A stretch of 40,928 nt of DNA from Snowella sp. (lineage in GTDB: Bacteria; Cyanobacteriota; Cyanobacteriia; Cyanobacteriales; Microcystaceae): positions 1-40,928 of the forward strand of contig QBMS01000023.1 in assembly GCA_003249095.1 (NCBI GenBank). Direction: 5' to 3'. The notes beneath the pieces are model-generated. The model was not told the DNA's origin, ran no database searches, and saw nothing but the letters and a program-made list of their open reading frames with translations. Both the position numbers and the translations under genes were made by a program. Of the stretch, positions 1 through 40,928 are shown one piece after another. Each line of letters begins with the position of its first letter. The first letter of the stretch is position 1.

Positions 1-167
1 CTTTCAGCTTCCTGAACCCCGTTCCAAAGTCCTTTGATGGTGTGTTTTTCGCTCAATAACACTCATCGGAAGGTACAAAAGACGATGCTTGATGTATGTT
101 TTTTCGTAAAGCCCTTGAGCAAGAAGCTTTTAGAAATACAAGAAGACACAAACTTGTTCGGAACTAG
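1..167 (-). repeat. MITE-like repeat, copy 1 (truncated by window start)
   Basis: Read on the minus strand, this stretch matches 39561-39727 on the plus strand over all 167 bases with one mismatch. Its 5' end on the minus strand is CTAGTTCCGAACAAGTTTGTG. The complete right-hand copy shows that this is one of two terminal inverted repeats. There is no intact ORF inside, so it looks like a non-autonomous element. Its far end lies beyond base 1. It abuts, and appears to be inserted into, a decayed TetR gene tail (177-303, minus). Confidence 0.85.
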
Positions 168-312
168 CATCATTTAATCGCTGAGACAAAATCAAAGATC
201 CCTACAACAAAATAACCGCTTTTTCAGCTTGCTGTTTCGCCACTTTTCCTCCATTCCCTCTGCCATTAAAACCTCCGCGATCGCCGCTATCCAAGTTTCA
301 AATAATTGTTAA
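168..312 (-). pseudogene. TetR-family regulator C-terminal remnant, interrupted by the repeat
   Basis: On the minus strand, from about 312, the frame reads QLFETWIAAIAEVLMAEGM and then breaks by a one-base deletion. Compared with the clean paralogue at 39786-39969 it also carries a stop where that copy reads LVQG. Such a segment (W..ai..vl...g) is typical of the ligand-binding C-terminal part of TetR/AcrR regulators. A stop codon lies just upstream, so no DNA-binding domain remains. The 167-bp repeat cuts it off on the other side. It is non-functional. The family call rests on the sequence pattern, with no search run. Confidence 0.6.
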
Positions 313-375
313 ACCTATTCAGCCGCCTAGCAATAGTTCACGGTATGATCATTCAATCAAAACTTGGGGAAAGCA

Positions 376-765
376 ATGCTCATAACGCCCTTATATGCCG
401 CGCTCTTCGGCCTCATGTTTGTTGGATTGAGTGTTCGGGTACTTTTGCTGAGACAAAAACTTGGAATGGCGATCGGTTATGGAAATCATGCCGTCCTAGC
501 AAGAGCCAGTCGAGTTCATTCAAACTTTGCTGAATATGTACCCATCTCACTGATTTTGATTTATTTTCTAGAAAATCAGGGTTTGGCCAGTACTTGGATT
601 CATTCGTCTTGTCTCGCCCTGCTTCTGGGAAGAATTAGCCATGCCTATGGAGTTAGTCAAGTTAATGAAAAGTTGATCTATCGACTCATTGGAATGGCCT
701 TAACCCTGATGGTTATTATCTCCATTTCCCTACGACTTTTGATCAACTATCTGTTTAAGATATAA
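376..765 (+). CDS. MAPEG-family membrane protein
   Basis: This is a small integral membrane protein of about 129 residues with four predicted hydrophobic segments (roughly residues 4-22, 55-68, 76-90 and 104-125). It carries the MAPEG signature: an N-terminal helix ending in R-V, the stretch RASRVHSNFAEYVPI after the first loop (Arg, Asn and Glu are the glutathione-contacting residues in eukaryotic members), and GRISHAYG in the third helix. Bacterial members are mostly uncharacterised and are related to glutathione-dependent MGST/LTC4-synthase enzymes. I chose ATG 376 because GGGGAAAG lies just upstream; a TTG 12 bases earlier is in frame but has no ribosome-binding site. The stop codon is part of the AAGGA that precedes the next gene, suggesting co-transcription. 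Confidence 0.85.
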   Translation: MLITPLYAALFGLMFVGLSVRVLLLRQKLGMAIGYGNHAVLARASRVHSNFAEYVPISLILIYFLENQGLASTWIHSSCLALLLGRISHAYGVSQVNEKLIYRLIGMALTLMVIISISLRLLINYLFKI

Positions 766-777
766 GGAATTGATTCT

Positions 778-1251
778 ATGCCCCCTCAATTTGGAGCGAT
801 CGCTTTTACAAACATGGAAACTAAACCACCTCTTCCACCTTTTACCCTAGAAACCGCCAAAGCTAAAGTACAAGCGGCAGAAGATGCTTGGAATACCCGC
901 GATCCAGAGCGTGTTGCCTTGGCTTACACCGAAGACTCAGAATGGCGCAATCGCTCCGAATTTTTTAGTGGACGGGCGGCGATTCGGGAATTTCTCCAAC
1001 GGAAATGGGCAAAAGAACTGGATTATCGCTTAAAAAAAGAACTCTGGTGCTTTCTGGAAAATCGGATTGCAGTGAGATTTGAATATGAGTGGCACGACGA
1101 TTCGGGTGCCTGGTATCGAGCCTATGGCAATGAAAACTGGGAATTTGCAGAAAATGGGCTGATGATGCGTCGTTTTGCGAGCATTAACGATCTCCCTATT
1201 CTGGAATCTGAACGGAAGTTTCGCTGGGAACGTCCCTCGTCTAACTCCTGA
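778..1251 (+). CDS. NTF2-like protein, DUF1348 family
   Basis: This protein of up to 157 residues has a conserved single-domain NTF2-like fold of the DUF1348 type. Recognisable features are [20 protein letters not shown] near the N-terminus, then [11 protein letters not shown], the aromatic-rich [19 protein letters not shown] and the C-terminal [11 protein letters not shown]. The fold forms a cone-shaped pocket, but no reaction is established for this family. ATG 778 has AAGGA nine bases upstream. Family members usually begin near [10 protein letters not shown], which here corresponds to ATG 814 with no clear ribosome-binding site, so the first 12 residues may be an extension or not translated. 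A HIP1 site sits inside the possible extension. It lies 12 bp after the MAPEG gene, probably as an operon. Confidence 0.82.
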
Positions 1252-1471
1252 TACGGTACTGTTCTTAATCTGTGGAGAAGACAGGTCATAATGAATAGAC
1301 TGACTGCCTTCTAGAAATACGATCCACAAGTCTAGAACATTACCGAAAACGCGATCGCCTAACAGCATTATTCCAAGAATTCTATATTGTTGTTTGGCGA
1401 ATTAGAGTTAGAATAATCACTAAATGAGTTAATAATGACGACTTTTTTCGATAATCTAGGAGTTTGTCCGA

Positions 1472-1609
1472 ATGAGAGAGTCCGATATACGTTGGAAACA
1501 AAGATTTTCTAACTATAAGAAAGCCCTAGCGCAACTCACAAAATTCATCGAAAAAGGAGAATTAAATGAACTAGAAGAACAGGAAGTTATAGCTGTTGGA
1601 AGCAGTTAG
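1472..1609 (+). pseudogene. Remnant of an HI0074-type nucleotidyltransferase partner protein
   Basis: A 45-codon reading frame begins MRESDIRWKQRFSNYKKAL and continues LTKFIEKGELNELEEQ. This resembles the N-terminus of nucleotidyltransferase substrate-binding proteins (HI0074/HEPN-like, the usual partner of MNT-type minimal nucleotidyltransferases), which run about 130 residues. After LEEQ the similarity stops and the frame ends, so two thirds of the protein is missing. No partner nucleotidyltransferase gene is adjacent. A partly palindromic ATTCATCGAAAA is repeated inverted at about 1633-1645. It is either a decayed toxin-antitoxin-type module or a chance ORF; I favour a remnant. Confidence 0.5.
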
Positions 1610-1753
1610 GGATTTAGTCTCTCAGTCCAATTTTCGATGAATTGAGAAACCAAACCCCTAGAAAAATTTAAAGCTGTTTTCAGCGATCGCATTTAATCTT
1701 CACTCTGATGAAACGCGATCGCCTTCTAATTTATTTCCAACCTATTAAAAAAC
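1610..1753. other. Intergenic spacer with HIP1-like sites
   Basis: This lies between the nucleotidyltransferase-partner remnant and the end of metK. It contains two GCGATCGC octamers about 35 bp apart. No gene, RNA or clear terminator hairpin was recognised. Confidence 0.5.
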
Positions 1754-3016
1754 TTAGGAAGCAACCCCAGACAAGGGACGGGCAAAAGCTTCTTTTAATA
1801 AAGCCGCCTTATCCGTTTGTTCCCAGGGAAGATCTAAATCCGTCCGACCAAAGTGACCATAGGCCGCAAAATCTTGGTAGAAACGTCCCCCCCGTTCTGC
1901 GGGTAAACCACGAAGATTAAAGGTTTGAATAATTCCAGCAGGGCGCAATTCAAACAACTTATTAACGATTTCCAGTAATTCGTCTTCGTTAACCTTGCCT
2001 GTACCAAAAGTTTCTAACATCACACTAACGGGACGGGCAACCCCGATCGCGTAACTGACTTGGACTTCGCATTTATCAGCTAATCCCGCCGCCACAATAT
2101 TTTTAGCCACATAACGAGCGGCATAGGCTGCCGAGCGGTCAACTTTCGTGGGATCTTTACCAGAGAAAGCACCGCCGCCATGACGAGAATAACCGCCGTA
2201 GGTATCCACAATAATTTTGCGTCCCGTTAATCCAGCATCTCCTTGGGGGCCACCGATCACGAATTTTCCAGTAGGATTGACTAGAAAACGGGTATCAGCA
2301 TCGGGTTTTAAATCAATGTCAGCAAAAACAGGCAGGACTACCGATTCCCAAAGATCGGCTTTGATTTTAGCTTGAACTTCAGCATTATCCTTAATATCAC
2401 CGATAAATTCATCGTGCTGAGTGGAAATTAAAATCGTATCAATCCCAACGGGTTTACCATCTTCATAGGCGACAGAAACCTGGGTTTTGCCATCGGGACG
2501 GAGGTAGGGAACATCGCCTGTTTTGCGGACTGCGGCCAAACGACGGGAAATGCGATGGGCCAAACTGATGGGCAAGGGCATCAATTCAGGGGTTTCATTA
2601 CAGGCAAACCCAAACATTAAACCTTGGTCTCCCGCACCAATTTTGTCCAGTTCGTCATCACTCAGGGCCTGACGCTGTTCCTGGGCAGCCGTGACCCCTT
2701 GGGAAATATCAGGAGATTGTTCATCCAGGGCGACAAGAACCGCGCAACTATTAGCCGAAAAGCCATTATCTGCATCGGTGTAACCAATTTCCGCGATTTT
2801 TTTGCGAGCGAGATCGACAAAATTAACCGTTGCTTTGGAAGTGATTTCTCCCGTAATTAGCACCAATCCAGTGTTGACGACGACTTCGGCGGCCACTCGA
2901 CTAGCGGGATCTTGGGCTAACAGCGCATCAATAATAGTGTCAGAGATCTGGTCACAGACTTTATCGGGATGGCCCTCTGTAACGGACTCTGAGGTAAATA
3001 AATAGCGTTTAGACAA
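1754..3016 (-). CDS. metK: S-adenosylmethionine synthetase
   Basis: The product joins methionine and ATP to make S-adenosylmethionine, the general methyl donor, in the cytoplasm; ahcY at 29923 is a later step of the same cycle. Signature stretches are [16 protein letters not shown] (ATP site) at the N-terminus, [12 protein letters not shown] in the middle and [16 protein letters not shown] towards the C-terminus. At about 420 residues the length is normal. The frame is open to 3082, but the family begins at the equivalent of (M)[15 protein letters not shown]. The codon there is TTG (3014-3016), with AGAGGA ten bases upstream, so a TTG start is most likely. No SAM-type riboswitch is apparent upstream. 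Confidence 0.96.
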
Positions 3017-3412
3017 CTTTCGTAAATCCTCTCTGCAATAAATTGGAAACAAGTTAACATAAATTAACCACTCATAATACACTTATTTCTTCCTAATGGG
3101 GATCAGTAAAGTTTTTTTTTGATTTTTCTGAGGCAATCAATCATATCGATAGGGGTTTAGTGGGTTGGCGATCGCTTATTGTCACCTATTTCAGGACTTA
3201 GGGCTTCTGCTCACCCCTCCTAATGGATATCGAGAATTTTCACTCAAAATTGACGTAAATTCTTAATCAAAGGATTTTTTCAGAAAATATCCTGACATTA
3301 AACTCTATTGTGTCTATTGTGATAACGCTTTTGAATAGAGTGTCGGTCTGAGAATGCTTTAAAATGGAGCGACGGGCAACTAAACGCTTTTTGGTTTCAA
3401 TCAAGATAACTC
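3017..3412. promoter_or_regulatory. Divergent intergenic region metK / TPR gene
   Basis: This 396-bp spacer lies between two divergently transcribed genes, so it must hold both promoters. One HIP1-type site is present near 3169. It is AT-rich and holds no recognisable RNA gene or convincing ORF. I could not assign -35/-10 boxes with confidence. Confidence 0.45.
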
Positions 3413-4462
3413 ATGCAAGGATTATTTAAAGGGATTTGGCAGTGGATTAAACGGTTTTTCGGTCAGTTTATCGGAGGCAATGGGAGTTTGTCCCCTTCCC
3501 AAGGAAGAAAACTTCAGCAAAATCAAGAGGTTGTTGCGCTCACCGATACGGATTATGAATTTTTGTTTAATCAGTTGCTAGAAGGCATTGCTCACGGTTG
3601 GCACGAAGGGAGAGTCCTAAAGTTTTTTGACCAACTTCAGGAACGGGGGAAAACCAAACCCTGGGTGAGTTGGTTAGAGCGGTTTGGCGAAAAAGTTTTA
3701 GCGTCTCCTGCTCCGAATTTACCCCTGGCCACTCGGATGATGCGTTTCGGTGAATTAGCCCAGTCCTTCCCTAAACTTGAACCCATTGGTCATCAAGCCT
3801 ATCTCATTGGCCGACAACTCTATACACGGGAAACGGCTGAAAATGAAGTTTGGGAATATTCTGGCCCCGATCTAGAACTCACGGACATTGATTCTCTCGA
3901 ATTTTCTGCTGAAGAGTCTAATGGTCAACAGGTAAATACCTACACTGTCGAAGAATTGACCGCCCAATTGCAGACCGATCGCGCCTTAGCGGTCAGTTTA
4001 GCTGAGCAATTAGGTTTAGACTCCCCTGATGCGACTGCTATTATCGCTGCCTTGATGAAACAGTTTAGTGAAGTTCAAGAAGATCTTAGTAATCAACCCC
4101 TACCCGAAACGGCGGATGGTTGGTTAGATAGAGGACTTCAACAGGCCAATATTGGGGATTTAGACGGTGCGATCGCGAGTTGGGATGAAGCGTTGACCCT
4201 GGAACCCGGTCTAGCAGAAGCTTGGCAACATCGGGGGGGGGCGTTGGGCAACTTAGGCCGTTTAGAGGAAGCGATCGCAGCTTTTGAGAAAGTTTTATTG
4301 TTAAATCCAGAAAATCAGCAAGCCTGGTTTAGTCGAGGACTGGTGTTAGAAGCCCTCGGAAAAATGGAAGAGGCGATCGGCAGCTATCAAAAAACCCTAG
4401 AACTTGATCCGAGTTTTGAAGGTGTCCAGGAAAGAATCGACCATTTATTATCGGCTCGTTAA
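3413..4462 (+). CDS. TPR-repeat protein
   Basis: This 349-residue protein has three tandem tetratricopeptide repeats at its C-terminus (about residues 235-345). Their consensus residues are visible: W-x-x-x-G.....G..(E/D)A-I..(W/Y/F)..(A/T)L.L.P, for example GDLDGAIASWDEALTLEPG, GRLEEAIAAFEKVLLLNPE and GKMEEAIGSYQKTLELDPS. The first 30 residues are rich in Trp, Phe, Lys and Gly and could form an amphipathic membrane-contact helix. The 200-residue middle part matches nothing I recognise. TPRs mediate protein-protein contacts, so a scaffold role is likely; the partner is unknown. It converges on the DUF1537 gene downstream. Confidence 0.85.
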   Translation: MQGLFKGIWQWIKRFFGQFIGGNGSLSPSQGRKLQQNQEVVALTDTDYEFLFNQLLEGIAHGWHEGRVLKFFDQLQERGKTKPWVSWLERFGEKVLASPAPNLPLATRMMRFGELAQSFPKLEPIGHQAYLIGRQLYTRETAENEVWEYSGPDLELTDIDSLEFSAEESNGQQVNTYTVEELTAQLQTDRALAVSLAEQLGLDSPDATAIIAALMKQFSEVQEDLSNQPLPETADGWLDRGLQQANIGDLDGAIASWDEALTLEPGLAEAWQHRGGALGNLGRLEEAIAAFEKVLLLNPENQQAWFSRGLVLEALGKMEEAIGSYQKTLELDPSFEGVQERIDHLLSAR

Positions 4463-4488
4463 TTACTAATATCTGGATTTTCCCGTAG

Positions 4489-4507
4489 GGGCGTAAGGCT
4501 TACGCCC
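4489..4507. terminator. Inverted repeat between convergent genes
   Basis: GGGCGTAAG and CTTACGCCC are separated by a single G in the spacer between two convergent genes, giving a strong short hairpin. It resembles the short palindromic repeats scattered in cyanobacterial intergenic DNA. A position between convergent stops fits bidirectional termination or mRNA 3'-end protection, but no T-tract follows on either side. Confidence 0.5.
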
Positions 4508-4537
4508 AATAGCATTCTTGAATATTAAGCTTGAAGA

Positions 4538-5857
4538 TTAAGCTTGGCTCAAGCGATGATAAGCCGTCGTCAAACCCTGGGCATCCCCCACATTTCCTGG
4601 AAACAAAACAACGGGTAAATTGGGAAATAAAGGATGATCTTCGGCAGTGGTGATCATAGAGCAACCTGGTAAAATTTGTCCCAATAAACGGGCTGAACGC
4701 AGACTTAAACCGGTACTTAAAACATCGTTGGAAGTAATGCCGCCTTTACTGATTAAAAAGCTAATATCTCTCGGTAATTGTTGGACAATACTCATTAATA
4801 AAGTTGAAACAGCAACCCCAAAATCTAAACGTTCTTGAATCGTGTTAAAAGTCAATTCCTGACGACTGGTATAGATGACAGGAGTTTTATTGTCTGCTCG
4901 AATAACGTTAATTTTATCCAGAGCTTCTGTTAATAACTGATGACGTTGCTCAGGGAAATCTCGGAGACGAGTGACATCAATTTCAATGCCGACAACTCCC
5001 GATTCTTTTAATAAATTATTTAATTGCTCAGTGGTCTTTTTGACATGGGAACCAACTAAAATAACGCCCGTTTTATCAGTCGGTTTATATTCTCCCATTA
5101 ATTCGGGGGCTAGGGGTTGTTTTCTTAATTGGGCAAGGGACGTTAAAATGCTGGCCGCACTGCGAAATAAGAAATGTTTTCCCTGATCGGCTGCGGCTAA
5201 AATATCTTGGGCAAATTGGTCTAAATCTGTCTGGATTTCACCATCCACTACGCCACATTGATTGTCTTTTAACTCCAAGAGTTCGGGTAAGCAACCTTTA
5301 CGAATATCGTGTAATAAAAAGCGTTTAACTTGATCAGATTTTATTTTGCTCTTGGTTTTTTCTTCCACATAATCAGGTAAATAACTGTGGTGATAACCAA
5401 AGACTGAATCCTTAGCAAATTCGGTTTCATGAACGGGGGTTGGAGTGCCATCAATCATTAGATAATGAATGCTATCACGGGTTACTCGACCTCCTTCAAA
5501 AAAGGCAGGAATTAAAAAATGGGCATCAAAGCTTCCGAGTTCTTCGGCGATCGCGTCGGTTTCGATAGGGTAATGGCCGCGTAGGGTAGAGTCAGAACGA
5601 CTAACGATCAAAAATTCCTGAATATTTTCTGCGGCCAAAGCCAGTTTGAGATTCCGACAAACTTCACGGGTTATTTCGGTCGCTTTTTCTGGGGTTAAGG
5701 CCCTGGTATTCGTCAAAACAAAGAAAATCGGAACCGCATCCCGCAATCCCAGGCGTAGGGTTTCCACATCCCACTGCATTAATAAAAGGCAACTATGAAC
5801 AGTCTGGGAGCCAGTCGGGTCATCATCCAGGACGATAATCTTTGTTTGAGAATTCAT
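4538..5857 (-). CDS. Four-carbon acid sugar kinase family protein (DUF1537)
   Basis: This 439-residue protein begins IIVLDDDPTGSQTVHSC, the N-terminal acidic substrate-binding motif of the DUF1537/OtnK-DtnK kinases that phosphorylate D-erythronate, D-threonate and similar sugar acids. The C-terminal nucleotide-binding half carries LISKGGITSNDV and a glycine-rich LFPGNVGDAQG. SRSDSTLRGHYP after residue 100 is also diagnostic. The fold and kinase activity follow from the family; the substrate here is inferred only. No aldolase or dehydrogenase of the characterised catabolic operons is adjacent, so the gene may act in sugar-acid repair or salvage. It is divergent from the esterase gene. Confidence 0.88.
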   Translation of the reverse strand: MNSQTKIIVLDDDPTGSQTVHSCLLLMQWDVETLRLGLRDAVPIFFVLTNTRALTPEKATEITREVCRNLKLALAAENIQEFLIVSRSDSTLRGHYPIETDAIAEELGSFDAHFLIPAFFEGGRVTRDSIHYLMIDGTPTPVHETEFAKDSVFGYHHSYLPDYVEEKTKSKIKSDQVKRFLLHDIRKGCLPELLELKDNQCGVVDGEIQTDLDQFAQDILAAADQGKHFLFRSAASILTSLAQLRKQPLAPELMGEYKPTDKTGVILVGSHVKKTTEQLNNLLKESGVVGIEIDVTRLRDFPEQRHQLLTEALDKINVIRADNKTPVIYTSRQELTFNTIQERLDFGVAVSTLLMSIVQQLPRDISFLISKGGITSNDVLSTGLSLRSARLLGQILPGCSMITTAEDHPLFPNLPVVLFPGNVGDAQGLTTAYHRLSQA

Positions 5858-5953
5858 CGGTTACAGTAAGAAAATTTTTTGACCCAGATAAAAGGGTTTG
5901 CTTTCTATTATTTCATGTTTGATGGGCGGAAAAGATTTTGTTTATCTTCTAAA

Positions 5954-6601
5954 ATGAGGTTAATCATCACTCAGATTGAGGATAATCTTCTGACTCTTAA
6001 CGCGATCGCCGTTCCACCCAGCAGTGGGAACCCTCCAGACCATATCCTGGTTTTATTGCACGGTTGGGGAGCCGATGCCAATGATTTAGCCCCCCTAGCC
6101 CAAGTCTTTGATCTACCCCATTATCAGTGTCTATTCCCTAACGCTCCCTTTCCTCACCCAGAAGTGCCATCAGGATTAGCCTGGTACGCCTTAGAAACCC
6201 CAGATTATTATGGATTAGCCGAAAGTCGTCAACAACTTAGGGATTGGCTATTGTCCCTAGAAGATCAAACAGGCGTTCCCCTTTCTCGCACAGTTTTAGG
6301 GGGATTTTCCCAGGGAGGAGCCATGACCCTAGATGTGGGCCTCGAATTACCCCTAGCAGGACTGTTTAGTTTGAGTGGCTATTTACACTTTCAGCCCCGT
6401 CCTCTGACAACACCAATTCCGCCGATCCTAATGGTTCACGGAAAACAAGATTTTGTCGTCCCCATCGAAGCCGCCCGACAAACCCGCGATGCCCTAAATA
6501 GAATCAATGCCAAAATAGAGTACCACGAATTTAATATGGGCCACGAAATCCCCCAAATTGTCCTCAATTTAGTTGAAAAATTTATCAAACAGTTGAACTA
6601 A
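5954..6601 (+). CDS. Alpha/beta-hydrolase, phospholipase/carboxylesterase family
   Basis: This soluble serine esterase of about 215 residues is related to YpfH/carboxylesterase 2. Visible features are the oxyanion-side LLHGWGAD (about 35), the nucleophile elbow GGFSQGG with Ser119, the acid Asp166 in HGKQDFVVP and the catalytic His197 in NMGHEIP. Natural substrates of cyanobacterial members are unknown; short-chain acyl esters or deacylation of small molecules are usual. Start choice is uncertain: ATG 5954 places the conserved core normally, whereas ATG 5915 or TTG 5879 would add 13 or 25 unrelated residues, and none has a good ribosome-binding site. Only one base separates its stop from that of the convergent PBP gene. 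Confidence 0.85.
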   Translation: MRLIITQIEDNLLTLNAIAVPPSSGNPPDHILVLLHGWGADANDLAPLAQVFDLPHYQCLFPNAPFPHPEVPSGLAWYALETPDYYGLAESRQQLRDWLLSLEDQTGVPLSRTVLGGFSQGGAMTLDVGLELPLAGLFSLSGYLHFQPRPLTTPIPPILMVHGKQDFVVPIEAARQTRDALNRINAKIEYHEFNMGHEIPQIVLNLVEKFIKQLN

Positions 6602-6602
6602 C

Positions 6603-8531
6603 TTATTTTCCAGGCTTGGGTCGTGGGAATTTAGAAGCAGCAGGGAAATATTCTACGGGTAAATCTTTGACGGCTTGGCTCATAAAGGAACGCCAAATGG
6701 GAGCCGCGTAATGTCCCCCTGTGATTCCTTTCCCTAAAGGCGCGTTATTATCGTTGCCGAGCCAGACTGCGGTGGCAAGCTGAGGAACATAACCCACAAA
6801 CCAAACATTACGTTCATTGTCTGTTGTTCCCGTTTTACCCGCCGTTGGTCTTCCTAAATAAGCGGCCTTTCCTGTTCCTCCATTAACCACAGAAGTTAAA
6901 ACAGAACTAGTGCTAGCGGCTGCCCAGGGGTCTAATACTAACTGGGGCTTGGGCGTATTATCTAACAAAACATTTCCCTGACTGTCTGTAATTCGCAAAA
7001 TAATCGTGGGTTCCGAATACCAACCATTACTGGCCAGGGTCGCATAGGCTGTCGCCATATCAATGGGGGTCACATCAACGGAACCGAGGGGCAAGGAAGC
7101 AACCGCTTGTAACGGACTCTTGATTCCCATGCGACGAGACGCTTCAATAACTTTGCTAATACCCACTTTATTGCCAATGACCACAGCAGGAATGTTTTGA
7201 GAAGAGATAACCGCACTCCGAATCGACATTGCCCCAGAATAACTACCACCATAGTTCTTAGGGCTATAAAAAATGCTACCATCACGAATTCTAATGGGGC
7301 CATCCTGAACAACCGAATCAGGAGTATATTTGCCCGAAGCAAAGGCTGTGTAATAAACAAAAGGCTTAAAGGACGACCCAGGCTGACGACGAGATTGGAG
7401 TGCGCGATTCAACTGACTTTTTTCATAGTCAACTCCTCCCACAATGGTTTTAATAAAATGGGTACGAGGATCGACTGATACTAAGGCAAGTTGTAAATTC
7501 TTGCCCTTTAAGCCGCCCCTCAGTCGTTTATAGGCATTTTGAACAACCGCTTCTCCTTTTTTCTGAATATCATAATCAACCGTTGTTTGAATTCGTAAAC
7601 CACCTTTTCTCAGGGTTTCGTCACCAAAACGATCTTTAATTTCCTTAATAACCGTATCTGTCACATAGGGGAGTTTACTTCCTCTCCAAGCAGTCGGTTC
7701 TCCCAGGATAATTTTAGTTTTTTTGGCGGCTTCGGCTTCGGCGGGGGTAATCCATCCGAGATACTGCATTCGGTCTAGGACAACTTCTTGTCGTTCTTTG
7801 GCTGCTTTGTACTGATGGAAGGGATTGTAGTCTTCGGGGGCTTGGATCATTCCCGCTAACATGGCAGATTCCGCCAGATTAAGTTTAGAGGCGGGTTTTT
7901 TAAAATAGGTCTCTGAGGCGGTTTGAATCCCGTAGTTGTTGTTGCCCCAATAAATGTTATTGAGGTACATGGATAAAATTTGATCTTTATCAAAAACCTG
8001 TTCCACTCGAATCGCTAGTACGGCTTCGGCGGCTTTGCGAGTGACGACTCGTTTTTTGGAAAGAAAAATATTTTTGACTAATTGCATCGTCAGAGTTGAT
8101 GCGCCTTCGGAGATGCCACCGCTTTTGAAGTTGGCTAGTACCGCCCGACCAATACTGTTGGGATTAATTCCCTGGTGAGAGTAAAAACTACTGTCTTCGA
8201 TCGCCATGACAGCCCGCTTCAGGTCAGGGGAAATCTGATCAAGACTGACAATTTTGCGGTGGGCTTCATCATGAAGACTTAGTAGGTCTCGTCCCTTGAC
8301 ATCATAAACATAACTAGTCTGGGCGGGAACGTAGGTTTTGAGGCTACGGACATCGGGAAGATTACGGAAACTGATGGCCAGACCGACTAATCCCCCTGCG
8401 ATCGCGGCACTACCGAGCAACCCGACCCCCAAAACGGTTCCTGCTGCTATTTTGATAACACCTTTGCCGAAGGTCGGCTCGGAAGCCGTGGGTTGATTCT
8501 TTTTGGATTGTCCTATAGTGCTAGAAAACAC
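6603..8531 (-). CDS. Class A penicillin-binding protein (PBP1A type)
   Basis: This bifunctional peptidoglycan synthase has 642 residues and is anchored by one N-terminal transmembrane helix (about 26-54). The glycosyltransferase (GT51) domain shows AIEDSSFYSHQGI with catalytic Glu112 and GASTLTMQLVKN. The transpeptidase domain shows the active-site SSFK (Ser386), SQN (444-446) and KTGTT (566-568). All catalytic motifs are intact. The protein polymerises lipid II glycan strands and crosslinks stem peptides on the periplasmic face. The start is GTG at 8531, with GAGAGGAAG about ten bases upstream. Cyanobacteria encode several paralogues, so I give no symbol. Confidence 0.94.
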   Translation of the reverse strand: MFSSTIGQSKKNQPTASEPTFGKGVIKIAAGTVLGVGLLGSAAIAGGLVGLAISFRNLPDVRSLKTYVPAQTSYVYDVKGRDLLSLHDEAHRKIVSLDQISPDLKRAVMAIEDSSFYSHQGINPNSIGRAVLANFKSGGISEGASTLTMQLVKNIFLSKKRVVTRKAAEAVLAIRVEQVFDKDQILSMYLNNIYWGNNNYGIQTASETYFKKPASKLNLAESAMLAGMIQAPEDYNPFHQYKAAKERQEVVLDRMQYLGWITPAEAEAAKKTKIILGEPTAWRGSKLPYVTDTVIKEIKDRFGDETLRKGGLRIQTTVDYDIQKKGEAVVQNAYKRLRGGLKGKNLQLALVSVDPRTHFIKTIVGGVDYEKSQLNRALQSRRQPGSSFKPFVYYTAFASGKYTPDSVVQDGPIRIRDGSIFYSPKNYGGSYSGAMSIRSAVISSQNIPAVVIGNKVGISKVIEASRRMGIKSPLQAVASLPLGSVDVTPIDMATAYATLASNGWYSEPTIILRITDSQGNVLLDNTPKPQLVLDPWAAASTSSVLTSVVNGGTGKAAYLGRPTAGKTGTTDNERNVWFVGYVPQLATAVWLGNDNNAPLGKGITGGHYAAPIWRSFMSQAVKDLPVEYFPAASKFPRPKPGK

Positions 8532-8770
8532 GATGTCTTTACTTCCTCTCTCCGATGATGATGGACGAATACGCCTAAAGATTATAGATTAATTAAAAAC
8601 GGGAACTAATTCTCTCTAGGTTTAATCACAATATTAATTTAGTAGGATACTAGAGTTTCAGAATAAGTCAACTAGTGACTCGCGACAGAAATGGCCAAAA
8701 CTCTTTCCGACTCACTTATATGATGACAAATAATCGGTGGAGTGACAGATCGTGAATGGGCAGAAAAAAA
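8532..8770. promoter_or_regulatory. Upstream region of the PBP gene
   Basis: This 239-bp AT-rich spacer runs up to the tRNA 3' end. It must hold the PBP promoter (minus strand). No specific operator, hairpin or ORF was recognised. Confidence 0.35.
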
Positions 8771-8841
8771 AGCGGGCGGCGAGAATCGAACTCGCATCAT
8801 TAGCTTGGAAGGCTAAGGTTTTACCACTAAACTACGCCCGC
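8771..8841 (-). tRNA. tRNA-Gly (UCC)
   Basis: The minus strand reads as a complete 71-nt cloverleaf. The seven-pair acceptor stem is GCGGGCG with CGCCCGC, followed by U as discriminator, as usual for tRNA-Gly. The D-arm lies around TAGTTTAGTGGTAAAA. The anticodon stem TTAGC/GCTAA closes the loop CTTCCAA, giving anticodon UCC. The T-arm is GCGAGTTCGATTCTCGC. The 3' CCA is not encoded: the next bases on that strand are a T-run that may also terminate transcription. Confidence 0.97.
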
Positions 8842-8962
8842 AGAAGTGGAGTATTTTTTACACCTTAGTAACCATAACATATTTAAGGAACTATTGAAAA
8901 GAGTTTCCTCAAAAAAAATACCAGGAATGAAATGCACACTGCTGTTTAATCCCTGGCTTGTC

Positions 8963-9928
8963 CTAAATGACCGTCTCTGCAAACAGTTTCCACAAAACCA
9001 AACCTGTCACTAACAAACAGCCAATTCCTGCCATACCCGCTAGAGGTTGTTTGCCCATACCCACTCCCCAATCAGGGCTGGTTTCGGGATAGGTTAATAA
9101 TTCTGCCGCATCTAGGGAGGCTAATCCCCAGACCCAGGCGGCGTGGAGTCCCCAGGCAACTCCCAGATTTCCATCATCAGCCCAGCGAGCGATTACCAAA
9201 ATGATTCCCATCAAAAATAGGCCTGGCAGTTGAGGAATAGTTGCGCTCCGCTCCCACAGTAGATGCAATAGGGCAAAGATAATACTGGAAATAAGGGCGG
9301 CTCCCCAAAAGGGATAGTCCTGTTGGAGTTGGGTAAAAAAAACACCTCTAAACAGGATTTCTTCGGTGAGACCGACCCATAATCCCAAAAGTAAGAGGGG
9401 AATAGACAGAGAAATTAGCCGAGTAAAATGTTGATTTTGCCACTTTACCCAGCCTAATAAGCTTTCTATTCCAAAGATAAAACCCAAGCCGCCTAACCCT
9501 AAAATTAGTCCGACCAGTAGCGATCGCAGCAATTCTTGATTCCAAATCAGACCGTAATCGACAAGAGAAAGGTCATCTCCCTGAAGGATCAGCCAAATCA
9601 TCAAGGGAACTAATAGGTATAAAGAAGCCAACAGGGGCAATTTTTGTTGGGGAGTCGGGGAATTTAGGGGATTCCATTGTAAAAATTTTCCCAAGGGAAC
9701 CGCGATCGGTAGCCAAAATACGACCCAAACCAAGAGAAATAAGCCTATTTTGATCAGAGCAGGATAGAACTTTAGGGAAGTTAGCAGGGGCGTTAGATCA
9801 GTTAAAAAATATTGCACAATGATTTCGAGAATGAGGGACTTACCGACCAGGATTTTATACACGAATGATAAAATAAGGGCAATTTCCTCAGTGGAATTAG
9901 CCCTTAAAGTATTTTTAAATTCTCCCAT
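8963..9928 (-). CDS. CPBP-family intramembrane glutamic protease (CAAX protease-like)
   Basis: This 321-residue polytopic membrane protein has about seven to eight hydrophobic segments. The three catalytic motifs of the Rce1/CPBP family are present: EEILFRG (Glu189, Glu190, Arg194), FALLH (His222) and LHAAW (His262). Eukaryotic relatives cut prenylated CAAX proteins; bacterial members are implicated in bacteriocin immunity or membrane-protein processing, and the cyanobacterial substrates are unknown. The first 35 residues are atypically polar and long, so translation may begin further in. It stands alone between the tRNA and cyAbrB. Confidence 0.88.
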   Translation of the reverse strand: MGEFKNTLRANSTEEIALILSFVYKILVGKSLILEIIVQYFLTDLTPLLTSLKFYPALIKIGLFLLVWVVFWLPIAVPLGKFLQWNPLNSPTPQQKLPLLASLYLLVPLMIWLILQGDDLSLVDYGLIWNQELLRSLLVGLILGLGGLGFIFGIESLLGWVKWQNQHFTRLISLSIPLLLLGLWVGLTEEILFRGVFFTQLQQDYPFWGAALISSIIFALLHLLWERSATIPQLPGLFLMGIILVIARWADDGNLGVAWGLHAAWVWGLASLDAAELLTYPETSPDWGVGMGKQPLAGMAGIGCLLVTGLVLWKLFAETVI

Positions 9929-10091
9929 GATGAAATGACCTTACTAATCCGCAACAGCAGAAGGGACTTAGTACGACATCTCATCCTTTAGGAATAGAAC
10001 AAAAGAAGATTACTTAAACTTTCAATTATACCCAAGCAGTGATTTCTTCAGTCCAAGAACGGGTAAATCCACTTACCTCGAATTTTCTGAA

Positions 10092-10475
10092 TTATTCTTC
10101 GCCTTCTGAGCCAGCATCAACTTGCTTGAGGTGAATATGTTTGTAACCCAATTTGATTTCAAATTCATCACCAGACTTTAATCCCATTTGTTCGGTGTAG
10201 GTAGAACCAATGACAATTTGGCCATTTTTGTGGACGCTAACTCGGAATGTCGGCTCGCGACCCCGTCCATCTTTTAGACCACCTGGTTCGAGGGGAACGC
10301 CTTTTGCTGCAAGGACAGCATCATAAAAGTCAGTCAAGTTGACACGGGTTTGACCATCTTTTGAGGTGGTGTAATAGCCGCACAGTTTAGCAGTTTCACG
10401 ACGGGGTTTACTGGATAAATCTTTGACTCTTTGTAGTAGAGCTTTACCCGTTAGGGGTACAGAGGTTTCAGACAT
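10092..10475 (-). CDS. cyAbrB-type transcriptional regulator
   Basis: This 127-residue protein is of the cyanobacterial AbrB class. It begins with the conserved LTGKALLQRVKDLSSKPRRE and CGYYTTSKDGQTRVNLTDFYDA block and ends with the C-terminal AbrB-like DNA-binding part (GREPTFRVSVHKNGQIVIG, GDEFEIKLGYKHIHL). Cyanobacteria carry two clades, cyAbrB1 and cyAbrB2, which act as nucleoid-type regulators of carbon/nitrogen balance, hydrogenase and cell-surface genes. From memory, Synechocystis cyabrB2 (sll0822) lies between cph2 (sll0821) and sdhB (sll0823). Here an sdhB and a Cph2-like gene lie within 5 kb, which favours the cyAbrB2 clade. The family is certain; the clade is inferred. Confidence 0.92.
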   Translation of the reverse strand: MSETSVPLTGKALLQRVKDLSSKPRRETAKLCGYYTTSKDGQTRVNLTDFYDAVLAAKGVPLEPGGLKDGRGREPTFRVSVHKNGQIVIGSTYTEQMGLKSGDEFEIKLGYKHIHLKQVDAGSEGEE

Positions 10476-11095
10476 AAGATGTAAATCTTCCTTAATTGTT
10501 TGTAGTGGGGTTTCAATTTAACTTGAAAATTGATCATATTCAAAATATAACATTAAATTCTTAATAGAAAAAATTTTTTTTAATTTTTTTACGTGTGACA
10601 AGCGGAGATTTTTCTGCGAGAGAAATGATTTCGATTTTTTTGCTTGGGAGAAAATTGATGGGTTATAATTGACGATAATTCAAATCGATTCTCTCTCAAA
10701 TAAGCTTGCTCAACTTTCAGGAAGCCAAAGACTAATTTTATGTTCAGTCCTGGGATATGTTGGTAGGAAGAATTGAGGGGGACTGAGCAAAACAATCCGA
10801 AAGGGTTGATTCAAAATTTTGAGAGATAGGGGTTTATCTATACATATTGGGTTTATCTAAGCTGTCACGAATTTAGATTGCATAATGATGCTGTTGAAAG
10901 TCTCGTAACAAGAGGCTTAAGTCCCTTGCCTGTATGTATTTGAGATAATTAGCAGCTTATAAATATATAGATAGGAACTGAATTCCCCTGGGAGATAAAT
11001 TTGTGTTGAGGTTCGTTCCCAGGGAGATAAGGGTGCTTTAGACTAGGGAATAGGGGAAATGTCCCTGGTCTTTTTCACTCTAAAAATGGCTATTT
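10476..11095. promoter_or_regulatory. Long divergent intergenic region cyAbrB / sdhB
   Basis: This 620-bp region between two divergently transcribed genes is very AT-rich near cyAbrB (T- and A-runs at about 10560-10590). It contains one copy of a ~100-bp dispersed repeat (10862-10960) and a conspicuous duplicated string around 10986-11025 (CCTGGGAGATAA / CCCAGGGAGATAA). A 68-codon minus-strand frame inside shows no protein features and was not called. Long leader regions are common upstream of cyAbrB genes, but I could not place promoters. Confidence 0.4.
10862..10960 (+). repeat. Dispersed ~100-bp repeat, copy 1
   Basis: This starts CTGTCACGAATTTAGATTGC and continues through a central imperfect palindrome (CAAGAGGCTTAAGTCCCTTG) to AGATAATTAGCAGCTTA. 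It matches 13332-13430 in the same orientation with scattered differences. The palindromic centre and intergenic location suggest a small structured repeat or a degenerate MITE. Confidence 0.75.
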
Positions 11096-12091
11096 ATGCA
11101 GGTTCAATTTAAAGTTTCTCGCCAGAAGCCCAACGGTAATCCTTATTTCCAGACTTTTTTATTAGATGTTGAAGCGGGTATGACGATCCTGGATTGCCTG
11201 AATCAGATCAAATGGGAGCAAGATGGCAGTCTTGCCTTTAGAAAAAATTGTCGCAATACGATTTGTGGAAGTTGCAGTATTAAAATTAATGGACGTTCTG
11301 CCTTAGCGTGTAAGGAAAACGTGGGCAGTGAATTAAGACGATTTTCTCATTCATCGGGGGATGATATTCCTGAAATTGCGATCGCACCGATGGGCAATTT
11401 TACGGTTATGAAGGATTTAATTGTGGATATGCAGCCCTTTTGGGACAATTTGGAAAAGGTTGATCCCTACGTGAGTACCAATAGTAGAGAAATTCCCGAA
11501 CGAGAATTTTTACAAACTCCAGAAGAGCGGGAACAATTAAATGAAATGGGAAATTGCATTTTATGTGGAGCTTGCTACTCGGAATGTAATGCTAAATCGG
11601 TGAATCCCAGTTTTGTTGGGCCTCACGCTTTGGCGAAAGCACAACGATTAGTCGGAGATTCGCGGGATACCCAGACGGAAGAACGGTTAGAGCATTATAA
11701 CGAAGGCGTGGAAGGGGCTTGGGGCTGTACCCGTTGCTATCTCTGCAATACGGTCTGTCCGATGGAAGTGGCTCCGATGGATCAGATTAGTAAAATCAAG
11801 CAACAAATTTTAGACCGCAAGGATGCCCAGTCTAGTCGTTCCGTTCGTCACCGCAAAGTTCTGGTTGATCTGGTCAAAGCAGGGGGATGGGTTGATGAAC
11901 GTAAATTTGGCTTGTATGTGATGGGGAATTATTTCCGAGATTTAGCAGGGATTGCGAGTATTTTGCCCCTGGGATTACGGATGCTCAGTTTACGCAAGTT
12001 TCCCACTTCCTTTGAACCGTCCGAGGGAACCCAAGAAGTGCGATCGCTGATTGAAGCTGTCCAAGCAGAAACCCACAACAAAAAGCCCTAA
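11096..12091 (+). CDS. sdhB: Succinate dehydrogenase/fumarate reductase iron-sulfur subunit
   Basis: This 331-residue electron-transfer subunit has all cluster ligands. The 2Fe-2S ferredoxin domain has Cys52, Cys57, Cys60 and Cys72 (CRNTICGSC...C). The C-terminal domain has the CILCGACYSEC set (Cys154, 157, 160, 164) and CTRCYLCNTVCP (Cys211, 214, 217, 221) for the 4Fe-4S and 3Fe-4S clusters. Cys217 in the third motif is a normal ligand, so the quinone-proximal cluster may be 4Fe-4S-like. It carries electrons from the flavoprotein to the plastoquinone pool in cyanobacterial membranes. SdhA is not encoded nearby, which is usual for the phylum. Its stop overlaps the convergent egtB-like stop (12088-12091). 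Confidence 0.94.
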   Translation: MQVQFKVSRQKPNGNPYFQTFLLDVEAGMTILDCLNQIKWEQDGSLAFRKNCRNTICGSCSIKINGRSALACKENVGSELRRFSHSSGDDIPEIAIAPMGNFTVMKDLIVDMQPFWDNLEKVDPYVSTNSREIPEREFLQTPEEREQLNEMGNCILCGACYSECNAKSVNPSFVGPHALAKAQRLVGDSRDTQTEERLEHYNEGVEGAWGCTRCYLCNTVCPMEVAPMDQISKIKQQILDRKDAQSSRSVRHRKVLVDLVKAGGWVDERKFGLYVMGNYFRDLAGIASILPLGLRMLSLRKFPTSFEPSEGTQEVRSLIEAVQAETHNKKP

Positions 12092-13302
12092 ATCGCACAA
12101 CGAAACCCCGCTAAAATCTGGCGTACCCAGGGATGATACCAATTGCGAAAACTATTGCGTAATCCCCACATTCCTGTGGCCCAACTGCCTCCCCGCAGAA
12201 CTCGGTGTTGCTGGTCAAAATAAACCTGGGAATAGCCTGGATAGGGATAGGGCTGAAAATCAGGATAGGGCGCGAACCAGGAATCCGTCCACTCCCACAC
12301 ATTGCCTAACATATCCTGGCAACCGTAGGCACTCTTTCCTTCCAGATAAGAGTTTACAGGGGTGGTTTGACCTATGGGATTGCCATAGTTACAGCGAGTG
12401 ATATCAGGCAAGTCTTCTCCCCAGGGATAAAGCCTTTGTTGCTGATGGGCTGCATCCCAACTGGCGGCTTTTTCCCATTCGGCTTCGGTGGGTAAACGTT
12501 TCCCGATAAATTTGGCATAGGCGGACGCTTCATACCAACTCACACCATAGACGGGATGATCGGCTCTTTCTTCTGAAGCGATCCAATAAAGGGGCTGGAT
12601 GATCAAATTTTTTTGTTTCCATTGCCAGCCTTCTTTTGACCAATGGTTAGGATCGTCGTAACCGCCTTTTTCGATAAAGCGTTGATATTCGCGACAGGTG
12701 ACAGGATAGGTATCTATCTGATAGGAATCCAGGTAAATTTTTTGCGTAGTGCGTTCATTGTCCTGGGCTTGTACGCGATCGCATCCCATTAAAAATTCCC
12801 CTGAGGGAATAGTAATCATGTCTGAAGATTGACCAGAAGTTGCTCCCATCGAATTACGGGCAATTTTTGGAAAATTTCCTGATTGAAACCGAGAGAGTTG
12901 TAATAAAAGAGCGATCGTTTCTCGATGTTGGGTTTCGTGTTGGATTAACCACCACCAGAGTCTTTCTTGTTTTTCTAGAGGGGCGATCGCCAAATAGTCT
13001 AAAACCTGATCTCGAACGACTTGAAGATATTCTTCAATAATCTGAAAACTAGGTAACTTTTGCCTTTCGGTTTTAGGTAAACCATCGGCAGCAAAGAGTT
13101 GGCGGTATTCCGAAAAAATTGGCTTAAATCCTTGTAATTGCTCTAAAATCCAGTAAGCTTCCGTAAAAGCAATATGTCCCAAGTGCCAACCCACGGGACT
13201 AAATTCTGGATGTAATTGCCGACAAAAAATAGCGTCTTCAACGGTGGTGAATAACGCTAGGGTTTCAGCGCGGCAGAATTTTAAAGATTCGGCAAGAAGC
13301 AT
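12088..13302 (-). CDS. EgtB-like nonheme iron sulfoxide synthase (DinB + FGE-sulfatase domains)
   Basis: This 404-residue protein has two domains. An N-terminal DinB-like helical bundle (about 1-150) carries the iron-binding residues WHLGHIAFTE (His43) and QHETQHRE (His122, His126, Glu128), matching the three-His site of EgtB. A C-terminal formylglycine-generating-enzyme-like domain (about 160-404) shows IPSGEFLMGCD, VSWYEASAYAKF, RLPTEAEWEKAA, MLGNVWEWTDSW and VLRGGSWA. EgtB joins hercynine to gamma-Glu-Cys or cysteine by O2-dependent C-S bond formation on the way to ergothioneine; SenA and OvoA are relatives with other substrates. No egtD methyltransferase or egtC is beside it, so the exact substrate is inferred. 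Confidence 0.85.
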   Translation of the reverse strand: MLLAESLKFCRAETLALFTTVEDAIFCRQLHPEFSPVGWHLGHIAFTEAYWILEQLQGFKPIFSEYRQLFAADGLPKTERQKLPSFQIIEEYLQVVRDQVLDYLAIAPLEKQERLWWWLIQHETQHRETIALLLQLSRFQSGNFPKIARNSMGATSGQSSDMITIPSGEFLMGCDRVQAQDNERTTQKIYLDSYQIDTYPVTCREYQRFIEKGGYDDPNHWSKEGWQWKQKNLIIQPLYWIASEERADHPVYGVSWYEASAYAKFIGKRLPTEAEWEKAASWDAAHQQQRLYPWGEDLPDITRCNYGNPIGQTTPVNSYLEGKSAYGCQDMLGNVWEWTDSWFAPYPDFQPYPYPGYSQVYFDQQHRVLRGGSWATGMWGLRNSFRNWYHPWVRQILAGFRCAI

Positions 13303-13331
13303 TGAGGGAAAAGCATTTTAAAATTGTTAAA

Positions 13332-13430
13332 CTGTCACGAATTGAGATTGCATAATGATTCTGTTGAAAGTCTTTATAACAAGGGGCTTAAGCCCCTTGC
13401 CTGTATGCGTTTTAGATAATTAAGAACTTA
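13332..13430 (+). repeat. Dispersed ~100-bp repeat, copy 2
   Basis: This is a direct repeat of 10862-10960: CTGTCACGAATTGAGATTGC at the start, a CTGTTGAAAGTCT block, a perfect 20-bp palindrome CAAGGGGCTTAAGCCCCTTG (about 13379-13398), CCTGTATG and AGATAATTAAGAACTTA at the end. It lies between the divergent egtB-like promoter side and the end of the GldA-like gene. The palindrome could work as a terminator-like hairpin for the gene arriving from 14584. Confidence 0.75.
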
Positions 13431-13444
13431 GTCGTTAAAAATCA

Positions 13445-14584
13445 TCAATTCGCCTTAATTGTTTGAGTTTCCTGAACGGTCGAAACCATTGCGGCCATTA
13501 ATTGTTCGGGAGAAACGCTAAAGGGTAAACGGTGAATATCTGAATCGGGCTGACAGGTTGTCTCGGCGGCGTGTTGCAATTCGGCCAGGGTGATTTGACT
13601 TAAACCCAGATCATTCAAACTTTTCGGTAAACCAATTTCGCCATAAAATTTGAGCAATTGTTGACGAGAAGTGAGGGCCAATTGATTTCCTGCAATCATT
13701 TCCTCTAGGCGTAACTGGACTAAAATTCCGTAGGCAACTTTTTCTCCGTGTAAAATATGGTGGGCGGCGGGAATATGGGTCAAACCATTATGGACGGCAT
13801 GGGCTGCAACAGTTCGACAATTTGCGCCACCGAGTCCTCCGATGACTCCTGCGAGTAAAACGGTTGCATCGACCACTTCTTTCCAGGTTTGGCCGCCTGG
13901 TTCTTGCAATGCGGCGACGGATTTTTGTAAGAGTAAATCCCGCAATACCCTCGCCTGTTGGACAGCCGCAATGGTTAGGGTATCGCTAGAATGACCACTA
14001 CTCACCGAGGCTTCGTACCATTTGGCGATCGCGTCTCCGATACCTGTAACGAGGGTGCGCTGGGGAGCTAATTGGATTAGGTCATAGTCGAGAATGAGGA
14101 GATCGGGACAGTGGGGAAGGGGAACATCGTATTGAAAGGCCCCTGCATCGCTATAAACATTGGATAATCCTGTCCAGGCCGCACAGGTCGCGCCAGAGGT
14201 GGGAATAGTAACGATGGGTAATTGGCAACGGTAGGCGACTAATTTGGCTGTGTCGAGGGCCTTACCGCCACCGACCCCAATAATAAAATCAGCCTGATGT
14301 TGCTGGACAGCGGTTTGTAATTTTGCGAGGGAATTTTCTGAACAATCGGGGGTATAACATTCTTCTTCGGCTGTCAATTCTTGGGACTGAAAAACCCTTG
14401 CTAAGGGAGATTTAACGACGGCTAAGGTTTGTTTTCCGCCAATAACGAGGGGGCGTTTCCCAAAAGAGGCGATCGCATTTCCTGAAGAAGCCAGACTTCC
14501 GCGCAGAACTTGGGTCGGCGCAATACTGAGTACGGACAATTGGGAAGCAACTTTTGAAGGATGTTTAGCAATTTTTGACGGCAT
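13445..14584 (-). CDS. Iron-containing alcohol/glycerol dehydrogenase family protein
   Basis: This 379-residue NAD(P)-dependent group III dehydrogenase is of the GldA type. The nucleotide-binding half shows FIIGVGGGKALDTAK and IPTSGATCAAWTGLSNVY. The metal-binding half supplies the Asp and two His ligands, visible as GIGDAIAKW and AHAVHNGLTHIPAAHHILHGEKVAYG. The length fits glycerol dehydrogenase (about 365-380). Members act on glycerol, related polyols or aldehydes; the cyanobacterial substrate is not established. The true start may lie further in, since the first 12 residues (MPSKIAKHPSKV) are polar and unlike the family. Confidence 0.86.
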   Translation of the reverse strand: MPSKIAKHPSKVASQLSVLSIAPTQVLRGSLASSGNAIASFGKRPLVIGGKQTLAVVKSPLARVFQSQELTAEEECYTPDCSENSLAKLQTAVQQHQADFIIGVGGGKALDTAKLVAYRCQLPIVTIPTSGATCAAWTGLSNVYSDAGAFQYDVPLPHCPDLLILDYDLIQLAPQRTLVTGIGDAIAKWYEASVSSGHSSDTLTIAAVQQARVLRDLLLQKSVAALQEPGGQTWKEVVDATVLLAGVIGGLGGANCRTVAAHAVHNGLTHIPAAHHILHGEKVAYGILVQLRLEEMIAGNQLALTSRQQLLKFYGEIGLPKSLNDLGLSQITLAELQHAAETTCQPDSDIHRLPFSVSPEQLMAAMVSTVQETQTIKAN

Positions 14585-14891
14585 CAGTCCAAATTTCCAA
14601 AAAAGATAATAATTTTCAAACAGATTAACAGAAAATTCCCCTAAATAGCAACATTCTGCTCAATCAGTACCCTACTTAAAAATAACACTGAAATTTAAGG
14701 AATGCAGGAAGATTTAAAAAAAAATTAGTCAAAAAAACAATAATACTTGTGAGAAATAGCCGATGTTATCCCAAAAACAAGATCACAAGCGAGAATAGAA
14801 AATATATAGATTAAAGAGTGTTTTTCATACAAATACCTAATGTTTTCGACCAGCTCTAATCTTGGCAAATATCGAAAAAAGAGAAAATATT
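14585..14891. promoter_or_regulatory. Divergent intergenic region GldA-like / phytochrome gene
   Basis: This spacer is about 307 bp and strongly AT-rich. It separates divergently transcribed genes, so it should contain both promoters. No operator palindrome or RNA was recognised. Confidence 0.35.
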
Positions 14892-17492
14892 ATGTCGTTA
14901 TCTGCTAGTTTTTCGGAAAAATTTCTTTATAAAATTATTCATCTGATTCAACAGGATTCTGATTTTTCTGGGATTTTACAGACGATCGCTGAACAAACCC
15001 GTAATTTTCTGGCGGTTGATCGCGTCAAAATCTATCAATTTAGCGAAGATGGCAGTGGTCAGGTGATTGCCGAATCGATTTTCAAGCATCGTTTACCCTC
15101 TCTTTTGGGATTACATTTTCCTGCCAGCGATATTCCTACCCAGACAAGGGAAGAATGGTTGGCCAAACGTCAAAGTGTGATGATTGATGTTTCTACCCAA
15201 CGAAAATCCTTCCATCAGAGCGATGGTTCTCAAGTTTCCCCCTCCGTTAATTCAGCCGATTTATCCCATTCTCGCTATATTCCTGTTGATCCTTGCCATA
15301 TTCAATATCTTTTAGCGATGGGGGTGCTGTCTTCCGTGAGTCTTCCCATTTTTTACCAAGATGCTCTCTGGGGATTGATCGCCATTCATCACAGCCAACC
15401 CCGACGTTTTTCTGGGCAGGAATTAGAAAGCTTGGAATTACTCAGCCAAGAAGTGACCCTCGTGATCGCCCAATCTATCCTCACCGCTCAAGTCCGACAC
15501 CAGAGTTATCAAGAATCAATCCTGGCGCACATTAGTGACCTGCTGGGCCAATCTTCTCCCACCGCAGAGATGTGGCAGCAGGTTTTACAAATCAGCCTGG
15601 AAAGCCTAAAGGCCGACGGAGCGCAACTTTATCTAGCGAAAGATTTCACGGGAGGAACGTCTCAATTTTATCAAGTCGGTTTACAACCTGCGATCGCGTT
15701 TTTAGAGTCCCATCCCCTCTGGAAAAGTCTGATTAAAGGAAATTATCCCGAAAAATCAGTAGAAATAGAAGATGATTCTGATGGATTAATGCAAAAGTCG
15801 AACCGAGAAAACGCTTTTTTATCCCATTATGCGATCGCCGATCCCCTTCTTATTCCTCTTCGTCCAGCTTTTGCCGATTCTCCGATCCAATCCTTGCTGG
15901 TGATTCCCATTGGCCATTCTCAGTGGATGGGCTGCTTAATTCTTTTTCGTCAAGCGCAGGAATATCAAACCTCCTGGGCAGGCAAAAATGCCCAAGATCT
16001 CCGCAACACCTTCCCCAGACAGTCCTTTGAAGCTTGGATCGAAATTCAACGTCAAGTCCCTCACTGGTGTTCCCAGGAGCTAAAACTCGGTCAGGCGATC
16101 GCAACCCATCTTTACACCATCCTCACCCAACAATTCCTCACCGCCCTGATTCATCATCAAACCGCCTACGATTCCCTCACCCAATTACCGAACTGGATTA
16201 TTTTCAATCAGCGTTTAACCCTGGCCCTGCTGGAGATGGTTCACCTAGCCAAAATTGTCGGGGTACTGGTCATCTCCCTAGACCGATTTAAACGGGTCAA
16301 TGAAAATTTAGGCCATGAAGCAGGAAACAGTCTCCTCAAACAGGTAGCCTCCCGTTTACAAAACACATTAGGATTTTATGCTCCCTATCATCCCCTCCTT
16401 TCCCGTTGGCACGGCGATGTTTTTATCTTATTGCTCACCAACTTGAACAACACAAGGGAACTGGAAGAGGTTAGCCAAAACCTACTCGATAGTTTTCAAG
16501 AACTGTTTCAGGTAGAAAATCAATCCCTATACCTGACGGCGAGTATTGGCATTAGCCTGGCTCCCTACGATGGAGAAATCCCCAAATCTCTAGTAAAATA
16601 CGCCGAAGCCGCCCTAGCTCAAGCCAAATACCAAGGGAAGAATACCTATCAGTTTTATCATTCGCCGATGACCACCCAACCCATGAATCGATTTAGTTTG
16701 GAAACAGATCTACGTCGGGCCTTGGCACAGGATGAATTTTTAATCTATTATCAACCCCAAATTAATCTCAAAAATGGTCAATTAGTGGGTTTAGAAGCTC
16801 TTTTGCGGTGGTATCATCCCCAATTGGGTCTGGTTTCTCCCATTGATTTTATTCCTTTAGCGGAAGAAACGGGATTAATTATCGACATTGGCCGATGGGT
16901 ATTGAGGACGGCCTGTTCTGATTACCAACTTTGGCAAAACCAGCAAGATTTTACCCTGATTCTCAGTGTAAATTTATCCATACGACAGTTCCAGCATCCA
17001 GGGTTAACCCAGGATATTTTTCAGATTATTGAAGAAACAGGGATGAATCCCAACAAGTTGGAATTAGAAATCACCGAAAGTTGGATGATGCAAGATGTTC
17101 AAGGGGCGATCGCCATTTTAGAGCGATTAAATAAAACGGGAATCAGAATTGCGATTGATGATTTTGGGACGGGTTATTCTTCTTTGGGTAAACTCAAGTA
17201 TTTGCCCATTAATACCCTTAAAATTGACAAGTCTTTTATTGATGATTTGCTCCATCAAGGAACGAATCTGACGATTATTGAATGTATTATCAATTTAAGT
17301 AAGGGATTGAATCTCAACGTTATTGCCGAAGGAATCGAAACCCAAGAACAATTAGAAAAATTGCAGATCCTCGGTTGTGATTTGGGTCAGGGCTATTGGA
17401 TTAGTCCTCCGATTCCCTCCGATGAAATCATGACGTTTTTAGCAAGTCATCAAAGGAAAACCCCAAAAAAGGCAGACTTTTGCCTACCTTAA
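14892..17492 (+). CDS. Cph2-like knotless phytochrome with GGDEF and EAL domains
   Basis: This 866-residue protein has the following layout. A bilin-binding GAF domain (about 20-195) carries LGLHFPASDIP and DPCHIQYLLAMGV; Cys135-His136 is the canonical chromophore site. A PHY domain (about 205-420) carries the tongue motif PRQSFEAW at 375-382. GGDEF (about 430-595) has the signature degenerated to WHGDVF. EAL (about 605-855) has intact EALLRW, NLSIRQF, EITES, DDFGTGYSSL and AEGIET. It has no PAS domain or knot, so it is a group II phytochrome. Synechocystis Cph2 carries an extra C-terminal GAF-GGDEF, absent here. It probably hydrolyses c-di-GMP in response to red/far-red light. The start is ATG 14892; an in-frame TTG lies 30 bases earlier. 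It is seven bases from the convergent cphA stop. Confidence 0.9.
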   Translation: MSLSASFSEKFLYKIIHLIQQDSDFSGILQTIAEQTRNFLAVDRVKIYQFSEDGSGQVIAESIFKHRLPSLLGLHFPASDIPTQTREEWLAKRQSVMIDVSTQRKSFHQSDGSQVSPSVNSADLSHSRYIPVDPCHIQYLLAMGVLSSVSLPIFYQDALWGLIAIHHSQPRRFSGQELESLELLSQEVTLVIAQSILTAQVRHQSYQESILAHISDLLGQSSPTAEMWQQVLQISLESLKADGAQLYLAKDFTGGTSQFYQVGLQPAIAFLESHPLWKSLIKGNYPEKSVEIEDDSDGLMQKSNRENAFLSHYAIADPLLIPLRPAFADSPIQSLLVIPIGHSQWMGCLILFRQAQEYQTSWAGKNAQDLRNTFPRQSFEAWIEIQRQVPHWCSQELKLGQAIATHLYTILTQQFLTALIHHQTAYDSLTQLPNWIIFNQRLTLALLEMVHLAKIVGVLVISLDRFKRVNENLGHEAGNSLLKQVASRLQNTLGFYAPYHPLLSRWHGDVFILLLTNLNNTRELEEVSQNLLDSFQELFQVENQSLYLTASIGISLAPYDGEIPKSLVKYAEAALAQAKYQGKNTYQFYHSPMTTQPMNRFSLETDLRRALAQDEFLIYYQPQINLKNGQLVGLEALLRWYHPQLGLVSPIDFIPLAEETGLIIDIGRWVLRTACSDYQLWQNQQDFTLILSVNLSIRQFQHPGLTQDIFQIIEETGMNPNKLELEITESWMMQDVQGAIAILERLNKTGIRIAIDDFGTGYSSLGKLKYLPINTLKIDKSFIDDLLHQGTNLTIIECIINLSKGLNLNVIAEGIETQEQLEKLQILGCDLGQGYWISPPIPSDEIMTFLASHQRKTPKKADFCLP

Positions 17493-17498
17493 AACGCT

Positions 17499-20120
17499 TT
17501 AACCCACAGGATTATGTTTTTGAATATGGGCGATCGCGCGGCTGACACTTTCAGGGAAAATCACCACCAATCCCCCTGGTTCCACTTGAGTTAAGGCCGT
17601 TTCTAGGGCTTCCGTTTCATTTAAAATAATCTCGGTTGGAACATTGGCATTAGCTTGCATAACCCCTTTCAGGATAAAATCTGCCGCACTTCCCGATTCC
17701 CGACCCCGTTTATCATCATCTTCTTTGATAATAATGCGGTCAAAAACGCGTGAGGCAATTTCGCCTAATTCCATCAAATCTTCATCTCGGCGATCGCCAG
17801 GCCCACCGATAACCCCCAAACGTTGACCCTTCCAGTTACCGACAAAACCACCGATCGCTTCATAGCTGGCAGGATTATGGGCATAATCAACTAAAGCATG
17901 ATGAGTCCCCAAATTAAAGAGATTCATCCGTCCAGGCGTTTGATCTGCTGATAAAACAAAGGTTCTGAGACCTTGACGAATTAACTCAATATCAACCCCA
18001 TTCACAAAAGCCGCCAGAGAAGCCGCCAAGGCATTAGCAATCATAAAAGGAGCCATCCCTCCCATCGTCCCAGGCACATTGATCGCCTGTTCAATCCGTA
18101 ACGTCCACTTGCCCTCTAGAATCGAGAGATAGCCATCTTCGTACACCGCCGCTAGGCCATCTCGACGCATCTGATTAAGAATAATCGGATTTTCGGGATT
18201 CATGGAGAAATAGGCAACTTTTGCTTTAACGTTCTCCGCCATTGCCGCCACCAACGGATCATCCGCATTCAGAACCGCATAACCCTGGGCACTGACGACT
18301 TCTGCAACAACGGCTTTAACCTTGGCCATCTGCTCAATGGTGTTGATATCTCCTAAACCCAAGTGATCGGCGGCCACATTTAAAACCACGCCCACATCAC
18401 AGGTATCAAAGGCCAATCCAGAGCGTAAGATCCCTCCCCTAGCGGTTTCTAGGACAGCCACTTCAACGGTAGGATCTTTTAAAATAACGCTGGCACTGTA
18501 GGGCCCTGTATTATCGCCTTTTTCGACTAAGTATTCATTAATATAAATGGCATCGGTGGTGGTGTAACCCACGTTTTTTCCTGTTTGTCGGTAAATATGA
18601 GCCAATAAGCGCGTGGTAGTTGTTTTTCCATTAGTTCCTGTCACGGCCAAAATAGGAATTCGAGAAGGTTTTCCAGGGGGAAAAAGCATATCTAAGACAG
18701 GAGCGGCTACGTTGCGGGGCAACCCCCGACTGGGAGCAACGTGCATCCGAAAGCCAGGGGCCGCATTGACTTCAACGATGACACCATCGACATCTCGGAG
18801 GGGTTTGGTAATATCGGGGGAGACGACATCAATCCCCGCAATGTCTAGTCCAATCACCTTAGCGACCCTTTCCATTAACCAAATATTTTCGGGATGAATG
18901 TCATCGGTACGATCAACCGCAACGCCTCCCGTACTGAGATTGGCCGTTGCTCTGAGATAGGCAATATTTCCTTCTGGTAAAACGCTATCGAGTTTGTAAC
19001 CTTGACGGGCTAGGACATCTAGGGCAGTTTTGTCTAGGGTGATCTTGGTCAGGACATTGGCGTGGCCCTCTCCCCGTTTAGGGTCTTGGTTCGTAATTTT
19101 GATCAGTTCTTCAATGGTATTCTGTCCATCCCCAATCACATGGGCGGGAATTCTTTCGGCAACGGCGACGAGTTTACCGTTAATCACTAAAATGCGGTGG
19201 TCGGTTCCTCGGTAGAATCTTTCAACGATAATGGAACGACTTTTAGATTCTTTGGCGGCGAAATCGTAAGCTTCAACGGCATGATCCCAATCGTTGATAT
19301 CAATGGTAATGCCCCGACCATGATTACCGTCTAGGGGTTTTATGACGATGGGATAACCCCCTACATCGGCGATCGCATCTTCCAGGTCATCAAAATACTG
19401 AATGGTTGTCCCGCGAGGAACGGGAATTCCCGAATCTCGCAAAATGGTTTTAGTTCCTTCCTTATCGCAGGCAAGCTCAACACCCAAAATTCCCGAATTA
19501 GAACTCAGGGTTGCTTGAATCCGTTGTTGGTGAACCCCGTGACCGAGTTGCACCATTGACCGCGCACTCAATAGCATCCAGGGAATCTTACGGGCATCGG
19601 CTTCTGTGACAATGGTTTCCGTACTGGGGCCGAGGGAGGAACTAGCGTGTAAATCTCGTAAATCGGCTAAATCTCGTTCTAATTCTTCTAGGGGGTAGGT
19701 TCCCGTATCCACAAGGGATTGACACAATCTGACGGCGGATCGGCCTGCGTAGCGTCCTGCTTGCTCTTCTACATAATCATAAACAACGTTATAAACACCA
19801 GGGGTCGCCGTCTCACGGGTACGACCAAAACCTGCGGTCATTCCTGCCAATTCCTGAAGTTCTAGGGCAATGTGTTCAATAATATGGCCCATGTAGGTTC
19901 CTTCTTTCACCCGTTCTAGAAAGCCGCCCCGATGACCAGGAGAACAAAAATGTTCAATTAAACTGGGCAGAACACCGACTAAACCTTCGTAAAACCCAGG
20001 AATCTCATTGGAGGGTCTCTCGGCCAAATCCTCTAGGTCGAGACGCATAACAATCAGTTTTTTGTATCGAATACTCCAGTAATTGGGGCCACGCAAGGTG
20101 AGGGTTTTCAGAATTTTCAT
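17499..20120 (-). CDS. cphA: Cyanophycin synthetase
   Basis: This 873-residue enzyme builds the nitrogen reserve cyanophycin, a poly-aspartate backbone with arginine on each side chain, by ATP-dependent additions. Three regions are visible: the N domain (1-160, with GHIIEHIALELQE), the ATP-grasp domain that activates the backbone (about 200-480, with IVIKPLDGNHGRG near 260 and VEVNAAPGFRMH near 450), and the Mur-ligase-like domain for the other residue (P-loop VTGTNGKTTTT near 495, VDYAHNPASYEA near 735). Length and motifs match the CphA1 type. The upstream gene on the same strand is cphB, with a 126-bp gap, so make-and-break genes are adjacent. Confidence 0.98.
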   Translation of the reverse strand: MKILKTLTLRGPNYWSIRYKKLIVMRLDLEDLAERPSNEIPGFYEGLVGVLPSLIEHFCSPGHRGGFLERVKEGTYMGHIIEHIALELQELAGMTAGFGRTRETATPGVYNVVYDYVEEQAGRYAGRSAVRLCQSLVDTGTYPLEELERDLADLRDLHASSSLGPSTETIVTEADARKIPWMLLSARSMVQLGHGVHQQRIQATLSSNSGILGVELACDKEGTKTILRDSGIPVPRGTTIQYFDDLEDAIADVGGYPIVIKPLDGNHGRGITIDINDWDHAVEAYDFAAKESKSRSIIVERFYRGTDHRILVINGKLVAVAERIPAHVIGDGQNTIEELIKITNQDPKRGEGHANVLTKITLDKTALDVLARQGYKLDSVLPEGNIAYLRATANLSTGGVAVDRTDDIHPENIWLMERVAKVIGLDIAGIDVVSPDITKPLRDVDGVIVEVNAAPGFRMHVAPSRGLPRNVAAPVLDMLFPPGKPSRIPILAVTGTNGKTTTTRLLAHIYRQTGKNVGYTTTDAIYINEYLVEKGDNTGPYSASVILKDPTVEVAVLETARGGILRSGLAFDTCDVGVVLNVAADHLGLGDINTIEQMAKVKAVVAEVVSAQGYAVLNADDPLVAAMAENVKAKVAYFSMNPENPIILNQMRRDGLAAVYEDGYLSILEGKWTLRIEQAINVPGTMGGMAPFMIANALAASLAAFVNGVDIELIRQGLRTFVLSADQTPGRMNLFNLGTHHALVDYAHNPASYEAIGGFVGNWKGQRLGVIGGPGDRRDEDLMELGEIASRVFDRIIIKEDDDKRGRESGSAADFILKGVMQANANVPTEIILNETEALETALTQVEPGGLVVIFPESVSRAIAHIQKHNPVG

Positions 20121-20246
20121 GATTGCTATTAGCTTTTGATCCGCGTTGAGAAGCTCAGAATGGCACTAGTTATTGTCTATGGTGCGGTTGACACGAAACT
20201 GTTTATAGTGAACAATTTGCTTTTCGTTTTTTAGTGCATTAGTTCT

Positions 20247-21113
20247 TTAGGTTATCTTTTGGCTGGTCTTGGCGATCGCGATATTTTTATGAAGATGATA
20301 ACCATCGCCGTGAGACAAAATGTGGAGACGAAGATTGTGCAAGCTCAAGGGAGAATTCGGTTCGGAATCCGCCGCATTGGTGTAGGTCAACTCCCTAGCA
20401 TCCACAATGGTGACGGTTCCTTGACCAATGACCTGAATCAGACCATCCTGTTCAAACAGGGCGCAGGTGTCTTCATCAATGCCGATCGCCAATCTTTCGG
20501 TATGACCCGCAAAGGCACTCAATAGGCGGGCCATGCGGTTCCGATTATGGAAGTGTTGATCAACGATGATTTCAGGAAAAATACCGAGGCCCATCGCCAT
20601 GTCAACTAAAGCACGGTTGGGCCATTCTCCACTACTGCCCCCTGCGATCATGTGATGTCCCATGACTGCCGCTCCCGCACTGGTTCCCGCTAAGCTAATT
20701 TCTCCTTTTTTGACCCGTTGACGAATGCGTTCCATTAGGGGCGTATCGGCCAACAATCCACAGAGTCGGAGTTGATCCCCCCCCGTCATAAAAATTCCTG
20801 TGCAGTCTTCAATAATCTGTTGAAAATCGGGATCGGAACCCTGGATGCGATCGCGGATATCCAAAATATGGATGGATTTAGCCCCCATTTCCTCAAAAAT
20901 CTGTTTGTAGCGTTGACCAATCAGGGCAGGTTCCCGTGAAGCAGAAGGAATGATCGCAATCACTGCATCAGTACCGCCGGATCGACTCCAAAAAGTGTGC
21001 AGAATTTCGCGGCCATGGACTTTATCTTCCGCGCCGCCAATAATCATAACGGCCGTTTTGGTGGATGAAGGCATAGGATTTTCAGGAGATTGGGTCTCGA
21101 CTTGCAAGATCAT
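20247..21113 (-). CDS. cphB: Cyanophycinase
   Basis: This 288-residue serine exopeptidase of family S51 degrades cyanophycin to beta-Asp-Arg dipeptides. The nucleophile motif is GTSAGAAVMG (Ser145). IPSASREP, FMTGGDQLRLCGL, VDQHFHNRNRMARLL and GIDEDTCALF are the other conserved blocks. It is cytoplasmic and probably co-transcribed with cphA downstream. ATG 21113 was used; ATG 21074 is an alternative that would remove 13 poorly conserved residues. Its promoter region is shared with the divergent trmD. Confidence 0.97.
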   Translation of the reverse strand: MILQVETQSPENPMPSSTKTAVMIIGGAEDKVHGREILHTFWSRSGGTDAVIAIIPSASREPALIGQRYKQIFEEMGAKSIHILDIRDRIQGSDPDFQQIIEDCTGIFMTGGDQLRLCGLLADTPLMERIRQRVKKGEISLAGTSAGAAVMGHHMIAGGSSGEWPNRALVDMAMGLGIFPEIIVDQHFHNRNRMARLLSAFAGHTERLAIGIDEDTCALFEQDGLIQVIGQGTVTIVDARELTYTNAADSEPNSPLSLHNLRLHILSHGDGYHLHKNIAIAKTSQKIT

Positions 21114-21306
21114 AGATCGGGAATGAGGCTAAAGGAAAGTAGGCGTTTCAGTGATGCTGATTAAAAACTATACAATACAACGGTTACTCAGCAGATCGAC
21201 TGCTGCTTAGGGGGTTAGGCTAAGACTTGTTTATTATTGCATGATACCTTTAAGGTGGGATCGCTTTCTGTAGAAAAAACTGTCTGGAATTCATCATTTT
21301 TTTAAG

Positions 21307-22056
21307 ATGCCTAAAACAGTTTTGGGGAAAGATACGACTCCCATTTCCACTTTCAACCTGTCAAACTATTCTGTGCAAATCGATATTATCAGTCTCTTTC
21401 CCGATTTTTTCACCTCTCCTCTCCAGTCGGGTTTACTTGGAAAGGCTTTAGCTAAGGCGATCGCCTCGGTGAGTCTAACCAATCCCAGGGATTTTACTAC
21501 CGATAAACACCATCGGGTAGATGATGAATCCTATGGCGGCGGGGTGGGCATGGTACTCAAACCCGAACCGATTTTTGCCGCAGTGGAATCCTTGAAGCTT
21601 TTGCCAAAACGGGAAATTATTTTATTAACGCCCCAGGGTGAGCCATTAAATCAATCTCTATTACAAGAACTTGTCACCTACGATCAATTAATTCTCATTT
21701 GTGGTCATTATGAAGGGATTGATGAACGAGTGAGCCATCTTATTACCAGAGAAATTTCCCTGGGGGATTTTGTGCTAACCTGTGGTGAAATTCCCGCTTT
21801 AGCCCTAATTAATGGTGTAGTGCGTTTATTACCTGGCACGGTGGGCAAAGAAGAATCTTTAAAATTAGAAAGCTTTGAAACTGAGTTATTAGATTATCCC
21901 CATTACACCCGTCCTGCGGTTTTTCGGGGCTGGGAAGTGCCTGTGGTTCTACGTTCTGGTAATCATCAGGCGATCGCACAATGGCGAGAAGAACAACAAA
22001 AAGAAAGGACTCAAAAGCGGCGACCCGATCTTTGGGAAAAATGGTTAAAACGCTAG
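21307..22056 (+). CDS. trmD: tRNA (guanine-37-N1)-methyltransferase
   Basis: This SPOUT-class enzyme places m1G at position 37 of tRNAs reading CNN codons, preventing +1 frameshifts. Conserved blocks are DIISLFPDFF, YGGGVGMVLKPEPIFAA, ILLTPQGEPLNQ, LICGHYEGIDERV (knot/SAM site), SLGDFVLTCGEIPAL and PHYTRPAVFRGWEVP. The family usually starts near the DIISLFP block; here the frame opens 24 residues earlier at ATG 21307, with GTG 21373 as an alternative. Neither has a clear ribosome-binding site, so the start is unsettled. Confidence 0.95.
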   Translation: MPKTVLGKDTTPISTFNLSNYSVQIDIISLFPDFFTSPLQSGLLGKALAKAIASVSLTNPRDFTTDKHHRVDDESYGGGVGMVLKPEPIFAAVESLKLLPKREIILLTPQGEPLNQSLLQELVTYDQLILICGHYEGIDERVSHLITREISLGDFVLTCGEIPALALINGVVRLLPGTVGKEESLKLESFETELLDYPHYTRPAVFRGWEVPVVLRSGNHQAIAQWREEQQKERTQKRRPDLWEKWLKR

Positions 22057-22186
22057 ACTATAGACTGTATTATTCTTGCCGTCACAATTCATGGGATAGT
22101 TTTGGGTCGGATTCCCCCAACAGACTAATAAATGTTTAAAATTTAAGTAAGTCCAAAGATTGAATTAGATTGAACTAAAAAATGTC

Positions 22187-22795
22187 ATGATTCAGTTAGC
22201 GTCAAAACCTATCAATATTGAACAATTTATTACAAAATATGGTGATAATGAACATTTTGAATTGATTGATGGTGAATTAGTCGAAATGGAACCTACGGGA
22301 GCGCACGAACAGGTAGGCGCTTTTATTAGCCGCAAACTTAATGTGGAAATTGATCGTCAGGAACAACCTTACTTTATTCCCCATCGCTGTTTAATCAAAC
22401 TATTGGGAACTGAAACGGCCTTCCGTCCCGATATTATTATCTTAGATCAAAGATTTTTAATAAATGAACCCCTCTGGCAAAATGAGCCAGTGATTACCCA
22501 AGGGGAAACGATTAAATTTATTGCTGAAATTGTTAGCACCAATTGGCAAAATGATTATGCGCGCAAGCTTGAGGATTATGCTTTATTAGGGATTAAAGAG
22601 TACTGGATTGTAGATTACTTAGGCATAGGCGGTAGAGAATACATCGGGAATCCCAAACAACCAACAATCACGATTTCCACCTTAAAAAATGATAAATATG
22701 AAAAACAATTATTTCAGGGAAATACTCAACTCATTTCTCCTACTTTTACAACGCTAAAATTAACCGCAAATCAAGTGTTTAATGCCGCTCAATAA
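22187..22795 (+). CDS. Uma2-family endonuclease-like protein (DUF820)
   Basis: This 202-residue PD-(D/E)XK-fold protein belongs to a family greatly expanded in cyanobacteria. Motif positions are visible: FELIDGELVEM near the N-terminus, FRPDIIILD (catalytic Asp), FIAEIVSTNWQNDYARK with the E-x-V-S core, and DYALLGIKEYWIVD. The role in the cell is not known; nuclease activity is predicted from the fold. The gene stands alone, and its stop is 22 bp from the convergent glycosyltransferase stop. Confidence 0.9.
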   Translation: MIQLASKPINIEQFITKYGDNEHFELIDGELVEMEPTGAHEQVGAFISRKLNVEIDRQEQPYFIPHRCLIKLLGTETAFRPDIIILDQRFLINEPLWQNEPVITQGETIKFIAEIVSTNWQNDYARKLEDYALLGIKEYWIVDYLGIGGREYIGNPKQPTITISTLKNDKYEKQLFQGNTQLISPTFTTLKLTANQVFNAAQ

Positions 22796-22817
22796 AAAGG
22801 TATCAGTTAAATTCTGT

Positions 22818-23822
22818 TTAGGAATCTGGATTCAATTTGTACTCAATTAAAGAGCTTGTTTTTCCCCGCCAAGTATTCCAGTAATAGCTTATTTGTCCTT
22901 GTAACTGGGGAAATCGTCCTAACATACAGAAAAACGCATAGGTGAAGGAATTAGAAACACTAAAAGATCGACGACGCTGATTTTGATAGATTTTGAAGGT
23001 TATTGCCCCGTATCCTGCCAATAACAACAAACTCCAACCATGAGTCAGCCAGATCCCCCCTATGGCGATCGCAGGAATGATAAATGCCCAAAGCCAAATA
23101 TTAAAACCCTGTTTCCGTTCAAAGAGCTTGGGGACATCCCTATGTAAGGCGGCAAGGGACGCAAACGCATAACCCGATCGCATTGTCCGTTTCCACCATT
23201 GACTAAAACGAGTCATATCAGCATCATGGAGAGTCATTTCCGCATCTAGGCGATAAATTTTCCAGTGTTGCTTGCGTAATCGTTGACAAAGTTCGGGTTC
23301 TTCTCCTGCAATCAGATTCGGGTTAAATCCTCCGACTTGCTCTAGGGCTTTCATTCGCATCATGGAATCTCCGCCACAAGCATTGGCTTCTCCGATGGGG
23401 GTATTCCATTCCAAATCACAGAGGTAGTTATAAAGGGTTTTTTCGGGAAAACGTTCTCGGCGACGACCGCAGACTACGGCGAAAGCGGGATTCTCGGTCA
23501 GAAATTGTTCGGCTTTTCCTAACCAATTTTCGACAATTTCGCAATCTCCATCGACAAATTGAACATAGTCAAGCTGGGGATTTAAGGCTTTGAGCAGGGT
23601 GAATCCTTCATTTCTTGCCCTAGCGGCAGTAAAGGGAATGGTCATGTCTAATTCGACGACGGGTAATCCCAGCGATCGCGCCAGATCCACGCTTTCATCA
23701 GTGGAGCCAGAGTCCACATAAACCATTTGGGAAGGGTCGAGTTGTTTGATAGCAGATAGCAGACATTGACGGAGGCGATCGCCTTCATTGCGACCAATAA
23801 TAACCAAACCAGTTGTACTCAT
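22818..23822 (-). CDS. Glycosyltransferase family 2 protein
   Basis: This 334-residue protein has a GT-A domain: VIIGRNEGDRLRQCL, the donor-binding YVDSGSTDESVDLA and the metal-binding FVDGDCEIV (the DXD equivalent, D-G-D). It continues with GGDSMMRMKAL and GEEPELCQRL. The C-terminal third has two hydrophobic segments (IWLWAFIIPAIAIGGIWL and the next 20 residues), so it is membrane-attached. It probably adds sugars to extracellular polysaccharide or lipid carriers; donor and acceptor cannot be told. About 50 bp separate it from the upstream glutaminase stop on the same strand, so an operon is possible. Confidence 0.88.
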   Translation of the reverse strand: MSTTGLVIIGRNEGDRLRQCLLSAIKQLDPSQMVYVDSGSTDESVDLARSLGLPVVELDMTIPFTAARARNEGFTLLKALNPQLDYVQFVDGDCEIVENWLGKAEQFLTENPAFAVVCGRRRERFPEKTLYNYLCDLEWNTPIGEANACGGDSMMRMKALEQVGGFNPNLIAGEEPELCQRLRKQHWKIYRLDAEMTLHDADMTRFSQWWKRTMRSGYAFASLAALHRDVPKLFERKQGFNIWLWAFIIPAIAIGGIWLTHGWSLLLLAGYGAITFKIYQNQRRRSFSVSNSFTYAFFCMLGRFPQLQGQISYYWNTWRGKTSSLIEYKLNPDS

Positions 23823-23875
23823 GGGTTTTACTCAATGGAGATTAATGCCGAAATTTTAACCTTAAATATTCCTAA

Positions 23876-24775
23876 TTATCGAAGACTTTCGGCAACTTTT
23901 CGGATTAGATATAAGCCCGCAACCGAGTTTCCCTGGGGATCTAGGGGGGGGCTATAAATGGCGATCGCGCCTTGTTCGGGAATGAGGGATAAAAACACCC
24001 CACTGACCCCTGATTTTGTCGGTAAACCAATCTCCTGGGCAAATTGGGCCGAGGCTTCGTAGAGTCCACAACTGCTCATTAATGCTTGCACCTGTTGACA
24101 ATCTTCTTTTTTTAAAGGGGGAAGTGATCGCACCAAAAGCATTCCTAATTCAGCCAGATCTTCAATATTTCCTGCTAAACAACAAATTTGATTGTAGGTA
24201 TCCAGGGCTTGCTCAGGGTTATTCAAATGCCCATGATTCACCATTTCTCTGACTAAAGCTTGATTGCGTTCATTGGGTCGGGATTGTACCGAAGCCAACA
24301 TTTCTTCATCTAGAAATAATTGACAATTCCCCTGTTGATTGAGCCAATCTCGTAATCCTAAACAGCGATCGCGAGGAGTATTTCCAGGCAACAAACCTGC
24401 TAACCGAATTGCCCCGCTATTAATCATAGGATTACGAGGAAAACCCTGGTCTAATTGTAACTGAATCAAAGAATTAAAGGGATAATCAGACGGTTCTTTT
24501 CCTACATATCCAAAAACCCATTCCTGACTCTGTTGGGATAAAAGATACAGTAGTAAAAAAGGCTTAATGACACTCATTAATGGAAACGTTTTTAACAGAT
24601 TCCCACTACTAAAAACTTCTCCGTCTAACCGAGTCACTAACAGGGCATAATTATTGGGATTTTCATGACTAAGAAGCGGAATATAACGTGGTAAATTTCC
24701 TTTTTTAGCTTCAGCGATCGCTTGATTGATCCAGGCTTGCCACTGCACGCGATCAACTTGCTTGAGTACTTTCAT
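23876..24775 (-). CDS. glsA: Glutaminase
   Basis: This 299-residue serine-dependent glutaminase (beta-lactamase-like fold) hydrolyses glutamine to glutamate and ammonia. The catalytic Ser68-V-I-Lys71 lies in the FPLMSVIKPF stretch. FGYVGKEPSDYPFNS, GFPRNPMINSGAIRL and AELGMLLVRSLPP match the family, and the C-terminal glycine-rich GLPTKSGVSGVFLSLIPEQG closes the site. The usual F-x-(I/L)-x-S-(I/V)-S-K sequence is slightly diverged, but the SxxK pair is kept. It lies upstream of the GT2 gene, with which it has no obvious metabolic link. Confidence 0.92.
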   Translation of the reverse strand: MKVLKQVDRVQWQAWINQAIAEAKKGNLPRYIPLLSHENPNNYALLVTRLDGEVFSSGNLLKTFPLMSVIKPFLLLYLLSQQSQEWVFGYVGKEPSDYPFNSLIQLQLDQGFPRNPMINSGAIRLAGLLPGNTPRDRCLGLRDWLNQQGNCQLFLDEEMLASVQSRPNERNQALVREMVNHGHLNNPEQALDTYNQICCLAGNIEDLAELGMLLVRSLPPLKKEDCQQVQALMSSCGLYEASAQFAQEIGLPTKSGVSGVFLSLIPEQGAIAIYSPPLDPQGNSVAGLYLIRKVAESLR

Positions 24776-24840
24776 TTTATAAGTTTAAATTAAATTAAAT
24801 AAAAAATTGATTTTTAATAGAATTAAAGTATAATAAATAA

Positions 24841-25392
24841 TTAAAAATTAATCTGTTTCAAAATTAACATTTCGATATTTTCAGGCGTATCTTCTGCCGA
24901 TAGAGTAATCAGCTTTTTTTTGCCTGTATAATAATCTAAAAGAAGTGCAATTTTTTCTTGAAAACTGTCAATCCGTTTTTGGATAACGTCGGGTTGATCA
25001 TCGACTAAAGAGCGAGTTAAGGAACGTTCTATCATAACTTTTTCCTCAATCTTTAAATAGATGACACAGGTAAGGGGTTGTTGTAAATCTTCTAATAAAA
25101 AATCTAATTCTTCGGCTTGAAAGGCTGTGCGGGGATAGCCTTCCAAAATCCAGCCCCGTTCCATATCAGGTTGCACCAAACGTGATCGTATAAAATTAAT
25201 CATCATCGGATCGGGTAACAGTTCCCCCTTTTTGAGGTAGGGTTCCGCTTCCATTCCTAAAGCATCTTGAGACGCGATCGCTTGCCGTAGAATGTTTCCC
25301 GTAGAGATGCCAGGTACTTGAAGACGCTGACTAAGCCGATGGGACTGAGTTCCCTTACCTGCACCTGGCCCACCGAGAAGAACTAACCGCAT
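24841..25392 (-). CDS. adk: Adenylate kinase, short form
   Basis: This 183-residue enzyme balances ATP, ADP and AMP. The P-loop is GGPGAGKGT (8-16). The AMP-binding segment is STGNILRQAI and GYPRTAFQAEELD, with Tyr in place of the more common Phe. The lid is the short type (SLTRSLVDDQPDVIQKR) lacking the zinc/insert domain. Cyanobacteria often encode more than one adk; this one is not in the ribosomal-protein cluster. It is transcribed divergently from recR. Confidence 0.93.
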   Translation of the reverse strand: MRLVLLGGPGAGKGTQSHRLSQRLQVPGISTGNILRQAIASQDALGMEAEPYLKKGELLPDPMMINFIRSRLVQPDMERGWILEGYPRTAFQAEELDFLLEDLQQPLTCVIYLKIEEKVMIERSLTRSLVDDQPDVIQKRIDSFQEKIALLLDYYTGKKKLITLSAEDTPENIEMLILKQINF

Positions 25393-25602
25393 AGTAATTG
25401 ATTGCTCCTAAATTGAGATCAATTATAAAGTTAAAGCGGATTTAAGGTTTTTTTTGCGTCAAATTCATAACACATTTGTCTGACATCCTATATTATCGCA
25501 TCGGAAAAAATCTATGAATTTATCAGCTTTTGCGAGCAAAGAATAGTACAAAATCAACAATGATAGTATATTACTAAGCTGAAGATTAAAGGAGAACCAA
25601 CC

Positions 25603-26196
25603 ATTTATACGCCCCCTCTAGCCCGTCTGATCGAACAACTACAACGTTTACCTGGTGTGGGGCCAAAGTCGGCACAACGCTTGGCATTGCATATCTTGAA
25701 ACGTTCTGAAAGTGAAGTCCAAACCCTTGCCCAGTCTATCTTGGATGCCAAAAAACAAGTTGGTCTGTGTAAAGAATGCTTTCATCTCTCGGCCACTCCC
25801 GTCTGTGAAATTTGTCGCAATCCTAACCGAAATAAAAATATTCTCTGTGTAGTGCAAGATTCGCGGGATGTAATTGCCTTGGAAAAAACGCGGGAATATG
25901 GGGGAAAATATCATGTTTTGGGGGGAGTGATTTCTCCGATGGATGGTATCGGCCCAGAGCAACTCAATATTCAATCCCTCGTTAAGCGAGTCAGTCAGGA
26001 AGGAATCAAAGAAGTCATTTTAGCCATCAGTCCCAGTGTGGAAGGGGAAACCACCACGCTTTATGTCGGACAATTACTAAAGCCCTTCACCAAAGTAACG
26101 CGCATCGCCTTTGGTTTACCGATGGGGGGAGATTTGGAATACGCCGACGAAGTGACCCTCGCAAGGGCTTTAGAAGGCAGACGAGAACTGGATTAA
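25603..26196 (+). CDS. recR: Recombination mediator RecR, apparent ATT start
   Basis: This 197-residue protein works with RecO (and RecF) to load RecA on gapped DNA. It has a helix-hairpin-helix ([17 protein letters not shown]), a Cys4 zinc finger ([16 protein letters not shown]) and a Toprim domain ([15 protein letters not shown]). The family's N-terminus ([12 protein letters not shown]) is encoded upstream of the first GTG (25657). The codon at the expected start is ATT 25603, with AAAGGAGAA seven bases ahead. The frame is closed by TAG at 25564, and there is no ATG, GTG or TTG between. I therefore infer an ATT start. Confidence 0.93.
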
Positions 26197-26280
26197 TCAA
26201 ATTAAATGGGATTTATTAACGGCATTTACGGCGATCGCATTAAATCATTTTCATCTCTTGAAGCGATCGCGATCAATAAA

Positions 26281-26316
26281 AAAAAGGTGAATTCACTTAA
26301 ATGGAACCACCTTTTA
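26281..26316. terminator. Hairpin between recR and chlI (convergent)
   Basis: AAAAAGGTG at 26281-26289 pairs with CACCTTTT at 26308-26315, with an 18-base loop. The flanking A- and T-runs give a T-tract in either direction, so this is a likely bidirectional intrinsic terminator for recR and chlI. Confidence 0.6.
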
Positions 26317-26341
26317 CTCGATTTCTACCACAAAAATTAAA

Positions 26342-27415
26342 TTAGCTAGCCGATTCTAACCCAAATACTCGATTAAACACTTTTTCGACTTTATAGCCAG
26401 AATCAATGGATTCCAGGGGATCTTTGCGGAGACGATGACGCAAACAGAGAACAATCACACGACGGATATCTTCTACCGTTACCTCAGTGCGTCCTTCAAA
26501 GGCCGTTAAGGCCTTGGCTGCCCGATTGGTCACAATATCTCCCCGCAGTCCATCCACATCTAACTCAGAACATACTTCAGAAATTTTTACCCGTAAATCA
26601 TAATCCATATTTACCGAAGGCAATAGCTCTTGGGATTGAATGATTTTAGCTTGGAGATCATCCTGTTGGGATTGGTAGGCATCACAAAAAGTGAGGGGCA
26701 TTTGGTCAAATTCCGATCGCTGTTCAACAATTTTCACTCGCAAAGCAGGTTCTCGCACCGTATGAATTTCGGCGTGCATCCCAAAACGATCCAACAGTTG
26801 GGGACGTAATTCTCCTTCTTCGGGGTTACCTGAACCGACTAGAACAAATCTGGCGGGATGTCGAATCGAAATGCCTTCCCGTTCCACCGTATTCCAACCC
26901 CCTGCGGCGGAGTCTAGTAAAACATCAACCAAGTGATCATCTAGGAGGTTAACTTCATCCACATAGAGAATGCCCCGATTAGCCTTGGCGAGTAATCCAG
27001 GTTCAAAGGCTTTAACGCCTTCCGAGAGAGCTTTTTCAATATCAATGGTTCCGCACACTCGGTCTTCCGTTGCGCCCAGGGGCAAGTCAACCATCGTCAC
27101 TTTTTTCTTAACCACCGTCAGAGGCATTTGATTATCCACCTGGCTCCGAACTTGATCGCTCATCAGATCAGGGTCAGTCGGGTCGGAATTGAAAGGATCG
27201 TTGGCGACGACTTCGATTTCGGGGAGTAGGTCAGCTAAAGCGCGGATAGTGGTGGATTTGCCTGTACCGCGATCGCCCATAATCATTACGCCCCCAATTT
27301 TAGGATCAATGACATTTAACAGCAACGCCAATTTCATTTCTTCTTGGCCGACAATTGCTGTAAATGGAAAAACAACGCGACGAGTTTTGGGGGGAGCGGA
27401 CAGGGTTGCAGTCAT
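26342..27415 (-). CDS. chlI: Magnesium chelatase ATPase subunit I
   Basis: This AAA+ subunit is the motor that, with ChlD and ChlH, inserts Mg2+ into protoporphyrin IX at the start of chlorophyll synthesis. Visible motifs are Walker [10 protein letters not shown] (47-55), Walker [18 protein letters not shown], sensor 1 ([27 protein letters not shown]) and the C-terminal sensor-2 helical region. I chose ATG 27415 because the family begins MTATL-APPKTRR and is 357 residues long, the length obtained here. The frame is open to 27538 but the extra 41 residues are unrelated. Confidence 0.97.
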
Positions 27416-27564
27416 CTGAGTTTTGGGAGGGGTAATTATTGGGTGGTTATTATCAAAATCAAGTTTTAAATCGCGAATCGCATCACGACCTAAAATTTTG
27501 TCACCCTTACCATTGTGCCACACCATTGACAGGGACAAAGCCAGTCGTTGAATTTCAGGAAACC

Positions 27565-28470
27565 TTATCGGTTACGCTGGGAAATTTCTTCAATAAATTC
27601 CAATAAAATCGGGTTTACTAATTCGGGTGCTTCATCCTGAGGACAATGACCTACTCCTTCCAGGGGAATAAATTTTTCAACGGTGTCAAATTTGGCAAAC
27701 TCCTGACCCAGGGCGATCGCTTCCCAGGGATCGGCTGTTCCCCAGAGAAAAATCGTCGGACAGGTCAAACGAGGCAATAAATCTTCGGGTAAAGGGCCTT
27801 GGGAATAGGCCGTAAATGCTAAAAAAACCTCTGCCGCCCCTGAATCCTGGGCAGGTTTCATCAGGATTTCTATGAGTTCATCCGTTACTGCCGAAGAGTC
27901 ACCATAGGCTTGGAGTAAAATTTTCCGCACCGTTTTGGGATTAGCAATTTGCTGAAAAAAGAACCGTCCGATCGCCGCATTATTCAAAACTTTTTGTAAA
28001 ACAGAAGCTCCCACCTGTCGATACCAGGGTAAAGTCACCCGTTTACGGTCGTGGAGTAAACGCAGGGAACAATTCAACGCCGCAATCCCCAAAACCCACT
28101 CAGGATAATCAACGGCGGTTTGCATCACCACCACACAGCCAATGGAATTTCCAACCAGAATCGCGGGACTTTGCACCACTTCCCGACAAAAATCAGCGAC
28201 TAGCTGACCCCAGGTTTCAAAGGTATAATCAATTTCGGTTTTTGGAGTCGGTTTAGCAGAAGCTCCAAAACCAATCAAATCGATCGCATAACAACGACAG
28301 GATTTTCCTAAAACAGGTAAGTTTTTGCGCCAATGACCCAAAGAAGCCCCAAATCCATGAACGAGGACGACAGCAGGGCCTGTTTCTCCCGATTGTTGAT
28401 AGGTGATGGGAAAACCTCGCCACGTCCAAACTTGAGGTGGTTTCAAAAGGGCAGACGGTGAAAGGGTCAT
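27565..28470 (-). CDS. Alpha/beta-fold hydrolase
   Basis: This 301-residue hydrolase has the nucleophile GNSIG (Ser109), the acid Asp247 in WGTADPWE, His275 in GVGHCPQDE and the oxyanion [10 protein letters not shown]. This pattern resembles the cyanobacterial and plant chloroplast pheophytinase-like/BchO-like group, but the substrate is unknown. The gene lies just downstream of comFB (20 bp) and upstream of chlI (150 bp), all on the minus strand. Adjacency to chlI weakly suggests a tetrapyrrole link. Confidence 0.85.
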
Positions 28471-28490
28471 AATGCCTCAACAAAAAAGAC

Positions 28491-29096
28491 TTACCACAAT
28501 GTTCCCATATTTCGGATTTCTTCGCGGCGACGCTCGGCTTCGGTATCGATCTGGGTATGTTGCGCTTGTTGGATCGGTCGAGGGACGGGGGGCGGCGGCG
28601 GCACGGGGACAGGAAATTGATTGGTTGTTGCCCATTCCATTTTTTTGAAAGCTTTTTGCAGAATGGCGACAGCATTTTCTAAGGTGACTTCCTGATTAGG
28701 ATAGTCCAAGAGATTTCGCTGTTGTAGGAGAATTTGCAACTCAGCCAACAGGGTTTTGGATAAATCGTAATGATTTTCTAATTCGGACACAAGGGGAGCA
28801 GAAACTCGCAACGGATCTCTCTCTACCGCAGCGATCGCTCGACGAACGGCGGAAACGACCTGATCTTTATATTTTTTACGAGCTATTTGGATTTGTTGGG
28901 ACTGGCCATTTTGGCTGGATGCGTAGAGAGCGGGTAATCGATTAAGGGCATAAGTTGCCACTTCTACTTTATTAATATATCCTGCCAAGTTTTTAGGATA
29001 ATGCCTTAATTGTCGGACTATTTCTTCATAAACCAACTCTTCTATGACGTTTTTATGGCATTTTGCCTGTTTATCTGCTATTTCTTGTGTCACCAT
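28491..29096 (-). CDS. ComFB-family c-di-GMP-binding protein
   Basis: This 201-residue protein has the N-terminal ComFB helical domain (KNVIEELVYEEIVRQL, then YINKVEVATYALNRLPALYASS) and the associated AVRRAIAAVERDPLR. The C-terminal part has a proline-rich linker (VPVPPPPPVPRP) and a charged tail. Cyanobacterial ComFB/CdgR proteins are reported to bind c-di-GMP and influence cell size and type IV pilus-dependent competence; here that role is inferred by family. The window also encodes an EAL phosphodiesterase (14892), though not adjacent. It is the first gene of a probable operon with the hydrolase. Confidence 0.88.
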   Translation of the reverse strand: MVTQEIADKQAKCHKNVIEELVYEEIVRQLRHYPKNLAGYINKVEVATYALNRLPALYASSQNGQSQQIQIARKKYKDQVVSAVRRAIAAVERDPLRVSAPLVSELENHYDLSKTLLAELQILLQQRNLLDYPNQEVTLENAVAILQKAFKKMEWATTNQFPVPVPPPPPVPRPIQQAQHTQIDTEAERRREEIRNMGTLW

Positions 29097-29578
29097 TTTT
29101 CAACCTACGCTGTAATGGAAATAATCTTAGGTAATTTATAATTTATTTTAATCAAGTTATCGAACGATTTCTTGTATTTTAACTAATTTTTAGGAATGAT
29201 TAAAATAATTGCGGGAAACTTAAGCAAGAAGGATTTTCCAAAGTAGAAAGGCCGCAACTGAGGTATGGAGAGTGAGAGATGGACTCACTAGGAATAATAA
29301 ATTTTTTCTGATTTTTGAGGATTATTAACCATTATGAAGTACGCTACTCTACTTTTTTAAAATGAGAGTAGATCTTCAATAATTCTTAATAATAATCTTG
29401 CCGATCTATCCAGTCCTGGGTGTTGAAGAACGTTTGGATAGCGATCGCGTTCTAAATCTTTAAGTTGCGATCGCGGTTTTTAGGGAAATTTTAAAATTTG
29501 TGTTCGTGGAAATTGTATTGCATGGTGTTTTTTTCAAAACTAATAACTTCTCTGTCTTGATTTTTCATTAAAATAACT

Positions 29579-29833
29579 TTAAGCTGTTCGTAATCTAAAC
29601 TTCACCATTCCTGTTTTTTCTTCTAGAACCGTCATCGGAGCGACTGTCACCGCCGTTATAAAACTTGGTTTCTTCCCTAATCCCTAAAACTGCGATCGCA
29701 ACCCAAATCCCGTAGTACGATTAATACTGACTTCATTCCCCAAAAACTGCCATGGGGCCATATAATGCCGATATTTCAGCAAAAATTTCTGTAAAAAGGA
29801 TAACAAGAGCATCTTAATCGTCAAAATCATCAT
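29579..29833 (-). pseudogene. Interrupted small ORF with in-frame stop, unknown
   Basis: One minus-strand frame runs 85 codons from ATG 29833 to TAA 29579, broken by a single TAG at 29684. The first part reads MMILTIKMLL and later MAPWQFLGNEVSINRTTGF; the second part contains ITAVTVAPMTVLEEKTGM. The peptide looks protein-like (alternating hydrophobic strands), and a single nonsense codon separates the halves. I do not recognise the family. It may be a decayed gene or chance. Confidence 0.3.
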
Positions 29834-29875
29834 TGAGAAAATTAACTCGATACCCTAAAAAAGTGCAAACTAATG

Positions 29876-29889
29876 TTAACTTAAGTTAA
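29876..29889. promoter_or_regulatory. 14-bp palindrome upstream of ahcY
   Basis: TTAACTTAAGTTAA is a perfect palindrome ending 33 bases before the ahcY start codon, within the expected promoter/leader. It may be a regulator-binding site; no specific factor is recognised. GAGGAA at 29908-29913 is the likely ribosome-binding site. Confidence 0.35.
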
Positions 29890-29922
29890 ACTACTGTAAA
29901 GTTTCTAGAGGAATACAACTGA

Positions 29923-31212
<1,290 letters not shown>

Positions 31213-31235
31213 GTTCTATCTTCTGAAAATAGCAT

Positions 31236-31262
31236 TGGTGGGGTCAAACCCACCTTTTTTTT
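31236..31262 (+). terminator. Intrinsic terminator of ahcY
   Basis: GGTGGG and CCCACC form a stem with a GTCAAA loop, followed immediately by a run of eight T, 24 bp after the ahcY stop codon. This is a classical Rho-independent terminator. Confidence 0.9.
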
Positions 31263-31272
31263 ATGTGATGGA

Positions 31273-31577
31273 CTATGTTTTTGTGTATTTCTGAATCTTG
31301 TTAGTTAATTCAATTTGATCAGGACTAAAACCCGCTAACTTTAAATGAGATAAAAAGCTTGATTGTCGATAACGGGAATCTAAGTTAATCGCTCGTTGAT
31401 ACATTGCTTTTGCCTGGGATTTATCTCCTTTGTCCCAATAAACCAAAGCGATCTCGACCCAGGCGTGGAGATTATTCGGCTCTAATTGGGTTGCTTGTTG
31501 AGCGTGAGTCGGGGCAGAATCATAATCTTTAAGACGTTGATAGGCTAAAACAAGATTATATGAACAATCTCGTTTTT
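31273..31577 (-). pseudogene. C-terminal fragment of a TPR protein
   Basis: On the minus strand an open stretch reads YNLVLAYQRLKDYDSAP, then ATQLEPNNLHAWVEIALVYW, GDKSQAKAMYQRAINLDSRY and ends SPDQIELTNKIQKYTKT-stop (31273). These are two to three TPR-like repeats (helix pairs ending L..D/P). Upstream, a TAA closes the frame and no start codon with a plausible N-terminus exists, so the 5' part is gone. It lies 14 bp from a MITE. Function is lost. Confidence 0.7.
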
Positions 31578-31591
31578 AGGGTTTAAACTAA

Positions 31592-31688
31592 GGAATGAAA
31601 AATAAATAACCGAGGCATTTTGTTGTTAAACAAATATGAAGCTCTGACTTTAGGACTTCAAATACACAACTGAATATATTTTCATTCC
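31592..31688. mobile_element. 97-bp MITE-like element
   Basis: The left end GGAATGAAAAATAAAT and right end, read in reverse complement GGAATGAAAATATATT, share a perfect ten-base terminal inverted repeat. The three bases TAA occur directly on both sides (31589-31591 and 31689-31691), as expected for a target-site duplication. No ORF lies within. It sits between two gene fragments, close to a truncated TPR gene. Confidence 0.7.
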
Positions 31689-31801
31689 TAACCCGGCCGC
31701 CCGACAAAGGCATCGGAAATCCAAGTTCCATCCTTGGATTTATTTTGAATGCCTTCTAGGGTATTGTGTTTTTCGGGGTCAAAAGGATTAAACCTGATCC
31801 C
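31688..31801 (-). pseudogene. C-terminal fragment of an unidentified protein
   Basis: The minus-strand frame from 31801 reads IRFNPFDPEKHNTLEGIQNK and then KDGTWISDAFVGRPG-stop, with a TGA immediately upstream. The composition looks genuinely protein-coding but I do not recognise the family. It is a fragment at best and ends exactly at the MITE boundary; the stop would exist without the insertion too. Confidence 0.35.
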
Positions 31802-31839
31802 TCACTTTATCCCATTCCATCGAAAAAAAACATCTTTGC

Positions 31840-31875
31840 CAGTATTCGATAGAATAGACACACCCTATAATGATC
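31840..31875 (+). promoter_or_regulatory. Candidate promoter of dnaK3
   Basis: A perfect TATAAT at 31866-31871 lies 55 bp before the dnaK ATG. A good -35 box is not evident: the closest candidates are ATTCGA (spacing 16) or TTGCCA (spacing 24). This is a sequence-only suggestion. Confidence 0.35.
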
Positions 31876-31926
31876 AGACAGGGAACTAATACACTTCCTC
31901 TGGAGTAGCTGGAGACACAAACACAC

Positions 31927-34197
31927 ATGGGAAAAGTAGTCGGCATTGACTTGGGAACAACCAACTCCGTCGTGGCAGTAATGGAAGGCAGAAAACCCGT
32001 CGTTATTGCCAATTCTGAAGGAATGCGGACAACGCCTTCGGTGGTGGGATTCAATAAAGATGGAGAATTTGTGGCGGGTCAGATGGCGCGACGACAATCG
32101 GTGCTGAACCCCCAAAATACCTTTTATGCCGTTAAACGCTTCATGGGTCGCCGTTATGCAGAATTGACAGCAGAATCCAAAAAAGTCCCCTACACCATCC
32201 GACGAGACGAAAACGACAATATTAAAATTAAATGTCCCCGACTGAAAAAAGATTTTGCCCCCGAAGAAATTTCGGCGATGATCCTGCGGAAGCTGGCCGA
32301 AGAAGCCAGCCGTTATCTGGGAGAAAAGGTGACGGGTGCGGTGATCACGGTTCCCGCCTATTTTAATGATTCCCAACGGCAAGCAACGAGGGATGCAGGA
32401 CGGATTGCGGGCTTGGAAGTATTACGGATTATCAACGAACCAACGGCGGCGGCTTTGGCCTACGGATTGGATCAACGCAGGAGCCAGAAAATTCTGGTTT
32501 TTGATTTGGGGGGAGGAACCTTTGATGTGTCTGTGTTGGAAGTGGGAGATGGGGTTTTTGAGGTAAAGGCAACGAGTGGCGATACCCAATTAGGGGGCGG
32601 TGATTTTGATAAGCGTATTGTCAATTGGTTAGCGGAAAAATTTTTAGAGCAGGAAAAAATTGATTTAAGAGAAGATCGTCAAGCTCTGCAACGGCTAACG
32701 GAGGCGGCAGAAAAAGCCAAGATTGAATTGTCGGCGGTAACCGTAACGGATATTAATTTACCCTTTATCACAGCCACCGAAGCAGAAGGGCCGAAACATC
32801 TGGAAACACGCTTAACCCGTCATGAGTTTGAAGAACTTTGTGGCGATTTAATTAGTCGGTTGCGTCGTCCCTTGAAACGGGCTTTATCCGATGCGGGCTT
32901 GAGTCCTGTGCAGATTGATGAGGTGGTTTTAGTGGGGGGCGGCACCAGAATGCCCCTGATTAAGCACTTAGTCCGTAGTTTTATTGACCGAGAACCCAAT
33001 GAAAATGTCAATCCCGATGAGGTAGTCGCGATCGGTGCCGCCATTCAAGCGGGAATTTTGGGCGGAGAGGTGAAAGATATTTTGTTGTTGGATGTGTCTC
33101 CCCTTTCCTTGGGATTGGAGACGATTGGCGGGGTAATGAAGAAATTACTGCCCCGTAATACGACGATTCCTGTGCGGAAGTCGGATATTTTTTCGACGGG
33201 CGACAATAATCAAACGATGGTAGAAATCCATGTTCTGCAAGGGGAACGGGAAATGGCCGCCGATAATAAATCCCTGGGACGATTTAAATTAACGGGGATT
33301 CCCCCCGCTCCGAGGGGTTTACCGCAAATTCAGGTTTCCTTTGACATTGATGCCAATGGGATCTTACAGGTCACAGCGCGAGATAAGACAACGGGCCGAG
33401 AACAGAGTATTACGGTGCAGGGGGCTTCGACCTTAAGTGAGTTTGAGGTTAACCGTATGATCCAGGAAGCGGAACAGTTTGCGGACGAGGATCGGGAACG
33501 GCGAGAACGAATAGAAAAACGCAATAAGGCTAAGGCTCTAACGGATCAGGCTCAACGACGATTGAAGGAAGTAACGCTAGATTTTGGGAGTGCCTTTACA
33601 GTGTCCTATCGTCGGCAGGTGGAAGCTTTGTCGGGCGAAATTTTGGATGCTTTAGAAAAAGAGGATGAACGCCGTTTAGACCGAGCCCAGGCGGATCTGC
33701 AAGATGTCTTGTATGAGTTGAATCGGGAGGTTCGTCTGCAATACGCTGATGAGAATGAGGGCTTTTTTAGTGCGATTCGTAAAACCTTTACGGGTGATGA
33801 TGACGATGATGAACTTTATGGTAGTCGTTCGGGTTATCGAGAGGATGTTCGTCCGAGTCGCAATGAAAATCGGGGGGCTTCCTATCGATCGCCGTCTGCG
33901 GCTCCTAGGGAGAATTATGGTTCGGGATTTTCTCAGTATGATGAACCGAGAAATGTGCGCAAGCCTCGTTACAGCAATTACGATACCTACGAAGATTATC
34001 CAGCCAAAGAGGAGTATGATTACAATCGTCCGACTCCCCCTCGTCAACGACCTACGAATAATGGGGATTTACAGGGCCGTTCTGGACGCGATCGCGCCAA
34101 TAGCTGGGATAATGAGCGCAGTAGTACGGGAAAAAGGGGTCGTCAGATGCCGCCTGAAAACAATTGGGATGATGACGATGATGACGACTGGTTTTAA
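31927..34197 (+). CDS. dnaK3: Hsp70 chaperone, DnaK3 type
   Basis: This is a 756-residue Hsp70. The ATPase domain has [26 protein letters not shown] and [11 protein letters not shown]. The peptide-binding domain begins after [18 protein letters not shown]. The lid is followed by an unusual tail of about 120 residues rich in Arg, Asn, Tyr, Pro and Asp, ending DDDDDDDWF. This long acidic-ended tail and the extended length match the cyanobacterial DnaK3 class, which is reported to be membrane (thylakoid)-associated and essential, rather than DnaK1 or DnaK2. The dnaJ gene follows by 84 bp as in other cyanobacteria. The low-complexity tail gives strong repeats of GAT/GAC codons at the 3' end. Confidence 0.93.
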
Positions 34198-34281
34198 TCG
34201 AGTCGGTCAATGGTCAATAGGGAGTAATGGATAAGGATTAACTACTAACAAAAATAAGTTCCTACTAATCGCTAAATTTCT

Positions 34282-35169
34282 ATGCAACAAGTGCGTAATT
34301 ATTATCAAATTTTGGGTGTGCCGAGGGATGCGACAAATGAAGAAATCAAGAAAACTTTTCGCAAGTTAGCCCGTCAGTATCATCCTGATGTGAATCCCAA
34401 TAATAAATTGGCGGAAGAAAAGTTTAAGGATATTAACGAAGCCTACGATGTTCTCTCTGATGAAAATAAGCGTTCAGACTACGACAATTTACTCTTCGGG
34501 AGAGGAAAACGTAAGGTTCCTTCTCGTCCTCCAACGGGTAATCGCAATGGCACTGGCGTTCCACCGAGACAAACGGCGACAGATTGGAAGGATTTCGCGC
34601 CCCAGACGACTAAACGAGCTAAAGTTGTTAGCTCTAATCGTCAATCTCCGAGGGATGTAGAGGCCAAGTTAACGATTCCCCTAGAAAAAGCTTATCGGGG
34701 AGGAAGAGAAAGAATTCGTCTAGAAGACGGGCGATCGCTAGAGGTAGAAATGCCCCCAGGAATGATTGACGGCCAAAGAATTCGCCTGAAAGAACAAGGG
34801 GTCAATGCTGGGGATTTGTATCTCAAAATTAGTATTTCTCCCCATGCTTTTTTTGAAGTGCAGGGATCAGATATTTTTTGTCAGGTTCCTGTTACGCCCA
34901 GTGAAGCTATTTTAGGGGCGGCAGTAGAAGTTCCGACCATTGATGGGTTGGTAAAAATGACAATTCCCAAGGGAGTAAAAGCGGGACAACGATTACGATT
35001 AGCCCAGAAAGGCTATCCTGACAATCGAGGCAATCGGGGCGATCAACTGGTAGAAATTCAGATTTCCATTCCGCCCGAATTAAGTGAAAGGGAATTGGAA
35101 TTGTATCAAGGCATTCGAGAGTTAGAAAGTTACAATCCCCGCAAACAGTTTTTGCAACCTTTGACTTAA
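34282..35169 (+). CDS. dnaJ: DnaJ/Hsp40 co-chaperone without zinc finger
   Basis: This 295-residue type II J-protein has an N-terminal J-domain (1-67) with the HPD tripeptide at 34-36. A linker follows (about 75-125, Arg/Thr-rich, with no Gly-Phe zinc module). The two C-terminal substrate-binding subdomains have EAYRGG-like ([12 protein letters not shown]) and [41 protein letters not shown] signatures. It stimulates ATP hydrolysis by the DnaK encoded just upstream; the pair is probably one transcription unit. Confidence 0.93.
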
Positions 35170-35179
35170 AGAATTGGAC

Positions 35180-35482
35180 TTAAAGAAAAGGAAGAACTGT
35201 TCTTACAAACCGACGAATTTCTAATAAAAAAACGATAGTCCGAATTTTGGAATTAATTTGTGGAGGATAGGGATTTTTAGCTTTTTCTTCGTTCAATTGG
35301 GCATACTCAGATGCCGTTAGCGGTCTCCCATCAATCGGCGATCGCGCTTCTAGAATAATTTCAGTCCGTAAAACCTCTTCAGGAATATCATCGGCAGGGG
35401 GTAACGCTAAACTTTTTTGACTCGCAATTAATAATAGACTACTAGCGATTAAGCAACTTAAATAAACTTTTTTTTGATTCAT
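35180..35482 (-). CDS. Conserved cyanobacterial secreted protein
   Basis: This small protein of about 100 residues has an N-terminal signal peptide (MNQKKVYLSCLIASSLLLIA, cleaved near SLALPP). The short mature part contains LPPADDIPEEVLRTEIIL, EARSPIDGRPLTASEYAQL and a C-terminal IRTIVFLLEIRRFVRTVLP amphipathic helix. I recall similar short proteins of unknown function in many cyanobacteria. ATG 35482 was chosen because it places the signal peptide at the start; the frame extends 39 residues further up but overlaps the neighbouring gene. It lies 31 bp after the upstream small gene. Periplasmic or lumenal location is inferred. Confidence 0.72.
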   Translation of the reverse strand: MNQKKVYLSCLIASSLLLIASQKSLALPPADDIPEEVLRTEIILEARSPIDGRPLTASEYAQLNEEKAKNPYPPQINSKIRTIVFLLEIRRFVRTVLPFL

Positions 35483-35513
35483 ATATTTATAAATATAAAA
35501 GCAATTTGATATC

Positions 35514-35858
35514 TTAAAAACTAACTTTACGATATAACCAATTGACCAAAAGTTCAGCACAATTTTTTTTAAACCAACGCCACATGAGAACTTTCGCAAC
35601 GGGCTTAGGTAACTTAGCCAGAGACTTGAGAAAATTATTTAAAGGTGAAAATTTGATTTTTTTATTAATAATATTAATGACTCCTACATCATAGAGAGAG
35701 TCTAAAACTAATCTAATTGTCGATTCTTCTCGCTCAAATAGATCCTGGAGCATCACTTTGACATCGTGCATTCGTTCTTGCTTAAATCGTTCTTCGGCTG
35801 CTACTTTGGGCGGAACGGGACGGACGGTGATCGCCTGGCTTTTTTGGGTTGTTAGCAT
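35514..35858 (-). CDS. Conserved cyanobacterial protein of unknown function
   Basis: This basic protein of 114 residues is largely helical: RFKQERMHDVKVMLQDLFER, EESTIRLVLDSLYDVGVINI and a Lys/Trp-rich C-terminus (VAKVLMWRWFKKNCAELLVNWL). There is no signal peptide and no recognised domain. Similar short proteins seem to occur across cyanobacteria, from memory. It precedes the secreted protein gene on the same strand and probably shares its transcript. The gene is supported by length, composition and position; its function is unknown. Confidence 0.7.
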   Translation of the reverse strand: MLTTQKSQAITVRPVPPKVAAEERFKQERMHDVKVMLQDLFEREESTIRLVLDSLYDVGVINIINKKIKFSPLNNFLKSLAKLPKPVAKVLMWRWFKKNCAELLVNWLYRKVSF

Positions 35859-35949
35859 AATTTTTTTACAATAAACAAACTGTCAAGAACAGTTACAATT
35901 TAAGTCTTAAACGAATTTTTAGCAATAATTTTAAGCTGTAGATGATAGG

Positions 35950-36699
35950 TTAAATTTTGCCAAAGCGTCGTTCTCGTTGTTGATAATCTAATAGAGCCTT
36001 ATGTAATTCCGCTTGATCAAAGTCTGGCCAAAGCGTCGGCGTGACATAAATCTCCGCATAGGCCATTTGCCATAATAGAAAATTACTAATTCGCATTTCT
36101 CCACTAGTACGAATTAACAGATCTGGGTAGGATAAACCCGCCGTATAGAGATGTTTTTCTAGGACGGTTTCATCAATTTCCTCTGTTTTGAGCAATCCCG
36201 CTTCTACTTTCTGGGCGATCGCCTGACAAGCATGGACAATTTCCTGGCGACCGCCGTAATTCGTAGCCACCGTAAACTGAATCCCCGTATTATTCTGAGT
36301 ATCCGCCATTGAACGGTCAATTTCTTCCTGAAGCGAGGCGGGAAGGGATGCTAGATTCCCAACAAAACGAATACGGACATTTTCTTCCATCATCTCCTTT
36401 AATTCTTTTCGCAACACCCGTTCAAACAACGTCATCAAAAATTCCACTTCTTCCAACGGTCTGCCCCAGTTTTCCGTCGAAAAAGCATAGGCCGTCAGAG
36501 CCGAAATTCCCCAATCATTACAACAGCGCAATAAACTTTTCAGGGTATCAACCCCCCGTTGATGGCCCATGATGCGAGGTAAACCCCGACGTTGAGCCCA
36601 ACGCCCATTGCCATCCATAATGACTGCAATATGGTGCGGTAGTCGATTTTGAAGGAGATCGGCGGGGAATTTTGGGGAAACAATGGGTTTAGCGGTCAT
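35950..36699 (-). CDS. uppS: Undecaprenyl diphosphate synthase (cis-isoprenyl transferase)
   Basis: This 249-residue cis-prenyltransferase builds the C55 lipid carrier for peptidoglycan and other glycans from farnesyl diphosphate and isopentenyl diphosphate. Motifs are [17 protein letters not shown] (Asp29 binds Mg-diphosphate), the mid-region [11 protein letters not shown], and the C-terminal [25 protein letters not shown] with the RTSGE signature. Its ATG shares the ATGA tetranucleotide with the stop of cdaA upstream, so the pair is translationally coupled. Confidence 0.97.
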
Positions 36700-37607
36700 T
36701 TCTTGTCGTCTTTCGCTGTTGATGAGGGAATTAGGAATAAACGTTTGAGAAACAAATTACTTTGTAAACCAATTGTACGACCTAGCCGCCCTAAACTCGG
36801 CGCAACGGATTCTCGTTCGACTAATGGTGTGTATTTTGCTTCTAATAACTCTCTGAGTTTACTACTGGTTAGGGGACGATTCAAATTACCATTTTCTGCT
36901 AGGGTAATCGAGCCTGTTTCTTCAGAAACTACCACACAAAGACAATTTTCGCTCCGTTCGGTAATTCCCATCGCCGCTCTATGCCGAGTCCCCAATTGTC
37001 GGGAGGCGGTTCTTTCTGAGAGGGGCAAAATTACCCCCGCCGCCATAATTCGTGAACCCCGAATAAACACCGCTCCGTCATGTAAGAGGGTTTTGGGCTG
37101 AAAAATCGTTTGCAGTAATTCCTTCGAGACTTCTCCGTTGAGATTCACTCCCTGATTAACAAAGAGTTTATTGTCTAAGGTTCCAAAGGTTTCAACCACA
37201 ATTAAGGCTCCAATGCGATTTTGAGATAGTTCCTTGACGGCATCCACTATTTCATCAATGAAATTTTCCGCTTTGGGAGAAGAGCGTTGGGGTTTGAGGA
37301 GTTGTAAAATCTGCCCCCTTCCTAATAATTCCAAAAACCGTCGAAATTCAGCCTGAAAAATGACTGCCATTGCCACAGCCGCGCCTAGTACCAATTTTTC
37401 TAATACAAATTTCAGTAAATCCAGGTGGAGGCGATCGCTGATGACCTGAAGTAACATCAACACAATCAACCCCCGCATCATCCAGAGCGTACGACGTTCA
37501 CCAATAATGAGGAGCATCAAGTACAGCAACGCCAGCACTAGGCCAATATCCAAAATATTGTGGAATAGTGCAGAAAAAAAGCGTTGGTCAGGAGGAAAAC
37601 CCGACAT
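36696..37607 (-). CDS. cdaA: Diadenylate cyclase CdaA
   Basis: This 303-residue membrane enzyme makes c-di-AMP from two ATP. There are about three N-terminal hydrophobic helices (roughly 10-35, 40-57 and 70-90), then the DAC domain (about 110-260) with the DGA motif (177-179, LLHDGAVFI) and RHR motif (208-210, GTRHRAAMG). Both are intact. I chose ATG 37607; the frame is open to 37691 via a TTG directly abutting AGGA and overlapping lysA. c-di-AMP in cyanobacteria is tied to potassium, osmotic and day-night control. The lysA-cdaA-uppS order and tight spacing suggest a single operon. Confidence 0.95.
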
Positions 37608-37663
37608 GAGAAAAAAGGCGTGAGCGCAAGAAGGAATAATCAACAAATCATAACCGAGACGTT

Positions 37664-39076
37664 TTACTTTAACAGTCTGGTCGGTAGGCAATCCTGACGA
37701 GTTAGATCAACGTAGGTTTCCCGTTGAAGGAAGAGGTTGGCTTCTCCGTTATTGACAAAAACCGCCGCAGGACGGGGCAAGCGATTGTAATTAGAAGCCA
37801 TACTATAGTTATAGGCTCCCGTATCCATTACCACCAAGATGTCTCCCGCTTCCGTTTCGGGTAAGGGAGTTTCTTTGATGAGGATATCCCCTGATTCACA
37901 ATGTTTTCCTGCAACAGTGACAGTTTCTTGATAGGGTGCCGACATTTTATTGGCTAAGGCCACCCGATATTGCGATTGATAGGTGATGGGGCGGGGATTA
38001 TCGGACATTCCTCCATCTACGGCGATATAGGTACGAATTTCGGGGACGACTTTCCGACTACCAATGGTATAGGCCGTAATACAAGCCGTTCCAATCAGCG
38101 ATCGCCCTGGTTCTGCAATGATCTTGGGTAAGGCCATTTGTCGTGCTTCACAGGCTTTGACCACCGATTGAGCCGCCGCTTTGACCCATTCTTTAATGCT
38201 AGGGGGATCATCACTTTCGGTATAACGAATTCCTAGTCCGCCACCAATATTTAACTCGGTTAAGGGTAAACCATAGGTCAATCCTTTCTCGAACCATTCC
38301 ACTAAAACCCCCCCTAAATCTTGATGGGGTTGGCGTTCAAAAATTTGCGAACCAATATGGGCGTGCAGACCAACGCAATTCAAACTCGGTTGCTGGCTAA
38401 CGTAGGTAAAGACCCCTTCGAGTTGATGGGGATCAAAGCCAAATTTACTATCGAGATGTCCTGTGCGGATGTATTCGTGGGTATGACATTCGATGCCAGG
38501 CGTTAGGCGCAACATAATCCGAATGGGTTTGTCGGGAGAATTGGCTCCTAATTTAACCAAATTTTGTAATTCTAACCAGTTATCAACAATGATCGTGCAA
38601 CCCGTTGCGATCGCGTATTCTAGTTCTTGAACGGATTTATTATTACCGTGAAAATAAATTTTGGCGGCGGCATCGGCGATCGACCAACCCATTTGTTCTA
38701 GGGCATTGAGAGTTGTAAACAGTTCTCCACCCGAAACCACATCAAAACCCAAATCTTCGCTGGCGACAACGGCACAAACACCGAAACAACTCCAGGCTTT
38801 AGACGCATAAATGACTTGAGACTCGCCAGGATAATATTTCCGAAAAGAATCCCGATACTGACGGCAAGCTTCCCGCAAAGTGACTTCATCTAAAATATAA
38901 AGCGGTGAACCGAACTGTTCGACCAACTGAGGAACATCACAACCGCCGATTTCTAAGGCATCTTTTTCGTTAATTTTGGCGGTTAGGGGCAATAAATTCT
39001 GATTCGGGGAAGTTGAGGGAGATGAGGTGAAATAATGCTTCCCAGAGAGTTGGGGTCGAGATTCTGTCGATAACAT
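37664..39076 (-). CDS. lysA: Diaminopimelate decarboxylase
   Basis: This 470-residue PLP enzyme (fold type III) makes lysine from meso-diaminopimelate. The PLP lysine is in YASKAWS (about Lys93). Other signatures are GFDVVSGGEL, GLHAHIGSQI, LNIGGGLGI, IIAEPGRSL and, near the end, CESGDIL and GAYNYSMASNYN. A short N-terminal extension precedes the conserved core. ATG 39076 follows an in-frame TTG by two codons. It is the first gene of the apparent lysA-cdaA-uppS operon, linking lysine and wall precursor synthesis. Confidence 0.96.
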   Translation of the reverse strand: MLSTESRPQLSGKHYFTSSPSTSPNQNLLPLTAKINEKDALEIGGCDVPQLVEQFGSPLYILDEVTLREACRQYRDSFRKYYPGESQVIYASKAWSCFGVCAVVASEDLGFDVVSGGELFTTLNALEQMGWSIADAAAKIYFHGNNKSVQELEYAIATGCTIIVDNWLELQNLVKLGANSPDKPIRIMLRLTPGIECHTHEYIRTGHLDSKFGFDPHQLEGVFTYVSQQPSLNCVGLHAHIGSQIFERQPHQDLGGVLVEWFEKGLTYGLPLTELNIGGGLGIRYTESDDPPSIKEWVKAAAQSVVKACEARQMALPKIIAEPGRSLIGTACITAYTIGSRKVVPEIRTYIAVDGGMSDNPRPITYQSQYRVALANKMSAPYQETVTVAGKHCESGDILIKETPLPETEAGDILVVMDTGAYNYSMASNYNRLPRPAAVFVNNGEANLFLQRETYVDLTRQDCLPTRLLK

Positions 39077-39082
39077 AGTCAA

Positions 39083-39560
39083 TATGGGTCAGATTAGGGA
39101 AATCTTGGAATTTGAGTCATAGTTCAATCTAATTGTATCAAGTTGTGGTATTCAGTGTTGATCCTATGATCCTTGGTCAGGAATTCCCAATTTTAGGCTC
39201 AGATGCGATCGCACTCTTCCCGAAAAGAGAAAAACGCGATCGTCAATTTGCATCTAAACAACAAAACGCGATTAACAAACTTTTCATACAATCTTGCGAC
39301 TTCCTGGTTTTTCTCTTCTAAACGCGATTACAAGACAATTATACTGCGAACGGCTTAGAAGTTAACTTTTTTTGAGAAAGAATACGAGAACCTGAAGGGA
39401 AGCTTTGCGTGTCCTGTTTAAATCAGTAATCAAGATCAGGTAAAATGGTTTGCGAAAAGATTGACATCAAACAAATTTACAGCCCTTTGCGTATTCAAGA
39501 CGTACAATAACAGCAGTGGGCAAAATAATTGCGGAGATGAACAGACGAGATCAGATATTT
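39083..39560. other. Intergenic region upstream of lysA
   Basis: The spacer runs from the lysA promoter side to the repeat. It contains two HIP1-like GCGATCGC/CGCGATCG sites and many A/T-runs. A 62-codon plus-strand frame here has no protein features. No RNA gene recognised. Confidence 0.4.
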
Positions 39561-39764
39561 CTAGTTCCGAACAAGTTTGTGTCTTCTTGTATTTCTAAAA
39601 GCTTCTTGCTTAAGGGCTTTACGAAAAAACATACATCAAGCATCGTCTTTTGTACCTTCCGATGAGTGTTATTGAGCGAAAAACACACCATCAAAGGACT
39701 TTGGAACGGGGTTCAGGAAGCTGAAAGCCTTATTCTCTCGTAGCCACAAACTTGTCTGGAACTA
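39561..39764 (+). mobile_element. MITE-like repeat, copy 2 (complete)
   Basis: This 204-bp element is bounded by CTAG on both sides. The ends are CTAGTTCCGAACAAGTTTGTG and, reverse-complemented, CTAGTTCCAGACAAGTTTGTG: 19 of 21 bases match, so they are imperfect terminal inverted repeats. The shared TA (or CTAG) next to the ends is consistent with a TA target duplication of the IS630/Tc1 kind, but that is inference. Positions 39561-39727 are identical to 1-167 (opposite strand) bar one base. No intact ORF is contained. It directly precedes a TetR tail. Confidence 0.8.
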
Positions 39765-39779
39765 GAATTATTTGAGTAT

Positions 39780-39969
39780 TTGAGACTTGGATAGCGGCGA
39801 TCGCGGAGGTTTTAATTGCAGAGGGACTGGAGGCAAATGTGGCGAAACAGCAAGCCGAAAAGGTGGTTATTTTGGTGCAAGGTTCTTTGATTTTGTCCCA
39901 GGGTTTAAATAATGCTCAGGTATTTAAACAGATTATTAGCGATCTTGCCAGAGAATTACTTTTGAGTTA
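39780..39969 (+). pseudogene. TetR-family regulator, C-terminal fragment
   Basis: Open in one frame and ending in TAA at 39967-39969, it reads TWIAAIAEVLIAEGL, NVAKQQAEKVVILVQGSL and later NNAQVFKQIISDLARELLLS. This is the typical C-terminal helical part of TetR/AcrR regulators (A...vv..v.Gal...r). Only the last ~60 residues remain: the DNA-binding N-terminus is absent and the MITE lies upstream. The sequence is closely related to the broken fragment at 168-312. Confidence 0.65.
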
Positions 39970-40296
39970 AAGTATCATCAACAAATAGGGTGATCGTCCT
40001 TTTCCGAATGATATCACTAACCTGTTCAAGGAGCTTTTTGGGCGGTTTTTTCATCGGGCATTATTCGGAATTTTTCTGGATAGTGTGACTATCTGGTATG
40101 TTATCCAGAAAGTTTCTATCTATCATGGAAAAATATACCGAATGTTGCTGGCTATCATTCTCTATAGAGTGAATATACGGAAATTTTCTGTTTTTTGTCT
40201 TCTAGGGGGTTACTATCGGGAAAATGTCGATACAATAAATAGCTAGACTAATTTCCATCTCAATAGGCAGGGAAATACAGATTCTTGGGGCTTTAG
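39970..40296. other. AT-rich spacer with inverted repeats
   Basis: This 327-bp region holds TTCTGGATA (40074-40082) and its inverted copy TATCCAGAA (40102-40110), with a second small palindrome (GATAGTgtgACTATC) between them. No gene recognised. Possibly remnants of a mobile element, but not assigned. Confidence 0.4.
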
Positions 40297-40614
40297 ATGA
40301 TAGAAAATTACAAACTACCAAGAAAGTTACGTAAAAAATTAGAACAAGAGATTGAAACATCTGAAGTGATTCAATGGATTGAGCAGCCTATTCCCCGTGT
40401 TTTGACGCGATCCACGGTAGGCACTTGCCTGGTTTTGCTGTTTTCCTTAACCTTCTTTGCTTTTGTTGGTTATGGTACGTATGAGAAATTAAAAAATGCA
40501 GGAATACCTATAAATGAATTTCCGCAGGTAAGCGGTGTTTTAATCCCTCTGGTTGCAGTTGGGCAATGGTTCAGCCTGATTAAAGGCAGAAAGGATTACT
40601 GGGCAAAGGATTAG
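40297..40614 (+). CDS. Small membrane protein of unknown function
   Basis: This protein has 105 residues: a charged N-terminus (PRKLRKKLEQEIETSEVIQW) and two hydrophobic segments (about 42-62 and 80-95, CLVLLFSLTFFAFVGY and VLIPLVAVGQWFSLI). The order of a basic/acidic helix, an I-x-W-I-x-x-P-x-P loop and a helix pair resembles the N-terminal half of longer cyanobacterial proteins that continue into a PH-like domain. If so, this copy is truncated. That comparison is from memory. It stands alone and sits beside an IS, so disruption by transposition is possible. Confidence 0.55.
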   Translation: MIENYKLPRKLRKKLEQEIETSEVIQWIEQPIPRVLTRSTVGTCLVLLFSLTFFAFVGYGTYEKLKNAGIPINEFPQVSGVLIPLVAVGQWFSLIKGRKDYWAKD

Positions 40615-40643
40615 AGAAACAAAGAAGCAAATATAAGCTTGGA

Positions 40644-40672
40644 AGTAATGGTTATAACTTTACAGGGGTGTT
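40644..40672 (+). repeat. Candidate left end of an IS1-like element
   Basis: The stretch AGTAATGGTTATAACTTTAC resembles the terminal inverted-repeat type of IS1 elements (GGTAATG...AACTT). It lies 48 bp before the start of a transposase-like gene with an IS1/InsA-type zinc ribbon. The other end is outside the window, so this is a suggestion only. Confidence 0.4.
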
Positions 40673-40719
40673 AAGGGTAATAATACTATAAATAAATCGG
40701 TAAAAAAAGGAGAGAGAGT

Positions 40720-40928
40720 ATGTCAATCCAAAAGATAAAGCCAATCCAAGAGTTTAATGATTCTATATTTTGCAATGGGAAAGAAAAAGAATTATTTAAA
40801 CGAGACTGTCCTCATTGTCACAGCGAGGAAGTGAAAATTCATTCTCATTACAAAACGAAAAATAATGGAGAGAGAAAAATATTTATCTGTCAAAAATGTG
40901 AGTCACTATATTCAGAAACGTATAATAC
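40720..40928 (+). CDS. Transposase, N-terminal zinc-ribbon part (partial, runs off the window)
   Basis: The first 69 residues are seen. They hold a four-Cys zinc ribbon, CPHCHSEEV...YKTKNNGERKIFICQKC, followed by the ESLYSET linker. This arrangement is that of the InsA-type N-terminus of IS1-like transposases, where the ribbon precedes a helix-turn-helix and a DDE domain. AAAGGAG lies about eight bases upstream of ATG 40720. The reading frame is open to the last base, so the 3' part is cut by the window edge. The family is inferred from the ribbon pattern and the IS1-like end nearby. Confidence 0.7.
   Translation, partial: MSIQKIKPIQEFNDSIFCNGKEKELFKRDCPHCHSEEVKIHSHYKTKNNGERKIFICQKCESLYSETYN

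Follow-up and report, generated by a model that had tools for sequence, protein, structure and literature searches.

A Snowella cph2 gene that has probably lost its 3' third and retains a putative red/far-red-controlled c-di-GMP phosphodiesterase

The window analyzed here, that is, the whole stretch of 40,928 nucleotides of Snowella sp. contig QBMS01000023.1, carries on its forward strand (14892..17492) a cph2-type gene that lacks the C-terminal arm and encodes a GAF-PHY-GGDEF-EAL protein of 866 aa, with an ATG at 14892 and a stop codon ending at 17492. An in-frame TTG at 14862 is an alternative start that would add 10 aa. Upstream and divergent lies a gene of the iron-alcohol/glycerol dehydrogenase family (13445..14584, reverse strand), and downstream and convergent lies cphA, encoding cyanophycin synthetase (17499..20120, reverse strand). 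Only 6 bases separate the stop codons of cph2 and cphA, leaving no coding remnant of a C-terminal arm next door. A terminator-like hairpin on the cphA strand (17470..17485), recognized by consensus match only, falls inside the last cph2 codons and possibly marks the vicinity of the junction left by the inferred arm loss; two terminator-like sites occur in 401 bases, against 0.5 (sd 0.6) expected from shuffled sequences.

The cyanophycin synthetase and cyanophycinase genes (cphA and cphB) form a tandem at 17499-21113, convergent with cph2. Among 61 loci compared with this one, a cphB homologue was found beside cph2 in a single case (L067) and no cphA homologue was detected at E 1e-40, and the cyanophycin genes look like chance neighbours. 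In two genomes with full-length cph2 genes, G011 and G021, the genes downstream of cph2 also differ from the cphA of the window. The upstream dehydrogenase has a 70% identical counterpart at the full-length cph2 locus of G011, with position and orientation unchanged, while G021 has another gene at this position, so that gene order backs orthology with one genome only. An sdhB-like gene of the window (11096-12091) has homologues of 48-49% identity in three genomes (L043, L044, L062), where they follow cph2 at a distance of about 1.2 kb; the window copy lies on the other side of cph2, a discordant finding.

Pfam recognized in the protein a GAF domain (aa 26-190, 1.1e-20), a PHY domain (335-414, 4.3e-8, 33.1 bits for a cut-off of 27), a GGDEF domain (425-584, 1.3e-38) and an EAL domain (606-840, 9.2e-77). 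Nothing was called after the EAL domain, in agreement with the initial annotation, which had described a short Cph2-like knotless phytochrome without the C-terminal GAF-GGDEF arm of Cph2, and no PAS domain was called before the GAF domain, which starts near the N-terminus. The bilin-binding GAF domain (14967..15461, forward strand) contains the sequence PASDIP at aa 77-82 and the pair C135-H136 (15294..15299), the predicted thioether attachment site for phycocyanobilin, whose presence was borne out by alignment. The PHY domain spans 15504..16145 (approximately aa 205-418, with bounds set by hand) and includes the tongue (15975..16043) with WAG (362-364), PRQSF (375-379) and WIE (382-384), so that the tongue motif proposed earlier, PRQSFEAW, is indeed in place up to W382. 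The pocket and tongue residues kept comprise C135-H136, D80 of DIP, W362, P375, R376, S378 and W382. With a GAF-PHY sensor lacking PAS, a Cys-His pair, DIP, PRxSF and the tongue tryptophans, the protein has the traits of a knotless (group II) phytochrome. The idea of a tryptophan switch has been put forward in this connection.

The solved structure closest in sequence to the photosensory part is that of Synechocystis Cph2 (4bwi, 2.2e-92). The structure prediction that the initial annotation had called for was run with AlphaFold2 and yielded a model (mean pLDDT 84.3, pTM 0.57) matching 4bwi_A with a target-normalised TM-score of 0.85 and an rmsd of 5.9 over 413 columns at 39% identity, which favours the knotless GAF-PHY assignment; the same model also matches solved EAL enzymes. 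Given the pTM of 0.57, the relative placement of the domains in the model is uncertain. A single gene of the host genome matches the bilin reductase family Fe_bilin_red and is most likely pcyA. The genome also harbors three PHY, nine EAL and 19 GGDEF matches (the GGDEF of the window included), and at E 1e-40 the GAF-PHY query hits no gene in it other than the one described here.

The GGDEF domain (16164..16643, aa 425-584) is degenerate. Its signature reads WHGDVF (16407-16424, aa 506-511), with H507 and V510 within it, in place of the GG(D/E)EF of active diguanylate cyclases, and AGN replaces AGD at 477-479. The resulting N479 (16326-16328) corresponds to D in all 12 long proteins of the Cph2 clade and in all 27 short proteins aligned. 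Prolines (P498 and P501) occupy what we take, by PleD spacing, to be the I-site. Taken together, the signature, both prolines and N479 make cyclase activity very unlikely. The EAL domain (16707..17411, aa 606-840) retains all of the eight metal and catalytic ligands examined (E635, N694, E726, D756, D757, K777, E813 and Q833), and the protein aligns in sequence with solved GGDEF-EAL enzymes. The eight ligands are conserved in the same 12 long and 27 short proteins, apart from a K at 813 in one long protein. The EAL signature regarded as complete in the initial annotation thus withstood an alignment in which a missing metal ligand could have surfaced, and c-di-GMP phosphodiesterase activity is likely, as judged from sequence. 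Of the 31 NCBIfam matches, 25 were listed, and none of these attained the cut-off of an equivalog model for a named GGDEF-EAL enzyme. The degenerate GGDEF recognized earlier is present, yet it does not set the protein apart from Cph2, being common to the Cph2 clade and, according to the review PMC5812497, found also in the N-terminal GGDEF of Synechocystis Cph2.

Relatives were collected with the GAF-PHY portion as query. Matches were found in 77 of 118 relatives (E 1e-20), 11 of 50 family members (E 1e-40), 161 of 388 genomes of the order (1e-60) and 19 of 386 genomes of the phylum (1e-75), the host genome being counted each time and the four sets overlapping. A scan of genome contigs gave one relative (41%), and a search of plasmids gave nothing at E 1e-100. 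From the matches listed, plus L004, 91 GAF-PHY-GGDEF-EAL proteins were compared, 24 of them long (with over 150 aa beyond the EAL match) and 67 short. A first set consisted of 50 proteins whose match began ahead of query residue 30 and ran past 820, GAF-PHY proteins with other outputs being dropped; a further set retained 41 of 42 proteins (from before 40 to beyond 820), with L161 omitted. Since the order and phylum searches scored four candidates per genome and lower-ranked matches were mostly left out, these 67 short and 24 long proteins are mostly the better-scoring ones and do not represent a census.

Within this better-scoring set, 13 of the 24 long proteins have WHGxxF; the motif is absent from the 67 other short ones, which carry WGGDEF (66/67) or WAGDEF (1/67); the remaining 11 long proteins have WGGDEF, WGDDEF or WGGDEL. 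The window protein is the sole short one with WHGxxF among the 91 relatives and itself. In a core tree built from the window protein with 23 long and 27 short relatives (51 rows), it groups with five full-length Cph2 proteins (SH-aLRT 100), then with 10 (99) and then with 12 (100), its sister being the G021 protein with a support of 88, where the mark for this tree is 95. Across a branch of support 100 from this clade lie all of the remaining short proteins (27) together with 11 long ones. These 11 lack WHGxxF and fall among the short proteins, indicating that length alone does not define the Cph2 clade. A FastTree of 92 rows likewise recovered a group of 13 long proteins and the window protein (94), with the same sister pair at 96. 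Forcing the window protein to join 14 short proteins instead of 12 long ones cost 160 log-likelihood units and was rejected (p-AU 1.03e-6), in a quick tree of 27 rows that used 14 of the 27 short rows and for which the clade was picked after the first tree had been seen; in this reduced tree the long L040 was drawn beside the short proteins, which cuts the other way.

By descent from the full-length clade and by its WHGxxF first GGDEF, the protein belongs to the Cph2 orthologue group, and it falls outside Cph2 sensu stricto, defined by six domains, as it is devoid of the C-terminal blue/green CBCR GAF and the active second GGDEF. Grouping as it does with full-length Cph2 and not with ordinary short proteins, it appears to have lost its arm, and the most likely reading of the sequence comparisons is a true Cph2 from which the CBCR-GGDEF arm was secondarily lost. 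What is new here is this ancestry, i.e. a short protein derived from Cph2; short knotless GGDEF-EAL phytochromes themselves are common.

The arms of the orthologues compared are about 390-430 aa long; identity to the G021 arm is 55-60% for 11 other members of the clade and 53% for L125. With G021 included, RYGGEEF is present in 12/12 arms, Cys-His in 11/12 and DPCF in 9/12. A search with the G021 arm gave 35 matches (E 1e-5) in the host genome, a draft of 4.6 Mb in 237 contigs rated 99.98% complete, and found no intact CBCR-GGDEF arm in it.

The best of these matches (39-40% identity, 245 bits) is a GAF-GGDEF protein of 638 aa on contig C111, which was rejected as a split-off arm. Its GAF domain lacks Cys-His, its C-terminal extension differs, and a tree of 16 of the 23 arms (300-460 aa) and nine other proteins leaves it out of the arm group (94/99, not starred). 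Several rows of this tree are long-branched, which leaves the exact place of the C111 protein unsure, and only its exclusion from the arm group was used. Its best match in G021, G011, G019 and G009 is the Cph2 arm itself, and in G055 it is matched over 19-638 by a 675-aa frame at 33% identity.

Considered together, these data are best accounted for, and in our view quite probably, by a cph2 gene that has lost its 3' third and now encodes a red/far-red-controlled phosphodiesterase without the blue-light cyclase. The ancestor would have been a six-domain Cph2, in which a CBCR-type GAF and a GGDEF that looks active came after GAF-PHY, a dead GGDEF and an EAL, and a deletion or rearrangement would have removed the arm and brought the cphA flank up against the EAL-coding end. 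In the protein that remains, C135 would carry phycocyanobilin and the tongue would mediate switching between a red- and a far-red-absorbing state. The PHY helix and the non-catalytic GGDEF would presumably relay the signal to an EAL domain that would hydrolyse c-di-GMP. As for the sign of the response, our guess, hardly better than even, is that red light (the Pfr state) raises phosphodiesterase activity. We hold it somewhat the better bet that a natural loss left a single-colour red/far-red phosphodiesterase in place of a two-colour Cph2 whose outputs opposed each other. If so, blue light would no longer raise c-di-GMP through this protein, and a living lineage would expose the red/far-red control of the EAL domain on its own.

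The alternative that fares best is compatible with this reading. Degenerate GGDEF domains can act as GTP-binding allosteric activators of EAL domains, and the dead GGDEF might be of this kind, with light as a modulator. Its retained fold (1.3e-38), together with D464 and N470, speaks for such a role, while H507, V510 and N479 alter positions that are kept by the WGGDEF relatives; we regard it as a tentative option.

It is improbable that the gene is a decaying remnant which, after loss of the arm, is heading towards inactivation without a light-controlled function. The end branch of the window protein is longer than that of its sister G021 (0.61 vs 0.35 in the core tree), which could reflect relaxed selection; N479 departs from a position that is D in every long-clade and short protein aligned; and the identity to the sister over the GGDEF domain is 61%, compared with 67% between the G021 and G011 proteins. 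Against decay, the reading frame runs uninterrupted for 866 codons, none of the eight EAL ligands or of the pocket residues checked is altered, the EAL identity to the sister (67%) is the highest of 10 pairs compared, and it is the armed sister that has R for H136 and S for the proline of DIP.

Less probable still is an assembly artefact, in which the arm would exist in the strain and two regions would have been misjoined at about 17.49 kb. With its 237 contigs the assembly is of draft quality, and the neighbourhood departs from those of G011 and G021 exactly at the end of the gene. Yet the stretch 17380-17600 (221 bases) has a single match in the host genome, and no direct or inverted repeat of at least 12 bases occurs within 17300-17620, which makes a repeat-driven assembly error unlikely; moreover, the reading frame ends cleanly, cphA is whole, and the arm search described above recovered no intact copy elsewhere. 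No second member of the genus was present among the 50 family genomes, so that the probable arm loss has a single draft assembly behind it. An ordinary short knotless GGDEF-EAL phytochrome that never had an arm and whose GGDEF decayed independently is scarcely credible, for although 67 other armless examples make this architecture common, both trees place the protein among full-length Cph2, the AU test rejects the alternative, WHGxxF is otherwise confined to long proteins in the set compared, and the upstream neighbour is common to one long cph2 (G011).

The reading as a Cph2 without its arm can be set against what is described for Synechocystis PCC 6803, whose Cph2 (Sll0821) is outside the aligned set and whose domains and degenerate GGDEF were taken from PMC5812497. 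Synechocystis Cph2 and full-length orthologues resemble the window protein in their GAF-PHY sensor, intact EAL and place in the tree, with WHGxxF in the first GGDEF of the orthologues compared, and differ by the CBCR GAF and second GGDEF. According to the literature, the C-terminal arm of Cph2 is a blue-light cyclase that inhibits motility (PMC5812497, PMC7690835), flocculation in blue light needs Cph2 (PMC6755745), and the function of the red/far-red sensor is poorly understood (PMC5812497). A GAF-GAF-GGDEF-EAL part of Cph2, expressed in Synechocystis, is reported to counteract elevated cellular c-di-GMP, with its EAL active in the cells (Savakis et al. 2012, as cited in PMC5812497). This construct has the same four domains and dead GGDEF as the window protein, whereas the latter comes from a complete natural gene, shares 39% identity with 4bwi in the structural alignment and has N479 where the 12 long-clade proteins have D. 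It would thus offer a natural red/far-red half of Cph2 that is open to study without engineering. A table of PMC8846402 lists the Cph2 GAF-PHY as an inhibitor-type far-red input to a diguanylate cyclase and not to a phosphodiesterase, which departs from, and speaks against, the present reading. No report of a naturally armless Cph2 stood out in a literature search that had most subscription journals outside its scope.

Other light-linked c-di-GMP proteins are more distant. SesB and SesC share light-linked turnover, but their sensors are single GAF domains with phycoviolobilin (table of PMC8846402), and the model for Tlr1612, also a light-linked c-di-GMP enzyme, aligns over GGDEF-EAL only, with 362 bits for a cut-off of 1600. 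Short knotless GAF-PHY-GGDEF-EAL proteins such as L042 have the same domain order and length as the window protein, and are set apart from it by WGGDEF or WAGDEF in 67/67, by an RxxD I-site (A1 consensus) and by their place in the tree. For classification, this means that short knotless GGDEF-EAL phytochromes with an intact GGDEF are to be distinguished from a short protein derived from Cph2, WHGxxF separating both in the set compared.

Several other phytochromes of the set showed departures of their own. The Cph2 of G021 (L037:10396-14202), the sister, keeps its arm, has C-R for C-H, DIS for DIP and WVG for WAG, and its PHY domain goes uncalled by Pfam at E 1e-5; as read from these residues, its red/far-red sensor looks degraded, in a mirror image of the window protein. 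In three proteins of 1120-1174 aa (L057, L058, L092), the domain after GAF-PHY-GGDEF-EAL is a GAF that has DCCF and Cys-His, and a second GGDEF is missing (Pfam was run on L058 alone), a predicted bilin-type C-terminal GAF with no output domain behind it. Four proteins of about 1600 aa (L045, L086, L087, L091) have the GAF-GGDEF arm set off from the EAL by some 330 extra residues, and their first GGDEF reads WGDDEF. Three short knotless proteins (L079, L080, L083) lack the PR of PRxSF in the tongue (QWRSF or QLRAF), and two of them (L080, L083) have NIP in place of DIP. Finally, contig C234 of G000 (L002, L099) carries a 1040-aa frame with a PHY domain near a 334-aa gene that by eye encodes a response regulator with receiver and GGDEF domains.
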